DNA of 64,000 nt from an uncultured Bacteroides sp. (GTDB taxonomy: Bacteria; Bacteroidota; Bacteroidia; Bacteroidales; Bacteroidaceae), in assembly GCA_947038155.1 (NCBI GenBank), contig CAMQVH010000006.1, forward strand, positions 62,001 to 126,000, read 5' to 3'. Below the pieces are notes generated by a model that saw only the letters and a program-made list of their open reading frames with translations, searched no databases and had not been told where the DNA came from. Position 1 is the first letter of the stretch. Every line of letters begins with the position of its first letter. Positions 1 to 64,000 of this stretch are shown here, piece after piece. The position numbers were made by a program, and so were the translations under genes.

Positions 1-57
1 CCAATCAATATCTCATCTAAAACAGCTACATTTGTGCACCAAAATAAAATGTATCGC

Positions 58-1125
58 ATGAAACGTAGTTTACTATCTATATTTTTTCTACTTACTGTCG
101 CTTTGGCAGCCGTTGCCCAACCCCGTATCTCTTCGAATAAAGAGACACATAATTTTGGACAAATAGAGTGGAAACGCCCGGTGACAGTGGAATATACAAT
201 CACTAATACCGGTAACCAGCCGTTGGTCCTTACCAATGTCACTACTTCCTGTGCCTGCTCTGTAGCCGACTGGACGAAAGAACCGATTGCTCCGGGAGCG
301 AAAGGGACGGTAAAGGCTTCTTTTGATGCGAAAGCATTGGGGCGTTTTGAAAAGTCGGTCGGGATATATAGCAATGCTACTCCGAATCTGGTTTATCTGA
401 AGTTCACCGGAGAGGTGGTGCAGGAAGTGAAGGATTTTACAAAGATTCTTCCGTATGCTATCGGAAATATACGTTTGGACCGTGACGAGTTTGCTTTCAC
501 CGATGTATATCATGGTCAGAAACCTTCGTTGACTTTCAACATTGCCAACCTGTCTGACCGTCCGTACGAACCGGTATTGATGCATTTGCCGCCTTATCTC
601 AAAATGGAAGCGGAACCGAAAGTTCTGTTGAAAGGAAAGAAAGGGACAGTCAAACTGACACTGGATGCCAGCCAGTTGAAAGATTACGGATTGACACAGA
701 CTTCGGTTTACCTTTCCCGTTTCGCCGGTGATAAGGTGAGCGAGGATAACGAAATACCTGTCTCGGCCATTCTTCTTCCCGATTTCTCGCGTATGACGGC
801 TACAGATTCTCTGAATGCTCCTGCCATGCGTATTTCGGAAACGGATATCGACCTCAGCGTGCCGTTGATTAAGAAGAAAAAGGTAAGCTATGATATATTG
901 ATTGCTAATGCGGGAAAAACTCCGCTGATTATTAGCAAACTGCAAGTCTTTAATTCATCGGTAGGGGTGAGCCTGAAGAAAACGGTACTTCCACCGGATG
1001 GAATGACGAAGCTCAAAGTGACGATTCGCAAGCGTGATGTAGGTAATAAGAAACATCATTTACGTATTCTGATGATAACAAACGACCCGATGCGCCCGAA
1101 AGTCGAAATCAATATCAAACGCTAA
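58..1125 (+). CDS. DUF1573 domain secreted protein
   Basis: The protein begins with a typical signal peptide (MKRSLLSIFFLL...AVAQ), so it is predicted to be exported to the periplasm or surface. An Ig-like DUF1573 domain follows at about residues 25-125, with the conserved pattern of a N-F-G-x-I strand and a T-S-C-A-C motif; the rest looks like further beta-sandwich. DUF1573 proteins are abundant in Bacteroidetes and their function is unknown. The ORF track opens at a GTG at 34. I prefer ATG 58 (ATG 49 is also possible) because it places the signal peptide at the N-terminus. meaB follows after 11 bp on the same strand, so the two are probably co-transcribed. The family call is secure; the role is not. 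Confidence 0.85.
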   Translation: MKRSLLSIFFLLTVALAAVAQPRISSNKETHNFGQIEWKRPVTVEYTITNTGNQPLVLTNVTTSCACSVADWTKEPIAPGAKGTVKASFDAKALGRFEKSVGIYSNATPNLVYLKFTGEVVQEVKDFTKILPYAIGNIRLDRDEFAFTDVYHGQKPSLTFNIANLSDRPYEPVLMHLPPYLKMEAEPKVLLKGKKGTVKLTLDASQLKDYGLTQTSVYLSRFAGDKVSEDNEIPVSAILLPDFSRMTATDSLNAPAMRISETDIDLSVPLIKKKKVSYDILIANAGKTPLIISKLQVFNSSVGVSLKKTVLPPDGMTKLKVTIRKRDVGNKKHHLRILMITNDPMRPKVEINIKR

Positions 1126-1136
1126 ATCTTATTGTC

Positions 1137-2228
1137 ATGGAACATCCTGAAAATAGTGAAGAATACAAAGGTCTTGTTGTCAACAAAGGCATTGAGCAAC
1201 CTTCGTCTGTGAATCCTTATTTGAAACGGAAACCTAAAAAACGCCAGCTTTCGGTAGCTGAGTTTGTGGAAGGTATAACAAAAGGTGATGTCACTATATT
1301 GAGTCAGGCTGTGACGTTGGTGGAAAGTGTGAAGCCTGAGCATCAGGCTATTGCTCAGGAAGTGATAGAGAAGTGTCTGCCTTATTCCGGCAATTCTATT
1401 CGGGTGGGTATCAGTGGCGTTCCCGGTGCGGGAAAGAGTACGTCGATAGATGTGTTCGGGTTGCATGTGCTCGAAAAAGGGGGGAAGTTGGCTGTATTGG
1501 CTATCGACCCGAGCAGTGAGCGCAGTAAAGGGAGTATCTTGGGAGACAAGACCCGTATGGAGCAGCTTTCCGTACATCCGAAGTCATTTATACGACCTAG
1601 CCCGTCAGCGGGTTCGTTGGGCGGCGTGGCGCGCAAGACACGTGAGACGATTGTGCTTTGTGAAGCTGCCGGATTCGATAAGATTTTTGTGGAAACCGTC
1701 GGTGTGGGACAGAGTGAAACGGCTGTTCATTCGATGGTGGATTTCTTCCTGCTGATTCAACTGGCGGGGACGGGGGATGAATTGCAGGGTATCAAACGCG
1801 GTATCATGGAAATGGCGGACGGCATTGTGATAAATAAGGCGGACGGTGATAATCTGGAACGTGCAAAATTGGCCGCTACGCAATTCCGCAGCGCTTTGCA
1901 TCTGTTTCCTGCACCCGAATCGGGATGGACGCCACAAGTACTGACCTATTCCGGTTTTTATAATATAGGTGTCAAGGAAGTGTGGGACATGGTATATGCG
2001 TATATTGACTTTGTAAAAGAGAACGGTTATTTTGAATACCGGCGCAACGAACAAAGCAAATATTGGATGTATGAAAGCATCAACGAGCAACTGCGCGACA
2101 GTTTCTATCATAACCCGAAGATTGAAGCGATGCTTCAGGAAAAGGAACGTCAGGTGCTGGGCGGCAACTTGACTTCATTCGTTGCCGCGAAGAGTTTGCT
2201 CGATACTTATTTTGAAGATTTGAAGTAA
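1137..2228 (+). CDS. meaB: Methylmalonyl-CoA mutase-associated GTPase MeaB
   Basis: This is a G3E-family P-loop GTPase (ArgK/MeaB) that protects and reactivates adenosylcobalamin-dependent methylmalonyl-CoA mutase, used by Bacteroides for propionate and succinate metabolism. Visible motifs are the Walker A GVPGAGKS at residues 94-101, the switch-like D-P-S-S-E-R-S-K-G-S segment, the V-E-T-V-G-V-G-Q-S-E stretch, and the guanine-specificity motif NKADGDN. At 363 residues it is slightly longer than the usual ~330, the excess being a basic N-terminal extension. The mutase subunits are not in this window. It lies 11 bp after the DUF1573 gene. Confidence in the family is high. Confidence 0.93.
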   Translation: MEHPENSEEYKGLVVNKGIEQPSSVNPYLKRKPKKRQLSVAEFVEGITKGDVTILSQAVTLVESVKPEHQAIAQEVIEKCLPYSGNSIRVGISGVPGAGKSTSIDVFGLHVLEKGGKLAVLAIDPSSERSKGSILGDKTRMEQLSVHPKSFIRPSPSAGSLGGVARKTRETIVLCEAAGFDKIFVETVGVGQSETAVHSMVDFFLLIQLAGTGDELQGIKRGIMEMADGIVINKADGDNLERAKLAATQFRSALHLFPAPESGWTPQVLTYSGFYNIGVKEVWDMVYAYIDFVKENGYFEYRRNEQSKYWMYESINEQLRDSFYHNPKIEAMLQEKERQVLGGNLTSFVAAKSLLDTYFEDLK

Positions 2229-2327
2229 GGATACCGGTAAAGCTTGGTGGCAGGAGTCGCTTGCTGAATAAACTTTTTATCTTTAAAATAGAGAAAATAC
2301 GTTAAAATTTTTGTTTTCATGTAGGAC

Positions 2328-2371
2328 TCTATGCCTTTTGCGTGTATTTATTATAAAGTGGAAAGCATAGA
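2328..2371. promoter_or_regulatory. Inverted repeat upstream of GH2 gene
   Basis: The 187-bp gap before the GH2 gene contains TCTATGC (2328-2334) and its reverse complement GCATAGA (2365-2371), with AT-rich sequence between. This could be an operator or a leader hairpin. No clean TAnnTTTG element was found here. The 7-bp arms could arise by chance. Confidence 0.25.
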
Positions 2372-2415
2372 TATAAATACATGGCATAAATAATTGTTAT
2401 CGAATTAAATACCTT

Positions 2416-5400
2416 ATGAACAAAACCTTGTTAACCGGTCTTTTGTGTTGTACCCTGACAACACAAAGTTTTGCAGGCCAACCATTAGAGGGCTTCACGT
2501 ATGCTTCGGTGAGTGCTCCGGCAGGAAATGAGTGGGAATCTCCCGAAAATCTGGCATTGAATAAGGAACAGCCGCATGCTTACTTCTTTTCATTCCAGAA
2601 TTTGGAAAGTGCACGTAAAGTATTGCCAGAGAACAGTAAGTTCTGGCTATCGCTGGATGGTGACTGGAAGTTCCATTGGTCGTCTAATCCTGATGTCCGT
2701 CCGAAAGATTTTTATCAGACTGATTTTGATGTTACTTCGTGGGATGTAATTCCCGTGCCGTCCAGTTGGAATATTTATGGTATTCAGAAAGACGGAAGCC
2801 AGAAGTATGGAACGCCTGTTTATGTCAATCAACCGGTTATTTTCCAGCATAGTGTGAAGGTGGACGACTGGCGTGGGGGAGTGATGCGCACGCCGCCTGC
2901 CAACTGGACTACCTATAAAGACCGCAATGAAGTGGGCTCATTCCGCCGTGATTTTGATATACCGCAGGATTGGGACGGACGAGAAATCTTTATCAGTTTC
3001 GATGGGGTGGATTCTTTCTTCTATCTGTGGATTAACGGCAAGTATGTAGGTTTCTCCAAAAATTCACGCAATACCGCTAATTTTAATATCACCCCGTATC
3101 TGCAAAAAGGCAAGAACATGGTGGCTGCCGAAGTATATCGCAGCTCGGACGGCTCCTTTCTGGAAGCGCAGGATATGTTCCGTTTGCCGGGCATCTTCCG
3201 TACGGTAGCTTTGTATTCGGTGCCTAAAGTTCACTTCCGCGACTTGGTGGCTACTCCCGATTTGGATGCGGCTTATACGGACGGTTCTCTGACTATCAAT
3301 GCCGATATTCGTAATTTGGATAAGAAAGCGGCCAAGAATTATAAAGTGTATTATTCTTTGTATGCCAACAAGCTCTACTCTGACGAGAATACGTTGGTGG
3401 ATGGTATCTTGTCTCCTGTGATAGAAAAAATTGAACCGAACGAAACGGGCCGGATTCAGACGGTTTTTAACGTAAAAGCTCCGAATAAATGGTCGGCAGA
3501 GTTTCCGTATCGCTATACGTTGGTAGCCGAGCTGAAGGACAAGAAGAACAAGACGATTGAGACGGTTTCTACTATTGTGGGATTCCGTAAGGTGGAAATC
3601 AAGGATACGCCTGCATCGGCGGATGAATTCGGGCTTGCAGGACGTTACTACTATATCAATGGAAAAACTGTCAAGTTGAAAGGGGTAAACCGTCATGAAT
3701 CCAATCCGGCAGTAGGACATGCCATCACCCGTGAGATGATGGAAAAAGAGATAATGCTGATGAAACGTGCGAATATCAACCATGTGCGTAATTCGCATTA
3801 TCCCGATGATCCTTATTGGTATTTTTTGTGTAATAAATACGGAATTTATCTGGAAGATGAGGCGAATATCGAATCACATGAATATTATTATGGCGCTGCT
3901 TCCCTTTCTCATCCGGTGGAATGGAAGAACGCGCATGTAGCCCGTGTGATGGAGATGGTACACGCTAATGTGAATAATCCGTCTATCGTTATTTGGTCGT
4001 TGGGCAACGAAGCCGGGCCGGGTAAGAACTTTGTGGCTGCTTATGATGCGTTGAAGAAGTTTGATTTGTCCCGTCCCGTGCAGTATGAACGTAATAATGA
4101 TATTGTGGATATGGGCTCTAACCAGTATCCGTCTATCGGTTGGGTACGCGGTGCGGTGAAGGGAAAATATGACATTAAGTATCCTTTCCATATTTCGGAA
4201 TATGCTCATTCGATGGGTAATGCCTGTGGTAATCTGGTGGATTACTGGGATGCGATGGAGTCTACCAATTTCTTCTGTGGTGGCGCTATCTGGGATTGGG
4301 TAGACCAGTCTATGTATAATTATGATCCGAAGACGGGCACTCGCTACTTGGCTTATGGCGGTGACTTTGGGGATACTCCTAATGACGGGCAGTTTGTAAT
4401 GAACGGCATTGTATTCGGTGATTTGGAGCCGAAACCGCAATATTATGAAGTGAAGAAAGTATATCAGAACATAGATGTAAAAGCGGTTAACCTTGAAAAA
4501 GGTATATTCGAAGTCTTCAATAAGTATTATTTCAAGAACTTGGCGGATGATTATCAATTGGTGTGGTCATTGTACGAAGATGGAAAACCTGTGCAAACCG
4601 GTCAGCCGATGGATATTAATGTAGCACCCCGTCAACGTATGCAGGTTACGCTGCCTTACAACCAAACTCTTAAAAAGGATGCCGAATACTTTGTAAAAGT
4701 GCAGTTTGTCCTGAAAGACAAGATGCCTTGGGCTGCTAAGGATTTTGTGATGGCTGAAGAACAGATTCAAGTCAAAGCGGCTACCGACCGTCCGTCAATC
4801 AGCGAAGTGGCTGCTGGTTCAGAAGAACTGAAAAGCCTTGTTGACCCTAAAACAAGGAATGTTCAGATAACAGGAACTGGTTTCGAGGTGAATTTTGATT
4901 CACAGACCGGAAGCATCTATAACCTGACTTATGGCGGTGAAAAAGTAATAACAGACGGGAATGGCCCGAAACTGGATGCTCTCCGTGCTTTCACGAATAA
5001 TGATAACTGGTTCTATCAGCCTTGGTTTGAACATGGCTTGCACAATTTGATTCATACAGTGAAGGAAGTAACGGTAGTCGGAAAGGATAATACCGTTATG
5101 GTGAGCTATACGGTAGAATCTCAAGCTCCGAACGGTGCACGCATCAAAGGCGGCACAAGCTCCGGTAAAAACAGCATTGAGGAACTGACAGACCGGAAGT
5201 TTGATAATAACGACTTTAAGTTTACTACCAATCAGATATGGACTGTTTATCAGGATGGTTCTATCGAGTTGCAGGCAAGCATTACTTCCAATCGTTCGAG
5301 TCTCGTTCTCCCTCGTTTGGGTTATATGGTGAAAATGCCGCAGCAATATGCAGACTTTACGTATTATGGCCGTGGCCCGATAGATAATTATGCCGACCGT

Positions 5401-6438
5401 AAGACAGGACAGTTCATCGAACAATATACCAATACCGTGGCCGGAGAGTTTGTGAACTTCCCGAAACCACAGGATATGGGTAACCATGAAGATGTCCGTT
5501 GGTGTGCATTGACCAATCAAGCCGGTAAGGGTGCTATCTTTATTGCTACCGACCGTCTGTCGGCTTCTGCCCTTCAGTATTCTGCTCTCGACCTGATTTT
5601 GGCTTCACATCCTTATCAGTTACCGAAAGCAAGTGATACTTATCTGCATTTGGATTGTGCGGTTACCGGATTGGGTGGAAACAGTTGCGGTCAGGGCGGC
5701 CCGCTCGTACAAGACCGTGTATTGGCAGACCAGCATAATATGGGCTTCATTATCCGTCCTGCGAATAAGGTGGATTTGACTGCTATTGCCAATGTCGCTC
5801 CTGCCGGTGAAATACCTCTTTCCATTATACGTGACCGTGCCGGTCGGGTGGAATTGAAGTCTGCAAGGAAGGATGCCGTGATTCTTTATTCACTGAATGG
5901 AGACAAGAAAGCGAACAGGTACACAACTCCTGTTCCGATGCGTGACGGGGGGACTATAAAGGCATGGTATGAACATGACCCGAGAGTAAACGCTACGATG
6001 ACATTCGAAAAGATAGAAAGTATCCGTACGGAAGTGGTATATGCCAGTAGTCAGGAATCGGGCGATGGTGATGCTTCCAACCTGACGGATAATGACCCGA
6101 ATACCATTTGGCATACTATGTATTCTGTTACGGTAGCCAAGTATCCGCATTGGGTGGATTTGGATGCGGGAGAAGTAAAGGAAATCAAAGGATTCACCTA
6201 CCTGCCACGCCAGAATGGAAATAACGGTAATATTAAAGACTACTCCATTCAAGTCAGTATGGATGGAAAAGAATGGGGAACGCCTGTTAAGAAAGGAACC
6301 TTTACCAACAACTCAAAAGAAAAGAGAGTATTGTTCGACAAACCTGTCAAAGCACGCTATATCCGCTTTACTGCGTTGAGTTCGCAGAACGGGCAGGATT
6401 TTGCGTCGGGAGCAGAACTTACGATTCTGGCAAACTAA
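2416..6438 (+). CDS. GH2 beta-galactosidase (LacZ type) with C-terminal F5/8C domain
   Basis: A 1340-residue secreted glycoside hydrolase family 2 enzyme, longer than E. coli LacZ (~1020). The order is: signal peptide (residues 1-20), N-terminal sugar-binding jelly roll (about 45-270), Ig-like domain (270-390), TIM barrel (395-690), Ig-like domain (700-790), small-chain domain (810-1110), and a discoidin/F5-8C-like module (about 1200-1340) that probably binds glycan. The acid/base is E532 in SLGNEAG and the nucleophile is E595 in HISEYAHS. It likely removes terminal beta-galactose (possibly another beta-sugar) in the periplasm or at the surface. No susC/susD or regulator adjoins it, so it appears to be a stand-alone gene. 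A strong terminator follows. Substrate specificity cannot be read from sequence. Confidence 0.9.
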   Translation: MNKTLLTGLLCCTLTTQSFAGQPLEGFTYASVSAPAGNEWESPENLALNKEQPHAYFFSFQNLESARKVLPENSKFWLSLDGDWKFHWSSNPDVRPKDFYQTDFDVTSWDVIPVPSSWNIYGIQKDGSQKYGTPVYVNQPVIFQHSVKVDDWRGGVMRTPPANWTTYKDRNEVGSFRRDFDIPQDWDGREIFISFDGVDSFFYLWINGKYVGFSKNSRNTANFNITPYLQKGKNMVAAEVYRSSDGSFLEAQDMFRLPGIFRTVALYSVPKVHFRDLVATPDLDAAYTDGSLTINADIRNLDKKAAKNYKVYYSLYANKLYSDENTLVDGILSPVIEKIEPNETGRIQTVFNVKAPNKWSAEFPYRYTLVAELKDKKNKTIETVSTIVGFRKVEIKDTPASADEFGLAGRYYYINGKTVKLKGVNRHESNPAVGHAITREMMEKEIMLMKRANINHVRNSHYPDDPYWYFLCNKYGIYLEDEANIESHEYYYGAASLSHPVEWKNAHVARVMEMVHANVNNPSIVIWSLGNEAGPGKNFVAAYDALKKFDLSRPVQYERNNDIVDMGSNQYPSIGWVRGAVKGKYDIKYPFHISEYAHSMGNACGNLVDYWDAMESTNFFCGGAIWDWVDQSMYNYDPKTGTRYLAYGGDFGDTPNDGQFVMNGIVFGDLEPKPQYYEVKKVYQNIDVKAVNLEKGIFEVFNKYYFKNLADDYQLVWSLYEDGKPVQTGQPMDINVAPRQRMQVTLPYNQTLKKDAEYFVKVQFVLKDKMPWAAKDFVMAEEQIQVKAATDRPSISEVAAGSEELKSLVDPKTRNVQITGTGFEVNFDSQTGSIYNLTYGGEKVITDGNGPKLDALRAFTNNDNWFYQPWFEHGLHNLIHTVKEVTVVGKDNTVMVSYTVESQAPNGARIKGGTSSGKNSIEELTDRKFDNNDFKFTTNQIWTVYQDGSIELQASITSNRSSLVLPRLGYMVKMPQQYADFTYYGRGPIDNYADRKTGQFIEQYTNTVAGEFVNFPKPQDMGNHEDVRWCALTNQAGKGAIFIATDRLSASALQYSALDLILASHPYQLPKASDTYLHLDCAVTGLGGNSCGQGGPLVQDRVLADQHNMGFIIRPANKVDLTAIANVAPAGEIPLSIIRDRAGRVELKSARKDAVILYSLNGDKKANRYTTPVPMRDGGTIKAWYEHDPRVNATMTFEKIESIRTEVVYASSQESGDGDASNLTDNDPNTIWHTMYSVTVAKYPHWVDLDAGEVKEIKGFTYLPRQNGNNGNIKDYSIQVSMDGKEWGTPVKKGTFTNNSKEKRVLFDKPVKARYIRFTALSSQNGQDFASGAELTILAN

Positions 6439-6474
6439 AAGGCTATTCGTAGCCATTTATCCTCTTATAAATAA

Positions 6475-6520
6475 AAATCCCCCACGCTACTGTTCAAGAT
6501 AAATGTAGCGTGGGGGATTT
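6475..6520. terminator. Bidirectional terminator hairpin
   Basis: AAATCCCCCACGCTAC (6475-6490) pairs perfectly with GTAGCGTGGGGGATTT (6505-6520), a 16-bp stem with a 14-nt loop and A/T-rich flanks. It sits between the convergent GH2 and EamA genes and should end transcripts from both sides. Confidence 0.85.
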
Positions 6521-6554
6521 CGTTAAAAAGGGAGTTTTGACAAACTCTCAGGTT

Positions 6555-7472
6555 TTATAATTCTTTCCCTATCTTCTCGAAATCTGCTCTCGACTTGCTT
6601 TGCGTCACAATATATACTCCAAGAAATACAAGTGCGATAGCCACTCCTTTCTGCCAGCCAAAACTACCGATTCCCATAATAATGGCGGCAATCGTAGCTA
6701 CAATTGGTTGCATATAATTGTACATGCTGACAACAGTAGGACGAAGTAGTTTCTGCGCAGTCATAATGCAGAGATAAGCGAGGAAGCTGCCACCCAACAC
6801 CACATAAAGCACTTGTACAATAGCAATCGTGGAAATAGAAGCCCATTGGATTGTGGAAATGTCGTAGTAAGAGAACGGTATATAGCACATTGAAGCATAA
6901 ACGAACATCCACTTGTTGATGGTCACTGCCGAATATTGCTGAGTCAGTCCCTTGAATACGGTTAAATAAATGGAGAAACTGATTTGTGCAGTTAGGCAAA
7001 GCAAGTCGCCAATCAAACTTCCGTTGCCATTACTTCCCGCTTGGCTGCTCAGGATAAGAATAAGTGCTCCCATGGCGCCTACGAAAATTCCCAGTACTTT
7101 CTTGTTTGTAATTGGCTCTTTCAGATAAATAGCAGCTACAATCATGGTCACAATCGGTAAAGTCGTTGTAACAATCGAAGCGTCGATAGGCGAAGTCATG
7201 GACAGCCCGAAAATGAATACTCCCTGATTGAACACCAAAGCAAACAGCGAAGCGAAGAAGATTCTCAGCATATCCCGATGATTCACTTGTTCCTGCTTGC
7301 AAAATATAGAAAGTAACCAAAAAGCGGCTGCTGCACCCACCATACGAAAAGTTGTAACGGAAAGGGCGGAAAACTCTTGGAGGGCAGACTTGCCGATAGG
7401 TGCCATCAGCCCCCACATGACGTTTGCTGTAAGTGCAAATAGGTGACCGTACAAATTCTTACTTTTGTTCAT
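6555..7472 (-). CDS. EamA/DMT family transporter
   Basis: A 305-residue hydrophobic protein of the drug/metabolite transporter superfamily, with two EamA repeats of about five transmembrane helices each. The N-terminal repeat begins HLFALTANVMWGLMAPIGK and the second begins SLIGDLLCLTAQISFSIYL. Such proteins export or exchange amino acids, metabolites or drugs across the inner membrane; the substrate is unknown. The ORF track extends to 7601, but those extra 43 residues are polar and unlike the family, and ATG 7472 (MNKSKNLYGHL) starts directly at the first repeat. A -7-like TACCTTTG on the minus strand lies about 70 bp upstream. It is divergent from the ATPase gene at 7641. Confidence 0.88.
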   Translation of the reverse strand: MNKSKNLYGHLFALTANVMWGLMAPIGKSALQEFSALSVTTFRMVGAAAAFWLLSIFCKQEQVNHRDMLRIFFASLFALVFNQGVFIFGLSMTSPIDASIVTTTLPIVTMIVAAIYLKEPITNKKVLGIFVGAMGALILILSSQAGSNGNGSLIGDLLCLTAQISFSIYLTVFKGLTQQYSAVTINKWMFVYASMCYIPFSYYDISTIQWASISTIAIVQVLYVVLGGSFLAYLCIMTAQKLLRPTVVSMYNYMQPIVATIAAIIMGIGSFGWQKGVAIALVFLGVYIVTQSKSRADFEKIGKEL

Positions 7473-7539
7473 GTTGATAAGATTTAGTTTGCGATATGTT
7501 TTCTTAATAAAAATAACATCTGAAAAGAGAAAACGGCTA

Positions 7540-7547
7540 CAAAGGTA
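7540..7547 (-). promoter_or_regulatory. Bacteroides -7 element for EamA gene
   Basis: The plus-strand bases CAAAGGTA read TACCTTTG on the minus strand, an exact match to TAnnTTTG. Transcription would start a few bases downstream, giving a leader of roughly 60 nt. No convincing -33 TTTG was seen at the expected distance. Confidence 0.5.
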
Positions 7548-7611
7548 GTTTTTTATTCTTGTATTTTCAGAATTTGATGAGTTTACTAGCAACTTTGTCA
7601 TATGATTTATT

Positions 7612-7619
7612 TATATTTG
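7612..7619 (+). promoter_or_regulatory. Bacteroides -7 element for ATPase/DUF4435 genes
   Basis: TATATTTG matches TAnnTTTG and ends 21 bp before the ATPase ATG at 7641, implying a very short leader. A TTTG at 7594-7597 is closer than the usual -33 spacing. Confidence 0.5.
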
Positions 7620-7640
7620 CCTTGATTAATACTGAATATT

Positions 7641-8498
7641 ATGGAACAACAGGCCAATTATATCCGTCGTATCGAAATCCACGGACTATGGGAACGCTTT
7701 AATATAGGATGGGATTTGCGTCCCGATGTGAACATTCTTTCCGGCATCAACGGAGTGGGGAAGACCACCATTCTGAACCGTTCCGTCGGCTATCTCGAAG
7801 AACTTTACGGTGAAATGAAAAGTGACGAAAAGAACGGAGTACGTCTTTTCTTTGACAATCCCGAAGCAACCTATATCCCCTACGACGTTATCCGCAGCTA
7901 CGACCGCCCCCTGATGATGGGAGACTTCGCCGCCCGCATGGCCGATAAGAACGTAAAGTCCGAACTGGACTGGCAACTCTATCTACTGCAACGCCGCTAC
8001 CTCGACTATCAGGTCAACATCGGCAACAAAATGATAGAAATGCTTTCCAGTAACGATGAAGAAGAACGCCGCAGGGCTGCCACCCTGTCCATAGCCAAAC
8101 GCCGTTTTCAGGATATGATTGACGAACTTTTCAGTTACACCCGCAAGAAGATAGACCGCAAACGGAACGACATCGCCTTCTATCAGGACGGCGAACTGCT
8201 GTTTCCCTACAAACTTTCTTCCGGCGAAAAGCAAATGCTCGTCATCCTGCTCACCGTACTCGTACAGGACAACAGCCATTGTGTACTCTTTATGGACGAA
8301 CCGGAAGCCTCTCTTCATATAGAATGGCAACAGAAGTTGATTGCCATGATACGTGAACTGAATCCGAACGTACAGATAATCCTGACCACCCATTCACCTG
8401 CCGTCATCATGGAAGGCTGGCTGGATGCCGTGACGGAAGTAAGTGATATTTCAACGGAAGCGAACGGATTTAAAGTACCCCCGCTCATTAACCATTAG
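7641..8498 (+). CDS. ABC-type AAA ATPase, OLD/PARIS-like
   Basis: A compact 285-residue ABC-class ATPase of the AAA_15/AAA_21/OLD group. Visible motifs are Walker A GINGVGKT (residues 35-42), signature-like LSSGEKQ (192-198), Walker B VLFMDEPEAS (215-224) with catalytic E220, and the H-loop TTHSP (249-253). No transmembrane segments or transporter partner are present, so it is a cytosolic switch rather than a transporter. The next gene encodes a DUF4435 TOPRIM-like protein, and the pair matches the architecture of OLD-like nucleases and the PARIS (AriA-AriB) anti-phage system. The last codons (LINH-stop) lie in the start of a heptanucleotide repeat that fills the gap to the next gene. Defence is inferred from gene pairing; the protein is shorter than I recall for AriA. 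Confidence 0.8.
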   Translation: MEQQANYIRRIEIHGLWERFNIGWDLRPDVNILSGINGVGKTTILNRSVGYLEELYGEMKSDEKNGVRLFFDNPEATYIPYDVIRSYDRPLMMGDFAARMADKNVKSELDWQLYLLQRRYLDYQVNIGNKMIEMLSSNDEEERRRAATLSIAKRRFQDMIDELFSYTRKKIDRKRNDIAFYQDGELLFPYKLSSGEKQMLVILLTVLVQDNSHCVLFMDEPEASLHIEWQQKLIAMIRELNPNVQIILTTHSPAVIMEGWLDAVTEVSDISTEANGFKVPPLINH

Positions 8499-8550
8499 TC
8501 ACTAATCACTAAACCATTAATCATTAATCACTAAACCGTTAATCACTATC
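8486..8550. repeat. Degenerate heptanucleotide repeat (CACTAAT/CATTAAT)
   Basis: A run of near-identical 7-mers: CATTAAC, CATTAGT, CACTAAT, CACTAAA, then C plus CATTAAT, CATTAAT, CACTAAA, then C plus CGTTAAT, CACTATC. It starts inside the last codons of the ATPase gene and fills nearly all of the space before the DUF4435 gene. The same 7-bp periodicity appears at five other places in this window. Confidence 0.8.
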
Positions 8551-8553
8551 TAC

Positions 8554-9561
8554 ATGGCAAAATCACTACGAGATAACCTGACTTCTTCATACTTCAACGC
8601 AGCCCATAAACTCTACCCGAAGAAAGCCCGCCGTCGCATCATAGCATACGTAGAAAGCTATGACGACATCGCTTTCTGGCGTACCCTGCTCGAAGAGTTT
8701 GAAGATGACGAGCACTATTTCCAGGTGATGCTCCCTTCCGCCAACTCCCTCGCGAAAGGGAAAAAGATGGTTCTCATGAACACGCTGAACACAGCCGAAC
8801 TGGGAAGAAGCCTGATAGCCTGCGTAGACAGCGATTATGACTTCCTGTTGCAGGGAGCCACCAATACTTCCCGCAAAATCAACCGGAACAGATACATATT
8901 CCAAACCTATACATACGCCATTGAAAACTACCATTGTTTTGCCGAAAGCTTGCATGAAGTATGCGTACAAGCTACATTGAACGACCGCTTCATCTTTGAT
9001 TTCAATGCCTATCTGAAACGGTATTCCGAAATTGTATATCCTCTTTTCCTGTGGAACGTGTGGTTCTACCGCCAACGGGATACCTATACTTTCCCAATGT
9101 ACGACTTCCACACCTATACTGCCCTGCGGGAGATAAGTATCAAGCATCCTGAAAAGAGCCTGGAAGATTTGCAGCGGCGCGTCAACCAAAAACTGTCGGA
9201 ACTGAAAAAGCGTTTCTCCCGTATCATCAACCAAGTGAATGCGCTGGGTAATGAATTGAGAGAATTGGGGTTGATGCCGGAAACCACCTATTTATATATG
9301 CAGGGACACCATGTCATGGATAGCGTGGTCATGAAACTTCTGACTCCCGTATGTACGGTGCTACGTCGGGAACGTGAACAGGAAATCAAACGATTGGCCG
9401 AACATAATGAACAATTCAAGAATGAACTGACTTGCTATCAGAACAGTCAGGTGAATGTGGAAATCATGCTGAAGAAGAACGTAGCTTACAAACGGCTGTT
9501 CCACTATGACTGGCTGAGACAAGATATACATGAGTATTTAGAAAAAGGGAAAGAAAACTAA
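8554..9561 (+). CDS. DUF4435 (TOPRIM-like) protein
   Basis: A 335-residue protein with a DUF4435-type domain in its first half. Residues that fit a TOPRIM metal site are E34 (AYVESYDD) and D92/D94 (CVDSDYD), with E124 (YAIENYHC) nearby. The second half is helical and charged. DUF4435 proteins next to ABC-type ATPases are the effector nuclease in PARIS and resemble split OLD nucleases. The spacing from the upstream ATPase (55 bp, entirely repeat) and the shared strand support joint expression. The gene ends 24 bp before mscS. Family assignment is fairly confident from the motif arrangement; nuclease activity and a defence role are inference. Confidence 0.75.
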   Translation: MAKSLRDNLTSSYFNAAHKLYPKKARRRIIAYVESYDDIAFWRTLLEEFEDDEHYFQVMLPSANSLAKGKKMVLMNTLNTAELGRSLIACVDSDYDFLLQGATNTSRKINRNRYIFQTYTYAIENYHCFAESLHEVCVQATLNDRFIFDFNAYLKRYSEIVYPLFLWNVWFYRQRDTYTFPMYDFHTYTALREISIKHPEKSLEDLQRRVNQKLSELKKRFSRIINQVNALGNELRELGLMPETTYLYMQGHHVMDSVVMKLLTPVCTVLRREREQEIKRLAEHNEQFKNELTCYQNSQVNVEIMLKKNVAYKRLFHYDWLRQDIHEYLEKGKEN

Positions 9562-9585
9562 AAAGAAAAAGAGAGAAAACAGCTT

Positions 9586-10917
9586 ATGGAAGAAGTAATA
9601 AATGCAGTGCCTGTTGCACTGGTGGATGGAGAGACGCAAGATATCGGTAATGCAATGATGCAAGGCGTGAACGATACCTTGTTGTCAATGGGTGTGGATG
9701 AAGTGTGGGCGGATAAGATTGATAACTTTATCATATTACTGATTATCATTGGTGTAGCTCTGTTGGCTAACCTGATTTGTCGTAAGATTATCCTGCGCAC
9801 GGTATCCAGGCTGGTGAAACAAACGAAAGCCACTTGGGACGACATTGTATTTAATGACAAAGTAATGGCGAATGTCAGCCGGATGGTCGCACCGATATTA
9901 ATCTATATTGCCATTCCTATCGCATTCCCCGAACATGCGGATTCCTCCTTGCTCGATTTTCTTCGCCGGCTCTGCCTGATTTACATACTTGCCGTATTCC
10001 TTCGTTTCGTGAGTGCCTTATGTACTGCCATTTATCTGGTGTACAGCGCACGCGAGCAGTATAAGGACAAACCCCTGAAAGGGCTTCTTCAGACAGCACA
10101 AGTGATTCTATTCTTTATAGGAGCTATTATCATCATCAGTATCCTGATAAAGCAAAGTCCTGTGGTGCTATTGACCGGACTTGGAGCTTCTGCTGCCGTG
10201 CTGATGTTGGTTTTTAAAGACAGCATCATGGGCTTTGTCTCCGGTATCCAGCTTTCCGCCAACAATATGTTGAAAGTAGGGGATTGGATTACGATGCCGA
10301 AATACGGTGCTGACGGCACAGTGATAGAAGTAACTTTGAATACTGTGAAAGTACGTAATTTCGACAATACCATTACCACTATTCCGCCTTACTTGTTGGT
10401 CAGCGACTCTTTCCAGAACTGGCAGGGGATGCAGGAATCCGGTGGCCGCCGTGTGAAGCGTTCCATCAATATAGACATGACCAGCGTACGCTTCTGCACA
10501 CCGGAAATGCTGGCAAAGTACCGGAAGATACAAATATTGAAAGACTATGTGGACGAAACGGAGAAAGTGGTGGAACAATATAACAAGGAACACGATATTG
10601 ACAATTCAATACTGGTGAACGGCCGCCGGCAGACCAATCTGGGAGTTTTCCGCGCCTATCTTACCAATTATCTGAAGAACCTGCCCACCGTCAATCAGGA
10701 CATGACTTGTATGGTGCGTCAGCTCCAGCCTACCGAAACCGGTATTCCGTTGGAACTTTATTTCTTCTCCGCCAATAAAGTCTGGGTGGCGTATGAAGGC
10801 ATACAGGCGGATGTTTTTGACCATGTACTTGCCATCATCCCCGAGTTTGACTTACAGGTATTCCAAAATCCTTCGGGAGCGGATTTGCGCCGGATAGGCG
10901 TAAAGATAGAGAACTGA
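9586..10917 (+). CDS. MscS-family mechanosensitive ion channel
   Basis: A 443-residue inner-membrane channel of the small-conductance mechanosensitive family. Several hydrophobic segments (about residues 45-70, 100-125, 130-155, 170-195) precede the pore helix region (LLTGLGASAAVLMLVFKDSI), followed by the beta domain (VGDWITMPKYGADGTVIEV) and a long cytoplasmic vestibule. The length and extended loop after the beta domain are closer to the YbdG type than to 286-residue E. coli MscS. It would open on hypo-osmotic shock to release solutes. It starts 24 bp after the DUF4435 gene on the same strand and may belong to that operon, although a functional link is not established. Confidence 0.9.
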   Translation: MEEVINAVPVALVDGETQDIGNAMMQGVNDTLLSMGVDEVWADKIDNFIILLIIIGVALLANLICRKIILRTVSRLVKQTKATWDDIVFNDKVMANVSRMVAPILIYIAIPIAFPEHADSSLLDFLRRLCLIYILAVFLRFVSALCTAIYLVYSAREQYKDKPLKGLLQTAQVILFFIGAIIIISILIKQSPVVLLTGLGASAAVLMLVFKDSIMGFVSGIQLSANNMLKVGDWITMPKYGADGTVIEVTLNTVKVRNFDNTITTIPPYLLVSDSFQNWQGMQESGGRRVKRSINIDMTSVRFCTPEMLAKYRKIQILKDYVDETEKVVEQYNKEHDIDNSILVNGRRQTNLGVFRAYLTNYLKNLPTVNQDMTCMVRQLQPTETGIPLELYFFSANKVWVAYEGIQADVFDHVLAIIPEFDLQVFQNPSGADLRRIGVKIEN

Positions 10918-10973
10918 CAAGCACGATAAGAACAAGCGATAGTCCGATAAAATCATAATAAACTACTTATGTC

Positions 10974-11226
10974 ATGAACACACCGTTACCTAACCAAATT
11001 ATCCGTGAGATAACTCCTTTGTCTGACAAAGACTGTTTTTACATTGCGGAACGCTATAAGACTGAATTCACTTATCCCATCCACAACCATTCCGAGTTTG
11101 AATTGAACTTCACGGAGAAAGCGGCGGGAGTAAGGCGGGTGGTAGGAGATTCATCCGAGATAATAGGCGACTACGTCGCCTAAAGAATTCCGTGAGAATT
11201 ACCGAAAGAAGAAAAAGCTTATCTAG
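10974..11226 (+). pseudogene. AraC-family regulator remnant with internal deletion
   Basis: The first 66 codons encode the cupin-like N-terminus of a Bacteroides AraC-type regulator (IIREITPLSDKDCFYIAE, then PIHNHSEFELNF). The frame then hits a stop at 11181. Directly after the join, in the next frame, the sequence reads SPKEFRENYRKKKKLI-stop (about 11176-11226), which looks like the last residues of an AraC DNA-binding domain. I therefore read this as one gene that lost its middle, including almost all of both helix-turn-helix motifs, in a single deletion plus frameshift. It cannot make a functional regulator. An intact paralogue may exist elsewhere in the genome. Confidence 0.75.
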
Positions 11227-11282
11227 TGCATTCCTGCGAAACGTTTATAGGGTTAGGAACCAGTGCAATAGAGTTTCCCATA

Positions 11283-11388
11283 GTTTCCTTGTATGGAAAC
11301 GCCCGTATCCCATAAAGGATACTGTCGTTTCCTTACTGGGATACGCTCGTTTCCCGTAATGGATACAGGCGTTTCCCTATAAGGAAAC
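11283..11388. repeat. 22-bp-phased array of five 18-bp palindromes
   Basis: Five dyads start at 11283, 11305, 11327, 11349 and 11371, each 18 bp: GTTTCC or GTATCC, six variable bases, then GGAAAC or GGATAC. Spacers are exactly 4 bp (gccc, tgtc, gctc, aggc), giving a strict 22-bp pitch, about two helical turns. A half-site GTTTCC lies just before, at 11273. The variable cores differ completely while the arms are conserved. The direct repeat AGTGCATT occurs at 11225 and 11401, flanking the block. A second array of the same design is at 42453-42580. Confidence 0.9.
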
Positions 11389-11463
11389 TGAATTGTCACC
11401 AGTGCATTAAAAAACAGGCTCTTATCTTAACGTCAGTTCGATATAAACTTAAGTAATGTGCAT

Positions 11464-11608
11464 GGTACGGGATTGGGGCTTTCCATCTGTCAAAGTATCG
11501 TGGAACAATTGGGTGGAAAAAGTAGGTGTTGACTCTGAAGTGGGAAAAGGCTCGCGGTTCTGGTTTACAATTCCCGGTGTGATTGTGACGGAAGAAGTGT
11601 TTGCGTAA
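11464..11608 (+). pseudogene. Histidine-kinase C-terminal remnant
   Basis: Translation gives GTGLGLSICQSIVEQLGGK, the G2 box of a histidine-kinase ATPase domain. After a one-base frame change it continues VGVDSEVGKGSRFWFTIPG and ends at a TAA at 11606-11608. The rest of the kinase (sensor, HisKA, N and G1 boxes) is absent upstream. The fragment is non-functional and, with the AraC remnant and palindrome array, marks a decayed regulatory locus between mscS and the nuo operon. Confidence 0.75.
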
Positions 11609-11629
11609 GGCAAAAGGATATATAAATAT

Positions 11630-11685
11630 AAGAATGGTCTTGATTCAATGCCGGTTCATGCCGGCATTGAATCAAGACCATTCTT
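11630..11685. terminator. 25-bp perfect hairpin, bidirectional terminator
   Basis: Positions 11630-11654 (AAGAATGGTCTTGATTCAAT plus GCCGG) pair perfectly with 11661-11685 around the 6-nt loop TTCATG. The hairpin lies 34 bp past the end of nuoN (minus strand) and just after the kinase remnant (plus strand). An A/T-rich tail is present on both sides. It is longer than a standard intrinsic terminator. Confidence 0.8.
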
Positions 11686-11719
11686 TATTAAGAGGTGTCT
11701 GTCTTTCGGATGTATCCGC

Positions 11720-13159
11720 TTAGATTCCGAACGATAGTTTGTCGATAGACTGATAGACGATACTTGCGATACCCAGTCCGATAATACCCAGCGTACAAAG
11801 AGCCAGTCCCCATTTTGTGCTGCGGTCGCTGCGGAAAGCAGGAATCGGATTGTCGGAAGGGGTGATATACATTGCTTTCACAATCAGCAGGTAGTAGTAC
11901 AATGAAATCACTGTATTGATTAATGCGATGAATACTAACAGGTGGAATCCTGCATTGAAAGCTGCCATGAAGATAAAGAACTTGGAGAAGAATCCGGCAA
12001 ATGGTGGGATACCTGCCAATGAGAACAGGGATAAAGTCATCAGGAACGCTATTTTCGGATTCGTCTTATAAAGTCCTGCATAGTCTTCAAGCGTGAACTT
12101 CTGGCTGCGTAGTGCTACGATGGTGATTACGGCAAATACACCGAGGTTGGCGGCAGCGTATACAAGCACGTAATACACTAATGCCGTCATTCCCTGTGCC
12201 GTTCCGCCGATAACGCCAAGCATGATATATCCGGCTTGTGAGATACTGGAGAATGCCATCAGACGTTTCAAGTTCTGTTGGCGGATGGCGAATATATTGG
12301 CGATAGTGATAGAGGCGATAATCACCCAGTAAAGTACTTCCTGCCAGTCGTTTATCATCGGTGCGAATACTTTGATAAGGATAGTCAGCAGAACGAAAGC
12401 TGCAGAACCTTTTGAAACGACGCTCAGATAAGCGGTGACTGTACTCGGCGCACCTTCATATACGTCCGCTGTCCACAGGTGGAACGGAACGAGTGACAGC
12501 TTGAATGCCATACCCGTGAAGAAGAACACGAATGCCATAATTTGCAACGGATTTCCGTCGATATGAGCGGGAAGGTCGTCAAAGTACAATGTTCCGGCAG
12601 AACCGTAAATCATAGACAGGCCGAACAGCAACAATGCGCTGGAGAAGAGGGCGGTAAGGATATATTTGGCTCCCGCTTCGGCAGAGTTGTGGCGGTATTT
12701 GTCAAAGGCAATCAGAGCGGCCATCGGGATAGATGCCGTTTCCAGTCCGATAAAGAACATCAGAAAATGTCCGGCGGAAATCATGAGATACATACCAAAC
12801 AGGGTGGAAAGTGTCAGTACATAAAATTCTCCTTGTTTGAATGAGGTATCTTCACGTTTCATCCATTCGTGTGCCATCAGGAAGACAATCAACGTACCTA
12901 CATTCAGGATTGATTTGACAACCGTGTGCATGGGTACATAATGGTACATGCCGCCGAATATGTCGCAGGCAGTTTCGGGAACAAGGTTGATAGCTGTATG
13001 AACCGCCATCAGGATGACGGGTAACATGGTGTTCAGTCGTGCCTTTCCATCGTTCTTGTGTGCATCCGGACTCATGAAGAGGTCGGCCAAAAACAGTAGT
13101 ATCAGGACAACTACGAGCGACAGCTCTTCTCGCATATGTAGAAATTGTGAATAATCCAT
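11720..13159 (-). CDS. nuoN: NADH-quinone oxidoreductase subunit N
   Basis: A 479-residue polytopic membrane protein of the Mrp antiporter-like family, the most proximal of the three proton-pumping antiporter subunits of complex I. Conserved features include the [20 protein letters not shown] region in the middle, the K-R[11 protein letters not shown] motif, and a glutamate in transmembrane helix 5 (GLETASIP). It is the last gene of the nuo operon. A heptanucleotide-like AT repeat fills the 38 bp between it and nuoM. Length is normal for NuoN. Confidence 0.95.
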
Positions 13160-13160
13160 A

Positions 13161-13197
13161 TTGTTAATTTACTATTTAACGATTTACAATTTACTAG
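13161..13197. repeat. AT-rich heptanucleotide-like repeat between nuoM and nuoN
   Basis: The 38-bp nuoM-nuoN spacer reads as degenerate 7-mers: ATTTACT, ATTTAAC, GATTTAC, AATTTAC, TAGTTAG. AT-richness makes this the weakest member of the heptad class seen here. Confidence 0.45.
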
Positions 13198-14682
13198 TTA
13201 GGGTATCAGTTGTGAGACAACCGGCAATACGCTTTCACCAATCATGTGGCTGACCCAAAAAGGAGCCATACCCAGTCCGGCTACACAAACGATGAGGCAG
13301 ATGACTGCTACACGTTCGTCCCATGTTGCGTCGGTCAACTCAAGGTGGTGCTTGTTGGTGCAGGTTCCGTATAGAATCTTACCTACCAGGCGCAGGATAT
13401 AGACTGCTGTAATCACAATGGAAGAGCAGGCGATGATAGTCAGCGTGCGGTGGAATACATCGTTGTTCTGGAAAGAACCTACGAAGATAGTCATCTCAGC
13501 AATGAAACCACTCAGCCCCGGCAGACCGAGGTTGGCAAGACCGGCAATCACGTAACATACGCTGAGGAACGGCATAATCTTCATCAGACCGGCAAGCTCG
13601 CGAACGTCACGTGTGTGTGTACGTCCGTAAATCATACCGATAAGGGCGAAGAACAAGGCTGTCATCAATCCGTGCGAAAGCATCTGAAGGATAGCTCCCG
13701 TCGCAGCCGTCTGGTTCAGCATCAGGATAGCAAAGAGAACCAGTCCGCAGTGGGACACTGAAGAGTAAGCATTGATATATTTCAAGTCGGTCTGTACGCA
13801 AGCGGAGAAAGCTCCGTACACCACAGAGATACCTGTCAGTATCAGGAATATCCACGAAAGTTCGTTGGCAGCTTCCGGCATCAGATAAATGGCGATGCGG
13901 AAACATCCGTAACCACCCAGTTTCATCAAGACTCCGGCATGAAGCATGGATACGGCTGTCGGGGCGGAAGCATGACCGTCGGGGCTCCAGGTATGAAACG
14001 GGAAGAGAGCACCCAGTACACCGAAGCCGAGGAAAGTCAGTGGGAACCAGATGCATTGTTGTGCAAAAGGTATGTTGTGCAATTGCGCGATTTCGAGCAG
14101 GTTCATCGTTGTCGCTCCCGAACCGAAGTAGATTCCGAGAATACCGATCAGCAGGAAGGCGGAACCGCCCATCAGCATCAGTGTCAGTTTCATGGCGGCG
14201 TACTCTTTGCGTCCCGAACCCCATACACCGATTAACAGGTACATAGGTATCAGCGCTATTTCGTAGAACATAAACATGGTGAACAAGTCTACGGAGATAA
14301 AGAATCCGAATACTCCCATCGACAGCAGGGTGAACCAAAGGAAATATTCTTTTGTCAGCGGTTGCAGACGCCAGGAAGCAAATGTCCCGGTGAATACGAT
14401 GATGGCGGACAGTAACAGCATAGCTACTGAGATTCCGTCTACGCCTACCGAGTATGAGATATGAAGCGGTGCATACCAAAGAGTGTCTGCACGAAAAAGC
14501 ATTTCTGCTGTGTTTCCGGCATTACGTTCTCCCAAATACATGAATGTCAGTACGACAGCGGCTATCAGGAGTGCCGATGCGCCAGTAATCATAACCCCAC
14601 GGATGGCTTTTATTCCTCGTGCTGCCCAAAGTCCGGCCAGCATCAGGAGGGGGATAAGTACGAATATTGATAAGAAATTCAT
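13198..14682 (-). CDS. nuoM: NADH-quinone oxidoreductase subunit M
   Basis: A 494-residue antiporter-like subunit of complex I. Recognisable elements are YEIALIPMYLLIGVWG (helix 5 glutamate), FPFHTWSPDGHASAPTAVSM in the central helix-loop, and the DLKYINAYSSVSHCG motif. It forms a proton channel in the membrane arm between NuoL and NuoN. nuoL ends 13 bp upstream. Length and motifs are typical, and nothing suggests truncation. Confidence 0.95.
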   Translation of the reverse strand: MNFLSIFVLIPLLMLAGLWAARGIKAIRGVMITGASALLIAAVVLTFMYLGERNAGNTAEMLFRADTLWYAPLHISYSVGVDGISVAMLLLSAIIVFTGTFASWRLQPLTKEYFLWFTLLSMGVFGFFISVDLFTMFMFYEIALIPMYLLIGVWGSGRKEYAAMKLTLMLMGGSAFLLIGILGIYFGSGATTMNLLEIAQLHNIPFAQQCIWFPLTFLGFGVLGALFPFHTWSPDGHASAPTAVSMLHAGVLMKLGGYGCFRIAIYLMPEAANELSWIFLILTGISVVYGAFSACVQTDLKYINAYSSVSHCGLVLFAILMLNQTAATGAILQMLSHGLMTALFFALIGMIYGRTHTRDVRELAGLMKIMPFLSVCYVIAGLANLGLPGLSGFIAEMTIFVGSFQNNDVFHRTLTIIACSSIVITAVYILRLVGKILYGTCTNKHHLELTDATWDERVAVICLIVCVAGLGMAPFWVSHMIGESVLPVVSQLIP

Positions 14683-14695
14683 ATCGTTCTGTGCT

Positions 14696-16633
14696 TTATA
14701 AGATTAATAGTAAGATAAGTGCCAGTGCACCGCAAAGGAACACATATGCATATTGCTGTACCTGACCGCTTTGCAAACCGCGGATTTCGTCGCTTGTGGT
14801 ATTGGCTGCCCATGCCAGGAAGTCAAAGAGTCCATCTATTACATGACGGTCAAACCATGCGATAGGAGTAGAGATGCAGCGGAAGATAATCTTATGCGTA
14901 ATGAACTGGTATATATCATCCATATAGAAACGATAATAAGCAGCCTTGTGCAATCCCTTGAACTGCTTTGCCAGTGAATCGGCAACAGGCTGTTTGGCAT
15001 TCTTATACATCCAGGTAGCGATGGCAATAGAAATAATTGCAACAACAACGCTTGTGATAGCTACCGACGGGTCGAGATGGATGGAATAAGATTCACCGTT
15101 CGAACTGATAAAGTGTCCGAAAGGAATAAATCCTGCCCCACAAGTAACGGCTGCCAGAAACATCAAAGGGAATGTCATAGCCAACGGACTTTCATGGGGG
15201 CGGCAAGGTGCCGCTTCCAAGTTTCCGTGTGGTGTGTCGTGACTTGTATCCGAATGGGAATCTGTCCGGAGCGGTTCGCTCCCCCAGAAAATACCGTAGT
15301 AAAGGCGGAACATATAGAAAGCTGTCATTGCAGCGATGACTGTCATCACCCATCCCATTACAGGGCTGTATTGGAAACAAGCAGCCAGAATTTCATCTTT
15401 CGAGAAGAAGCCTGAGAATGGAGGAATACCGGCAATAGCCAGACAAGCAATCAGGAATGTCCAGTGAGTGATCGGCATATATTTGCGTAAACCTCCCATA
15501 GCGGACATTTCATTAGAATGTACAGCATGAATGATGCTACCTGCACCGAGGAAGAGCAATGCCTTAAACATGGCATGTGTGAAAAGGTGGAACATGGAAG
15601 CCATGTAGCCCAAACCTCCTTCGTGCGGATTCATCGAAGTACAAACGCCTAAGGCTACCATCATGAAACCAATCTGTGAAATGGTAGAGAAAGCCAATAC
15701 GCGTTTGATGTCTGATTGCACGCAAGCCACACTTGCTGCATAGAATGCAGTGATTGCACCTACCCAGGCAACCATGTGCAGCGTATTCGGTGCGTATGCA
15801 ATGAAAAGTGGGAACATACGTGCCACCAGATATACACCGGCAACTACCATCGTAGCCGCGTGAATTAAAGCACTGACCGGAGTAGGACCTTCCATGGCGT
15901 CCGGCAACCAGATATGCAACGGGAACATCGCACTCTTACCGGCACCGCCCACGAACATCAATCCGAGGGCTAACGGAAGCATGGCAGCGCCACCGCTGAC
16001 CAACGATACTGTATCCGGAGTGAAACCGAACGTTCCGCCATAATATCCGTAAATCAGGATACCGATCAGGAAGCCCAAGTCGGCAAAACGAGTGACAATA
16101 AATGCTTTCTTTGAAGCGGAGATTGCAGCAGGTTTTGTATAGTAGAATCCGATTAATAAATAAGAACTTACACCCACCAATTCCCAAAAGAGATACATTT
16201 GGAAGATGTTTGTCGCTACTACCAGTCCCAGCATTGACATGGTAAACAGGGAGAGGAAAGCGTAGTAACGCTGAAAACCAGTCTCGCCTTTCATGTAACC
16301 GAAGGAGTAGATATGCACCATCAGTGACACGGTAGAGATGACAATCAACATCATCACAGATATAGGATCGAGCAGGATGCCCAGGTCGAAGTGTAATGTC
16401 TCTGTAAAAGGAAGCCACGTGAAATTGTAAGGTATCAATGTGGCAAATGTTCCGTCTTCCAGCCGTGGGGCGGAGAAATATTGGAAAGCAGTCATATAAG
16501 ACAGTACTGCTACCGTTCCCAGCACCAGAGTACCGATGGTACCCGCTGTCCGATGCGACATCCATTTTCCCCCGATTCCCAATATGAGAAAGGAGAAGAA
16601 AGGAAGAAGGAGTATTAGAATTGTTAGTTCCAT
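14696..16633 (-). CDS. nuoL: NADH-quinone oxidoreductase subunit L
   Basis: A 645-residue distal antiporter-like subunit. The N-terminal part has the WELVGVSSYLLIGFYYTKP and FPLHIWLPDAMEGPTPVSAL motifs, and DIKRVLAFSTISQIGFM follows. The C-terminal region (about 560-645) contains the extended lateral helix that braces the membrane arm. A His/Pro-rich insert (HSDTSHDTPHGNLEAAPCRP, about residue 455) lies in a loop and is unusual in composition. 108 bp without any clear signal separate it from nuoK. Confidence 0.95.
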   Translation of the reverse strand: MELTILILLLPFFSFLILGIGGKWMSHRTAGTIGTLVLGTVAVLSYMTAFQYFSAPRLEDGTFATLIPYNFTWLPFTETLHFDLGILLDPISVMMLIVISTVSLMVHIYSFGYMKGETGFQRYYAFLSLFTMSMLGLVVATNIFQMYLFWELVGVSSYLLIGFYYTKPAAISASKKAFIVTRFADLGFLIGILIYGYYGGTFGFTPDTVSLVSGGAAMLPLALGLMFVGGAGKSAMFPLHIWLPDAMEGPTPVSALIHAATMVVAGVYLVARMFPLFIAYAPNTLHMVAWVGAITAFYAASVACVQSDIKRVLAFSTISQIGFMMVALGVCTSMNPHEGGLGYMASMFHLFTHAMFKALLFLGAGSIIHAVHSNEMSAMGGLRKYMPITHWTFLIACLAIAGIPPFSGFFSKDEILAACFQYSPVMGWVMTVIAAMTAFYMFRLYYGIFWGSEPLRTDSHSDTSHDTPHGNLEAAPCRPHESPLAMTFPLMFLAAVTCGAGFIPFGHFISSNGESYSIHLDPSVAITSVVVAIISIAIATWMYKNAKQPVADSLAKQFKGLHKAAYYRFYMDDIYQFITHKIIFRCISTPIAWFDRHVIDGLFDFLAWAANTTSDEIRGLQSGQVQQYAYVFLCGALALILLLIL

Positions 16634-16741
16634 ACAGTTTTATTTAATTACTTGTTTTATTATTACTTATACTATAATATCTCACAAATTCATCTGTCCG
16701 TCTATTCATCCGAATAGAAACCTGGAAATGGCACCTTGCCA

Positions 16742-17056
16742 CTACCATTTCAAGTCGTCGAGGTTGCGGACTTGGATGCTTCGGAGATTACGGTAGATAT
16801 TGATCATGATGGCGATAGCTATTGCAGTTTCCGCGGCTGAGATGGCGATGGAGAACAGTGCAAAGAAATAACCTTCCATTCCTCCCGGGAAGAGAAAACG
16901 ATTGAACACGGCGAAGTTGATGTCCGTGGCGTTCAGCATTAACTCTACGGAAATCAGGATAGCCAGCGTGTTACGGCGGGTAAAGAATCCATAGATTCCT
17001 GCAAACATCATGATGGTAGAGACTACCAGATAATATTCCATGTGTATCATATTCAA
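16742..17056 (-). CDS. nuoK: NADH-quinone oxidoreductase subunit K
   Basis: A 104-residue, three-helix subunit homologous to MrpC. The family's buried glutamates are visible in the ISVELMLNATDINF region and in SAAETAIAIAIM. It lies between NuoJ and NuoN in the membrane arm and takes part in proton translocation. It sits 30 bp after nuoJ. Length is normal (~100). Confidence 0.95.
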   Translation of the reverse strand: MNMIHMEYYLVVSTIMMFAGIYGFFTRRNTLAILISVELMLNATDINFAVFNRFLFPGGMEGYFFALFSIAISAAETAIAIAIMINIYRNLRSIQVRNLDDLKW

Positions 17057-17086
17057 TTCAATGTTTGATAGTTAATACTTTCGTTC

Positions 17087-17599
17087 TTATCTCTTTCGGG
17101 CAATCATGATACCACCGATGATACAAGCTAGCAATAAGATACTGACTGCTTCGAAAGGTAATACATAGCCGTATTTGTCACTACTCAGCAAGGCATGTCC
17201 GATAGCGTGGATGTTTATCTCCTGCGGGGCAAGGTTCGCTGTCTGCATAAAGTTATGTTTCAGCGTGATAAACAAGATGATAGCCAGACCGGCAACCATT
17301 GTAAAGAGTCCTGCCAGGAACCTGCTTCGTTTTAGTTTCTCGGCTCGGTCGCCCTCTCCACTGGTCAGCAGGATGGAGAATACATAAAGTACAACGATAC
17401 CACCGGCGTAAACCATAATCTGGACGGAGCCCAAAAAAGTATAGCCCAGCAAGAAGTAGATGCCGGCCGTGCCGAAGAGCACGAAGAGCAGGTAAGTAGC
17501 CGAGCGGACAATACGTTGGGTAGTCACCGTCATGATGGACATAGCAATAATAAATGCTGCCAAAAAGTAGAATACTACTGTTTCAAGAGTTGATCCCAT
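17087..17599 (-). CDS. nuoJ: NADH-quinone oxidoreductase subunit J
   Basis: A 170-residue membrane subunit with about five helices. The conserved third helix is present as FLGSVQIMVYAGGIVVLYVFSILL, including the tyrosine and glycines involved in helix transitions during turnover. It starts 2 bp after the nuoI stop, indicating translational coupling. Length matches the family. Confidence 0.93.
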   Translation of the reverse strand: MGSTLETVVFYFLAAFIIAMSIMTVTTQRIVRSATYLLFVLFGTAGIYFLLGYTFLGSVQIMVYAGGIVVLYVFSILLTSGEGDRAEKLKRSRFLAGLFTMVAGLAIILFITLKHNFMQTANLAPQEINIHAIGHALLSSDKYGYVLPFEAVSILLLACIIGGIMIARKR

Positions 17600-17601
17600 A
17601 T

Positions 17602-18090
17602 CTAAACTTCTTTTTTCTTTTCTATTACTTTACTACCGTCATGATTCAGTTTCAAGACGAGCTTGGAACGGTCGAATACTGCATGCTCGAAGTTCTGATC
17701 GAACGTGATAGCATCGTGCGGACAAGCATTTACACAAAGTTGGCAGAACATACAAGTGCCCAGGTCATATTCATAGGTCGCCAGGATTTTCTTTTTCTTG
17801 CCGTCTTCTGTTTCAATCGTTTCGCTGGTCACTTTGATTGTGTCGTTCGGACACGCCATCTGACATAATCCGCAGGCTACACAGCGATGTTCATTATTCT
17901 CATTGTGGGGCATGTTCAGTGTTCCACGGAATCGGTCGAACATCTTCAGTTCCTTCCGGTTTTCGGGATATTGCTCGGTCACTTTCTTGCGGAAGTAGAC
18001 CTTGATGCTGGTTTTCATACCCGTTGCCAGTGTACTGATGCCATGCACCAGACCACCTAAGTACGTATATTTTTTATCTTTATATTCCAT
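17602..18090 (-). CDS. nuoI: NADH-quinone oxidoreductase subunit I
   Basis: A 162-residue 8Fe ferredoxin-type subunit that carries clusters N6a and N6b in the peripheral arm. Both CxxCxxCxxxCP motifs are visible: CVACGLCQMACPND and CMFCQLCVNACPHD. It receives electrons from the input side and passes them to NuoB. Because nuoEFG are absent from this operon, NuoI is probably the first iron-sulfur subunit to meet the electron donor, perhaps ferredoxin or flavodoxin; the donor is an inference. It lies 11 bp after nuoH. Confidence 0.95.
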   Translation of the reverse strand: MEYKDKKYTYLGGLVHGISTLATGMKTSIKVYFRKKVTEQYPENRKELKMFDRFRGTLNMPHNENNEHRCVACGLCQMACPNDTIKVTSETIETEDGKKKKILATYEYDLGTCMFCQLCVNACPHDAITFDQNFEHAVFDRSKLVLKLNHDGSKVIEKKKEV

Positions 18091-18101
18091 AATCTAATCT
18101 G

Positions 18102-19178
18102 CTAGAAGTGAAAGCCGAAGGCTACGCAACATGCCATTAATAATAGATTTACCATAGAAATAGGAACCAGGTATTTCCATTCCAGATTCAGAATCTGGTC
18201 GATACGCAGACGGGGGAACGTCCATTTAATCCACATCAGCAGGAATACCACAAAGAACGCTTTGCCGAAGAACCAGATAAATCCGGGGATATAATCCATT
18301 ACGGCATTAAATTCGTTCAGACCGATGATGTGCAACGGCATCCATCCTCCCAGAAAGATGGTGGCGGCAACACTGGCTACGATAAACAAGTTCAAGTATT
18401 CTGCCAAATAGAAGAAACCGAAACCCATACCGGAATATTCGGTGTGGTATCCGGCAGTCAGTTCACTTTCCGCTTCGGGAAGGTCGAACGGACCACGGTT
18501 ACATTCGGCGTTTCCGGCAATCAGGTAGATAATGAAAGCAATCACGGCAGGGATATGTCCCTTGAAAATAAACCAACCGTCGGCTTGCCCTTCCACGATT
18601 TCAGAAAACTGCATGGTTCCCATTAATACGACCATTGTCATAATGCTCATACCTACAGAAAGTTCATAACTGATAATCTGCGCGCCACTTCTCATGGCAC
18701 CAATTAGAGAGAACTTATTGTTACTACCCCAACCGGCAAGCAAAATACCAACTACTCCGATGCTGGAAGCTGCCAACAGAAAGAATACCCCTACATTGAA
18801 ATTAAGAATTTCCGCTCCCTTATTAAAAGGAATACAAGAGAAAGTAAGGAACGAGGCGATAATCACCATGAACGGAGCCAGGTTGTAGAGGAAATGGTCG
18901 GCACCTTTCGGCATGAAAATCTCCTTGGTCATCATTTTGAGCACGTCGCATATCACCTGAATAGAGCCCCATTTGCCCACCCGGTTCGGACCGAGACGAC
19001 ACTGGAAGAACCCGCAGACCTTGCGTTCCATATAAATCAATATGATAGCGAGGATGGCATACAATGCAACAATGCATACGCCGACAGCCACACATTCTAT
19101 AAATACAGCCACTCCCTCAGGCATGATGAAGAGAAGTAGCTCATGTATCCAATTTGTTACTATACTAAAGTCGAACAT
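18102..19178 (-). CDS. nuoH: NADH-quinone oxidoreductase subunit H
   Basis: A 358-residue membrane subunit that anchors the peripheral arm and forms part of the quinone chamber. Diagnostic motifs are [20 protein letters not shown] near the N-terminus, [20 protein letters not shown] in the middle, and [13 protein letters not shown] near the C-terminus. The gap from nuoCD (92 bp) contains two inverted heptanucleotide repeat runs. Length is typical. Confidence 0.95.
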
Positions 19179-19180
19179 AT

Positions 19181-19269
19181 TTAATTAGTGTTTAGTGTTT
19201 AATGATTAGTAATTAACATATCGATGCATTTTTTTTGTTAATCGTTCATCACTAAACGTTAATCGTTAA
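19181..19269. repeat. Inverted pair of heptanucleotide repeat runs between nuoCD and nuoH
   Basis: Left run (19181-19215): TTAATTA, GTGTTTA, GTGTTTA, ATGATTA, GTAATTA. Right run (19235-19269): TTGTTAA, TCGTTCA, TCACTAA, ACGTTAA, TCGTTAA. Each is five exact 7-bp steps. The left unit phased as TTAGTGT matches the right unit read on the other strand as TTAGTGA, so the runs are inverted and could fold. The 19-bp centre includes an eight-T tract. Confidence 0.8.
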
Positions 19270-19270
19270 C

Positions 19271-20863
19271 TTACCGGTCTATATCCGGAACCACATAGTC
19301 CAGCGTTCCGCCAATGGCAATCAGGTCGGCAATCTTCGCTCCACGACAGATCGTGTCGATGGCAGCTACAAGTGGCAACCCCGTGGCACGATAGTGCAGG
19401 CGATACGGCATTTTGTCACCCTGGCTTTCGAGGAAAACACCGAATTCACCGCGGCTTCCTTCCACAGCAGCATAGTAGCTGCCTTCGGGAACACGGATGA
19501 TTGGTTTCATCTTCTCCTGATACGGCCCTTCGGGAATATTGTCTATTAATTGCTCAATGATGTTCAGACTTTCCATGATTTCGTCCATACGCACCAGATA
19601 GCGGGCGAAGCAGTCGCCTTCCGTATAAACGATTTCTTTGAAATCCACTTTGTCGTATACACCGTAAGGGATTCGCTTGCGCACGTCGCAGGCCCAGCCC
19701 GAAGCACGACCTGTACCACCGGTGCAACCGAAAGAAATAGCATCCTCCCGACTTAGTACACCCACACCTTTCATACGGCTTTGAGCAATGATATTGCCTG
19801 TGAATATATCGTGATATTCGTGAATGATACCTCTCATATACGGAATAAATTCTTTCACCCGTTTGACGAAGTTCGGGTGAAGGTCAGCCTGTACACCGCC
19901 AATCGTATTGTAGTTCATAATCAAGCGTCCGCCACAAGTCTCCTCAAAAATATCGAGAATCTTTTCACGGTCACGGAATCCGTAGAAGAAAGCCGTCAGT
20001 GCTCCCAAGTCCATGGTAAGAGCAGAGAAAAACAATAAGTGAGAGTCGATACGTTGTAATTCATCCATAATCGTGCGTATATACTGCACGCGCTGGCTAA
20101 CCTCGATACCCATCGCCTTCTCAATACACATACATAATGCATGTCGGTTCTGGTGTGCACCCAAATAATCAAGACGGTCTGTCAGAGCCAGTGTCTGAGG
20201 ATAAGTAAGACTTTCATTCATCTTCTCGATACCACGGTGGATATATCCACAGTTTGCGTCAATCTTACGGATGATTTCACCTTCAAGAGAAACACGGAAA
20301 CGCATTACACCGTGAGTTGCAGGGTGTTGCGGACCGATGTTGACTACATATTCTTCTTCGCCGAACAGTTTCGTCTCTTTGTTCTTGATAGTTCCGTCCG
20401 GGTTGAGTTCTATTTCCTGAGTCGTGTCGAACGTTTCCTCATTGGTCATGCAGAGCGGATTATCTTTTTCCGGATTATTGTCTTTGCGCATCGGATAACC
20501 TATCCAGTCGTTACGCAGATACAGACGACGCATATCGGGATGACCGATAAAGGTGATGCCGTAATAATCGAAAACTTCGCGTTCGTAGAAGTCAGCTATC
20601 TTCCATATGTCGCTGACAGACGGTATTTCCGGCAGGTCACGGTTGGTAGTCGCAGTTTTTAATGCTATCCGTTCGCCCGTGACGGTAGATTCCAGATGAT
20701 AGACCACGCCTAAACCACGGAGTTTCTCCGGAGCGTCTTTCTCATCCGTCACTCCCCAGTCCATACCGGTGAGGCTTTCGAGAAAGTCCATCTGCTTTTC
20801 ATTTCGCAAGCGCAGCATCTCGTCATGTAATGCTGCAGGGGCTATAAATTGTATTTCTTGCAT
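19271..20863 (-). CDS. nuoCD: Fused NADH-quinone oxidoreductase subunits C/D
   Basis: A 530-residue natural fusion. NuoC-like sequence occupies about residues 1-150 (including FYEREVFDYYGITFIGHPDMRR), and NuoD-like sequence begins around 170 (NIGPQHPATHGVMRFRVSLEGE). The NuoD part forms the quinone site with NuoB. Conserved histidine and arginine features such as GYIHRGIEKM and GCTGGTGRASG are present, and the C-terminus ends with GTLDYVVPDIDR. Fusion of C and D also occurs in E. coli. It lies 27 bp after nuoB. Confidence 0.95.
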   Translation of the reverse strand: MQEIQFIAPAALHDEMLRLRNEKQMDFLESLTGMDWGVTDEKDAPEKLRGLGVVYHLESTVTGERIALKTATTNRDLPEIPSVSDIWKIADFYEREVFDYYGITFIGHPDMRRLYLRNDWIGYPMRKDNNPEKDNPLCMTNEETFDTTQEIELNPDGTIKNKETKLFGEEEYVVNIGPQHPATHGVMRFRVSLEGEIIRKIDANCGYIHRGIEKMNESLTYPQTLALTDRLDYLGAHQNRHALCMCIEKAMGIEVSQRVQYIRTIMDELQRIDSHLLFFSALTMDLGALTAFFYGFRDREKILDIFEETCGGRLIMNYNTIGGVQADLHPNFVKRVKEFIPYMRGIIHEYHDIFTGNIIAQSRMKGVGVLSREDAISFGCTGGTGRASGWACDVRKRIPYGVYDKVDFKEIVYTEGDCFARYLVRMDEIMESLNIIEQLIDNIPEGPYQEKMKPIIRVPEGSYYAAVEGSRGEFGVFLESQGDKMPYRLHYRATGLPLVAAIDTICRGAKIADLIAIGGTLDYVVPDIDR

Positions 20864-20890
20864 AAATCAAATTAAATTAAGAACGTAGAG

Positions 20891-21493
20891 TCATTCTTCA
20901 TTTTTTATATAATCCGGTTTCTTCTCTTTCCTGTTCACTCCACCAAAGAACTTTTCTATTTTCACTTTGCGTTGCAACTGCATCATGCCATAATAGAAAG
21001 CCTCGGGACGCGGCGGGCATCCGGGGATATATACATCTACCGGAAGAATCTTGTCCACCCCGTTCACCACATGGTAGGACTTCCTGAAAGGACCGCCGCT
21101 GACAGCGCATCCGCCTACGGCAACCACATATTTCGGGTCGGGCATCTGGTCGTAAAGCCGCTTCAATACCGGAGCCATTTTATTGGTGATTGTTCCGCAT
21201 ACCATAATCATATCAGCCTGACGCGGACTGGCACGGGCTACTTCAAACCCGAAGCGGGCCATATCATAACGCGCGGCACCCAGTGCCATAAATTCGATAC
21301 CGCAACAACTGGTAGCGAAAGTAAGCGGCCACAGCGAATTGCTGCGTCCCCAGTTGATAAAGTCATCAAGAACTCCGAGAGCGACGTTTGCCCCTCCGGC
21401 ATTAAGTTCCCTGACCAACTTTTCCAATGATTCATTGTCAATGAACTCCTCATACGGAATTGATTTTATTTTTGGCTTTTTGGTTATTTCCAT
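20891..21493 (-). CDS. nuoB: NADH-quinone oxidoreductase subunit B
   Basis: A 200-residue subunit carrying cluster N2, the final iron-sulfur centre before quinone. The four ligands are visible: C63 and C64 (ATSCCGIEF), C129 ([11 protein letters not shown]) and C159 ([10 protein letters not shown]). The ORF track begins at 21604, but the first 37 residues overlap nuoA in another frame and do not look like NuoB. ATG 21493 ([10 protein letters not shown]) overlaps the nuoA stop by 10 bp, as expected for coupled translation. Confidence 0.95.
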
Positions 21494-21834
21494 TCCAAAG
21501 CTCCTTTCCTCCAGGCATAAGCAAGACCCAGAACTAGAATGATAAAGAAGAAGAGAATACTGATAAGTCCCTGTGGTCCCATGTCGCGCATGACCACTGC
21601 CCACGGAAACAGGAAAGCTGTTTCAACGTCGAACATCAGGAACAGGATAGCAAACAAGTAGTAACCTACACGGAACTGCATCCATGATTTACCACGTGTC
21701 GGTATACCACATTCGTAAGCTTCAAACTTTTGCACATTGTACGAACGGGGTGAAATAGCACGTGAAAGAGCTATCACTACACCGACAAAAGCAAGCGCTG
21801 TTAGTAAAACAACAACTAAAAATGTAAAATTCAT
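21484..21834 (-). CDS. nuoA: NADH-quinone oxidoreductase subunit A
   Basis: A 116-residue, three-helix membrane subunit and first gene of the nuo operon. Typical features are [20 protein letters not shown] after helix 1 and [14 protein letters not shown] in helix 2. With NuoH and NuoJ it seals the quinone cavity. The 118 bp upstream to the next gene contains no recognisable TAnnTTTG promoter on the minus strand, so the operon promoter is not identified. Confidence 0.95.
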
Positions 21835-21952
21835 AATTCAATAGCTGTTTAGATTGAATATTATAGAAATAAACAACTGGATTATCCACCCTCCGGGGGA
21901 CGAAACCAACTGTAATATAAGTGACGGGCAAAAAAGCCGACTGTACTGTCGT

Positions 21953-22330
21953 CTAAACCACAATCTTTCTTAATCCATATATATAATAGGAGATAGGATC
22001 GTAGTAGCAGGTGGGAGCGTGGAGCGATATAAGGTAAGGCGGACTTTGAAGTTTGTGATGTTCGCAGAAATAGGCTATTAGCAATAACACACTCTTATCT
22101 GCCGGAACATGTGCAACTTCCGTATGACTCATATCGCAGGATTGGGTAGAATAAAAGTTATAAAGGCGTTCCAAAGCATTGTGTGTCGGATGCTCTTGGG
22201 ATACATAGCACTTCTCCTGCCTGTGAGCCGGGGAAGAAACCTTGCAAATATTTTCCATTGCTCCATTTGTTGTGCAATGAATAAGCAAAGTCAGTACCAA
22301 AAGTAGTCCGAATTTTAGGATTTGTTTCAT
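21953..22330 (-). CDS. Small exported hypothetical protein
   Basis: A 125-residue protein I do not recognise. It starts with a basic residue followed by a hydrophobic segment (ILKFGLLLVLTLLIH) ending near a cysteine, consistent with a signal or membrane anchor. The remainder is Cys/His/Tyr-rich (for example CEHHKLQSP and CYYDP). A good promoter match lies just upstream (TTTG, 22 nt, TATATTTG), which supports it being a real transcript. It lies between trkH and nuoA, all on the minus strand. It could also be the leader of the nuo transcript. Function unknown. Confidence 0.6.
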   Translation of the reverse strand: MKQILKFGLLLVLTLLIHCTTNGAMENICKVSSPAHRQEKCYVSQEHPTHNALERLYNFYSTQSCDMSHTEVAHVPADKSVLLLIAYFCEHHKLQSPPYLISLHAPTCYYDPISYYIYGLRKIVV

Positions 22331-22349
22331 CTTTTCCTTTTAACGGCTG

Positions 22350-22383
22350 CAAATATAGGACTAATATTTATACTTTTTGCAAA
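22350..22383 (-). promoter_or_regulatory. Promoter for small hypothetical gene (possibly nuo operon)
   Basis: On the minus strand TTTG (22380-22383) and TATATTTG (22350-22357) are 22 bp apart, close to the Bacteroides sigma-ABfr arrangement. The -7 element ends 19 bp before the ATG at 22330. As no nearer promoter was found for nuoA, this may drive the whole nuo operon. Confidence 0.6.
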
Positions 22384-22441
22384 GTCCGGGTAGCAAAAAA
22401 GGTTTTTTTAGCACTCAACTTGATTTGTGTCAAGTCTTCGC

Positions 22442-23899
22442 CTAGTTTTTTTTCCAAAAGTCAGAAGTAAAGAGCAATAGCACTGTAAATAATTCCAAAC
22501 GTCCCAGAAGCATCAGGAAAGAAAGCAGCCATTTGGCAAGAACCGGTAGTTCGCTCCATGAAAAAGCCGGACCGCAGGTACCGAGTCCCGGCCCCATATT
22601 ACCCATGCTTGAAATAACTGTTCCCACTGATTCCAGGAAACCTACCCCAAGTCCCATCATGATAAGTATGCTGATAAGGGCAATCACTGCATACAAAAAG
22701 GTGAAAGCCAATACAGTGGACTGGATGGAAGGGGAGATAACCTGCTTGTTTACACGTACCGGAAGCACGGCATTGGGATGCAGGATATGTTTGAATTCAT
22801 TTTTCACTACCTTAAATAAGATCACCATACGGATACACTTGATACCACCTGTTGTACTACCGGCACAGGCTCCGATAATCATCACAATAAGAAGGCATCC
22901 CCAAAGAATGGAAGGCCAAAGCATATAGTCGGCTGTGGCGAATCCCGTGGAGGTCTGCAATGAAATTACTTGGAAAAGTGATTTACGGAATGCTTCTTCC
23001 GCACCCATTGGAGATGTCTGATAGAGCCAGGCTGCAATAAATAGGGTGAAGAAGGAAACGCATATAAAATAGAACTTCAATTCCGCGTCATGAATAAACT
23101 TCTTTATCTTGCCGTTGAACATTAACAACAACAGCGTGAAGTTGATTCCTGACAAAAACATGAAGATGGAGATTACATAATCTATATAGGGAGAGTGATA
23201 GTATTCAATACTGGCTTGCTTGGTAGAAAAACCACCGGTACTGGTCGTTGTGAAAGCATGGCATATACTGTCGAATACGCTCATGCCACCAAATACTAAC
23301 AATATAATGAGAGTTCCCGTCATTCCTGCATAAATACCCCAGAGCCATTTGGCTGTAATGCCAATGCGGGGATGTACTTTGTCATGAGTAGGGCCGCTGG
23401 CTTCTGCCGCAAATACCTGAATACCACCAACACCAAAAATAGGCAGGACGGCAATGGTAAAGAATACAATACCCAAACCGCCAATCCATTGCGTCATGGC
23501 GCGCCAGAAGAGTATTCCGTGCGGCATTGATTCGATGTTATTTAAGATAGTAGCTCCCGTACTGCTGAAACCTGACATGGTTTCAAAGAATGCGTTGGTG
23601 ATACTTGGAATATATCCTCCTATATAATAAGGTAACATTCCGAAAAGAGAGAACGTGACCCATGCTACACTGACAATGACATATCCGTCACGTCGATTGA
23701 GCGATTTTTCCGCACCTTTGCCGATGGCAAGCAATACAATACCTACACCGGCAGCAATAGCCGATGAAATCAGGAAACTCTGCAAGTCATTCTCTTTGTA
23801 GAATAAAGAAACAACACCGCAGCATAGTAACATCGCAGTTTCTATAAGCAGCAGAAAACCCAGAATCCGGTATATCATCTTCGAGTTGATCATAAACAA
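22442..23899 (-). CDS. trkH: Trk potassium uptake protein, membrane subunit TrkH
   Basis: A 485-residue K+ channel-like subunit with four pore-loop repeats whose filter segments are visible: GFSSTGATIL, TTSTGGFSTK, LQTSTGFATAD and ISSMGNMGPGLG. It conducts K+ inward and is gated by the cytoplasmic TrkA ring encoded 21 bp upstream. It is the last gene of dxs-trkA-trkH. Length is that of E. coli TrkH. Confidence 0.93.
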   Translation of the reverse strand: MFMINSKMIYRILGFLLLIETAMLLCCGVVSLFYKENDLQSFLISSAIAAGVGIVLLAIGKGAEKSLNRRDGYVIVSVAWVTFSLFGMLPYYIGGYIPSITNAFFETMSGFSSTGATILNNIESMPHGILFWRAMTQWIGGLGIVFFTIAVLPIFGVGGIQVFAAEASGPTHDKVHPRIGITAKWLWGIYAGMTGTLIILLVFGGMSVFDSICHAFTTTSTGGFSTKQASIEYYHSPYIDYVISIFMFLSGINFTLLLLMFNGKIKKFIHDAELKFYFICVSFFTLFIAAWLYQTSPMGAEEAFRKSLFQVISLQTSTGFATADYMLWPSILWGCLLIVMIIGACAGSTTGGIKCIRMVILFKVVKNEFKHILHPNAVLPVRVNKQVISPSIQSTVLAFTFLYAVIALISILIMMGLGVGFLESVGTVISSMGNMGPGLGTCGPAFSWSELPVLAKWLLSFLMLLGRLELFTVLLLFTSDFWKKN

Positions 23900-23920
23900 A
23901 TGTCAAGTGTTACTTACTAC

Positions 23921-25261
23921 CTAATGAAAGAATTTCTCGATTTTCTTAATCATCATACTCAAGCAGAACACTACTACATGGTCGCCCGGTTGAATCAGCG
24001 TATCACCGGTAACCAGTATTCCTTCTCCGTTGCGAATCATACCGCCGATAGTCGTCCCTTTCGGTAGCCCGAGGTCTTTGATCAGATGTTTTGTTATTTT
24101 TGCTCCGGCGGGTACAGTAAATTCTGCGACATCCGCATTGGCAAACGTCAGACATTTCACATTGGAGACGTCGGCATCCAGCATCATTTGATAAATATGG
24201 CTGGCGGCAATCATCTTCTTGTTGATAACCGTACCGATGTCAAGGCTTTCCGCCATGCCGATATAGTCGATATTCTCGACTTCTGCCACGGTCTTTTCCA
24301 CCCCCATGCGTTTGGCGGCAAGACAAGCCAGTATGTTGGTTTCGGAATTTCCGGTTAGGGCAACGAAGGCTTCGGTATTCTTCAATCCTTCTTCGATGAG
24401 CAGATCCATGTCGCGACCGTCTCCGTTGATAATCATTGTTTTGTCGTCCAATAGTTCTGTCAACCGGTTGCAACGGTTAATGTCATTGTCTACGATTTTC
24501 ACTTGCATATAATCCGGCACGTATTGGGCGGTACGGACTGCGATGCGGCTTCCGCCCATAATCATCACGTTGCGCACGTCGGCATAATCTTCCTTGCCGG
24601 CTATCTTACGTATATAAGGAATATATTTGCGGGTGGTGGTGAAATAAACAATGTCATGCAGTTTTATCACATCGTCTCCGCGTGGAATAATGGTTTCCGT
24701 TTCGCGTTTGATGGCTACTATGTGATAAGGAATGTCCGGTGCCCCCAGCTCATAGAGAGGAATATTCAGTATCTCCGCTTTTTCGCGCATCTTCGTACCG
24801 ATCAGTACGAGTGCTCCGCCACAGAATTCCCACCATTGGCGTACCCAGCTCATGCGCATGGAAGATACGATTTCTTTGGCAGCCAACATCTCAGGGTAGA
24901 TTAACGAATCCACTCCCAACTTTTGGAAGAACTCTTTATTTTTTGGCAGAAGATATTCGTAATTGTCGATACGTGCCACTGTCTTTTTAGCTCCCAGATT
25001 GGTAGCCAGCATACAGGCAGTCATGTTTCGGCTTTCGTTCGGAGTAACTGCAATGAAGAGGTCGGCTTCTTTGACACCTACCTCTTTCAGACCGGAGATA
25101 GAAGAAGGAGAGGCGGCAACTGTCAGTAAGTCGAAATTGGCGCTGAGAGCACTTAGTTTCTCTTCGTCATCGTCCATCAGGATAATGTCTTGCTTTTCGC
25201 GCGATAACAGTTTGGCCAAATGGGTGCCTACGTTGCCGGCACCGGCGATAATAATCTTCAT
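23921..25261 (-). CDS. trkA: Trk system regulatory protein TrkA
   Basis: A 446-residue cytosolic gating subunit composed of two RCK modules in tandem. Nucleotide-binding Rossmann motifs are IIIAGAGNVGTHLAK at the N-terminus and VMIMGGSRIAVRTAQ at about residue 232. Each is followed by a TrkA-C domain. It binds NAD(H) or ATP and controls TrkH. Its ATG lies 1 bp after the dxs stop codon, so translation is probably coupled to that isoprenoid gene. Confidence 0.93.
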   Translation of the reverse strand: MKIIIAGAGNVGTHLAKLLSREKQDIILMDDDEEKLSALSANFDLLTVAASPSSISGLKEVGVKEADLFIAVTPNESRNMTACMLATNLGAKKTVARIDNYEYLLPKNKEFFQKLGVDSLIYPEMLAAKEIVSSMRMSWVRQWWEFCGGALVLIGTKMREKAEILNIPLYELGAPDIPYHIVAIKRETETIIPRGDDVIKLHDIVYFTTTRKYIPYIRKIAGKEDYADVRNVMIMGGSRIAVRTAQYVPDYMQVKIVDNDINRCNRLTELLDDKTMIINGDGRDMDLLIEEGLKNTEAFVALTGNSETNILACLAAKRMGVEKTVAEVENIDYIGMAESLDIGTVINKKMIAASHIYQMMLDADVSNVKCLTFANADVAEFTVPAGAKITKHLIKDLGLPKGTTIGGMIRNGEGILVTGDTLIQPGDHVVVFCLSMMIKKIEKFFH

Positions 25262-25262
25262 G

Positions 25263-27167
25263 TCAATTGATAAATTCTTTTATTTTAGTCAGAATACCTT
25301 CTTCGTCCATGTCGCAGATATGATAAAGTTCGGCCACTGAACCATGTTCCACAAATATATTAGGGATACCGATACGCTTCACTGTCGGTTTGTATTCATT
25401 GTCTGCCATAAATTCGAGGATAGCGCTGCCCATACCGCCTTTGATAATACCGTCTTCAACGGTAAGGATACGCTTGAATTTGCGACCTATTTCATGTAGT
25501 AACTCCTCATCCAGCGGTTTCAGGAAACGTAAATCAAAATGGGCGATGGATTTGCCAAACTTGGCTTCTGCCTGGGCGATGGCGCGAGCGGCAGTATTTC
25601 CTATAGGTCCGATAGTAATAACCGCAAGGTCGTCACCGTCTTTCAACTTTCTTCCTTTTCCTACCGGAACTTCTTCCAGCGGACATTTCCAGTCCACCAA
25701 CACACCGCGTCCCCGTGGATAACGAATCACGAACGGACCTTTGTCCGGCAGTTGTGCCGTGTACATTAATCGGCGTAACTCGTGTTCGTCCATTGGCGAA
25801 GAAATAGTCAAGTTAGGTATCGGGCGCAGGCAAGCCATGTCAAAAGCTCCGTGATGTGTAGGCCCGTCTTCACCGACAAGTCCGGCACGGTCGAGACACA
25901 ATACCACAGGAAGATTCTGTATCGCTACGTCATGGATGATATTATCATGTGCCCGTTGCAGAAAAGAAGAATAGATATTGCAGAACGGCAGCAATCCGTC
26001 TTTCGCCATACCACCGGAGAAAGTAACGGCATGTCCTTCGGCGATGCCGACATCAAATGCACGTTTCGGCATTTTCTCCATAAGGATATTCATCGAACAG
26101 CCGCTGGGCATGGCAGGAGTCACACCGACAATCTTCGGGTTGGCTTCGGCAAGCTCTACCAGTGTATTTCCGAATACATCCTGGAAGAGAGGCGGCATTC
26201 CTTCCGTGTTGGCAATGAAACGTTTGCCGGTGACGGGGTCGAATTTGCCCGGAGCATGCCATTCGGTAGCATGTTCTTCTGCCGGGGCAAACCCTTTTCC
26301 TTTTATAGTGTGTAAATGCAGGATTTTAGGTCCTTGCAAATCTTTAATATCATGCAGTACTCGGGCAAGATTCCTAACATCGTGCCCGTCTATCGGACCG
26401 AAATAACGGATATTCATCCCTTCGAAAATATTCTGTTGCTGTGCAGCCATCGACTTCAGACTGTTGCCGAAACGTATCAGTGCTTTGCGGCGTTCCTCAT
26501 TCAGGATACCGAGTTTGAACAACACACGTGACATGCTGAAACGCAACTGGTTGTAACGGTTGGAAGTCGTCAGGTTGAAAAGATACTGTTTCATGCCACC
26601 GACGCTGCGGTCGATAGCCATATCATTGTCATTCAGTATAATAAGCAGATTGTTTGGGGTGACAGACGCATTGTTCAACCCTTCAAAAGCCAGGCCGCCA
26701 CTCATGGAGCCGTCGCCGATGATGGCTACCACATGACGTTTGGAATCCCCTTTCTGAGCAGCGGCAACAGCCATGCCAAGGGCAGCGGAGATTGAATTAG
26801 AAGCATGCCCGCATGTAAAAGTATCATATTCGCTCTCTTCCGGTGATGGAAAAGGGCGTATTCCGCCAAACTTCCGGTTGGTGGAAAAAACTTCGCGACG
26901 TCCTGTCAGAATTTTATGGCCGTAAGCCTGATGTCCCACATCCCATACAATACGGTCATAGGGCGTATTGTAGATGTAGTGCAGAGCTACCGTCAGTTCC
27001 ACTGTCCCCAGACTGGCAGCAAAATGTCCCGGATTGCAGCAGAGTTCTTTAATAATGTCTTGCCGCAGTTCATCGCATACTTCCGGCAGTTGGTCTACGT
27101 TTAATTTCCGTAGGTCTTCGGGGTAATTAATAGCGTTTAGCAAGTTATATATCGGTTCATTCTTCAT
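25263..27167 (-). CDS. dxs: 1-deoxy-D-xylulose-5-phosphate synthase
   Basis: A 634-residue thiamine-diphosphate enzyme that condenses pyruvate with glyceraldehyde 3-phosphate, the first step of the MEP isoprenoid pathway. The TPP/Mg motif is [52 protein letters not shown] and the C-terminal transketolase fold are all present. It heads a minus-strand unit with trkA and trkH. A TACTTTTG promoter element lies 20 bp upstream of the ATG, back to back with the promoter of the GSCFA gene. Confidence 0.96.
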
Positions 27168-27186
27168 GATTCGAGAAAATTTAGTG

Positions 27187-27215
27187 CAAAAGTACGAAAA
27201 GAAAGTCTACTTTTG
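27187..27215. promoter_or_regulatory. Back-to-back divergent promoters of dxs and the GSCFA gene
   Basis: TACTTTTG occurs on the minus strand at 27187-27194 (for dxs) and on the plus strand at 27208-27215 (for the GSCFA gene). Including flanks, the region is an inverted repeat, TGCAAAAGTA, 13 bp, TACTTTTGCA. Each promoter's -33 zone overlaps the other's -7 element, so the two may compete for RNA polymerase. Confidence 0.6.
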
Positions 27216-27236
27216 CATACGAAATGTAATAAAGTG

Positions 27237-28238
27237 ATGGAAAATCGTATGAACTTTCAAACATCTGTGGAATTACCCGCCGGGCTTCCGCCTGTCAGCC
27301 ATGCAGACCATATCCTTCTGATGGGCTCTTGTTTCGCCGAAAATATAGGAGCCTTGCTGGTGGATGCCAAATTCCGGCTGAATCTGAATCCTTTCGGTAT
27401 TCTTTATAATCCTTTGTCTATCTTATCCGCTCTGCGGGAGATTGAAATGAAAAAAGAATACACGGAGAAAGAACTGTTTGCTTATAGAGGACTGTGGCAT
27501 AGCCCTATGCATCACGGCTCCTTTTCCGCATCCACTCCGGAGAAAACCTTGCAGAATATCAATGACCGTCTGCGGCAAGCCTTTCAGACTATGCAACAAC
27601 TTGATTGGCTGATGCTGACTTTCGGTACGGCTTATGTCTATGAACAAAAAGAAACGGGAAAGGTTGTTGCCAATTGCCACAAACTGCCTGAGAACAACTT
27701 CAACCGCAGGCTTCTTCTTGCAGACGAAATAGTCGATGAATACACTTCGCTGATTATCAGTCTGGCAGCCCGCAATCCGAATCTGAAGATTCTGTTTACG
27801 GTAAGCCCTATCCGTCATATCCGCGACGGGATGCATGCCAACCAACTAAGCAAATCCACTTTATTGCTCGCCATTGACCGCTTACAGCAACTCTTCCCGC
27901 AGCACGTCTTCTATTTCCCTTCCTATGAAATAGTACTGGACGAATTGCGTGATTACCGCTTTTATGCGGACGATATGCTGCATCCGTCTCCATTGGCAGT
28001 CCGTTACCTATGGGGACGCTTCTCTGAAACCTTCTTTTCCGCTGACACAAAGCAGATTATGGCAGAAATCGAAGATATCCGGCGCGATCTGGCTCATAAG
28101 CCCTTTCACCCCGGTTCAGAGGCGTATCAACGCTTTTTAGGACAAATAGTGTTAAAAATAGAACGACTTATCGGAAAATACCCGTACTTAGATTTTCAAA
28201 AAGAAACAGAACTATGTCATATGCGATTGAATCCATAG
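27237..28238 (+). CDS. GSCFA family protein (SGNH-like)
   Basis: A 333-residue protein of the GSCFA family, named for a conserved N-terminal motif, here MGSCFAENIG. The architecture resembles SGNH/GDSL hydrolases: a serine or cysteine block near the N-terminus, a TFGTAYVY block, and a DDMLHPSPLAV block that could supply an Asp/His pair. No signal peptide is evident. The ORF track opens at a TTG inside the promoter; ATG 27237 or 27249 is more credible. The 3' end overlaps murF-alr by 25 bp, which hints at a cell-wall role, but the family has no established function that I know of. Confidence 0.75.
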   Translation: MENRMNFQTSVELPAGLPPVSHADHILLMGSCFAENIGALLVDAKFRLNLNPFGILYNPLSILSALREIEMKKEYTEKELFAYRGLWHSPMHHGSFSASTPEKTLQNINDRLRQAFQTMQQLDWLMLTFGTAYVYEQKETGKVVANCHKLPENNFNRRLLLADEIVDEYTSLIISLAARNPNLKILFTVSPIRHIRDGMHANQLSKSTLLLAIDRLQQLFPQHVFYFPSYEIVLDELRDYRFYADDMLHPSPLAVRYLWGRFSETFFSADTKQIMAEIEDIRRDLAHKPFHPGSEAYQRFLGQIVLKIERLIGKYPYLDFQKETELCHMRLNP

Positions 28239-30706
28239 CCAAAAGTATCGGTGCCCGCTGTGTGGGCGAATATGAAACGACTATTGATTGGCTGTTAACA
28301 GACAGCCGTTCCCTGAGTTTTCCTGAAGAAACTCTTTTTTTTGCTTTAGCTACCAAACGAAATAGTGGTGCCCGCTATATCCCTGACTTATATGACAGGG
28401 GAGTGCGCAATTTTGTTGTTTCCGAAGAAGACTTTAAAGAAATAGAGAGTGGGGAGTGGAGAGTGGAGAGTTCTCTCAACTTCCTCGTCGTTCCCAATCC
28501 CTTGAAAGCTTTGCAGAAGCTTGCCGAAGTGCATCGTGAGAAATTCAAGATGCCGGTTATCGGCATTACCGGTAGTAATGGAAAGACGATTGTGAAAGAA
28601 TGGTTGCACCAGTTGCTCAGTCCGGACCGTTGCATTGTCCGTTCTCCGCGCAGCTATAATTCACAGATTGGTGTTCCTCTTTCTGTATGGCAACTGAATG
28701 AAGAGGCGGAGTTAGGAATCTTCGAAGCCGGCATTTCCGAAATGGGAGAGATGGGAGCTTTGAAGCGGATGATAAAGCCTACTATCGGTATCTTGACCAA
28801 CATAGGCGGTGCCCATCAGGAGAATTTCTTCTCATTGCAGGAGAAATGTATGGAGAAACTGACGCTTTTCAAAGATTGTGATGTCGTAATCTACAACGGT
28901 GACAATGAATTAATCAGCAATTGCGTTGCAAAATCAATGCTGACAGCCCGTGAGATTGCCTGGAGCCGTACCGATATCGAACGTCCGCTGCACATCAGCC
29001 GCGTGACAAAAAAGGAAGACCACACCGTCATTTCCTACCGTTATCTGGATATGGATAATACTTTCTGTATCCCTTTTATTGATGATGCTTCCATCGAAAA
29101 TGCGCTGAATTGCTTGGCAGCCTGTCTCTACCTGATGACTCCTGCCGACCAAATAACAGAACGTATGGCACGTCTCGAACCGATCGCCATGCGTCTGGAA
29201 GTAAAAGAAGGAAAGAATAACTGTGTCTTGATAAATGACAGTTATAATTCGGATTTGGCATCTTTGGATATAGCCCTCGACTTCCTTGTCCGCCGCTCAG
29301 AAAAGAAAGGACTGAACCGGACGCTTATCCTTTCGGACATACTGGAAACCGGACAAAGCACGGCAACACTCTATCGGCGGGTAGCCCAACTGGTGCAAAG
29401 CCGGGGAATCAATAAACTGATTGGCGTGGGACCGGAGATTTCTTCGTGTGCCGCCCGGTTTGATGCCGGCATCGAACGCTATTTCTTCCCCAATACCGAA
29501 GCTCTTCTGGCATCAGACGTGCTTAAATCCCTTCATTCGGAGGTTATTCTGATAAAAGGTTCCCGTATATTCAACTTCGACAAGGTATCCGAAGCGCTGG
29601 AACTGAAAGTGCACGAAACTATCTTGGAAGTAAACCTGCATGCCATGGTCGAAAACCTGAACCATTATCGTTCCATGCTCCGCCATCCCGAAACGAAGAT
29701 GATATGTATGGTGAAAGCTTCTGCCTACGGAGCCGGTTCATATGAAATTGCCAAGACCTTGCAGGAACATCATGTCGATTATCTGGCGGTGGCCGTTGCC
29801 GACGAAGGCTCCGAACTCCGCAAAGCGGGCATCACTTCCTCTATCATGATTATGGACCCGGAACTTACGGCGTTCAAAACCATGTTCGACTATAAACTGG
29901 AACCGGAAGTGTATAATTTCCATCTGCTCGACGCACTTATCAAAGCCGCCAAAAAAGAAGGAATCACCAACTTTCCGATTCACATCAAACTGGATACGGG
30001 TATGCACCGTCTCGGCTTTGCCGTGGAAGATATACCCTTGCTTATCCACCGCCTGAAGAACCAGAGTGCGGTGATTCCCCGTTCGGTATTCTCTCATTTC
30101 GTAGGAAGTGATTCTCCCCAGTTCGATGCCTTTACGCGCCGGCAGATAGAACTGTTTGAAAAGGGCTCGCAGGAGTTGCAAGCCGCTTTCCCGCATAAGA
30201 TTTTGCGCCATATCTGCAATACGGCGGGAATCGAACGCTTCCCCGGTGCGCAGTTTGATATGGTACGGCTGGGAATCGGGCTTTACGGAGTCAGTCCGAT
30301 AGACAATTCGATTATACATAACGTAAGTACCCTCAAGACAACGATACTTCAGATTCGTGATGTGTCCGAAGAAGATACCGTAGGGTATAGCCGTATGGGG
30401 CATCTGACACGTCCTTCACGTATCGCCGCCATTCCTATCGGGTATGCCGACGGGCTGAACCGCCATTTGGGACGTGGAAATGCCTACTGCCTGGTGAATG
30501 GGAAGAAAGCGGCTTATGTAGGCAATATCTGTATGGATGTCTGTATGATAGACGTTACCGACATCGACTGCCGCGAAGGCGACCAGGTGATTATTTTCGG
30601 TGACGACCTGCCGATAACGGTTCTCTCCGACAAGCTGGATACGATTCCTTATGAAGTTCTTACCAGTATATCGACACGGGTGAAACGGGTATATTATCAG
30701 GAATAA
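28214..30706 (+). CDS. murF-alr: Bifunctional MurF ligase / alanine racemase fusion
   Basis: An 830-residue fusion typical of Bacteroidetes. Residues 1-450 form MurF, which adds D-Ala-D-Ala to UDP-MurNAc-tripeptide; its ATP loop is GITGSNGKT (117-125). Residues 460-830 form the PLP alanine racemase, with K501 in MVKASAYGAGSYE as the Schiff-base lysine and a candidate catalytic tyrosine near 725 (GYSRMGH). Joining the enzymes couples D-Ala supply to its use. An oddity is ESGEWRVESS at about 78-88, encoded by four heptanucleotide repeats that have expanded or inserted in frame into the N-terminal MurF domain. It overlaps the GSCFA gene. Confidence 0.93.
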   Translation: MSYAIESIAKSIGARCVGEYETTIDWLLTDSRSLSFPEETLFFALATKRNSGARYIPDLYDRGVRNFVVSEEDFKEIESGEWRVESSLNFLVVPNPLKALQKLAEVHREKFKMPVIGITGSNGKTIVKEWLHQLLSPDRCIVRSPRSYNSQIGVPLSVWQLNEEAELGIFEAGISEMGEMGALKRMIKPTIGILTNIGGAHQENFFSLQEKCMEKLTLFKDCDVVIYNGDNELISNCVAKSMLTAREIAWSRTDIERPLHISRVTKKEDHTVISYRYLDMDNTFCIPFIDDASIENALNCLAACLYLMTPADQITERMARLEPIAMRLEVKEGKNNCVLINDSYNSDLASLDIALDFLVRRSEKKGLNRTLILSDILETGQSTATLYRRVAQLVQSRGINKLIGVGPEISSCAARFDAGIERYFFPNTEALLASDVLKSLHSEVILIKGSRIFNFDKVSEALELKVHETILEVNLHAMVENLNHYRSMLRHPETKMICMVKASAYGAGSYEIAKTLQEHHVDYLAVAVADEGSELRKAGITSSIMIMDPELTAFKTMFDYKLEPEVYNFHLLDALIKAAKKEGITNFPIHIKLDTGMHRLGFAVEDIPLLIHRLKNQSAVIPRSVFSHFVGSDSPQFDAFTRRQIELFEKGSQELQAAFPHKILRHICNTAGIERFPGAQFDMVRLGIGLYGVSPIDNSIIHNVSTLKTTILQIRDVSEEDTVGYSRMGHLTRPSRIAAIPIGYADGLNRHLGRGNAYCLVNGKKAAYVGNICMDVCMIDVTDIDCREGDQVIIFGDDLPITVLSDKLDTIPYEVLTSISTRVKRVYYQE
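28445..28472 (+). repeat. Four tandem heptanucleotides inside murF-alr
   Basis: GAGAGTG, GGGAGTG, GAGAGTG, GAGAGTT are four exact 7-bp steps within the coding sequence, followed by CTCTC, which can pair back on GAGAG. They encode the ESGEWRVES-type peptide. Confidence 0.85.
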
Positions 30707-30737
30707 AGCCGAGGGAGATGAACAAAAGCTGAGAACC

Positions 30738-30848
30738 GATAAATGGATAATCAGTAAATAGCAAAACGGTAGACGGTAAACGGTAGATGATGAATGAAAG
30801 TGAACTAACATAAATAATTCATTGTTTACCGTTTACAGTTTGCCGTTT
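30738..30848. repeat. Inverted heptanucleotide repeat runs between murF-alr and tatA
   Basis: Left run: GATAAAT, GGATAAT, CAGTAAA, TAGCAAA, ACGGTAG, ACGGTAA, ACGGTAG, ATGATGA (30738-30793). Right run: ATTGTTT, ACCGTTT, ACAGTTT, GCCGTTT (30821-30848). The right run is the inverse of the left (AAACGGT), so a long imperfect hairpin is possible. It could act as a terminator for murF-alr just before the tatA promoter. Confidence 0.8.
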
Positions 30849-30853
30849 TTATT

Positions 30854-30861
30854 TATATTTG
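30854..30861 (+). promoter_or_regulatory. Bacteroides -7 element for tatA
   Basis: TATATTTG matches TAnnTTTG and ends 36 bp before the tatA ATG at 30898. No -33 TTTG at normal spacing was found. Confidence 0.5.
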
Positions 30862-30897
30862 CACCAACTAATAAAAACCTCTTTATCAAATAAACGT

Positions 30898-31116
30898 ATG
30901 ACAAACTTATTATTATTAGGTTTCTTGCCTAGTGGTTCCGAGTGGATTATTATTGCTTTGGTTATTCTCCTGCTCTTTGGTGGTAAGAAAATTCCCGAAC
31001 TGATGCGCGGCTTGGGCAAAGGAGTGAAGAGCTTCAAAGATGGAGTGAATGATGCAAAAGAAGAAATAAATAAGGCAAAAGAAGACCTGGATAAACCGGC
31101 GGACTCAAGTAAGTAA
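30898..31116 (+). CDS. tatA: Sec-independent translocase TatA/E
   Basis: A 72-residue protein: a short N-terminal segment, one transmembrane helix ([14 protein letters not shown]), the conserved GGKKIPEL hinge, an amphipathic helix ([14 protein letters not shown]) and a charged tail. It polymerises to form the passage for folded twin-arginine substrates. The ORF track starts at a TTG in the promoter; ATG 30898 places the helix correctly. tatC begins 11 bp downstream. No TatB is visible, as is common in systems where a single TatA-type protein suffices. Confidence 0.93.
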
Positions 31117-31127
31117 AATAAGTACCG

Positions 31128-31952
31128 ATGGCAGAAATGACCTTTTGGGATCATTTGGATGAACTGCGCAAGGTACTTTTTCGGGTGATTGGAGTTTGGC
31201 TTGTATTGGCAATTGGTTATTTTATTGCTATGCCTTATCTTTTCGATCATGTGATTCTGGCGCCATGCCACAATGATTTCATATTCTACGATTTATTACG
31301 GCATATCGGACAGACATTCGATTTGACCGATGACTTTTTCACACAAGAATTTCAGGTGAAGCTGGTCAACATAAATTTGGCGGCTCCCTTCTTTATACAC
31401 ATGTCGACAGCCTTCTGGATGTCGGTCGTGACCGCCATGCCTTATATTTTCTTTGAAGTATGGCGTTTTATTGGTCCCGCTCTTTATCCCAACGAAAAGG
31501 AAGGAGTACGCAAGGCATTAACCATCGGAACAGTGATGTTCTTTATCGGTGTCTTGCTGGGTTATTTCATGGTTTATCCGTTGACGCTCCGTTTCCTTTC
31601 CACCTATCAGTTAAGTTCGGAAGTGGAGAACATTCTGTCGCTTAATTCCTATATTGATAATTTCATGATGCTGATTCTTTGCATGGGACTGGCATTTGAG
31701 TTGCCATTAGTGACGTGGTTGCTTTCATTGTTGGGAGTAGTCGATAAGTCCTTCTTGCGGAAATACCGCCGCCATGCCGTTGTCATCATCGTGATAGCTG
31801 CTGCCATTATCACTCCGACGGGCGACCCGTTCACGCTGAGCGTCGTGGCCATTCCGCTTTATCTGCTCTACGAAATGAGCATCCTGATGATAAAGAATAA
31901 AAAGAAAACAGAAGAAGAAATTGAAGATGAAGTTGCCTTATCAGAAGAGTGA
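31128..31952 (+). CDS. tatC: Sec-independent translocase TatC
   Basis: A 274-residue inner-membrane receptor for twin-arginine signal peptides, with six hydrophobic segments. The N-terminus MTFWDHLDELRKVLFRV is the classic TatC signature, and FEVWRFIGPALYPNEK and the ATPTGDP-like IITPTGDPFTLSVVAIP are also conserved. It is paired with tatA. The 3' end overlaps the downstream helicase gene by 26 bp, so that gene is probably co-translated. Confidence 0.95.
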   Translation: MAEMTFWDHLDELRKVLFRVIGVWLVLAIGYFIAMPYLFDHVILAPCHNDFIFYDLLRHIGQTFDLTDDFFTQEFQVKLVNINLAAPFFIHMSTAFWMSVVTAMPYIFFEVWRFIGPALYPNEKEGVRKALTIGTVMFFIGVLLGYFMVYPLTLRFLSTYQLSSEVENILSLNSYIDNFMMLILCMGLAFELPLVTWLLSLLGVVDKSFLRKYRRHAVVIIVIAAAIITPTGDPFTLSVVAIPLYLLYEMSILMIKNKKKTEEEIEDEVALSEE

Positions 31953-34900
31953 AGCGATAGAATCTTATGAGTTACTTTTGGCTGTTTGTCGGGTGGAAGA
32001 CACCCGGCTTGCCGTAGGATACAAGCAGATGCGTGACTTGCTTGAACGCGTCTGCCGGTCGCAAATGCAAAATGAAAGTCTGCAGATGACCGACCTCTCC
32101 GCACGAATCAGCTTTATCGCTGCAAAGGTAGACCTTTCGGCAGGAGAACAAAACCGGTTGCATACTTTCCGCCTGACTTCCAACCATATTCTGAACCGCC
32201 GTCTCGAACCGACCAGGGAGAACCTGTTGCGGGATGTCAAGACACTGGCTTTCTTAATCCGTAAACTTTCGGAAGAAGACATACCCGAAGAACTGTACCG
32301 ATTGCTTCCGAAAGCGGATGCTACTTATCTGTCAGCCCCTCCCGCCCGTAAACGTGTGCAGCGGATGCGCGTATGTTTTCAGTATGCAAATGAGCAATAC
32401 CTGTATGTAACTCCATTGGACGAAGTCTCGGAAACCCCGTGGCTTGTCCGTTACAATATCCCTCAAATAAATGAAGAATTTGCGGAGACATGCAAACTGC
32501 TCTGGCGTCACACCCAACTGAACTTATTAGACGTAGCCATTGACGACGCGGGAATACTGACCCCCTCGTTTATCGTTCTCGAACCGGATTACCTGATTGA
32601 CATCAGTTCCCTTGCCGAGTGTTTCCGCGACTACGGGCATCATCCGGCAAATTATTACCTTTCCCGTCTCCAGCCGATTGAGAATGCACGCCCCCTGTTG
32701 TTGGGAAATATAGCCAATCTTTTCCTCGATGAATGGATTCACGCGCAGGATGAAGAAGTAGACTACCGGACTTGTATGCAGAAAGCTTTCCGGCGCTATC
32801 CTATCGAGTTGGCAGCCTGCCCCGACTTGCAGGACAGGGAGAAAGAACGCCAATTCTTTGACGATTGCAAACTGCACTTCGAGCATATCCGTCAAACGGT
32901 GAACGATACCTTCCACGCCGCCGGATATGAACTCGACAAGACAGACGCGGTGCTCGAACCTTCTTATATCTGCGAGGCACTCGGACTCCAGGGGCGCCTC
33001 GATTATATGCAACGGGATATGTCTTCCTTTATTGAAATGAAATCGGGTAAAGCCGATGAGTACGCCATCCGTGGCAAGGTTGAACCCAAAGAGAACAACA
33101 AAGTACAGATGCTTCTCTACCAGGCCGTTCTACAATACTCTATGGGAATGGACCACCGGAAAGTGAAAGCCTATCTGTTCTATACCCGTTATCCGCTTCT
33201 TTATCCGTCGCGTCCTTCGTGGGCAATGGTGCGCCGGGTAATCGACCTGCGCAATAGGATTGTAGCCAACGAATATGGTATTCAACTGCACAACAACCTG
33301 GAATACACCGAACGTAAACTGGAGGAAATCAACGCTGCAACCTTGAACGAACGGGGGCTGCAAGGACGTTTTTGGGAGACTTATCTGCGTCCGCCCATCG
33401 ACAGCTTTCAGAAGAAACTGAAAGCGCTTTCGCCATTGGAGAAAAAATATTTCCATGCCGTATATAATTTCCTGACCAAAGAGCTTTATACCTCCAAATC
33501 GGGTGATGTGGACTACGAAGGACGTACCGGAGCCGCTTCGTTGTGGCTTTCTACATTGGCCGAAAAGTGTGAAGCCGGCGAAATAATCTACGATTTGCGC
33601 ATCAAAGAGAACCATGCGGCCGACGAGCATAAAGCTCATCTGCTGTTGAGCCGTTCGCTCACGTCTTCGCTTTCGCAATCTTCGCCGCACTCTGTTGCCT
33701 CTCTGGATTTTCAGGCGGAAGAGGTAGCTGCAAGCAGCAAGGCCGACGAGTATGATGTACTTCCCAACTTCCGCCAGGGCGATGCCGTCATTCTGTATGA
33801 ACGCAACAGTGATACGGATAATGTAACCAACAAAATGGTATTCAAAGGCAACATCGAATATCTGACAGACCACGAAATCTGTGTCCGTCTGCGTTCTACG
33901 CAACAGAATCCTTCCGTGCTTCCCGGCGAAAGCCTTTATGCCATCGAACACGATACGATGGATACCACCTTCCGTTCTATGTTTCAGGGATTGTACGCTT
34001 ATCTATCAGCTACGCAAGACCGCCGTGACCTGCTACTGTCACAACGTCCGCCCGAGTTCGACGAATCGTTGGACGCTTTAATCTCCCAAGCGAAAGACGA
34101 CTTTGTCCGTGTTGCATTGAAGGCCAAAGCGGCCCGGGATTATTTTCTCCTTATCGGCCCTCCGGGAACGGGCAAGACTTCCTGTGCCTTGAAGAAGATG
34201 GTGGAAACCTTCCATATCGATGGAGATACCCAAATACTGCTGCTCTCATATACCAACCGTGCCGTCGATGAAATATGCAAATCGCTCATTGCTATCCGTC
34301 CGGTTGTCGACTTTATCCGTGTCGGGAGCGAATTGCCGTGCGACGAGCACTATCGTGACCATCTGATAGAAAACGAACTGGCCTCCTGTAACCGTCGTTC
34401 GGAAGTTTACGAGCGTATCCGAAACTGCCGCATTATCGTGGGAACGGTTGCTGCCGTTTCCGGCAAACCTGAACTTTTCCGCTTGAAACATTTCAATGTG
34501 GCTATTGTCGATGAGGCTACGCAGATACTTGAACCTCAGTTATTGGGTATTCTTTGTGCTCGCGACAAAGACAGCCGTAACGCCATTGATAAGTTTATTC
34601 TGATTGGCGACCATAAACAACTTCCTGCCGTTGTGCTTCAAAACACGGAGCAGTCGGCAGTTTATGACGAAGCATTGCTGTCTGTCGGTCTGGTAAATCT
34701 GAAAGATTCTTTGTTCGAGCGCCTTTACCGGAGTTGCTCTTCGGGCGATAGCCGCTCGTTCGATATGCTTTGCCGCCAGGGGCGTATGCATCCTGAAGTA
34801 GCTTTGTTTGCCAATCGTGCTTTCTATGGCGGACGTCTGCTTCCCGTCGGCCTGCCTCATCAGTTGGAAGATTCCGGATCTGTTTCGCGCGTAGCCTTCT

Positions 34901-35364
34901 ATCCTTCCGTTCCGGAGCAGAAAGGAACATCTGTCAAAATAAACTCTTCGGAAGCCCGGATTGTTGCTCGACTTGCCGCTCAGGTTTACGAGAGTAACCG
35001 GTCGGACTTTGATGAGTCTCGTACATTGGGAATTATAACTCCTTACCGGAGCCAGATAGCCCTTATCAAAAGAGAGATAGAAACATTGGGCATCCCGGCT
35101 CTCAGTCGGATACTGGTGGATACAGTCGAACGTTTTCAGGGCAGCGAACGGGACGTGATTATTTATTCCTGTTGCATCAACAGTTATTATCAGTTGAAAT
35201 TTGTATCTAATTTAACCGAGGAAGACGGTGTGTTGATAGACCGCAAACTGAACGTAGCTCTTACCCGTGCGCGAAAGCAGATGTTTGTGACCGGTGTCCC
35301 CGAGTTCTTGAATGTCGACCCGCTTTACCGGAGTTTATTAAAATTAATAGAGAGTAAAGAGTAA
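31927..35364 (+). CDS. Dna2-like PD-(D/E)XK nuclease / SF1 helicase
   Basis: A 1145-residue cytosolic protein. The N-terminal half contains a Cas4/RecB-type nuclease core with D359 (GRLD) and E370-x-K372 (IEMKSGK). The C-terminal half is an SF1 Upf1/Dna2-type helicase: Walker A GPPGTGKT with K750, Walker B VDEATQI (D862/E863), GDHKQLPAV, and late motifs TLGIITPYRSQ and VERFQGSERDVIIYS and VALTRARKQ. This is the Dna2 domain order, suggesting processing of flaps or ends in replication or repair; a defence role is possible. No Fe-S cysteine pattern was confirmed. The TTG at 31921 in the track is replaced by ATG 31927, which overlaps tatC. Confidence 0.85.
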   Translation: MKLPYQKSEAIESYELLLAVCRVEDTRLAVGYKQMRDLLERVCRSQMQNESLQMTDLSARISFIAAKVDLSAGEQNRLHTFRLTSNHILNRRLEPTRENLLRDVKTLAFLIRKLSEEDIPEELYRLLPKADATYLSAPPARKRVQRMRVCFQYANEQYLYVTPLDEVSETPWLVRYNIPQINEEFAETCKLLWRHTQLNLLDVAIDDAGILTPSFIVLEPDYLIDISSLAECFRDYGHHPANYYLSRLQPIENARPLLLGNIANLFLDEWIHAQDEEVDYRTCMQKAFRRYPIELAACPDLQDREKERQFFDDCKLHFEHIRQTVNDTFHAAGYELDKTDAVLEPSYICEALGLQGRLDYMQRDMSSFIEMKSGKADEYAIRGKVEPKENNKVQMLLYQAVLQYSMGMDHRKVKAYLFYTRYPLLYPSRPSWAMVRRVIDLRNRIVANEYGIQLHNNLEYTERKLEEINAATLNERGLQGRFWETYLRPPIDSFQKKLKALSPLEKKYFHAVYNFLTKELYTSKSGDVDYEGRTGAASLWLSTLAEKCEAGEIIYDLRIKENHAADEHKAHLLLSRSLTSSLSQSSPHSVASLDFQAEEVAASSKADEYDVLPNFRQGDAVILYERNSDTDNVTNKMVFKGNIEYLTDHEICVRLRSTQQNPSVLPGESLYAIEHDTMDTTFRSMFQGLYAYLSATQDRRDLLLSQRPPEFDESLDALISQAKDDFVRVALKAKAARDYFLLIGPPGTGKTSCALKKMVETFHIDGDTQILLLSYTNRAVDEICKSLIAIRPVVDFIRVGSELPCDEHYRDHLIENELASCNRRSEVYERIRNCRIIVGTVAAVSGKPELFRLKHFNVAIVDEATQILEPQLLGILCARDKDSRNAIDKFILIGDHKQLPAVVLQNTEQSAVYDEALLSVGLVNLKDSLFERLYRSCSSGDSRSFDMLCRQGRMHPEVALFANRAFYGGRLLPVGLPHQLEDSGSVSRVAFYPSVPEQKGTSVKINSSEARIVARLAAQVYESNRSDFDESRTLGIITPYRSQIALIKREIETLGIPALSRILVDTVERFQGSERDVIIYSCCINSYYQLKFVSNLTEEDGVLIDRKLNVALTRARKQMFVTGVPEFLNVDPLYRSLLKLIESKE

Positions 35365-35498
35365 ATTCGCTAATTTTTGCAGACGTTAATTTTTATTCTC
35401 TCTTTATGCAATTCATTAACACCTCTATAATGAACAAACGCCTATATTTGCAACACGTTTTTTTCATAGAGATTTAGATTTAAGGTTAGAAGAATTGT

Positions 35499-35524
35499 GG
35501 AAGTCGTGAGACTTCCCTTTTTTT
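35499..35524 (+). terminator. Hairpin with GTGA loop and T tract
   Basis: GGAAGTC (35499-35505), loop GTGA, GACTTCC (35510-35516), then CTTTTTTT. A textbook intrinsic terminator on the plus strand, 134 bp after the helicase stop. Confidence 0.75.
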
Positions 35525-35600
35525 CATCTTAACGTTTACTATTCTTTGTTTGTATCACTTGTATTTGAGTATGAAAAATGGGGAATAAGTAAACTTGAAA

Positions 35601-35627
35601 AGCCCTCTTCGTGAGAAGAGGCTTTTT
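35601..35627 (+). terminator. Second hairpin with GTGA loop and T tract
   Basis: AGCCCTCTTC (35601-35610), loop GTGA, GAAGAGGCT (35615-35623), then TTTTT. A nine-pair stem with one bulged C, similar in design to the hairpin 100 bp earlier. Confidence 0.75.
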
Positions 35628-35745
35628 TGTGTGCAGTTGTTCGTTATTCAATCGCAGTGAATAGAGATGAGTTTGTGCTGATATTTAATAAATAAAAACG
35701 AATTGTGCTAAATGGGATATGTAGAAGAGGAGAGAGGATAATGAA

Positions 35746-35795
35746 AAAGGTCTGAAAAGAGACTTTCATGATTGAAGTTTTCTTTTCAGACCTTT
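35746..35795. terminator. 15-bp hairpin after the MFS gene
   Basis: AAAGGTCTGAAAAGA (35746-35760) pairs perfectly with TCTTTTCAGACCTTT (35781-35795), and inner ACTT/AAGT can extend the stem. It lies 20 bp beyond the MFS stop (minus strand) and probably terminates that transcript. Confidence 0.75.
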
Positions 35796-35815
35796 GACAG
35801 TATGTATGGTGAGAT

Positions 35816-37264
35816 TTATTCCAATACGATGGGTTTATATTGGGGTACTAACGTTTTCATGATTATCCAGCCCACCAGATAAGCTACGGCACAGATACAG
35901 AACATGATGAAATAGCCGGCAGGTTTGCCTTCAAATCCCATAAATGTCATGTGCGTTTCGTCAGCGTGAACAAACAGAAGACCTGCGCCGAACTGCATCA
36001 GCATAGAGCCTACGCCACCGGCCATACCGCCGATACCTGTAATACTTGCAATTGCCGATTTCGGGAACATATCACCTACGGTAGAGAAAATGTTGGCCGA
36101 CCAGGACTGGTGGGCAGCGCCACCGATACCGATAAGGATAACTGGGAACCACGGAGAGAACGTACCCAACGGTTGTGCCAGCAATACTACCAACGGGAAG
36201 AACGCGAAAATCAACATCGCCTTCATACGTGCAGCATACGGATTCATACCCGTCTTGTTGATAAAGATAGTCGGAAGTTTGCCGCCGTAGATAGACAGCA
36301 TAGTCACTGCGTAGAGGGTGAAAATCAAGGCCATTCCTAATCCGTCGGAAGTCTTGATGTTAAACTGGGTATTCAGGTAAGACGGAGTCCAGAACAAGAA
36401 GAACCACCACACACCGTCCGTCATGAACTTACCGGCAGCAAAAGCCCATGTCTGCTTGTAAGTGAAACATTGAAGGAAGCTCATCTTCTTTTCGTCTTTC
36501 TCTTCAACAGCTACAGGGGCAGCGCCTTCTTCGTATTTATCCTGCTCGATATAATCCAATTCGGCTTTGTTGACGTGCTTACTCTTTGATGGGGCATCGT
36601 ACATGAATACCCACATACCCATCCAGACGAAACCTAGTGCACCGATAACGATAAATGCCATTTCCCATCCCCATGCTTTCGCAATCAGCGGGATAGAAAC
36701 CGGAGCAATCAAGGCACCGATAGAAGCACCGGCGTTGAAGATGGAAGTAGCGTAAGCGCGGTCTTTCTTAGGGAAGTATTCTGCCGTTACTTTGATGGCA
36801 GCCGGGAAGTTACCCGCTTCGCCGAGAGCCAGGATACAGCGTGCGGCAAGGAAACAGTACATACTTACGGTAGCCACTACCACCACTACGTCGCCCGTAG
36901 CCGCCATCAGTTCGGCTGCGCTATGCAGACCTACATACTGTTCGGTTACGATTCCGCAAAGTGCGTGCATACAAGCACCTGCCGACCATACGCCGATTGC
37001 CCAAAGATATCCCTTCTTCGTGCCCATCCAGTCGATAAAGCGACCGGCGAACAACATACATATTGCATATACAATAGAAAAAACGGAAGTAATCGTACCG
37101 TAGTGAACTTCGTTCCAATGAAATTCCGGCTTAATAAACTCGTCCCAGGTAAGGGAAAGCACCTGGCGGTCGAGATAGTTAACTGTAGTAGCGAAGAATA
37201 GCATAGCACAGATAGTCCATCTGTAGTTTGTCATTTTCTCGCCTGTTTTTTGAAATGCATTCAT
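35816..37264 (-). CDS. MFS hexuronate-type transporter (ExuT-like)
   Basis: A major facilitator protein of about 482 residues with 12 predicted helices. It is related to the anion:cation symporter branch that includes ExuT. Typical segments are TVNYLDRQVLSLTW in helix 1, RCILALGEAGNFPAAIKVTAEYFPKKDRA, and FNAGASIGALIAPVSIP. It probably imports hexuronates or their isomerised products, in line with the adjacent pectin genes. The ORF track extends to a TTG at 37300; ATG 37264 (MNAFQKTGEK) or 37234 (MTNYRW) is more plausible. A strong hairpin separates it from kduI, so it may have its own promoter. Confidence 0.88.
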   Translation of the reverse strand: MNAFQKTGEKMTNYRWTICAMLFFATTVNYLDRQVLSLTWDEFIKPEFHWNEVHYGTITSVFSIVYAICMLFAGRFIDWMGTKKGYLWAIGVWSAGACMHALCGIVTEQYVGLHSAAELMAATGDVVVVVATVSMYCFLAARCILALGEAGNFPAAIKVTAEYFPKKDRAYATSIFNAGASIGALIAPVSIPLIAKAWGWEMAFIVIGALGFVWMGMWVFMYDAPSKSKHVNKAELDYIEQDKYEEGAAPVAVEEKDEKKMSFLQCFTYKQTWAFAAGKFMTDGVWWFFLFWTPSYLNTQFNIKTSDGLGMALIFTLYAVTMLSIYGGKLPTIFINKTGMNPYAARMKAMLIFAFFPLVVLLAQPLGTFSPWFPVILIGIGGAAHQSWSANIFSTVGDMFPKSAIASITGIGGMAGGVGSMLMQFGAGLLFVHADETHMTFMGFEGKPAGYFIMFCICAVAYLVGWIIMKTLVPQYKPIVLE

Positions 37265-37455
37265 GATAATGGATTTAAATAGATTTTGATTCGTTGACAA
37301 AGGTCGGTATTTCGACTGGATTTCATTTGTAAAATTTGGTCGAATTCATGTATTATTCGTTACATTTATATGCTATTTGTTTCAAAGAGTATATGTATCG
37401 TTTCATAACACGTCTAGTCTGTAACGTTTTGGGGGAGGTTGAAGTGTATATAACC

Positions 37456-37505
37456 CCGAAAAACTTCATCCCTTCTCCCGCGGGGGAAAGGATGAAGTTT
37501 TTCGG
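37456..37505. terminator. Hairpin between kduI and the MFS gene
   Basis: CCGAAAAACTTCATCC (from 37456) pairs with GGATGAAGTTTTTCGG (ending 37505), with a G/C-rich middle. On the minus strand it follows the kduI stop by 33 bp and is followed by A/T-rich sequence. It should separate the EIIC-kduI transcript from the MFS gene. Confidence 0.8.
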
Positions 37506-37538
37506 ATTTTATATATGTAATGCAGAGCCGCGCAACGA

Positions 37539-38459
37539 TTAGCGCATTTCTGTATATTTGAACTTGTCCATGTCTCCGTAGTCGAGGTTTTCACCAGCCA
37601 TACCCCAGATGAACATATAGTTGCTTGTTCCGGCAGCAGCGTGGATAGACCATTCCGGTGACATGATAGCCTGTTCGTTCTGCATCCATACGATGCGTTC
37701 TTCCTGAGGTTCGCCCATGAAATGACAGATGGCGTTGTCGGCAGGCACGTTGAAATAGAAGTAGGCTTCCACACGACGGCTGTGAGTGTGAGCCGGCATT
37801 GTGTTCCATACGCTACCCGGTTTCAGTTCGGTCAATCCCATTTGCAGTTGGCAAGGACCTTCTTCAAGTACATTGTTTACAATCAACTGGTTGATAACGC
37901 GGTCGTTACTTTCTTCCATCTTTCCTGCTGCGAAAGAGTTAGCTTTCAGAGAACCTTTGCGTCCGTCGATAGTAATCAACTGAGTCTTGTATTCCTTGTG
38001 GGCAGTAGCGGAATTGATATAGAACTTGGCGGGATTACTTGAATCTTTGCTTTTGAAAGTCACTTTCTGCTTGCCTCTACCTACGTACAGAGCATCTTTG
38101 AATTTCAAAGTATATTCTTTTCCGTCAACAGTTACGATACCTTCGCCACCAATGTTGATGACACCCAGTTCGCGACGTTCCAGGAAGAATTTAGCTTTTA
38201 GCGGGTCGATAGTTTCCAGTACCAATTCTTTCGTTGCAGGAACAGCACCACCGAAGATAAGACGGTCGTACATAGAATAAGTAAGGTTGATTTCGTTCGG
38301 AGCCATTACTTTTTCCATCAGGAAGCTACTACGCAGGCGGTTTGTATCATACGTTTTCACGTCTTGCGGACTGCAAGCCACTTGCATCTTGTAATTCACC
38401 TGGGCAGAAGCAGATATAGCTGCGATGCCCAACATCATTGCAATTGCTAATTTTTTCAT
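37539..38459 (-). CDS. kduI: 5-dehydro-4-deoxy-D-glucuronate isomerase KduI with signal peptide
   Basis: A 306-residue KduI, the cupin isomerase that converts 5-keto-4-deoxyuronate (from unsaturated galacturonate) to 3-deoxy-D-glycero-2,5-hexodiulosonate. Conserved stretches include [21 protein letters not shown] and the metal site [16 protein letters not shown] with a later histidine in [11 protein letters not shown]. The E. coli enzyme is about 278 residues. This one has an extra N-terminus, [20 protein letters not shown], a clear signal peptide, so it is predicted to act in the periplasm, which is unusual. It lies 63 bp after the EIIC gene in a shared transcript. Confidence 0.93.
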
Positions 38460-38522
38460 CTTTCGAATTTTTATTTGGATTATATATTATATACTACTTA
38501 TTGTCAGTTGCGGGTTTTCAAC

Positions 38523-39929
38523 TTATTCCTTATTACTGTTCAATGCATTTTTCGCATCGTTTCTAGTCATGCGGATACGGTTGTAGATTGCCATTCCGAG
38601 TGCAAGAACCACGAGGATGGCAGGACCGATAATCTTCAAACTATAAGTCAGGTGGAAGATACCCCAGCAGAAAAGGCTGGAAGCGAAGTCGAGTGCGCCG
38701 CCTTCAAAGCCTGCGGGAATATTCACTGTCTGGTCGCCCGTAGCGTCATATACGTCTTTAGCGGCCAAGGTGAAGAATCCGGCAAGTTCAGTCACGAAAT
38801 ACAGACCGACGATTAATGCTACCAAGCCGATAATGAATGACTTCACTACGTTACCTTTTGTAATAGGCAGAATCATCGGGAACAAATAGAACATACCTGC
38901 CAGGGAAGCCAGCGGTAAGAAACGGTTGCCCGGGAGGATAACTGCAAGGAAAATGGTTACAGGAATCAAAAGCAATGAAACCACCAGCGTAGTCGGGTGA
39001 CCGATAACCAGTGCAGGGCTCATACCGATGCTCAGACCTGTATTGTTCTTATATTTTTTAGCGATAAGTTCGCGGGTAGCGTCAGAGATAGGTTTCAAAC
39101 CTTCGATGAAAAGACTGGTGATGCGGGGAATCAATTCCATTACCGCACCCATCTTGATACCCAGTCCGAGAATGCCCGGAATACTGTCTACCACTTCTTT
39201 CCAGCTTCCGCAGCCCAATGCCCCGATAGCACAGCCAATCACGATACCCAGGAACAACGGCTCGCCCATCAGACCGAATTTCTTCTTCATACCTTCCGAG
39301 TCGATATTCAGTTTATCGAATCCCGGAATCATATCGAGCAGTTTGTTGATAACAATAGCGAACGGAACAAAACTTTGGCAGAACGGTTGAGGAATAGAGA
39401 TGCCGTCCATTTTATCATAGAACTTCTGGAAAGCGGGAGTGGTCATATCAGCCATTACCAGCGTAATGATGTAGCAGATGATGGCAGCGAAGAATCCCCA
39501 ATAGATATTGTCGGAAGCAAAATAAACGATGGCTCCGATAAATGCGAAGTGCCAATAGTTCCAAAGGTCGATATTGACAGTACGTGTTGTCTTGGTAACC
39601 AACATAAGGATGTTGACACCCAGGCAAACCGGGATAATGAAAGCACCGACCGAAGTATTGTAGGCTACTGCTGCTGCAGACGGCCAACCCATGTCGAAAA
39701 TACCCAGTTCCAATCCGTAGATTTCTACCATTTTACTTAGTGCAGGGCCCAGGCTGCTGGTAAGCAATGCTGTCACTACCGACAATCCGACGAAACCGAC
39801 ACCTACTAATAAACCGCTTTTCAGCGCTTTAGCAAATTTAATTCCGATACATACTCCTAAAATTGTGAAAATGACCGGCATCATCACTGCCGCCCCAAGA
39901 CCGATAATGTACTTGAATACTTCTTCCAT
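38523..39929 (-). CDS. Orphan PTS galactitol-type EIIC membrane protein
   Basis: A 468-residue polytopic membrane protein resembling the EIIC (GatC) component of galactitol phosphotransferase systems, including a GHPTTLVVS segment and repeated long hydrophobic spans. No EIIA, EIIB, EI or HPr gene is in the window. Bacteroides generally lacks a complete sugar PTS, so it may work as an uncoupled transporter for a uronate or deoxy-keto acid. It is the first gene of the minus-strand unit with kduI and is divergent from the GH105 gene. A TACTTTTG promoter lies about 75 bp upstream. Confidence 0.8.
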   Translation of the reverse strand: MEEVFKYIIGLGAAVMMPVIFTILGVCIGIKFAKALKSGLLVGVGFVGLSVVTALLTSSLGPALSKMVEIYGLELGIFDMGWPSAAAVAYNTSVGAFIIPVCLGVNILMLVTKTTRTVNIDLWNYWHFAFIGAIVYFASDNIYWGFFAAIICYIITLVMADMTTPAFQKFYDKMDGISIPQPFCQSFVPFAIVINKLLDMIPGFDKLNIDSEGMKKKFGLMGEPLFLGIVIGCAIGALGCGSWKEVVDSIPGILGLGIKMGAVMELIPRITSLFIEGLKPISDATRELIAKKYKNNTGLSIGMSPALVIGHPTTLVVSLLLIPVTIFLAVILPGNRFLPLASLAGMFYLFPMILPITKGNVVKSFIIGLVALIVGLYFVTELAGFFTLAAKDVYDATGDQTVNIPAGFEGGALDFASSLFCWGIFHLTYSLKIIGPAILVVLALGMAIYNRIRMTRNDAKNALNSNKE

Positions 39930-40004
39930 TCTGTTCTATTTTTTCTCTGTTTTTAATGATAAATTACTGTGTTTCCCCAGAGGGTATTAGTTGTAAACCG
40001 TGCC

Positions 40005-40012
40005 AAAAGTAC
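40005..40012 (-). promoter_or_regulatory. Bacteroides -7 element for EIIC-kduI
   Basis: CAAAAGTA on the plus strand reads TACTTTTG on the minus strand. Transcription toward the EIIC gene would begin near 39998, with a leader of about 70 nt. Confidence 0.55.
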
Positions 40013-40084
40013 GACCTTTTCCGCTTTCTTCCAAAACGAAACTATTAATTTATGAGATATTGCATCAAAAATGGACATTTTTGA

Positions 40085-40137
40085 CGTTTGCGTGCACAAA
40101 ATTAGTCGTTTCCGTGCACGAAAAACAAAAAATGCAC
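40085..40137. promoter_or_regulatory. Candidate regulator site: 22-bp direct repeats with GTGCAC core
   Basis: Two direct repeats, CGTTTGCGTGCACAAAA (40085) and CGTTTCCGTGCACGAAAA (40107), are 22 bp apart, two helical turns. They lie midway in the 301-bp divergent region between the EIIC and GH105 genes. A further GAAAAACAAAAAATGCAC (40120-40137) resembles a sequence upstream of susC. This arrangement suits a dimeric AraC-type DNA-binding domain such as that of the locus HTCS. A weak -7-like TACTTTCG for GH105 is at 40180-40187. Confidence 0.5.
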
Positions 40138-40230
40138 CTACTTGATTAAAAAATCCAACTGGCTTTAGCGGAAAAACACTACTTTCGTAGCGTGAAAGAC
40201 TCGTATGTTTAATCCTTAAAATAACAAACC

Positions 40231-41430
40231 ATGAGACGAATCCTTTTTTATAATTTTTTTATATTGGCTCTACTGGTCACAATAGCCCTTCCGGCATCCT
40301 CCCGGCAGGTAGACAGCAAGCTGCCCTGGTCTGTGCGGATGACTGAATCGGAGATGATTCGCTATCCCGAATCCTGGCAACTCGACTTCCAGCCGAAGTT
40401 GAAGTGGGATTATTGCCACGGATTGGAACTGGGAGCCATGCTTGACGTTTACGATATGTATGGCGACAAGAAAATTCGCGATTATGCCATCGCGTACGCA
40501 GACACGATGGTACACGATGACGGAACGATTACCGCTTATAAATTAACCGATTACAGTCTCGACCGCATCAACTCCGGAAAGATTCTTTTCCGTATCTATG
40601 AGCAGACGAAGAATCCTAAATATAAGAAAGCGCTCGATTTGCTTTACAGCCAGTTTGCGGGACAGCCCCGCAACGCGGACGGCGGTTTCTGGCACAAGAA
40701 GATTTATCCCCATCAGATGTGGCTGGACGGCCTTTATATGGGGGCTCCTTTCTATGCGGAATATGCGTTCCGCAACAATCTTCCGCAGGACTATGCGGAT
40801 GTTATCAATCAGTTTGTCACTTGTGCCCGTCATACATACGACCCCAAAAACGGTCTGTACCGTCACGCTGCCGACGTAAGCCGCACTGAACGCTGGGCTG
40901 ACCCGGTGACCGGACAATCCAAGCACAGTTGGGGACGTGCTATGGGGTGGTATGCCATGGCTTTGGTGGATGCTTTGGAGTTTATCCCGAAGCATGAGGC
41001 CGGAAGAGATTCCCTGCTTGCCATTCTGGATAACATTGCCGTTCAAGTGAAGAAACTGCAAGACCCGAAGACCGGGGGATGGTATCAAGTGCTTGACAAG
41101 AGTGGTGAGAAAGGGAATTATCTTGAATCATCCTGTTCCGCTATGTTTGTTTATTCCTTATTCAAGGCAGTCCGTTTGGGGTATATTGATAAGTCTTACC
41201 TTGGCGTAGCATTAAAAGGATACAAGGGTTTTCTGGATAACTTTATTGAAGTAGATGGAAACGGATTGGTAACCGTCACCAAAGCCTGTGCCGTAGCCGG
41301 ACTGGGAGGAAAGGTGTACCGTTCCGGTGATTATGAGTATTATATCAACGAAACTATCCGTAATAACGATCCCAAAGCTGTAGGACCTTTTATCATGGCG
41401 AGCTTGGAATACGAACGCTTACAAAAATAA
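40231..41430 (+). CDS. GH105 unsaturated uronyl hydrolase
   Basis: A 399-residue glycoside hydrolase family 105 enzyme (YteR/YesR type) with a signal peptide (ILFYNFFILALLVTIALPASS). It hydrolyses the unsaturated galacturonyl residue left by polysaccharide lyases from the end of oligosaccharides. The (alpha/alpha)6-barrel features KWDYCHGLELGAMLDVY, YPHQMWLDGLYMGAPF, SWGRAMGWYAMALVD and YLESSCSAMFVYSL are present. It is the first gene of the plus-strand unit and is followed by CE8 after 9 bp. The release of free unsaturated uronate fits with kduI next door. Confidence 0.93.
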   Translation: MRRILFYNFFILALLVTIALPASSRQVDSKLPWSVRMTESEMIRYPESWQLDFQPKLKWDYCHGLELGAMLDVYDMYGDKKIRDYAIAYADTMVHDDGTITAYKLTDYSLDRINSGKILFRIYEQTKNPKYKKALDLLYSQFAGQPRNADGGFWHKKIYPHQMWLDGLYMGAPFYAEYAFRNNLPQDYADVINQFVTCARHTYDPKNGLYRHAADVSRTERWADPVTGQSKHSWGRAMGWYAMALVDALEFIPKHEAGRDSLLAILDNIAVQVKKLQDPKTGGWYQVLDKSGEKGNYLESSCSAMFVYSLFKAVRLGYIDKSYLGVALKGYKGFLDNFIEVDGNGLVTVTKACAVAGLGGKVYRSGDYEYYINETIRNNDPKAVGPFIMASLEYERLQK

Positions 41431-41439
41431 TTTCTACCG

Positions 41440-42411
41440 ATGAAAAGGGTGTTTTTTAAAGGAATGATGTTGTTGCTCCTGTCTGGTGTGGGAGCAACAT
41501 CGGTCTATTCACAACAACAGCAACGCAAAGACACGTTAGTCGTCACACGCGACGGGACAGGAGATTACCGCAATATTCAGGAAGCAGTGGAAGCTGTCCG
41601 CGCTTTTATGGACTACACGGTGACTATCTATATAAAGAACGGTACGTACAAAGAAAAACTGGTGATTCCCTCTTGGGTGAAGAACGTACAGTTGGTAGGC
41701 GAAGATGCAGAAAAGACGATTATCACGTACGATGACCATGCCAATATCAACAAAATGGGAACGTTCCGCACCTATACCGTCAAGGTGGAAGGCAATGACG
41801 TCACTTTCAGAGACTTGACGATTGAGAATAATGCGGCTCCTTTGGGGCAGGCGGTGGCTCTTCACACCGAAGGCGACCGGCTGATGTTCGTCAATTGCCG
41901 CTTTCTCGGTAATCAGGATACTGTCTATACAGGTTCGGAAGGAGACTGTCTTTTATTCACCAACTGCTATATAGAAGGTACTACCGACTTTATTTTCGGT
42001 CCTTCTACGGCACTTTTTGAATATTGCGAACTGCATAGCAAACGTGATTCGTATATCACCGCCGCTTCGACTCCTCAAAATGAAGAGTTTGGCTATGTCT
42101 TCAAAAACTGTAAACTGACCGCTGCTCCGGGAGTGAAAAAGGTATATCTAGGTCGCCCTTGGCGTCCGTACGCCGCTACGGTGTTTATCAATTGTGAGTT
42201 TGGCGGCCATATCCGCCCCGAAGGATGGCATAACTGGAAGAATCCGGAGAATGAAAAGACAGCCCGTTATGCGGAATTTGGAAATACAGGCGAAGGTGCA
42301 GGTACATCGGGACGTGTGACATGGGGGAAACAACTCACAAAAAAGGAAGCATTGAGGTACACTCCGGAGAATATCTTTAAAGAAAGCAGTAACTGGTATC
42401 CCTATAAGTAG
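41440..42411 (+). CDS. Pectin methylesterase (CE8)
   Basis: A 323-residue CE8 right-handed beta-helix enzyme with a signal peptide (MLLLLSGVGATSVYSQQ). It removes methyl esters from homogalacturonan so that lyases can act. Catalytic signature segments are GTYKEKL, GQAVALHTEGDR, NQDTVYTG, DFIFGPSTALFE with the nucleophilic aspartate, and LGRPWRPYAATVF with the conserved arginine. It lies 9 bp after GH105. An array of palindromic repeats follows its stop codon. Confidence 0.94.
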   Translation: MKRVFFKGMMLLLLSGVGATSVYSQQQQRKDTLVVTRDGTGDYRNIQEAVEAVRAFMDYTVTIYIKNGTYKEKLVIPSWVKNVQLVGEDAEKTIITYDDHANINKMGTFRTYTVKVEGNDVTFRDLTIENNAAPLGQAVALHTEGDRLMFVNCRFLGNQDTVYTGSEGDCLLFTNCYIEGTTDFIFGPSTALFEYCELHSKRDSYITAASTPQNEEFGYVFKNCKLTAAPGVKKVYLGRPWRPYAATVFINCEFGGHIRPEGWHNWKNPENEKTARYAEFGNTGEGAGTSGRVTWGKQLTKKEALRYTPENIFKESSNWYPYK

Positions 42412-42452
42412 AAACATTAGCGCTTCTGACAGGCGCTACGATACGAAATGTC

Positions 42453-42580
42453 TGTTTCTGGTCTTGAAACCATTTGTTTCATCGCTTGCGACTGTTGTTT
42501 CCATTAATTGAAACTAGAGTTTCTTCAGCAGGAAACAAAATGTTTCATGTCATTGAACACTTTGTTCCGATAAGGATGAG
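42453..42580. repeat. Second 22-bp-phased palindrome array (GTTTC/GAAAC)
   Basis: Units start every 22 bp at 42453, 42475, 42497, 42519, 42541 and 42563. The best are TGTTTC-TGGTCT-TGAAAC, GTTTCC-ATTAAT-TGAAAC (42497-42514) and GTTTCT-TCAGCA-GGAAAC (42519-42536), with 4-bp spacers; the others are degenerate. This is the same 18+4 design as the array at 11283-11388. It occupies the first part of the 380-bp gap between the CE8 and CE12-CE8 genes. Confidence 0.8.
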
Positions 42581-42648
42581 CAAACTTGGATACGAGAGAA
42601 ACGTAGCTTCCGGTAGCTTCTGGAAATAAAGGAATAAAGAAGGTTGGG

Positions 42649-42740
42649 AAGCGGTGATAGGTGATAGGTTGAAAAATAACCTATCACCGCTTGAAATGCC
42701 GATGAATAGGGCGTTTGATGGATGCCGGTGATAGGTGAAA
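42649..42740. repeat. GGTGATA heptanucleotide repeats with hairpin
   Basis: GGTGATA, GGTGATA, GGTTGAA (42653-42673) are followed by an inverted AACCTATCACCGC and, further on, by GGTGATA, GGTGAAA (42727-42740). GTGATAGGTT/AACCTATCAC forms a 10-bp stem with a 7-nt loop, with an alternative outer pairing by the first heptad. It may terminate or attenuate transcription between the CE8 and CE12-CE8 genes. Confidence 0.7.
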
Positions 42741-42791
42741 GAGAAAAATGATTTTTTATTATAGAGTATAGCATAAAGAAAATGAAAGAAA

Positions 42792-44531
42792 ATGAAAGAA
42801 AATAGAAGTAAATTAGTACTGTTGTTGGCAGTTACCTTTGTTCTCTGCTCTGCATTTCGCGCGGACAAGCCTGTCGTAACTATCTTTATGATAGGGGATT
42901 CGACTATGGCTAACAAGAAGTTGGACGGCGGAAATCCCGAACGTGGCTGGGGAATGGTACTTCCCGGATTTTTTTCCGAGGACATAAAGATAGACAATCA
43001 TGCTGCCAACGGACGCAGTTCCAAGAGTTTTATCTCCGAAGGACGTTGGGCAAAAGTCATCTCCAAAGTGAAGAAAGGTGATTATGTCTTTATCCAGTTC
43101 GGACATAATGATGAAAAGGCGGATTCTACCCGACACACAGAGCCGGGAACTACTTTCGATGACAATCTCCGCCGATATGTAAACGAAACCCGCGCGAAAG
43201 GCGGCATCCCCGTATTGTTCAATTCCATCGTCCGCCGTAACTTCGTCCAACCGCAGGATGCCTCTATCACTAAGGATATCCGCCGGACACCAGGGGAAAA
43301 AGAGCAACCCAAAGAAGGGACGGTCTTGTTCGATACGCATGGAGCTTATTTGGATTCTCCACGCAATGTAGCGAAAGAGCTCGGAGTCGTATTTATTGAT
43401 ATGAACAAAATCACTCACGACCTGGTGCAAGAGCTCGGACCGGTAGAATCGAAAAAGCTTTTTATGTTTGTCGCCCCCAATCAGATTCCCGCTTTTCCGA
43501 AAGGCCGTGAAGACAATACCCATTTGAATGTCTATGGAGCGCGAACCATCGCAGGCCTGGCTGTCGATGCCATCGGCAGGGAAATTCCCGAATTGGCAAA
43601 ATATATCCGTCATTACGATTATGTGGTAGCCCAAGACGGTAGCGGTGATTTCTTTACCGTGCAGGAAGCTATCAATGCTGTCCCCGACTTCCGTAAAAAT
43701 ACCCGTACCACGATTCTCGTTCGCAAAGGCACTTACAAAGAAAAGATAATCATCCCTGAAAGTAAGATTAATATCTCCTTGATAGGAGAGGAGGGCGCAG
43801 TATTGACTAATGACGATTTCGCCAATAAGAAAAACGTATTCGGTGAAAATATGGGAACTTCCGGTTCGTCCGGTTGTTATGTCTATGCCCCGGACTTCTA
43901 TGCGGAGAATATCACATTCGAGAACTCATCCGGTCCCGTAGGGCAAGCTGTCGCCTGCTTTGTCTCTGCCGACCGTGCATTTTTCAAGAATTGCCGCTTC
44001 TTAGGCTTCCAGGATACCCTCTACACTTACGGCAAACAAAGCCGCCAATATTACGAAGACTGCTACATCGAAGGAACGGTAGATTTTATCTTCGGCTGGT
44101 CTACGGCTGTGTTCAATCGCTGCCATATTCACAGCAAGCGTGACGGCTATGTGACCGCTCCTTCTACCGACAAAGGAAAAAAATACGGTTATGTCTTTTA
44201 CGACTGCAAGCTCACCGCAGAACCGGAAGCTACAAAAGTGTATCTTTCCCGTCCCTGGCGTCCGTATGCGCAAGCTGTATTCATCCGTTGCGAACTTGGC
44301 AGACATATTCTTCCCGTTGGCTGGAACAACTGGGGTAAGAAGGAAAACGAGAAAACTGCCTTTTATGCCGAATATGAGAGCCGTGGCGAAGGAGCCAATC
44401 CAAAAGCGCGTGCCGCTTTCTCCCGTCAGTTGAAGAACCTGAAGGGATATGAGATAAAAACAGTCCTGGCAGGAGGTGATGATTGGAATCCGGTAGAAGA
44501 GGGAAATAAGTTGTTGGATGTAAGACGTTGA
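42792..44531 (+). CDS. CE12 acetylesterase - CE8 pectin methylesterase fusion
   Basis: A 579-residue secreted two-domain enzyme. Residues 30-270 form an SGNH rhamnogalacturonan-acetylesterase-type domain (CE12) with the catalytic serine in IGDSTMA, GRSSKSF, the GHND block and DNTHLNVYG supplying Asp/His. Residues 275-560 form a CE8 methylesterase with GTYKEKI, GQAVACFVSADR, FQDTLYTYG, DFIFGWSTAVF and LSRPWRPYAQAVF. One protein could remove both acetyl and methyl groups from pectin. It follows 380 bp of repeat-rich DNA without a clear -7 element. Confidence 0.93.
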   Translation: MKENRSKLVLLLAVTFVLCSAFRADKPVVTIFMIGDSTMANKKLDGGNPERGWGMVLPGFFSEDIKIDNHAANGRSSKSFISEGRWAKVISKVKKGDYVFIQFGHNDEKADSTRHTEPGTTFDDNLRRYVNETRAKGGIPVLFNSIVRRNFVQPQDASITKDIRRTPGEKEQPKEGTVLFDTHGAYLDSPRNVAKELGVVFIDMNKITHDLVQELGPVESKKLFMFVAPNQIPAFPKGREDNTHLNVYGARTIAGLAVDAIGREIPELAKYIRHYDYVVAQDGSGDFFTVQEAINAVPDFRKNTRTTILVRKGTYKEKIIIPESKINISLIGEEGAVLTNDDFANKKNVFGENMGTSGSSGCYVYAPDFYAENITFENSSGPVGQAVACFVSADRAFFKNCRFLGFQDTLYTYGKQSRQYYEDCYIEGTVDFIFGWSTAVFNRCHIHSKRDGYVTAPSTDKGKKYGYVFYDCKLTAEPEATKVYLSRPWRPYAQAVFIRCELGRHILPVGWNNWGKKENEKTAFYAEYESRGEGANPKARAAFSRQLKNLKGYEIKTVLAGGDDWNPVEEGNKLLDVRR

Positions 44532-44585
44532 CTGATTAGCTCAAACTATTATCTGATACATTATAATTAGTTGCAAGTTTTTTAT

Positions 44586-44593
44586 TATCTTTG
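44586..44593 (+). promoter_or_regulatory. Bacteroides -7 element for MNT-HEPN genes
   Basis: TATCTTTG matches TAnnTTTG, 42 bp before the nucleotidyltransferase ATG, suggesting that this gene pair has its own promoter within the pectin locus. A GGAGAT stretch precedes the start codon. Confidence 0.5.
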
Positions 44594-44635
44594 TTTCTAT
44601 AAAAACATTCTTTGCAAAGAAAGGAGATATGACGG

Positions 44636-44950
44636 ATGAGAAGAAACGAGATTGTAGATATGATACGCAACACCCTTCGGCAGGTAGCCCCCAACTCCCA
44701 AACCATACTTTATGGCTCGGAAGCCCGCGGGGATGCACGTCCGGATAGTGACATTGATTTGCTTATTTTGGTGGATGAACCACAACTCACTCCCGAACGT
44801 GAGCAGGAAATAATTCGTCCACTTTATGAATTGGAAGTAAAATTCGGGGTTATTATCAGTCCTATGATTATGCTACGTAAGTTATGGGAAAATCGTCCCT
44901 TTCAGACACCTTTTTCTCTAAATGTAATGAATGAGGGGATTATATTATGA
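44636..44950 (+). CDS. MNT-type minimal nucleotidyltransferase
   Basis: A 104-residue protein of the pol-beta-like minimal nucleotidyltransferase family. The motif GSX10DXD is exact: G27-S28 (YGSEARGD) and D39/D41 (PDSDIDLLIL). In HEPN-MNT modules the MNT protein is the antitoxin, often by AMPylating or otherwise blocking the HEPN partner. Its stop overlaps the HEPN gene start by 4 bp (ATGA), the usual coupled arrangement. It lies inside a carbohydrate locus between the CE12-CE8 and HTCS genes. Confidence 0.88.
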   Translation: MRRNEIVDMIRNTLRQVAPNSQTILYGSEARGDARPDSDIDLLILVDEPQLTPEREQEIIRPLYELEVKFGVIISPMIMLRKLWENRPFQTPFSLNVMNEGIIL

Positions 44951-45351
44951 AACAGGAATTATCTCCCGAACATCGAATAGCCTTGGTGCAATATCGTTTT
45001 GAACGAGCCTATCTGACACTAAAAGAAGCCGACTATATGCGTAAGGGAGACTTCTTTAATGCAGCTATTAATCGTCTTTATTATGCCTGCTTTTATGCAG
45101 CTACCGGCTTGTTGATATCCAAAGGTATTGATGCCGGTACTCACAACGGAGTGAAAACAATGCTGTCTTATCATTTTGTACGTACTAATCTACTGAGTCT
45201 GGAGCATGGTAGTACATACAGTAATTTGTTTGACAAACGCCATAGTGGAGACTATGAAGATTTCGCTTACTGTGATGCGGCGTTGGTAGATTATCTTTTA
45301 CCTCGTGCGGAAGCTTTTATTAAAGCCGTAGAGATTCTGGCACAAGAATAA
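44947..45351 (+). CDS. HEPN domain protein
   Basis: A 134-residue all-alpha HEPN protein paired with the MNT gene. Conserved blocks are NRLYYACFYAATGLL in the central helix and FDKRHSGDYEDF near the C-terminus. The classic RNase motif R-X4-6-H is not seen; instead this subfamily has an R-H-x-G-D-Y type block, so RNase toxicity is uncertain. HEPN-MNT pairs act as toxin-antitoxin systems, yet related pairs are found near many metabolic loci. Start and overlap are well supported. Confidence 0.85.
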   Translation: MKQELSPEHRIALVQYRFERAYLTLKEADYMRKGDFFNAAINRLYYACFYAATGLLISKGIDAGTHNGVKTMLSYHFVRTNLLSLEHGSTYSNLFDKRHSGDYEDFAYCDAALVDYLLPRAEAFIKAVEILAQE

Positions 45352-45412
45352 GTATATAATACAAAATTTCTTGTATCTATTTCTAAAGCACTATTAATTA
45401 AGGGCATAATCG

Positions 45413-48400
45413 ATGATGAAAAAAATCTTATATCTAGCTATTTCGAGTTTACTTGTCTGGACAGCGGTACAGGCGCAGACAAACAGCTTCTTCACCCACT
45501 ATTCTACTGAAGATGGATTATCCCAAAATACAGTGATGAACATCTTGCAGGACCATAAAGATAATCTCTGGTTTGCCACCTGGGACGGCATCAACCGTTT
45601 CAACGGATACACATTTAAGACATACAAGGCACGTCAGGGAAATTATATCAGCCTGACAAACAACCGGGTGGACCGCCTGTATGAAGATTGTTATGGTTTT
45701 ATTTGGCTATTAACCTATGATAACCGTGTCCATCGTTTCGACCCGAAGACCGAGACTTTCGAACAGGTTCCGGCTGCCGGCGAAGAGGGGAGTACCTATT
45801 ATGTGGGAGCTATCAAAGTATTGTCGAATGGTACCGTTTGGTTATTGACCGAGAGTGACGGTGCTATCCGTGTCAGCACCAATCCGGAGAAAGGGCATCA
45901 ACTGGATATTGATATATACTCCCGGAAGTCGGGATTGTTTCCCGCCACTCACGTATATGAGGTCTATGAGGATAAGGCCGGCAATGACTGGCTGCTGACC
46001 GATAACGGACTGGGCATGATACCGCCCGGTGAGAAAACACCGGTTTCTTATTTTGTCGATACCAAAGGAAAGACCGGCGGGATGAACCAGGCTTTTTATG
46101 CGGTTCAGGAGCGTGACGAGGATATTTGTTTTACCTCGGACAAAGGAAGAGTCTGGCGTTATCAGAAAAGTAACGGTGAGTTTCATTTGCTCGAGATTCC
46201 TACCAAAGCCAATATTACCGCTATCTATGCCGAACAGGAAGAGGCAGTCATGGCGACAGACACAGACGGCTTCTTCACCTATGACATGAAAACCGGAGAG
46301 AGTGTGCACTACTCTCATGTGACTTGCAAAGACTTGCCCGATAAACCGATTCTTTCTATGTATGTGGACCATGCTTCGGAGATTTGGTTCGAACAGGAAG
46401 AACTAGGTGTGGTGGTTCATTTCAACCTTGCCACCGGAGTGGTGAAGCGGGAACAGATGAAAGTGGAATATAGCAATGCCGACCGTTCCCGTCCTGCTTT
46501 TCACATTCACGAAGATGTGAACGGATATTTGTGGGTGCATCCGTATGGCGGCGGTTTCTCTTATTTCGACCGCGAACGGAACTGCCTCGTTCCTTTTTAT
46601 GATGATTTGGGCAGCCATAACTGGCGTTTCTCTAATAAGATTCATATTGCTTTCTCGGACAAACAGGGTAATCTGTGGCTTTGTACCCATTCAAAGGGAT
46701 TGGAAAAAGTCACTTTCCGCAATGTCCCTTTCTCCATGCTGACCCCGGTTCCTCACGAATATGAATCGATAAGCAATGAGACACGGGCTATCTGTGAAGA
46801 TAAACTGGGTAATCTGTGGGTAGGGCTGAAAGATGGAATCGTGCGTATTTATGATTCCAACCGTCAGTATAAAGGTTATTTGACGGAGAGCGGAACGATA
46901 GCTCTTTCCGGTGCTCCGATGCAGGGGACTGCTTACTTTATTATGCAGGATTCAAACGGCGTAATGTGGATTGCTACGAAAGGTAACGGACTGGTTTCCG
47001 CACGTCAGACTTCACCGACCGGCATGTCGTATCGGCTGACACGCTACCGGCACAATAAGGATGATATGTATAGCCTGAGCGACAACAATGTATATTGTGT
47101 GTACGAAGACCGTCACGGACGCATCTGGGCGGCTACCTTTGGCGGCGGTATCAATTACATTACTCAAAATCTGGAAGGGAAGACGCTCTTCATCAATCAC
47201 CGCAATAATCTGAAAGGGTATCCCATTGACTTATGCTATCGAACCCGCTTTATCACTTCCGATAACAACGGGCGTATATGGGTGGGCACGACAACAGGGG
47301 CTATCGCGTTCGACGGGGATTTCAAGAAGCCGGAAGATATACGGTTTCATCATTTCTCGCGTGTACCTAATGATACGAACAGCTTGAGCAACAACGATGT
47401 GCACTGGATTATCCCTACTAAAAAGAAAGAACTTTATCTGGCTACTTTCGGCGGCGGACTGAATAAACTGTTGTCTATCGACAAAGACGGTCACGGAGAG
47501 TTTAAGTCTTACTCGGTGCTCGACGGGCTTTCTTCGGATGTGTTGCTCTCCATTCGCGAAGACCATAAGCAGAACCTTTGGATTAGCACAGAGAACGGCA
47601 TCTGTAAATTCATCCCTTCCGAAGAGCGTTTTGAAAATTATGACGAACGGAGTATCAGTTTCCGGGTTCGTTTCAGTGAGGCGGCTTCTGTATTGACTTC
47701 CGAAGGGAATGTGATGTTCGGCACCAGTAACGGGGTATTTATGTTCAATCCGGACTCGATACGGAAAAGCAGTTATGTGCCGCCGATTGTTTTCGGCAAG
47801 TTGATGGTGAATAATGAGGACGTCACTCCGGGAAAAGCATCTATACTGAAAGTAGATTTGGATGATACGGAAAAACTGGTGCTTTCGCATGACGAGAATA
47901 TTTTCTCTGTCCAGTATGCGGCACTTGATTACACGAATCCGCAGAATATACAGTATGCCTATATTCTCGATGGATTTGAGAAGCAGTGGACGTTGGCGGA
48001 TAAACAGCGGAGTGTGACTTATACCAATCTACCGAAGGGAAATTATGTATTCCGCGTCCGGTCTACCAATAGCGACGGGGCGTGGGTGGAGAACGAGCGC
48101 ATGCTGGATATTGTTATTCTTCCCTCTTTCTGGGAGACTCCGGTGGCATATGTGCTTTATGTATTATTTATACTGATTATCATTCTTGTGGCTGTTTATA
48201 TCCTGTTCACTATTTACCGGCTGAAGCATGAAGTGTCCGTCGAACAGCAGATTTCGGACATAAAGCTGCGTTTCTTTACCAATATTTCCCATGAGCTCCG
48301 TACACCGCTTACGTTGATAGCGGGTCCTGTGGAGCAAGTGTTGAAGAATGATAAGTTGCCGGAGGATGCCCGTGAGCAATTGGTGGTGGTAGAACGGAAT

Positions 48401-49972
48401 ACCAACCGTATGCTTCGTCTTGTCAACCAGATTCTGGACTTCCGTAAGATTCAGAACAAGAAGATGAAGATGCAGGTGCAGCGTGTGGATGTCGTACCGT
48501 TTGTACGCAAGGTGATGGATAACTTCGAAGCCGTTGCCGAGGAGCACCGGATTGATTTCCTGTTTGAGACGGAGAAGCAGCACCTTTACCTTTGGGTGGA
48601 TGTGGATAAGTTGGAAAAGATTGTGTTTAATCTGCTTTCCAATGCTTTCAAATACACGCCAAACGGGAAAATGATTACAGTTTTTATTCGAGAAGATGAG
48701 AATACTGTTTCTATCGGTGTGCAGGACCAAGGTATCGGTATTGCCGAGAATAAGAAGAAATCGCTGTTTGTCCGTTTTGAGAATCTGGTGGATAAGAATC
48801 TTTTCAATCAGGCTAGCACAGGAATCGGACTTTCACTGGTGAAGGAGCTTGTGGAGATGCACAAGGCAACTATTTCCGTCGATAGCCATTTGGGAGAAGG
48901 AAGTTGTTTCAAGGTTGATTTCCTGAAAGGGAAAGGGCATTATGATGAGGAAGTCGAATTTATCCTTGAGGATGCGGAAACTCCCGTAAGGATGGGGCAG
49001 GTGGTGGATATTGCCAATGCATCGCTCCAGTCTGAAACTTTGGTGGCAGCAGACGGTAGAGGAGTTGAGGAATCACCTTCGGAGAAAGAAACGTCAGTGG
49101 AAGATAATTCCAAAGAACTGATGTTGCTGGTTGAGGATAATCAGGAATTGCGTGAGTTCCTGCGTAGTATATTTACTCCGATGTACAGGGTGGTGGAAGC
49201 TGCCGATGGTATGGAAGGTTGGAACAAGGCATTGAAGTATTTGCCGGATATTGTTATCAGTGATGTGATGATGCCCGAAAAAGACGGTATCAAGATGACC
49301 CGGGAACTGCGTGCGGATATGACGACTAGCCATATACCTATTATCCTGCTTACCGCCAAGACTACTATCGAAAGTAAATTGGAAGGGCTGGAGTATGGTG
49401 CGGATGATTATATCACGAAGCCTTTCAGCGCTACGTATCTGCAAGCCCGTGTGGAAAATCTGCTGATGCAGCGCAAGAAGCTGCAGAGTTTCTACCGCGA
49501 TAGCCTGATGCATATCAACATGTCTGCTGTCCCCGAAAATTCGCCTGTACCGGCAGAGGTTGTGTCAGGGGAAGCAAACGGGGTTGAATCGGGGCAGGGA
49601 GCGCAACCTCAGCCTCAACCTGCTGTTCCCGATATGTCTCCCAACGACCGTAAGTTTATGGATACACTGGTGGAGCTGATGGAGCGAAATATGGATAATG
49701 GTGACTTGGTAGTAGATGATTTGGTACGCGAGCTGGCTGTCAGCCGTTCGGTATTCTTTAAGAAACTGAAAACGCTTACCGGACTGGCGCCTATCGAGTT
49801 TATCAAGGAAATCCGTATTAAGCGTGCCACTCAACTGATTGAAACCGGAGAGTTTAATATGACGCAGATTTCGTATATGGTCGGTATTAATGACCCGCGT
49901 TATTTCAGCAAATGCTTCAAGGCGCAGGTGGGGATGACACCGACGGAGTATAAAGAGAAGGTAGGCAGGTAG
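45413..49972 (+). CDS. Hybrid two-component system sensor-regulator (HTCS)
   Basis: A 1519-residue one-protein signalling system. The order is: signal peptide (1-22); periplasmic two-component propeller repeats (about 25-780) with recurrent LWFATWDGINRF/IWAATFGGGINY-type blades; Y_Y_Y domain (about 790-900); transmembrane helix (about 908-935); HisKA with H960 (FTNISHELRTPL); HATPase_c (about 1060-1180); receiver domain with D1284 (VISDVMMPEKDG); and AraC-type helix-turn-helix (about 1410-1519). Such proteins sense oligosaccharides in the periplasm and activate the adjacent polysaccharide locus, so pectin fragments are the likely ligand. Its 3' end is convergent with a PL1 gene 19 bp away. 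Confidence 0.96.
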   Translation: MMKKILYLAISSLLVWTAVQAQTNSFFTHYSTEDGLSQNTVMNILQDHKDNLWFATWDGINRFNGYTFKTYKARQGNYISLTNNRVDRLYEDCYGFIWLLTYDNRVHRFDPKTETFEQVPAAGEEGSTYYVGAIKVLSNGTVWLLTESDGAIRVSTNPEKGHQLDIDIYSRKSGLFPATHVYEVYEDKAGNDWLLTDNGLGMIPPGEKTPVSYFVDTKGKTGGMNQAFYAVQERDEDICFTSDKGRVWRYQKSNGEFHLLEIPTKANITAIYAEQEEAVMATDTDGFFTYDMKTGESVHYSHVTCKDLPDKPILSMYVDHASEIWFEQEELGVVVHFNLATGVVKREQMKVEYSNADRSRPAFHIHEDVNGYLWVHPYGGGFSYFDRERNCLVPFYDDLGSHNWRFSNKIHIAFSDKQGNLWLCTHSKGLEKVTFRNVPFSMLTPVPHEYESISNETRAICEDKLGNLWVGLKDGIVRIYDSNRQYKGYLTESGTIALSGAPMQGTAYFIMQDSNGVMWIATKGNGLVSARQTSPTGMSYRLTRYRHNKDDMYSLSDNNVYCVYEDRHGRIWAATFGGGINYITQNLEGKTLFINHRNNLKGYPIDLCYRTRFITSDNNGRIWVGTTTGAIAFDGDFKKPEDIRFHHFSRVPNDTNSLSNNDVHWIIPTKKKELYLATFGGGLNKLLSIDKDGHGEFKSYSVLDGLSSDVLLSIREDHKQNLWISTENGICKFIPSEERFENYDERSISFRVRFSEAASVLTSEGNVMFGTSNGVFMFNPDSIRKSSYVPPIVFGKLMVNNEDVTPGKASILKVDLDDTEKLVLSHDENIFSVQYAALDYTNPQNIQYAYILDGFEKQWTLADKQRSVTYTNLPKGNYVFRVRSTNSDGAWVENERMLDIVILPSFWETPVAYVLYVLFILIIILVAVYILFTIYRLKHEVSVEQQISDIKLRFFTNISHELRTPLTLIAGPVEQVLKNDKLPEDAREQLVVVERNTNRMLRLVNQILDFRKIQNKKMKMQVQRVDVVPFVRKVMDNFEAVAEEHRIDFLFETEKQHLYLWVDVDKLEKIVFNLLSNAFKYTPNGKMITVFIREDENTVSIGVQDQGIGIAENKKKSLFVRFENLVDKNLFNQASTGIGLSLVKELVEMHKATISVDSHLGEGSCFKVDFLKGKGHYDEEVEFILEDAETPVRMGQVVDIANASLQSETLVAADGRGVEESPSEKETSVEDNSKELMLLVEDNQELREFLRSIFTPMYRVVEAADGMEGWNKALKYLPDIVISDVMMPEKDGIKMTRELRADMTTSHIPIILLTAKTTIESKLEGLEYGADDYITKPFSATYLQARVENLLMQRKKLQSFYRDSLMHINMSAVPENSPVPAEVVSGEANGVESGQGAQPQPQPAVPDMSPNDRKFMDTLVELMERNMDNGDLVVDDLVRELAVSRSVFFKKLKTLTGLAPIEFIKEIRIKRATQLIETGEFNMTQISYMVGINDPRYFSKCFKAQVGMTPTEYKEKVGR

Positions 49973-49991
49973 GAGGTAATAATTATCTATT

Positions 49992-51533
49992 CTATTTTTT
50001 AGGAAACAGGTGATTGACCAGGCTGTTCATATATACTTCAAGATTCGTATATTCCGGACTTAAAGTATATTTGGCTCCGTCTGAAGGGTCATTAGGATTC
50101 AGATTGTGCATCTTTTCCCATTCGTCAAGAATTCCGTCACCGTCAGTATCTTGTTGTGACGAACGGGTTTCTACATATTCATTCCATCCTTCTGCGTCGG
50201 CAGGAGTGTCTATCAGACCATACATTCCTCCATTGGAACCTTTGTACGTGTAGTTGCCTTCTTTCACTTCCTGCACAATTCGTGCGTCTATCTTGTCCGG
50301 AATGTTAGAGGCACCGGCGTATTTTAAAACAGCCTGATAAGCTTCGTTAGCAGGTTGGACAAAAGAATAATCTACTAAAATATTAAAACGGGAAGAAACC
50401 AGCAACTTTTCAGCCGGAACTTTATATGCGTTGTCTTTTACATAGAAAGCTGTAGGAGAAGTATTGTTATTATTGGCATTTTCAATTTCTTTTAATTGGC
50501 TGGCTGATAAATCATTCCGGGAAGAATCGTATATATTTCCGTTCAGGTAAAATCTTCCATAGGTTCCTGCTTTCTGATTATTTGTTCCATCGTCTACATA
50601 TGCTGTGAAAATGCGGCAATGTACTTTTTCTGCTACGTTTACAGGACCAGGTTTGTAGTAGTTGTTGACAATATTGTATGAGCCGCCTTGTGCTCCATAG
50701 GCTCCTTCGTTTGTCCAATTGTAGATGACATTATTGCATACATCTACTTTTTCCATATCTTCACGGTTGGAATAGCGGCTTCCACAAAGTCGTGGAGTGC
50801 GGTTGCTGTGATGGGCTATCAGATTGTGATGGAAAGTAGCCGGGCTACCTCCCCATATTCCACCATACCCGTGTGCTCCTTTCTCATGAATGGAGTTGGT
50901 AAGACTTTCGCTGACGATACACCATTGGAGAGTGAAATTGGTATTTCCATAAAATGACGCACATTCATCGGTACTCCAACTCATGGAACAATGATCTATG
51001 ATAATGTTTTGCTTGCCAGGATAGCTTGCCTGGAATCCATTCATTGCGTCATCTCCTTTTTGTTGGATGTCTGCCCCCATTCGTGAACGAATGAAACGGA
51101 TAATGACATTGTTTGCAGAAACATTAAGTGTATAGTTCTTTAGGCAGATCCCTGTACCGGGTGCGGTTTGTCCGGCAATAGTGATGTTGTCGTTTTTAAT
51201 AGATAATTTCTTTTTTAGCGGTATGACTCCTCCCACAGCAAATACAATTGTTCTTGTTCCGCTTTTTTCTATCGCCCAGCGTAGTGTTCCTTCCGAGCCA
51301 TCATCTGTGAGTTTGGTAACTGTATATACAGTACCACCTGCACCACCGGTTGTGTATTTGCCTGCTCCTTCGGCTCCTGGGAAAGCCGGGGTGTATTGCC
51401 GGTCGGGAAGTTGGGTTTCAGATTGGTTGTTGTCCGGTTCCTGTTCGGACGGAAGAGGAGACGCTATGGGATCGGTGTTTGAACAAGCTATAATAAGAAA
51501 ACTTAGAATAATTGTTGATAATATTCTGTTCAT
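49992..51533 (-). CDS. Pectate lyase family 1 lipoprotein (PL1)
   Basis: A 513-residue lipoprotein, with a lipobox at SFLIIAC. It has a right-handed beta-helix starting FPGAEGAGKYTTGG, the PL1 core IIIDHCSMSWSTDECAS, and catalytic-arginine region HHSNRTPRLCG. A calcium-binding-like DTDGDGILDEWE motif lies near the C-terminus. It cleaves polygalacturonate by beta-elimination at the cell surface or in the periplasm. The ORF track opens at 51593, but that extension overlaps the terminator of the upstream gene; ATG 51533 (MNRILST) begins directly at the lipoprotein signal. Confidence 0.92.
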   Translation of the reverse strand: MNRILSTIILSFLIIACSNTDPIASPLPSEQEPDNNQSETQLPDRQYTPAFPGAEGAGKYTTGGAGGTVYTVTKLTDDGSEGTLRWAIEKSGTRTIVFAVGGVIPLKKKLSIKNDNITIAGQTAPGTGICLKNYTLNVSANNVIIRFIRSRMGADIQQKGDDAMNGFQASYPGKQNIIIDHCSMSWSTDECASFYGNTNFTLQWCIVSESLTNSIHEKGAHGYGGIWGGSPATFHHNLIAHHSNRTPRLCGSRYSNREDMEKVDVCNNVIYNWTNEGAYGAQGGSYNIVNNYYKPGPVNVAEKVHCRIFTAYVDDGTNNQKAGTYGRFYLNGNIYDSSRNDLSASQLKEIENANNNNTSPTAFYVKDNAYKVPAEKLLVSSRFNILVDYSFVQPANEAYQAVLKYAGASNIPDKIDARIVQEVKEGNYTYKGSNGGMYGLIDTPADAEGWNEYVETRSSQQDTDGDGILDEWEKMHNLNPNDPSDGAKYTLSPEYTNLEVYMNSLVNHLFPKK

Positions 51534-51562
51534 GGTATGATTATAATGAGAGTACTGTAAAA

Positions 51563-51605
51563 TGAAAAGAGAATGTGGTGAATTTGTAAACACATCCTCT
51601 TTTCA
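51563..51605 (-). terminator. Hairpin between the two PL1 genes
   Basis: TGAAAAGAGAATGTG (51563-51577) pairs with CACATCCTCTTTTCA (51591-51605) with one mismatch. It follows the stop of the upstream PL1 gene on the minus strand and may reduce expression of the last PL1 gene. Confidence 0.65.
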
Positions 51606-51660
51606 TATTTTTCAGACGGAAGAACCTCTTCCTGTCTATGTTAATAGGGTAGTATTAATG

Positions 51661-53274
51661 TTATTCAACCACATTACCACCTTCTGTGCATTGGTCCATA
51701 ATATCCTTGACCAAACTATTCATGTACATTTCGAGGTTGGAATACTTGCCGTGTATATCTATAGTGCGCATATTACCGTCTAAAGCATAATTAGGGTCCA
51801 GACCATGAACGAGTTCCCATTCATCAGGAATGCCATCGCCATCGGTGTCGGTAATGTTACGTTTGGTATCGACAGGCAATACTGGGTAAGGATCATCTCC
51901 CCAAAATTGGCGTGGATCATTGATGTAACCCGGTTTGTTGTCTGTAGGATTTTGGTTACTGTCTGTAGTTGATGTATATGTAGCCTCGCCCTTGTTGACA
52001 TCATCTACAATCAGTTTGTCAACAGCATCACGATAGTTGCAGGCTCCTACATACGATAATACTTTAGTATAAGCTACTTCTGCACTATGGGTAGTCACAC
52101 CGTTAGCTTTGGTAACAGGAGTTTCTTTTCTGATTTTATCCTTGTTGTTATCCCATGAAAAGTCGTTACTTTTGTCTGATTGTTGTTGGGCGTAGACGCC
52201 ATTCGTCCAATTGTCAGTTGTAACTTCCTCGTTACCGTTCATAAAATTACCGTCAATAAAAAATGTTCCCCATATTCCTTTGAAAGGTTCAAAGTCTGCT
52301 CCATTGTCATAGTCTTTTGCATAGATACCTACTTTGGCAATGCGGTATTTTACTTTGTCGGATGCCTTTGCCGTTGCGGGTCCCGGTTTGTAGTAGTTAT
52401 TTACAATATTTGCGTTTTGTGCTTCACCACCGTAGCATCCTTCACCTGCCCAATTATAGAATACGTTGTTGCGGATATCTACTTTCTCATCTAATTTCAA
52501 TGTGGTAGGACGTGGACCAAGGCGTGGAACACGGCTTTCGCAATGGGCAATCATATTATGATGGTAAGTAGCAAAATGTCCACCCCAGTTTCCACCGAAT
52601 CCATGTGTTTTCACTTTGTCGCCTTCTTGTTTGCTGGGAACTACCCGCAGAGCTTGTGAGGCTAAACACCATTGTACAGTAGAATTCACCATACCATATA
52701 CCGATAAACATTCATCTGTGCACCAACTGATAGAACAGTGGTCGATAATGACATTTTCTTTGTCACTGCCTCCTAAACCATCACAATCAATGTCGACATT
52801 TCCCGGGCGAAAACGGATAAAGCGTATAATAACATTATTTGAGTTTATTATAAATGGATAACCTGCGATACAAATACCCCCCGGAGATGTTTGTCCGGCA
52901 ATCGTCAAATAATCGTTCGTTGTTTTTAGTTCGCTATTTAGATGGATGGTGCCAGCTACATCGAAGACAATTGTTCTTTTGTCTTTCTGCGAAACAGCCC
53001 AACGGAATGTGCCTTTCGTTCCGTCATCTGTCAATTTGGTTACGTGATAAACCGAACCGTCACGTCCGCCTACTGTATTTTTTCCATGTCCTTCTGCACC
53101 AGGGAAAGCTAATAATTCACCGTAATCCAACTGGACAATAGTACCTTGTTCTACTTCATTAGGAAGTAGTGGTAATGTATCATTTGTCATTTTAGGATCT
53201 ATGTCAGCGCAAGACGTTATTAAAAATGCGCCTATTGCCAAACTTTCACAAATTGAAAATATATTATTTTTCAT
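51661..53274 (-). CDS. Pectate lyase family 1 lipoprotein (PL1)
   Basis: A 537-residue paralogue of the downstream PL1, also a lipoprotein (lipobox FLITSC). The same core is seen: FPGAEGHGKNTVGG, VIIDHCSISWCTDECLS, HCESRVPRLG, and a C-terminal DTDGDGIPDEWE motif. The two differ in the loops around the cleft, suggesting different preference for methylation or chain length. It lies 23 bp after the surface lipoprotein gene in the susC-susD transcript. Confidence 0.92.
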   Translation of the reverse strand: MKNNIFSICESLAIGAFLITSCADIDPKMTNDTLPLLPNEVEQGTIVQLDYGELLAFPGAEGHGKNTVGGRDGSVYHVTKLTDDGTKGTFRWAVSQKDKRTIVFDVAGTIHLNSELKTTNDYLTIAGQTSPGGICIAGYPFIINSNNVIIRFIRFRPGNVDIDCDGLGGSDKENVIIDHCSISWCTDECLSVYGMVNSTVQWCLASQALRVVPSKQEGDKVKTHGFGGNWGGHFATYHHNMIAHCESRVPRLGPRPTTLKLDEKVDIRNNVFYNWAGEGCYGGEAQNANIVNNYYKPGPATAKASDKVKYRIAKVGIYAKDYDNGADFEPFKGIWGTFFIDGNFMNGNEEVTTDNWTNGVYAQQQSDKSNDFSWDNNKDKIRKETPVTKANGVTTHSAEVAYTKVLSYVGACNYRDAVDKLIVDDVNKGEATYTSTTDSNQNPTDNKPGYINDPRQFWGDDPYPVLPVDTKRNITDTDGDGIPDEWELVHGLDPNYALDGNMRTIDIHGKYSNLEMYMNSLVKDIMDQCTEGGNVVE

Positions 53275-53297
53275 GTTTTCTTAGATTAATTTGTTTA

Positions 53298-55115
53298 TTA
53301 TTTATTCCAACGGGGATCACCGTATGCTTTGTATTTAGTGTCTTTCACTGTAAAGTCACCGTTTGCAGGATCGACAAACAGTTCTGTCGATGAAATGTCA
53401 AGAGATGTTCCCCAAGTATTTTTAGAACCGAACATACAATCATTGGTCGTGAAAGAATCACTGAATTTAACTGTCGGTCCCTCATATCCTTTAGTAGCCT
53501 CAGTCATACCTACAAGAGTATTTGTAATGGTGATAGAACCGGCTTTTACTTTGTTGGTATCAATTACAGTTTTTCCTTTGGCTAAGTTATAGAATGTACA
53601 ACGCTCAATAGTGATCTCTGGCGTTTGTAGTAATGTAAACATAGAGCCTGAAGATATTTGATTGACTGTTGTGTTAACCATGCTGATTTTTTCCAGTTCA
53701 ACTCCGCTTACTTTGGTATTCAAAATACCATAACTACCGATATTGGTGATAACGCAATTGTTAAAGGTGATTGTTCCGAATTTAGCAGCCGCCGCATTAG
53801 TTTGTGTACGGATGATACCACGGAAATCGGAAAGCTTTAAGCGGTTGGCGGTAAAATCGTTCAATTGGAATGAATTCTTAACATTTAGTAAATATCCGGC
53901 TGCTGTTTCATCCACGCAATCTATATTATAAAACTCTATCTTGTTCAACGATGCGCCTGTTGCCACTGTTAAATCACCTTTATCGGCTTTTGCATATTTT
54001 ACAGGTGTACCAGTACTGAAAATGGTTAATGATGTAACAGTTTCGGGAATAATAACTTCTTTAGTCAATGTTATGTTGGAGACGAGATTAAGAGCAATAT
54101 CACCACTTCCGTTTTCTATTGTACTTTCGAAAGCTTCAAATGTATCAACGTTTATAGTATTTTCCGGAGCTTCATATTCTGTTTCAAATGTTACATAACC
54201 GATAATTGCCCCATTCTTAATAACCGAGAACGTATAAGTAGTACTACCTTTCAAATTTGAAGCAGTGAATGTAGTAACCGAACCTGCCGGGAAAGCTTCT
54301 GCGCCATCTGCCGTCGGACTTTCACCCGGAATAAGCGTATATGCATCTGCGGCTTCTACCCATGAGAATGTAGCACTATTATGAGTGAGTTCATCTACTG
54401 TGACCTCAATCATTTCACCTTGTGCTGTTGTTACTTTAATAGTACCACGAATAATGTCGTTGTTCAGCAATTCAATGGTATATTCTGTAAGAGATGACAA
54501 ACCTTCAAAAAGGAATGAACAAGCCTCTTTGTCAGCTTCTTCCAAAATAAAGGTTTCTTCGTATGGAGCAGAGGCACTGTTTGAGCTGATGTGTAATGCT
54601 GTTACGTTACACCCTTCCATCCAAGAGACACGAATAGATTCCTTGGTGATATCTCCTGCATCCTCAGTCGGTATTTCCAATAATTGCTCTTTTGTGGTTT
54701 TAACGGATTTTTCTGCGTAAACCCAATAGGATTCCTTATTTGAACCTATTGCTTTGATACGGGCATAGTAGTTCGTTTCCGGAAGTAACTCCTTAACCGT
54801 TAACGGACTTGATATTTTTTCTCCATCATTGCCGAAAACTTGACTTCCGGCAGCTTCCCCCAATGCAATGTCATTTGACAATGGCTCGGTACTGATTTCT
54901 AATACATATCCTTGTGCGTCTTTTACGCCCTTCCATGTTATTTCGATTTGGGCAATCTCGTCATCAGCTGTCAGGCTGAAATCGCCTTGTGTCGGGCCGA
55001 ACAGTCGGTTGGCTTCTATAACCTCCCAATCATTGCCGTCAGTACATGATGTGGAGAGGAATATAGTCAGGAGTAAACAGGTTCCTGCGCTAATGATATA
55101 TTTTAAGTTTTTCAT
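53298..55115 (-). CDS. Surface lipoprotein with Fn3-like and DUF4957/DUF5123-like domains
   Basis: A 605-residue lipoprotein (lipobox TIFLSTSC) in the position normally held by a surface glycan-binding protein, directly after susD. Residues 40-330 look like two or three Fn3-like repeats (IEITWKGVKDAQGYVLEIS; SIRVSWMEGCNV). Residues 340-605 form a beta-helix-like region with many short Asn/Thr strands (NVSNITLTKEV-like), matching the DUF4957/DUF5123 type often found in pectin loci. It lacks obvious PL1 catalytic residues, so binding rather than cleavage is likely. ATG 55115 is chosen over 55145 because it starts at the lipoprotein signal. Confidence 0.8.
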   Translation of the reverse strand: MKNLKYIISAGTCLLLTIFLSTSCTDGNDWEVIEANRLFGPTQGDFSLTADDEIAQIEITWKGVKDAQGYVLEISTEPLSNDIALGEAAGSQVFGNDGEKISSPLTVKELLPETNYYARIKAIGSNKESYWVYAEKSVKTTKEQLLEIPTEDAGDITKESIRVSWMEGCNVTALHISSNSASAPYEETFILEEADKEACSFLFEGLSSLTEYTIELLNNDIIRGTIKVTTAQGEMIEVTVDELTHNSATFSWVEAADAYTLIPGESPTADGAEAFPAGSVTTFTASNLKGSTTYTFSVIKNGAIIGYVTFETEYEAPENTINVDTFEAFESTIENGSGDIALNLVSNITLTKEVIIPETVTSLTIFSTGTPVKYAKADKGDLTVATGASLNKIEFYNIDCVDETAAGYLLNVKNSFQLNDFTANRLKLSDFRGIIRTQTNAAAAKFGTITFNNCVITNIGSYGILNTKVSGVELEKISMVNTTVNQISSGSMFTLLQTPEITIERCTFYNLAKGKTVIDTNKVKAGSITITNTLVGMTEATKGYEGPTVKFSDSFTTNDCMFGSKNTWGTSLDISSTELFVDPANGDFTVKDTKYKAYGDPRWNK

Positions 55116-55131
55116 ATGTTCTTTCCTTTTT

Positions 55132-57075
55132 TTAGTTATATCCATAGGAGTTTTTCAAAGTGCCGTTTGATGTAGATATGGTTCTTGAATAAAGCGGCAA
55201 CAGATAACGATTCTTTACCGGTGTATTCAACCCGCTACTGATAGAGGGCAGATTAGTATCTTTTTGTTTGGTGTCTATTTTACCAAAACTGTCTTTGTTG
55301 GCTTCGTAAGCTTTTGTATCTGCCGGTGTTTCATACCAGGTAATCGAAGACTGGTCGATTTCTTTATAAGCCTTATCACTGTTTTTCTTATAATTGAAGT
55401 AAATCTTTTGCGGCCACTTGGTTCCTGTTCCATCATCATTTCCGATGTGGGCTTCATAAGTTGATTTAAATTCATCAATCTTGTCACTTAACAGGTTCCA
55501 ACGAATCAAGTCGAATTTGCGGACTCCTTCACCTGCCAGTTCCCAGGCATTCTCCTGTACGATAGCTTCAAAGAAACCTTTATCAGCAATCAGTTGATTT
55601 AGTTTTGTTGCTGCTGCGTTCCGGTCGGTAAAGGCTCTTTGATGTACTTGCAGTAGAGCGTCATAAGCAGATAACGTACAATTCTTTCCGTCTAAATCTG
55701 TTCCGTATGCAGTCTGGGTTTTATGTAACTCGTTGACTACTTCTGCATACATTAATAGTACGTATGCATAACGCATCTTTACTACATTGATTCCAGAGCA
55801 GATTTTAGCTTTTTCATCACCGGCCAGCACCGCTTCCAACCAAGTTGGGTTACCTGCCATCTTACGATAATCCCATTTTCCACAGTAGATACCGAAAGGG
55901 GCATTTCCTAACATTGCTTCTGTGTATGAACTTTTGTTCTCTAATTGATAAGTGGCACAGGTTAAGTCACGGCGTGTGTCGTCTCTGTCAAAAGAATAAA
56001 AATAGGGAGCTGTCAGTTTCAGAGTACCGGTAGAATTTCCTTTCTTACCATAATCGGGAGTAGGACCATTTACGCGGAAACCTACAGTATATCCTAATTC
56101 CCCGCTTTTATTAATACCCATTGGAATCTCAAATAAATTTTCCGGTGTACTGGTTTGTAAATTTCCCACATTCATGTCCAGCCAATATTGCTCAGGAGTA
56201 CTTGTCAATGCATGTTTTCCACTATTGATAATGGTTGATAAGTGCTTTTCTGCCAATTCGTACATCTTCTTTCTGGTTTCATTGTCACAACGTTGCGTAG
56301 GATAGTTGTCATCCGAATTTTTTGTAGCAGTAATATAACCCTCTTTAGCAGACTCACGGATAAACCAGCCGGCACGTGTTAATGCTATATTGGCTAACAG
56401 ACCATGTGCATAACCGCGTGTGACATGTTCGGTTGTCTGTTCGCCGACCCAAGGCAGGTCAGGAATAGATTCTTCCAGATCCGCAATCAAGTTTTCCATA
56501 ATAACATCCCGATCTGTTTTTCCTAAATAAGCATTACTCAGGTCGGATTTGGAGATTTCTACTTTATAAGGTACGTCTCCAAACAAGCGGATCAAGTCTA
56601 GGTAAATCATTGCGCGTAATGTCTTGGCTTCTGCTCTGAAACGTAGCATGGTAGCTCTTGATTCATTTCCCTCTTCAATAAGGGAACTATTGTCCACTCC
56701 GTTTATTACTAAGTTGGCATCTTCTATTACTCCGTACATATTATTCCATACGGTTTCCAAATCTGCAAATCCGGGAGAAGCATTGTAATTGAACACACCA
56801 CGTTGATGAGTTGTGTTTTGAGCATCGCTCCCCAGTCCGTCTATTAATTCACAGTCGGTGTTTAGTCCGGCTTGAATAGGCATGAACTGAGAATAGGTTT
56901 TGTCTTGCGTCAGTCCGCCGTATACTTTATTCAACGTAAGTTCTGTGTAGTATTCGTTGTTGAATACCACTTTGTCGTTCATCTCAGAAGGAGATGACTG
57001 GTCAAGGAAATCGGAACATGCAGTCAAAGACAACAGTCCGGTAGCCAAAAATACAGATTTATATATATGTTTCAT
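55132..57075 (-). CDS. SusD/RagB-family nutrient-binding lipoprotein
   Basis: A 647-residue outer-membrane lipoprotein (lipobox LSLTAC, then SDFLDQSSPSE) with the SusD fold: N-terminal TPR-like region (NKVYGGL, LRFRAEAKTLRAMIYLDLIRLFGDVP) and C-terminal variable region (RKFDLIRWN). It caps the SusC transporter and helps deliver pectic oligosaccharides. It lies 21 bp after susC. Length is slightly above the typical ~550, due to extra loops in the second half. Confidence 0.95.
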   Translation of the reverse strand: MKHIYKSVFLATGLLSLTACSDFLDQSSPSEMNDKVVFNNEYYTELTLNKVYGGLTQDKTYSQFMPIQAGLNTDCELIDGLGSDAQNTTHQRGVFNYNASPGFADLETVWNNMYGVIEDANLVINGVDNSSLIEEGNESRATMLRFRAEAKTLRAMIYLDLIRLFGDVPYKVEISKSDLSNAYLGKTDRDVIMENLIADLEESIPDLPWVGEQTTEHVTRGYAHGLLANIALTRAGWFIRESAKEGYITATKNSDDNYPTQRCDNETRKKMYELAEKHLSTIINSGKHALTSTPEQYWLDMNVGNLQTSTPENLFEIPMGINKSGELGYTVGFRVNGPTPDYGKKGNSTGTLKLTAPYFYSFDRDDTRRDLTCATYQLENKSSYTEAMLGNAPFGIYCGKWDYRKMAGNPTWLEAVLAGDEKAKICSGINVVKMRYAYVLLMYAEVVNELHKTQTAYGTDLDGKNCTLSAYDALLQVHQRAFTDRNAAATKLNQLIADKGFFEAIVQENAWELAGEGVRKFDLIRWNLLSDKIDEFKSTYEAHIGNDDGTGTKWPQKIYFNYKKNSDKAYKEIDQSSITWYETPADTKAYEANKDSFGKIDTKQKDTNLPSISSGLNTPVKNRYLLPLYSRTISTSNGTLKNSYGYN

Positions 57076-57096
57076 AAATTCATTAATTTGATTTAG

Positions 57097-60000
57097 TTAG
57101 AAAGTTACGTTAATGCCACCAACAAATGTACGGCTCTTAGGATATGCTGCATAATCGATACCAGGGTTCATTGCATTTTTCTTGCTCATGGTGTCTACTT
57201 CCGGATCAGAACCGCTGTAGTTTGTCCAACAATACAAGTTGTATCCTGTCAGATATATTCTTACATTTTGCAGGAAAGCTTTCTTCACCCATGTTTTGGG
57301 TAATGTATAACCTATTGTTATATTGTTGATTCGTAGGAAAGAAGCATCTTCTACTGCATAATCGTATATTTGTGCCTGTGTCATTGAAGCTGGGTTGTAA
57401 ATTTGTGCGTTCCGGTTCAGCTCATTCAGACGTAATCCGGCAGTCATCATGTCACCATATGCTTCTTTCACGGCGGTGCTTTCTGCTGAAAGATTTAATC
57501 CGGTTGCAGGATCAATCCAAGAATAGCGATTGCCTAAAGCAAAATCATTATTCAGATTATACCCTTTCTTGCTTCCTGTCTGGAAAGACGACAAAAGCTT
57601 GGTACCGTTGAGAATCACATTTCCTACCGAATAGTTAAAGAAGAAATTGAAATCAAAGTTGCCGATATGACCGTCAAAACCGAATCCACCCATAACAGGA
57701 GCAATTGTGTTGCCCAAACGTTCTTTTACAGGTTGTCCGTCTTCGTCACATTTCAGCTTTAATCCACCGGGTTTATAAGAACCGCCTGTTACTGAAGCAC
57801 TGTTGTCTTTCAGACCGTCGCGTAATACCCAGTTTCCGCCTTTCCATACTAAATCTCCGTTTGGGTTAGTTTTCGGGTCATACACTGTATAGAAACCATT
57901 GGCGCGATACCCCCAAATTTCACCTAAGCGTCCACCTTCTTCTACCCGGAAAACTTCATATTTGGAAATATTGCTACCTGCCCATTTGTAATCTTGCCAC
58001 GGATTGTCAGTATTCAATTCATCGATACGGCTACGGTTGTAAGCGATGTTAAAGTTAAAGTTCAATCCAAATTTCTTTTGATCCACCAATACGGCATTGG
58101 CTGTAAATTCAATACCTTTATTCGATGTTTTGCCGAAGTTTTGGTATTGATAGGAATAGCCGGTACTTGATGGTACTTCAGCTTGCATCAGCAGATCTTT
58201 TGTTGTATTCCAATATACGTCTAAAGAGCCCGAGATACGATTGTTCCAGAACCCATAGTCGATACCAAAGTTACGAGTGACAGTTGTTTCCCACTTTAGA
58301 TTAGGATTATAAAGTGTGGTTGTATGTTGCAACATGTTAGCCATTGATTCACCGAAGAAAGGAGCACGTGCAGAGTTGTCCGACATAGAGAAAGTAGTAG
58401 CCAATAATCCTGAGTTGATACGGTTATTACCGGCAGTACCGAAACTTAAACGGACTTTTAGTGCGGAAAGCCAATCCTTAGCGTTTTCCATGAATGCTTC
58501 GTCAGACAGACGCCAAGCCAAAGCTGCAGAAGGGAACATTCCCCATTGGTTACCTTTGGCGAACTTGCTGGAACCATCGGCACGCATGGTAACCGTCAGC
58601 AAGTATTTGTCCATCATGGTGTAATTGACACGTCCGAAGAAAGAGAGCATGTTTTCTTTTGCACCGATGGTTGATTGTGTAGGCAATGAAGTACCTGCAC
58701 CCATATTTGCTTTCATATCGTCAAATCCCATTGATGTGGGGAAAGAAACAGAGACATTTTCTATAGAATTTTTCCAGCTGCTGCTTACTTCATGTCCAAT
58801 CAGAACATTCATGCGGTCACGACCACCGAAGAGTTTCTTGTTTTCGTAAGTTAATGTATTGGCATTTCTCCAGTTTTTGGAAGTCTCTCTCAATAAGAAG
58901 GCTTGCGGACGTCCGTTATATCCATACTTGGAGTTGGATACGGCATCTGTACCCCAATATTGTTCTGTATCATCATATCTCCATCCGTAACCGAATTCTG
59001 AACGGAATGTGAGGTTTTTGAAGGGTTTCCAATTTAGACCGATATTATAATTCTGGTTGAATGTCTTGCGGTTCTTTTCTGTTGCCAATAAGCGTTCTAG
59101 CGGTGTTGCGCTTGTTGCCGAGTTATTCTCTTCATCCTCCAGATCGCCGTTGCTTAAAGCGTCGACCGGTCGGAAAGTTATTGCATTTGCTACAATTGAG
59201 TTAGCGGCATTGCTTTCATTTGTATCTGCTCCACCGCTTAATCCTTCAATAGAAGAGTAACTGAAACGTGCATTGAAATCAAGCGTCATCCATTGGTTCA
59301 ACTCAGCATTGATTTTAGCATTTACATTATCTTTGTTGAAGCCGGAACCAAGCATGATACTTTTTTCTTCATTGTGAGCATAACTTACACTATATTTAAT
59401 CTGTTTGCTACCTCCGCTTACGTTTACATTATATTGTTGTTGGTTACCTGTACGTCCGAATATCTCGTCTTGTAAATCTTCTCCCGGGAAAGACTTCCAA
59501 AGATCCATATCTGCATAATTACCATAATTAGCAGTAGAACCAATTTCACGTTGATAAGCCACATAATCGTAAGGGCTTAAAACTTTAGTCATTTTAGCTA
59601 CTTTTTTGAAACCAAAGGAAGCGTTAAAATCTACTTGTGTCTTACCTTCCTTACCACTTTTGGTAGTGACAATAATAACACCGTTGGCACCGCGGGCACC
59701 GTAGATTGCAGTAGAAGATGCATCCTTCAGAACATCGATACTTTGAATCTCAGACGGAGCTATATCGCTAATGCTTGATACGGGAAATCCGTCCACGATA
59801 TAAAGTGGGGAATTGTCTTGTGATAAAGAACCGCCACCACGTACGCGAATCTTGACGTCTGCATCAGGAGAACCTTCTGTCGTTGTGATATTGACACCGG
59901 CAAGTTTTCCGGTCAGGGCTTCAGTTGCACTCGACACTGGTACCACTGCTAAATCTTTAGAATTTACTGATGCTACAGAACCTGTCAGGTCTCTTTTGTT

Positions 60001-60360
60001 AACTGTGCCATAGCCGATAACAACTACTTCATCCAATGCTTGTGAGTCATCTTGCATGGTTACATTAACAGATTTTCTTCCTTGAATAGCAATTTCTTGT
60101 GTTTTCATACCAATATATGAAATCACAAGCGTCTTTTTTCCGTCGACCTTGATAGAAAAGTTACCATCTAAGTCTGTAATCGTACCATTGGCCGTATTAC
60201 CTTTTTCTACAACAGAGGCTCCGATAATAGGTTCTCCGTTGGTGTCTTTCACGTTACCTGTTACGGTAATCGTTTGCGCAGATACGCTGAGCGATATTGC
60301 CGAAAATAGTATTAGCAATAAGGAGCGCATGTTTTTCACTTTGTTAGACATACTTTGCAT
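57097..60360 (-). CDS. SusC/RagA-family TonB-dependent transporter
   Basis: A 1087-residue outer-membrane importer. After a signal peptide come a carboxypeptidase-regulatory-like domain (about 30-115, VTGNVKDTNGEPIIGASV), the TonB-box/plug region (about 120-240, EVVVIGYGTVNKRDLTGSVASV and YGARGANGVIIVTTKSG), and a beta-barrel ending in aromatic GGINVTF. It imports oligogalacturonides together with the adjacent SusD. It heads the five-gene minus-strand unit, with a TACTTTTG promoter 66 bp upstream. Starts at 60351 or 60330 are also possible. Confidence 0.96.
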   Translation of the reverse strand: MQSMSNKVKNMRSLLLILFSAISLSVSAQTITVTGNVKDTNGEPIIGASVVEKGNTANGTITDLDGNFSIKVDGKKTLVISYIGMKTQEIAIQGRKSVNVTMQDDSQALDEVVVIGYGTVNKRDLTGSVASVNSKDLAVVPVSSATEALTGKLAGVNITTTEGSPDADVKIRVRGGGSLSQDNSPLYIVDGFPVSSISDIAPSEIQSIDVLKDASSTAIYGARGANGVIIVTTKSGKEGKTQVDFNASFGFKKVAKMTKVLSPYDYVAYQREIGSTANYGNYADMDLWKSFPGEDLQDEIFGRTGNQQQYNVNVSGGSKQIKYSVSYAHNEEKSIMLGSGFNKDNVNAKINAELNQWMTLDFNARFSYSSIEGLSGGADTNESNAANSIVANAITFRPVDALSNGDLEDEENNSATSATPLERLLATEKNRKTFNQNYNIGLNWKPFKNLTFRSEFGYGWRYDDTEQYWGTDAVSNSKYGYNGRPQAFLLRETSKNWRNANTLTYENKKLFGGRDRMNVLIGHEVSSSWKNSIENVSVSFPTSMGFDDMKANMGAGTSLPTQSTIGAKENMLSFFGRVNYTMMDKYLLTVTMRADGSSKFAKGNQWGMFPSAALAWRLSDEAFMENAKDWLSALKVRLSFGTAGNNRINSGLLATTFSMSDNSARAPFFGESMANMLQHTTTLYNPNLKWETTVTRNFGIDYGFWNNRISGSLDVYWNTTKDLLMQAEVPSSTGYSYQYQNFGKTSNKGIEFTANAVLVDQKKFGLNFNFNIAYNRSRIDELNTDNPWQDYKWAGSNISKYEVFRVEEGGRLGEIWGYRANGFYTVYDPKTNPNGDLVWKGGNWVLRDGLKDNSASVTGGSYKPGGLKLKCDEDGQPVKERLGNTIAPVMGGFGFDGHIGNFDFNFFFNYSVGNVILNGTKLLSSFQTGSKKGYNLNNDFALGNRYSWIDPATGLNLSAESTAVKEAYGDMMTAGLRLNELNRNAQIYNPASMTQAQIYDYAVEDASFLRINNITIGYTLPKTWVKKAFLQNVRIYLTGYNLYCWTNYSGSDPEVDTMSKKNAMNPGIDYAAYPKSRTFVGGINVTF

Positions 60361-60397
60361 GTTTATAAATTAATGGTTGTTGTTTATTGTCTTTAAT

Positions 60398-60411
60398 CTC
60401 TCTTAAGAGAG
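60398..60411. promoter_or_regulatory. Perfect 14-bp palindrome in the susC leader
   Basis: CTCTCTTAAGAGAG is a perfect palindrome located between the predicted transcription start (~60419) and the susC ATG. It could be a protein site, or a small hairpin in the leader. Confidence 0.45.
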
Positions 60412-60425
60412 TTTATTCATCGCTA

Positions 60426-60433
60426 CAAAAGTA
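60426..60433 (-). promoter_or_regulatory. Bacteroides -7 element for susC operon
   Basis: CAAAAGTA on the plus strand reads TACTTTTG on the minus strand. The transcript would start near 60419 and have a leader of about 60 nt. Confidence 0.6.
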
Positions 60434-60454
60434 TGATAATATGAATGTAACCAT

Positions 60455-60493
60455 GTGCAATATTTGTTTTTCACCTAGTATTTTTTGTTTTTA
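60455..60493 (-). promoter_or_regulatory. Candidate HTCS site upstream of susC
   Basis: On the minus strand AAAAACAAAAAATAC and GAAAAACAAATATTGCAC occur as direct repeats 21 bp apart, just upstream of the -7 element. The second matches GAAAAACAAAAAATGCAC upstream of GH105 at 16 of 18 positions and has the same orientation relative to transcription. A-tract composition weakens the significance. Confidence 0.4.
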
Positions 60494-60541
60494 GTTGGCT
60501 GCAAGGTGTAGGAATTGGCTTTGGAAGGTAATATTTGTGTT

Positions 60542-60886
60542 ATGAAGCGCGGTGAATATACGAATCCGGGATTTCGGATTGGATCGGATTTTGTTGTTTG
60601 CCCGCAATATGGGATGGATTATTAATGAGGTTCTCGATATTATCGTATCTTGGCATTCACTTCTTATTATAATAGGTATCTGTTCTATGATTCGGTGTCA
60701 TTTCATCGGTGGAATCGTACTTTTTTTATAGGTGTCTATTTTTTGATAGGTGGACTTTTATAGTTGCCGTAGAATTCACAGGCAATGGTTTGGCCTTTCG
60801 CCTTGATTATAGCAGGTATTCTGTTTTTCTTCAAACCTGATCATATCGGGCGTTATTATCTCCGGACTTTATTGGGACTTAAATAA
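60542..60886 (+). pseudogene. Decayed LiaF/DUF5668-like membrane protein gene
   Basis: Pieces of a small membrane protein appear in different frames: LFARNMGWIINEVLDIIVSW then HSLLIIIGI (from 60594), FFIGVYFLIGG after a frame change, and QAMVWPFALIIAGILFFFKP near the end, stopping at 60884-60886. These match the pattern of LiaF-like/DUF5668 proteins common in Bacteroides (GWI..IISW..LLIIIG, IGVYFLI, WPLALIIAGILFF). At least two frameshifts and in-frame stops show that it is dead. It occupies much of the 838-bp gap upstream of susC. Confidence 0.7.
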
Positions 60887-60910
60887 ACGACATTTGCTTA
60901 AACTAAAAAT

Positions 60911-60942
60911 CCCCTTTATATTCTTGTTAAGAATACAAAGGG
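60911..60942. terminator. Hairpin after the LiaF-like remnant
   Basis: CCCCTTTATATTCTT (60911-60925) pairs with AAGAATACAAAGGG (60929-60942) around a 3-nt loop, with one mismatch or bulge. A/T-rich flanks follow. It was probably the terminator of the decayed gene. The rest of the gap up to 61175 is AT-rich with nothing recognisable. Confidence 0.65.
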
Positions 60943-61175
60943 AATAATTTTATTGACGAGAGTTGCATGGGGTATGGTGAGATGAAATTATAATTGGGGA
61001 ATAAATTGCACAAGACTTTCACAAGTATCCTCCCGTCAATGCCTAAAATCGAAACAAAGCTAACTAAATGGATTTTTAAATCATTATATTTATTAAATTA
61101 TCTTATGCCCTTTATGATTATTTTAATATATTGAAGATATTTTGGGGTATCTTTTTTAACTTCGTTGATTTTTCT

Positions 61176-61183
61176 TATGTTTG
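61176..61183 (+). promoter_or_regulatory. Bacteroides -7 element for radical SAM gene
   Basis: TATGTTTG matches TAnnTTTG and ends 15 bp before the ATG at 61199, implying a nearly leaderless transcript. No -33 element was found at normal spacing. Confidence 0.45.
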
Positions 61184-61198
61184 TGAATTAAATAATGA

Positions 61199-62185
61199 AT
61201 GAACAGAATGGATATACCGACTCATTTTCTATATAATGATTTCCCTACTTTCTTACGTAAGTATTTTCCTTACAAAGTACAAAAGATTTCATTGAATGCA
61301 GGGTTTACCTGTCCCAACCGGGACGGAACGAAAGGGTGGGGTGGCTGTACTTATTGCAACAACCAGACTTTCAACCCAGATTATTGCCGGACGGAGAAAT
61401 CCATCTCTACCCAACTGGAAGAAGGCAAATGCTTTTTTGCACGTAAATATCCGGATATGAAATATCTGGCTTATTTTCAGGCTTATACCAATACGTATGC
61501 GGAATTGGAAGGACTGAAACGTAAGTATGAAGAGGCGCTAGAGGTGAAAGATGTCGTAGGTTTGGTGATAGGAACGCGTCCGGATTGTATGCCGGAAGGC
61601 TTATTGCACTATTTGGAAGAGTTGAACAGGCATACTTTTCTCATGGTGGAATATGGAATAGAAAGTGCTTGTGACAAGACTCTGCGACGAATAAATAGAG
61701 GGCATACTTATGCGGATACAGCAGAAGCGGTCGGGCGGACTGCCGCCTGTGGTATTTTGACGGGCGGACATGTCATCCTCGGACTTCCGGGAGAAACACA
61801 TGACACGATGGTGGGACAGGCGGAAATACTTTCGGAACTGCCGTTGAATACTCTGAAAATTCATCAGCTGCAACTGATTTGCGGCACGCGCATGGCTCAT
61901 GAATATGTTGATAATCCTGTTGATTTTCATTTGTTTGCAGAAGTGGATGAATATATTGATTTAGTGATTGACTATGTAGAGCATCTTCGTCCCGATATAG
62001 TAGTGGAGCGCTTTGTCTCCCAATCTCCTAAAGATTTATTAATAGCTCCTGACTGGGGGCTGAAAAATTATGAATTTGTAGCGCGTTTACAAAAAAGAAT
62101 GAAAGAAAGAGATGCTTATCAAGGCAAGAAGTACAAGGATTCGGAAAAAAGGATTATTTTTGCAGACGATAAATTTACTACCTGA
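61199..62185 (+). CDS. TIGR01212/YhcC-type radical SAM protein
   Basis: A 328-residue radical SAM enzyme of the YhcC/TIGR01212 family. The cluster ligands are C38, C50 and C53 in TCPNRDGTKGWGGCTYCNN, the wide spacing typical of this family. Further conserved elements are GLVIGTRPDCMP, YGIESACDKTLRRINRGH and GHVILGLPGETHDTM. The exact reaction is unknown to me; relatives occur across bacteria. It is followed 60 bp later by the flavoprotein gene and may be co-transcribed with it. Confidence 0.9.
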   Translation: MNRMDIPTHFLYNDFPTFLRKYFPYKVQKISLNAGFTCPNRDGTKGWGGCTYCNNQTFNPDYCRTEKSISTQLEEGKCFFARKYPDMKYLAYFQAYTNTYAELEGLKRKYEEALEVKDVVGLVIGTRPDCMPEGLLHYLEELNRHTFLMVEYGIESACDKTLRRINRGHTYADTAEAVGRTAACGILTGGHVILGLPGETHDTMVGQAEILSELPLNTLKIHQLQLICGTRMAHEYVDNPVDFHLFAEVDEYIDLVIDYVEHLRPDIVVERFVSQSPKDLLIAPDWGLKNYEFVARLQKRMKERDAYQGKKYKDSEKRIIFADDKFTT

Positions 62186-62245
62186 TGAATATCTGTTTGG
62201 GGAATATCGGGTGGTGAGCAGGGACTTTTTAATGTAACTTAAAGA

Positions 62246-63442
62246 ATGGAACATAAAACAAGAATTAAAGGAAATGTCCACTATGTGGGAGTGAATGACC
62301 GTAACAAGCACAGATTTGAAGGGATGTGGCCATTGCCCTATGGAGTTTCATATAACTCTTATCTGATTGACGATGAAATGGTGGCATTGGTGGATACGGT
62401 AGATATTTGTTATTTTGAAATCTACTTACGTAAGATCAAGCAAGTGATTGGAGAACGTCCCATTAATTATTTGATTATAAATCATATGGAACCGGATCAT
62501 TCGGGAGCTATCCGACTGATTAAACAACATTATCCGGAAATTATTATCGTGGGTAATAAGCAGACATTCGGTATGATTGAAGGTTTCTACGGTGTAACCG
62601 GTGAACAGTATCTGGTAAAGGAAGGTGATTTCTTAACTTTGGGGCATCATAAGCTGCGTTTTTATATGACTCCGATGGTACATTGGCCGGAAACGATGAT
62701 GACTTTTGATGAAACGGACGGTATTCTTTTCTCCGGTGACGGATTCGGATGTTTCGGTACGCTGGATGGCGGTTTCCTGGATACCCGTATGAACGTAGAT
62801 AAGTATTGGGGAGAAATGGTTCGCTACTATTCAAATATCGTTGGTAAATATGGAAGTCCTGTGCAAAAAGCGTTGCAGAAACTCGGCGGACTTCCTATTT
62901 CTGCTATTTGTTCTACCCATGGTCCGGTATGGACGGAGAATATAGCCAAAGTGATAGGTATTTATGACCGTTTGAGCCGTTATGATGCGGACGAGGGCGT
63001 AGTTATCGCATACGGAAGCATGTATGGAAATACGGAACAAATGGCTGAGACTATTGCGGCAGAACTTTCGGCACAAGGGGTCAAGAACATCGTTATGCAC
63101 AATGTGACGAAGAGCCATCCTTCTTATATCATAGCGGATATTTTCCGTTATAAGGGATTAATCATCGGTTCTCCTACTTACAGCAACCAGATTTTCCCGG
63201 AAGTGGAAGCGTTGCTTTCAAAGATTCTGTTGCGTGAGGTGAAAGGTCGCTATTTAGGCTATTTTGGTTCTTTCACATGGGCAGGTGCTGCTGTGAAGCG
63301 TATGGCTGAATTTGCAGAAAAGAGCAAATTTGAATTGATAGGCGACCCGGTAGAGATGAAGCAGGCGATGAAGGACATTACCTATACCCAATGCGAAAAT
63401 CTGGCACGTGCCATGGCGGAACGCTTGAAGAAAGACCGTTAA
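62246..63442 (+). CDS. A-type flavoprotein (FprA-like diiron oxidoreductase)
   Basis: A 398-residue flavodiiron protein. The N-terminal metallo-beta-lactamase-like domain carries the diiron motif H80-x-E82-x-D84-H85 (NHMEPDHSG), further ligands at MVHWPETM and the CSTHGPVW histidine. The C-terminal flavodoxin domain (from about 250) starts VIAYGSMYGNTEQMAETIAAEL. These enzymes reduce O2 to water or NO to N2O and protect anaerobes from transient exposure. No fused rubredoxin is present, so electrons come from a separate rubredoxin or similar carrier. Confidence 0.93.
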   Translation: MEHKTRIKGNVHYVGVNDRNKHRFEGMWPLPYGVSYNSYLIDDEMVALVDTVDICYFEIYLRKIKQVIGERPINYLIINHMEPDHSGAIRLIKQHYPEIIIVGNKQTFGMIEGFYGVTGEQYLVKEGDFLTLGHHKLRFYMTPMVHWPETMMTFDETDGILFSGDGFGCFGTLDGGFLDTRMNVDKYWGEMVRYYSNIVGKYGSPVQKALQKLGGLPISAICSTHGPVWTENIAKVIGIYDRLSRYDADEGVVIAYGSMYGNTEQMAETIAAELSAQGVKNIVMHNVTKSHPSYIIADIFRYKGLIIGSPTYSNQIFPEVEALLSKILLREVKGRYLGYFGSFTWAGAAVKRMAEFAEKSKFELIGDPVEMKQAMKDITYTQCENLARAMAERLKKDR

Positions 63443-63493
63443 AACTGTGAATGAGATAATATATTTATTACTAACCTATAAAACAATCGACTT

Positions 63494-64000
63494 ATGAGAT
63501 TAATTATTCAACCGGACTACCAGTCCGTATCTCAGTGGGCTGCACATTATGTTGCTGCAAAAATAAAGGCTGCCAATCCGACTCCTGAGAAACCATTTGT
63601 ATTGGGTTGCCCTACAGGTTCTTCTCCTCTGGGTATGTACAAAGCGTTGATTGACTTGAATAAGAAAGGTATCGTTTCCTTCCAGAATGTGGTAACATTC
63701 AACATGGACGAATATGTAGGATTGCCGAAAGAACATCCGGAAAGCTACTATTCTTTTATGTGGAATAACTTTTTCAGCCATATCGACATCAAACCGGAGA
63801 ATACAAATATCCTGAATGGCAATGCTCCTGACTTGGATGCTGAATGTGCACGTTATGAAGAAAAGATCAAGTCTTACGGTGGTATCGACTTGTTTATGGG
63901 TGGTATCGGCCCTGACGGACATATCGCATTCAACGAACCGGGATCTTCATTGACTTCACGCACTCGTCAGAAAACATTGACAATGGATACTATCATTGCC
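63494..64000 (+). CDS. nagB: Glucosamine-6-phosphate deaminase, N-terminal part
   Basis: The first 169 codons of NagB, cut by the window edge. It converts glucosamine 6-phosphate to fructose 6-phosphate and ammonia. Active-site segments visible are [12 protein letters not shown] (phosphate loop), FNMDEYVGL (catalytic Asp) and [14 protein letters not shown]. The normal length is about 265-270 residues, so roughly 100 residues lie beyond 64000. It is absent from the supplied ORF track, presumably because it has no stop in the window. It is 51 bp after the flavoprotein gene. Confidence 0.95.

Follow-up and report, generated by a model that had tools for sequence, protein, structure and literature searches.

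A 22-bp tandem-palindrome array in a Bacteroides pectin locus and the dispersed repeat family to which it belongs

Palindromic units of the form GTTTC-N7/8-GAAAC (family F1) are repeated in tandem every 22 bp in Bacteroides, and whole units are gained and lost between relatives. One array of this family, partly decayed, lies between two pectin esterase genes of the window, which here means the whole 64,000-nucleotide stretch of DNA that was analysed. With a probability of about one half, we read this segment as a worn member of a dispersed family of intergenic tandem-palindrome minisatellites, the units of which would act as dyad sites in REP/BIME-like DNA elements. Bacteroides is a dominant gut genus, and in the open-access literature that we searched, no family of 22-bp palindromes was reported from it and this class of repeats was not described.

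The array in the pectin spacer and at the same site in relatives

The features of the locus, together with the second array of the window, were as follows (strand is given for the genes).

41440..42411, + strand: pectinesterase (CE8), from Pfam domains
42412..42791: array-bearing intergenic spacer, from CE8 to CE12-CE8
42454..42580: tandem palindrome array, 22-bp period, about 6 units, partly decayed
42454..42470: first unit, intact on both sides (GTTTC-N7-GAAAC)
42476..42492: second unit, with an intact left arm and GCGAC as its decayed right arm
42497..42514: third unit, intact on both sides (GTTTC-N8-GAAAC)
42519..42536: fourth unit, intact on both sides (GTTTC-N8-GAAAC)
42542..42558: fifth unit, with an intact left arm and GAAC as its decayed right arm
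42564..42585: sixth unit, in strong decay (GTTCC ... GCAAAC); right anchor, conserved in relatives
42656..42768: separate dispersed element of GTGATAG heptamers with a hairpin and the core CGATGAATAgGG, outside the 22-bp array
42792..44531, + strand: fusion of a GDSL esterase (CE12-like) with a pectinesterase (CE8), from Pfam domains
11283..11388: other array of the window, lying in a convergent gap, with 5 units of the GT[T/A]TCC..GGA[A/T]AC variant

The CE8 stop codon lies 42 bp before the pectin array, and the spacer carries five GTTTC and three GAAAC arms in a 22-bp register. Left arms stand at 42454, 42476, 42497, 42519 and 42542, followed by a decayed GTTCC at 42564; the right arms are at 42466, 42510 and 42532, with decayed versions at 42488 (GCGAC) and 42555 (GAAC). 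The original prediction had given these three intact right arms and both flanking genes exactly, and had also proposed six unit starts with a uniform design of 18+4. Its starts at 42497 and 42519 were correct, but those at 42453, 42475, 42541 and 42563 were each too low by one base, since GTTTC-N7-GAAAC-N5 units stand beside GTTTC-N8-GAAAC-N4 units in the array; the design is a mixture of 17+5, 18+4 and 18+5, although the register does return to 22. Unit 2 resembles a ATCGCTTG unit in genome G060. No match to a promoter of the sigma-ABfr type (TTTG-N18-22-TAnnTTTG) was found in the spacer 42412-42791, which would be compatible with read-through from CE8 into CE12-CE8.

Ten register pairs were observed in the array, and the maximum among 20,000 dinucleotide shuffles was one. 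This statistic was defined post hoc, with the array already seen, so the genome-wide pattern count serves as the independent test: GTTTC-N7/8-GAAAC-N3-5-GTTTC had 70 matches in this draft genome (72% complete) against 0 for the reversed control. The matches form about a dozen clusters, and 13 arrays were recognised by scripts, counting 11283-11388. The idea that a five-base word clustered by chance in a low-complexity spacer is refuted by these results (0 of 20,000 shuffles; 70 vs 0) and by the conserved site with its 22-bp steps in relatives.

At the syntenic CE8-CE12 site, an array was present in seven other Bacteroides genomes (G009, G103, G108, G060, G012, G021 and B. xylanisolvens XB1A), and the GTTTC array was missing in G001, G058 and G104. 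The anchor-to-anchor distance was 141 in G060, 207 in G009 and 251 in G103, which means steps of 66 and 44 bp, while G108, at 228, was one base off register. Between G060 and G103 the difference was 110 bp, or 5 × 22, and both are single-contig assemblies, so draft repeat collapse cannot account for it. The window differed from G009 by +88 at this site. In this near-identical relative the array is clean and has about 10 units, against about 6 in the window, and a two-unit block of 44 bp is repeated in its interior; the window thus carries a worn version of this allele, not an independent oddity, and its array had rightly been called more degenerate. Orthologous arrays elsewhere differed in length by +88, -88, -88, +22, -44, 0, 0 and -22, with flanks 92-99% identical except for one pair (L147/L227, 79-87%) and with the poorly anchored pairs L149/L215 and W2/L219 omitted or replaced by anchor distances. 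Where alignments anchored cleanly, unit number thus changed among relatives in whole 22-bp steps, and drift without the register was not seen.

Several observations were made beside the arrays. The class of heptamer elements seen at 42656..42768 occurs also at loci L147, L158, L166, L169, L171, L174, L176, L178 and L179, and consists of tandem and inverted 7-8-mers (GTGATAG, GTGACAG, GTGAGGGTA, ATGAGAGTA) around a CGATGAATAAGG-like core; the orthologous spacer of B. xylanisolvens is made of a different word, CTGCAAC / TTGCAGAT. We considered this element as a fixed tail of the arrays and rejected it, since it adjoins only some of them. Tandem repeats of 7 bp, often with an inverted partner, occupy many intergenic gaps of the window (8490-8548, 13166, 19182-19269, 28445, 30766-30848, 35351 and 42653), and at 8490-8548 periods of 7 bp and 22 bp (3 × 7 + 1) occur together. 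ACGTCAGTTCGATATAA, the end type of ISPg3 / MITE239 of the IS5 family (PMC4596501), was found at 11430-11446 beside the 11283-11388 array, and a complete-looking copy replaces the array in the CE8-CE12 gap of L061. Just downstream of CE12-CE8, at 44636-45351, adjacent nucleotidyltransferase (MNT-like) and HEPN genes are likely a toxin-antitoxin pair, and 35455-35628 has an Rfam match to the Bacteroides sRNA BTnc231. Bacteroidales-like CE12-CE8 genes also occur on contigs L110 and L088; these contigs, which bear the labels Staphylococcus sp. and Lachnospiraceae, are probably mislabelled or mixed metagenome bins.

Spread, constraint and origin of the F1 family

The tandem pattern was matched in 70 of the 121 Bacteroides genomes sampled, with up to 250 matches per genome (those with one or two are perhaps chance, as controls occasionally score), and XB1A had 127 matches against 0 in the control. 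In the rest of the order, clear presence was restricted to two other families (G225/G324; G308), and genomes sampled from other orders gave single matches only, at control level. The original prediction had argued from two loci for a real repeat family, and about 13 arrays here, 70 of 121 Bacteroides genomes and two further families indicate that it was understated.

The arms and the period of F1 are constrained and the centres are nearly free, and the arrays lie outside coding sequence, near gene 3' ends. Among 329 units from four genomes, of which G000 and G009 have some loci in common, identity per base was 93-96% in the arms, whereas the unit centres had 43-55% from neighbour to neighbour and 30-37% from array to array; units were located via their arms with up to 3 mismatches, which inflates the arm values somewhat, yet arms and centres remain far apart. 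Among close relatives with the pectin locus omitted, conservation of arms and centres did not differ significantly, the differences being too few. The step from unit to unit was 22 bp in 242 cases, 21 bp in 19 and 23 bp in 14. Inner gaps covary, N7 going with N5 and N8 with N4 (odds ratio 119, Fisher p 8e-29), to which two inherited sub-types could contribute. None of 42 arrays was inside a gene, divergent gaps were depleted (3/42 vs 9/34, p 0.03), and 27 of the 32 arrays in tandem gaps were closer to the upstream stop than to the downstream start; these position counts include arrays orthologous to each other and used gene calls by a simple script.

A second site provided different alleles of one gap. 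It is a 9-bp gap in G108 and G058, a 21-bp triplication across the stop codon in G012, and, in G000 and G001, an array of four GTTTC units flanked by inverted sequence; a few other duplications of 21-22 bp also overlap stop codons. Filled, triplicated and empty alleles at this site suggest that a duplication of some 21-22 bp can give rise to an array on the spot, and F1 must also have spread; the evidence for such in-place birth, read from these alleles, is suggestive. The G012 triplication (L344, near 1460-1524) is possibly the birth of a new array. In L352 (G021), the gap after the homologous stop codon holds a different insert rich in CCTGAAAGGGC / GCCCTTTCAGGGC inverted repeats, where the window genome has a GTTTC array.

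It is possible, at clearly lower odds than our main reading, that the arrays are neutral or selfish minisatellites without host function, in which palindromes would provoke replication slippage, so that arrays appear, lengthen, shorten and wear away in gene-end spacers that tolerate them. Turnover of whole units in both directions, the 44-bp blocks that homogenise the G009 interior, the decayed units at array edges, and the triplication over a stop codon where other genomes have 9 bp, with its few counterparts of 21-22 bp, are all in favour of this. But slippage alone leaves arm identity of about 94% beside diverging centres unexplained, and explains neither the fixed 22-bp period nor the random orientation of F2 units described below.

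Spread of a MITE-like mobile element core by a trans-acting transposase, as in BrickBuilt of Porphyromonas gingivalis, seems unlikely to us. One family does occupy many non-homologous sites, filled (G000, G001) and empty (G108, G058) versions of one site exist, and in XB1A three loci (L169/L171/L179) have about 300 bp in common including the array (84-88%) and two (L164/L168) have 421 bp in common at 93%. However, most F1 arrays have no flanking sequence in common, no clear target-site duplication was seen, the window has no enrichment of BrickBuilt-type TIRs, and several array-rich genomes are without transposases of the Y1 class, which the search covered.

Very unlikely, in our view, is an action as 3'-UTR RNA hairpins that stabilise mRNA or aid termination. 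The arrays do lie shortly after stop codons, and the clean G009 array folded better than its shuffles (z -3.97), but the window array folded no better than shuffles (z -1.09), its A/T-rich stems have just 5 bp, and no T-run follows it as in an intrinsic terminator. Rfam had no match above gathering score within 42400-42800. A hairpin in sense-strand RNA would keep a G-U pair with one of the two commonest arm variants but suffer a C-A mismatch with the other, and the counts of these variants (GTTCC 14, GGAAC 19, p 0.49) did not favour the strand that tolerates G-U. Compensation was seen in just 2 of 11 double-arm mutants and most arm mutations were uncompensated, so arm compensation was dropped as a sign of pairing. 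The lack of a wobble-strand bias, the few compensated mutants and the weak fold of the window array favour recognition of F1 arrays as DNA rather than RNA.

A DNA-level palindromic minisatellite, which is our main reading, would work as follows. Each F1 unit would be a putative dyad site for a dimeric DNA-binding protein, with one putative binding site per two helical turns, and the arrays may serve as REP/BIME-like DNA elements in insulation, termination support or chromosome packing. Expansion and contraction in register would proceed through recombination or replication slippage, and the pectin spacer would hold a copy in decay, the effect of which would be weak at most.

The 22-bp period across unrelated repeats

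Among the long repeat periods in intergenic DNA of Bacteroidaceae, 22 bp dominates. Tandem Repeats Finder (TRF), applied to loci unselected for arrays, gave 0, 3, 18, 0 and 3 arrays at periods of 20, 21, 22, 23 and 24 in 444 kb, mostly from Bacteroides and related Bacteroidaceae. In 200 kb of G103 it found 7 arrays with the period 22, no other period between 16 and 35 having more than 2, and in 400 kb of XB1A there were 10 at period 22, while 200 kb of E. coli K-12 and 260 kb of other Bacteroidota orders had none. G097, which is without GTTTC arrays, had one period-22 array in 200 kb, so the 22-bp class is not universal in the genus. For XB1A, for G103 and for the Bacteroidaceae set, an independent self-match spectrum of intergenic 7-mers peaked at 22 and 44; E. 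coli had no such peaks, and XB1A and other Bacteroidota also had one at 21.

The units of different period-22 arrays were mostly unrelated in sequence. Palindromicity was measured by column permutation, as TRF consensus units proved too insensitive, and inverted words were in excess, and lost that excess when the 22 columns were permuted, in 19 of 29 arrays (p<0.05) vs 10 of 144 arrays of other periods. None of 37 period-22 arrays was within a gene, and 14 of the 17 in tandem gaps were closer to the stop. Palindromes in tandem at 22 bp include GTTTC..GAAAC, ATAGYGWCRCTAT, CGTCTGAC..GTCAGACG, AACAGA..TCTGTT and TTACCACGGCCGTGGTAA, and the CE8 site without a GTTTC array (L067, L069, G058) holds a different palindromic array, TTAACTTCTTGTCGACAAGAAG-like, with a period of about 22 bp. 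Two of these families are dispersed. F2 (ATAGYGWCRCTAT) had matches in all nine of the GTTTC-array genomes nearest the window and 0 in controls; all 53 pairs listed were at 22 bp, under a search pattern that barred periods above 22, and the orientation of neighbouring units was random (25 same, 28 opposite). Simple slippage does not give such random orientation, which counts against our main reading. F3 (CGTCTGAC..GTCAGACG) had spacings of 22 and 44 only. Its arrays at L328-L339 often have about 97 bp and four units, are nearly self-complementary overall, and form part of a longer dispersed element that is flanked by TATGCATA-like sequence.

We suggest tentatively, and at less than even odds, that a process in Bacteroidaceae measures about 22 bp, by which unrelated palindromes would independently become 22-bp arrays in gene-end spacers. 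This might be a fixed-length-duplicating enzyme or a filament-like protein that takes one dyad per two helical turns with family-specific partners, so that period and symmetry, and not sequence, would be inherited or selected. If the 22-bp rule is true, what lies behind it would be either a DNA-binding or nucleoid protein, so far uncharacterised, that has sites all over the chromosome, or an enzyme of fixed-length duplication. The arrays are also fast-changing strain markers and a source of artefacts in intergenic assembly and alignment.

Comparison with known repeat systems

F1 is most likely a REP-like, DNA-level palindromic minisatellite, with a putative REP/BIME-like action but without being REP or BIME. 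Like REP/BIME/REPIN elements, its arrays are short, dispersed, clustered intergenic palindromes near gene 3' ends, but they differ by a strict 22-bp tandem register and a variable centre. REP sequences linked to RAYT carry an unpaired GTAG or CGTC tag on one end of the palindrome (PMC3733652), and no conserved tag of either kind was found in F1 units. The Y1 transposase (RAYT, PF01797) is absent from the array-rich genomes G103, G021, G001, G108 and G046, and on this ground a RAYT-mobilised REP was rejected.

With VNTRs or minisatellites F1 shares a copy number that differs by whole units among relatives, as was found here, but it is palindromic, has conserved arms with a free centre, and keeps one period across unrelated sequences. 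Iteron arrays of plasmid origins, such as the 22-bp iterons of R6K, are protein-binding repeats in tandem, with one repeat in about every two helical turns. F1 has the same tandem arrangement and a similar spacing, but it is palindromic and occupies about 13 chromosomal sites, and no Rep gene stands beside the pectin array of the window, the neighbours of which are pectin enzymes. CRISPR arrays also have repeat words flanking variable centres, but their repeats have about 21-48 bp and their unique spacers about 20-70 bp, whereas F1 has centres of 7-8 bp and spacers of 4-5 bp; with a 22-bp unit that is far too short and many dispersed sites, F1 is not a CRISPR.

BrickBuilt is a MITE of P. gingivalis with an intergenic tandem repeat of a 23-nt unit and strain-variable copy number, and has a leader, a tail and IS5-type inverted ends, with BLASTn matches only in P. 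gingivalis (and P. gulae) (PMC4596501). It is like F1 in being tandem and intergenic, in similar unit length, in copy-number variation and in belonging to the same bacterial order. The 23-nt unit is at odds with the 22 bp of F1 (242 steps at 22, 14 at 23), and TIRs of the BrickBuilt (GAGACCTTTGCA) type had no match in 42412-42791 and no excess across the window, so identity with BrickBuilt was rejected on unit length and TIR. Flanks resembling a common leader or tail were limited to the two XB1A groups described above. Tandem repeats of 22 nt, without a location, are mentioned in P. gingivalis W83 (PMC4596501), and these may be an earlier sighting of the F1 family.
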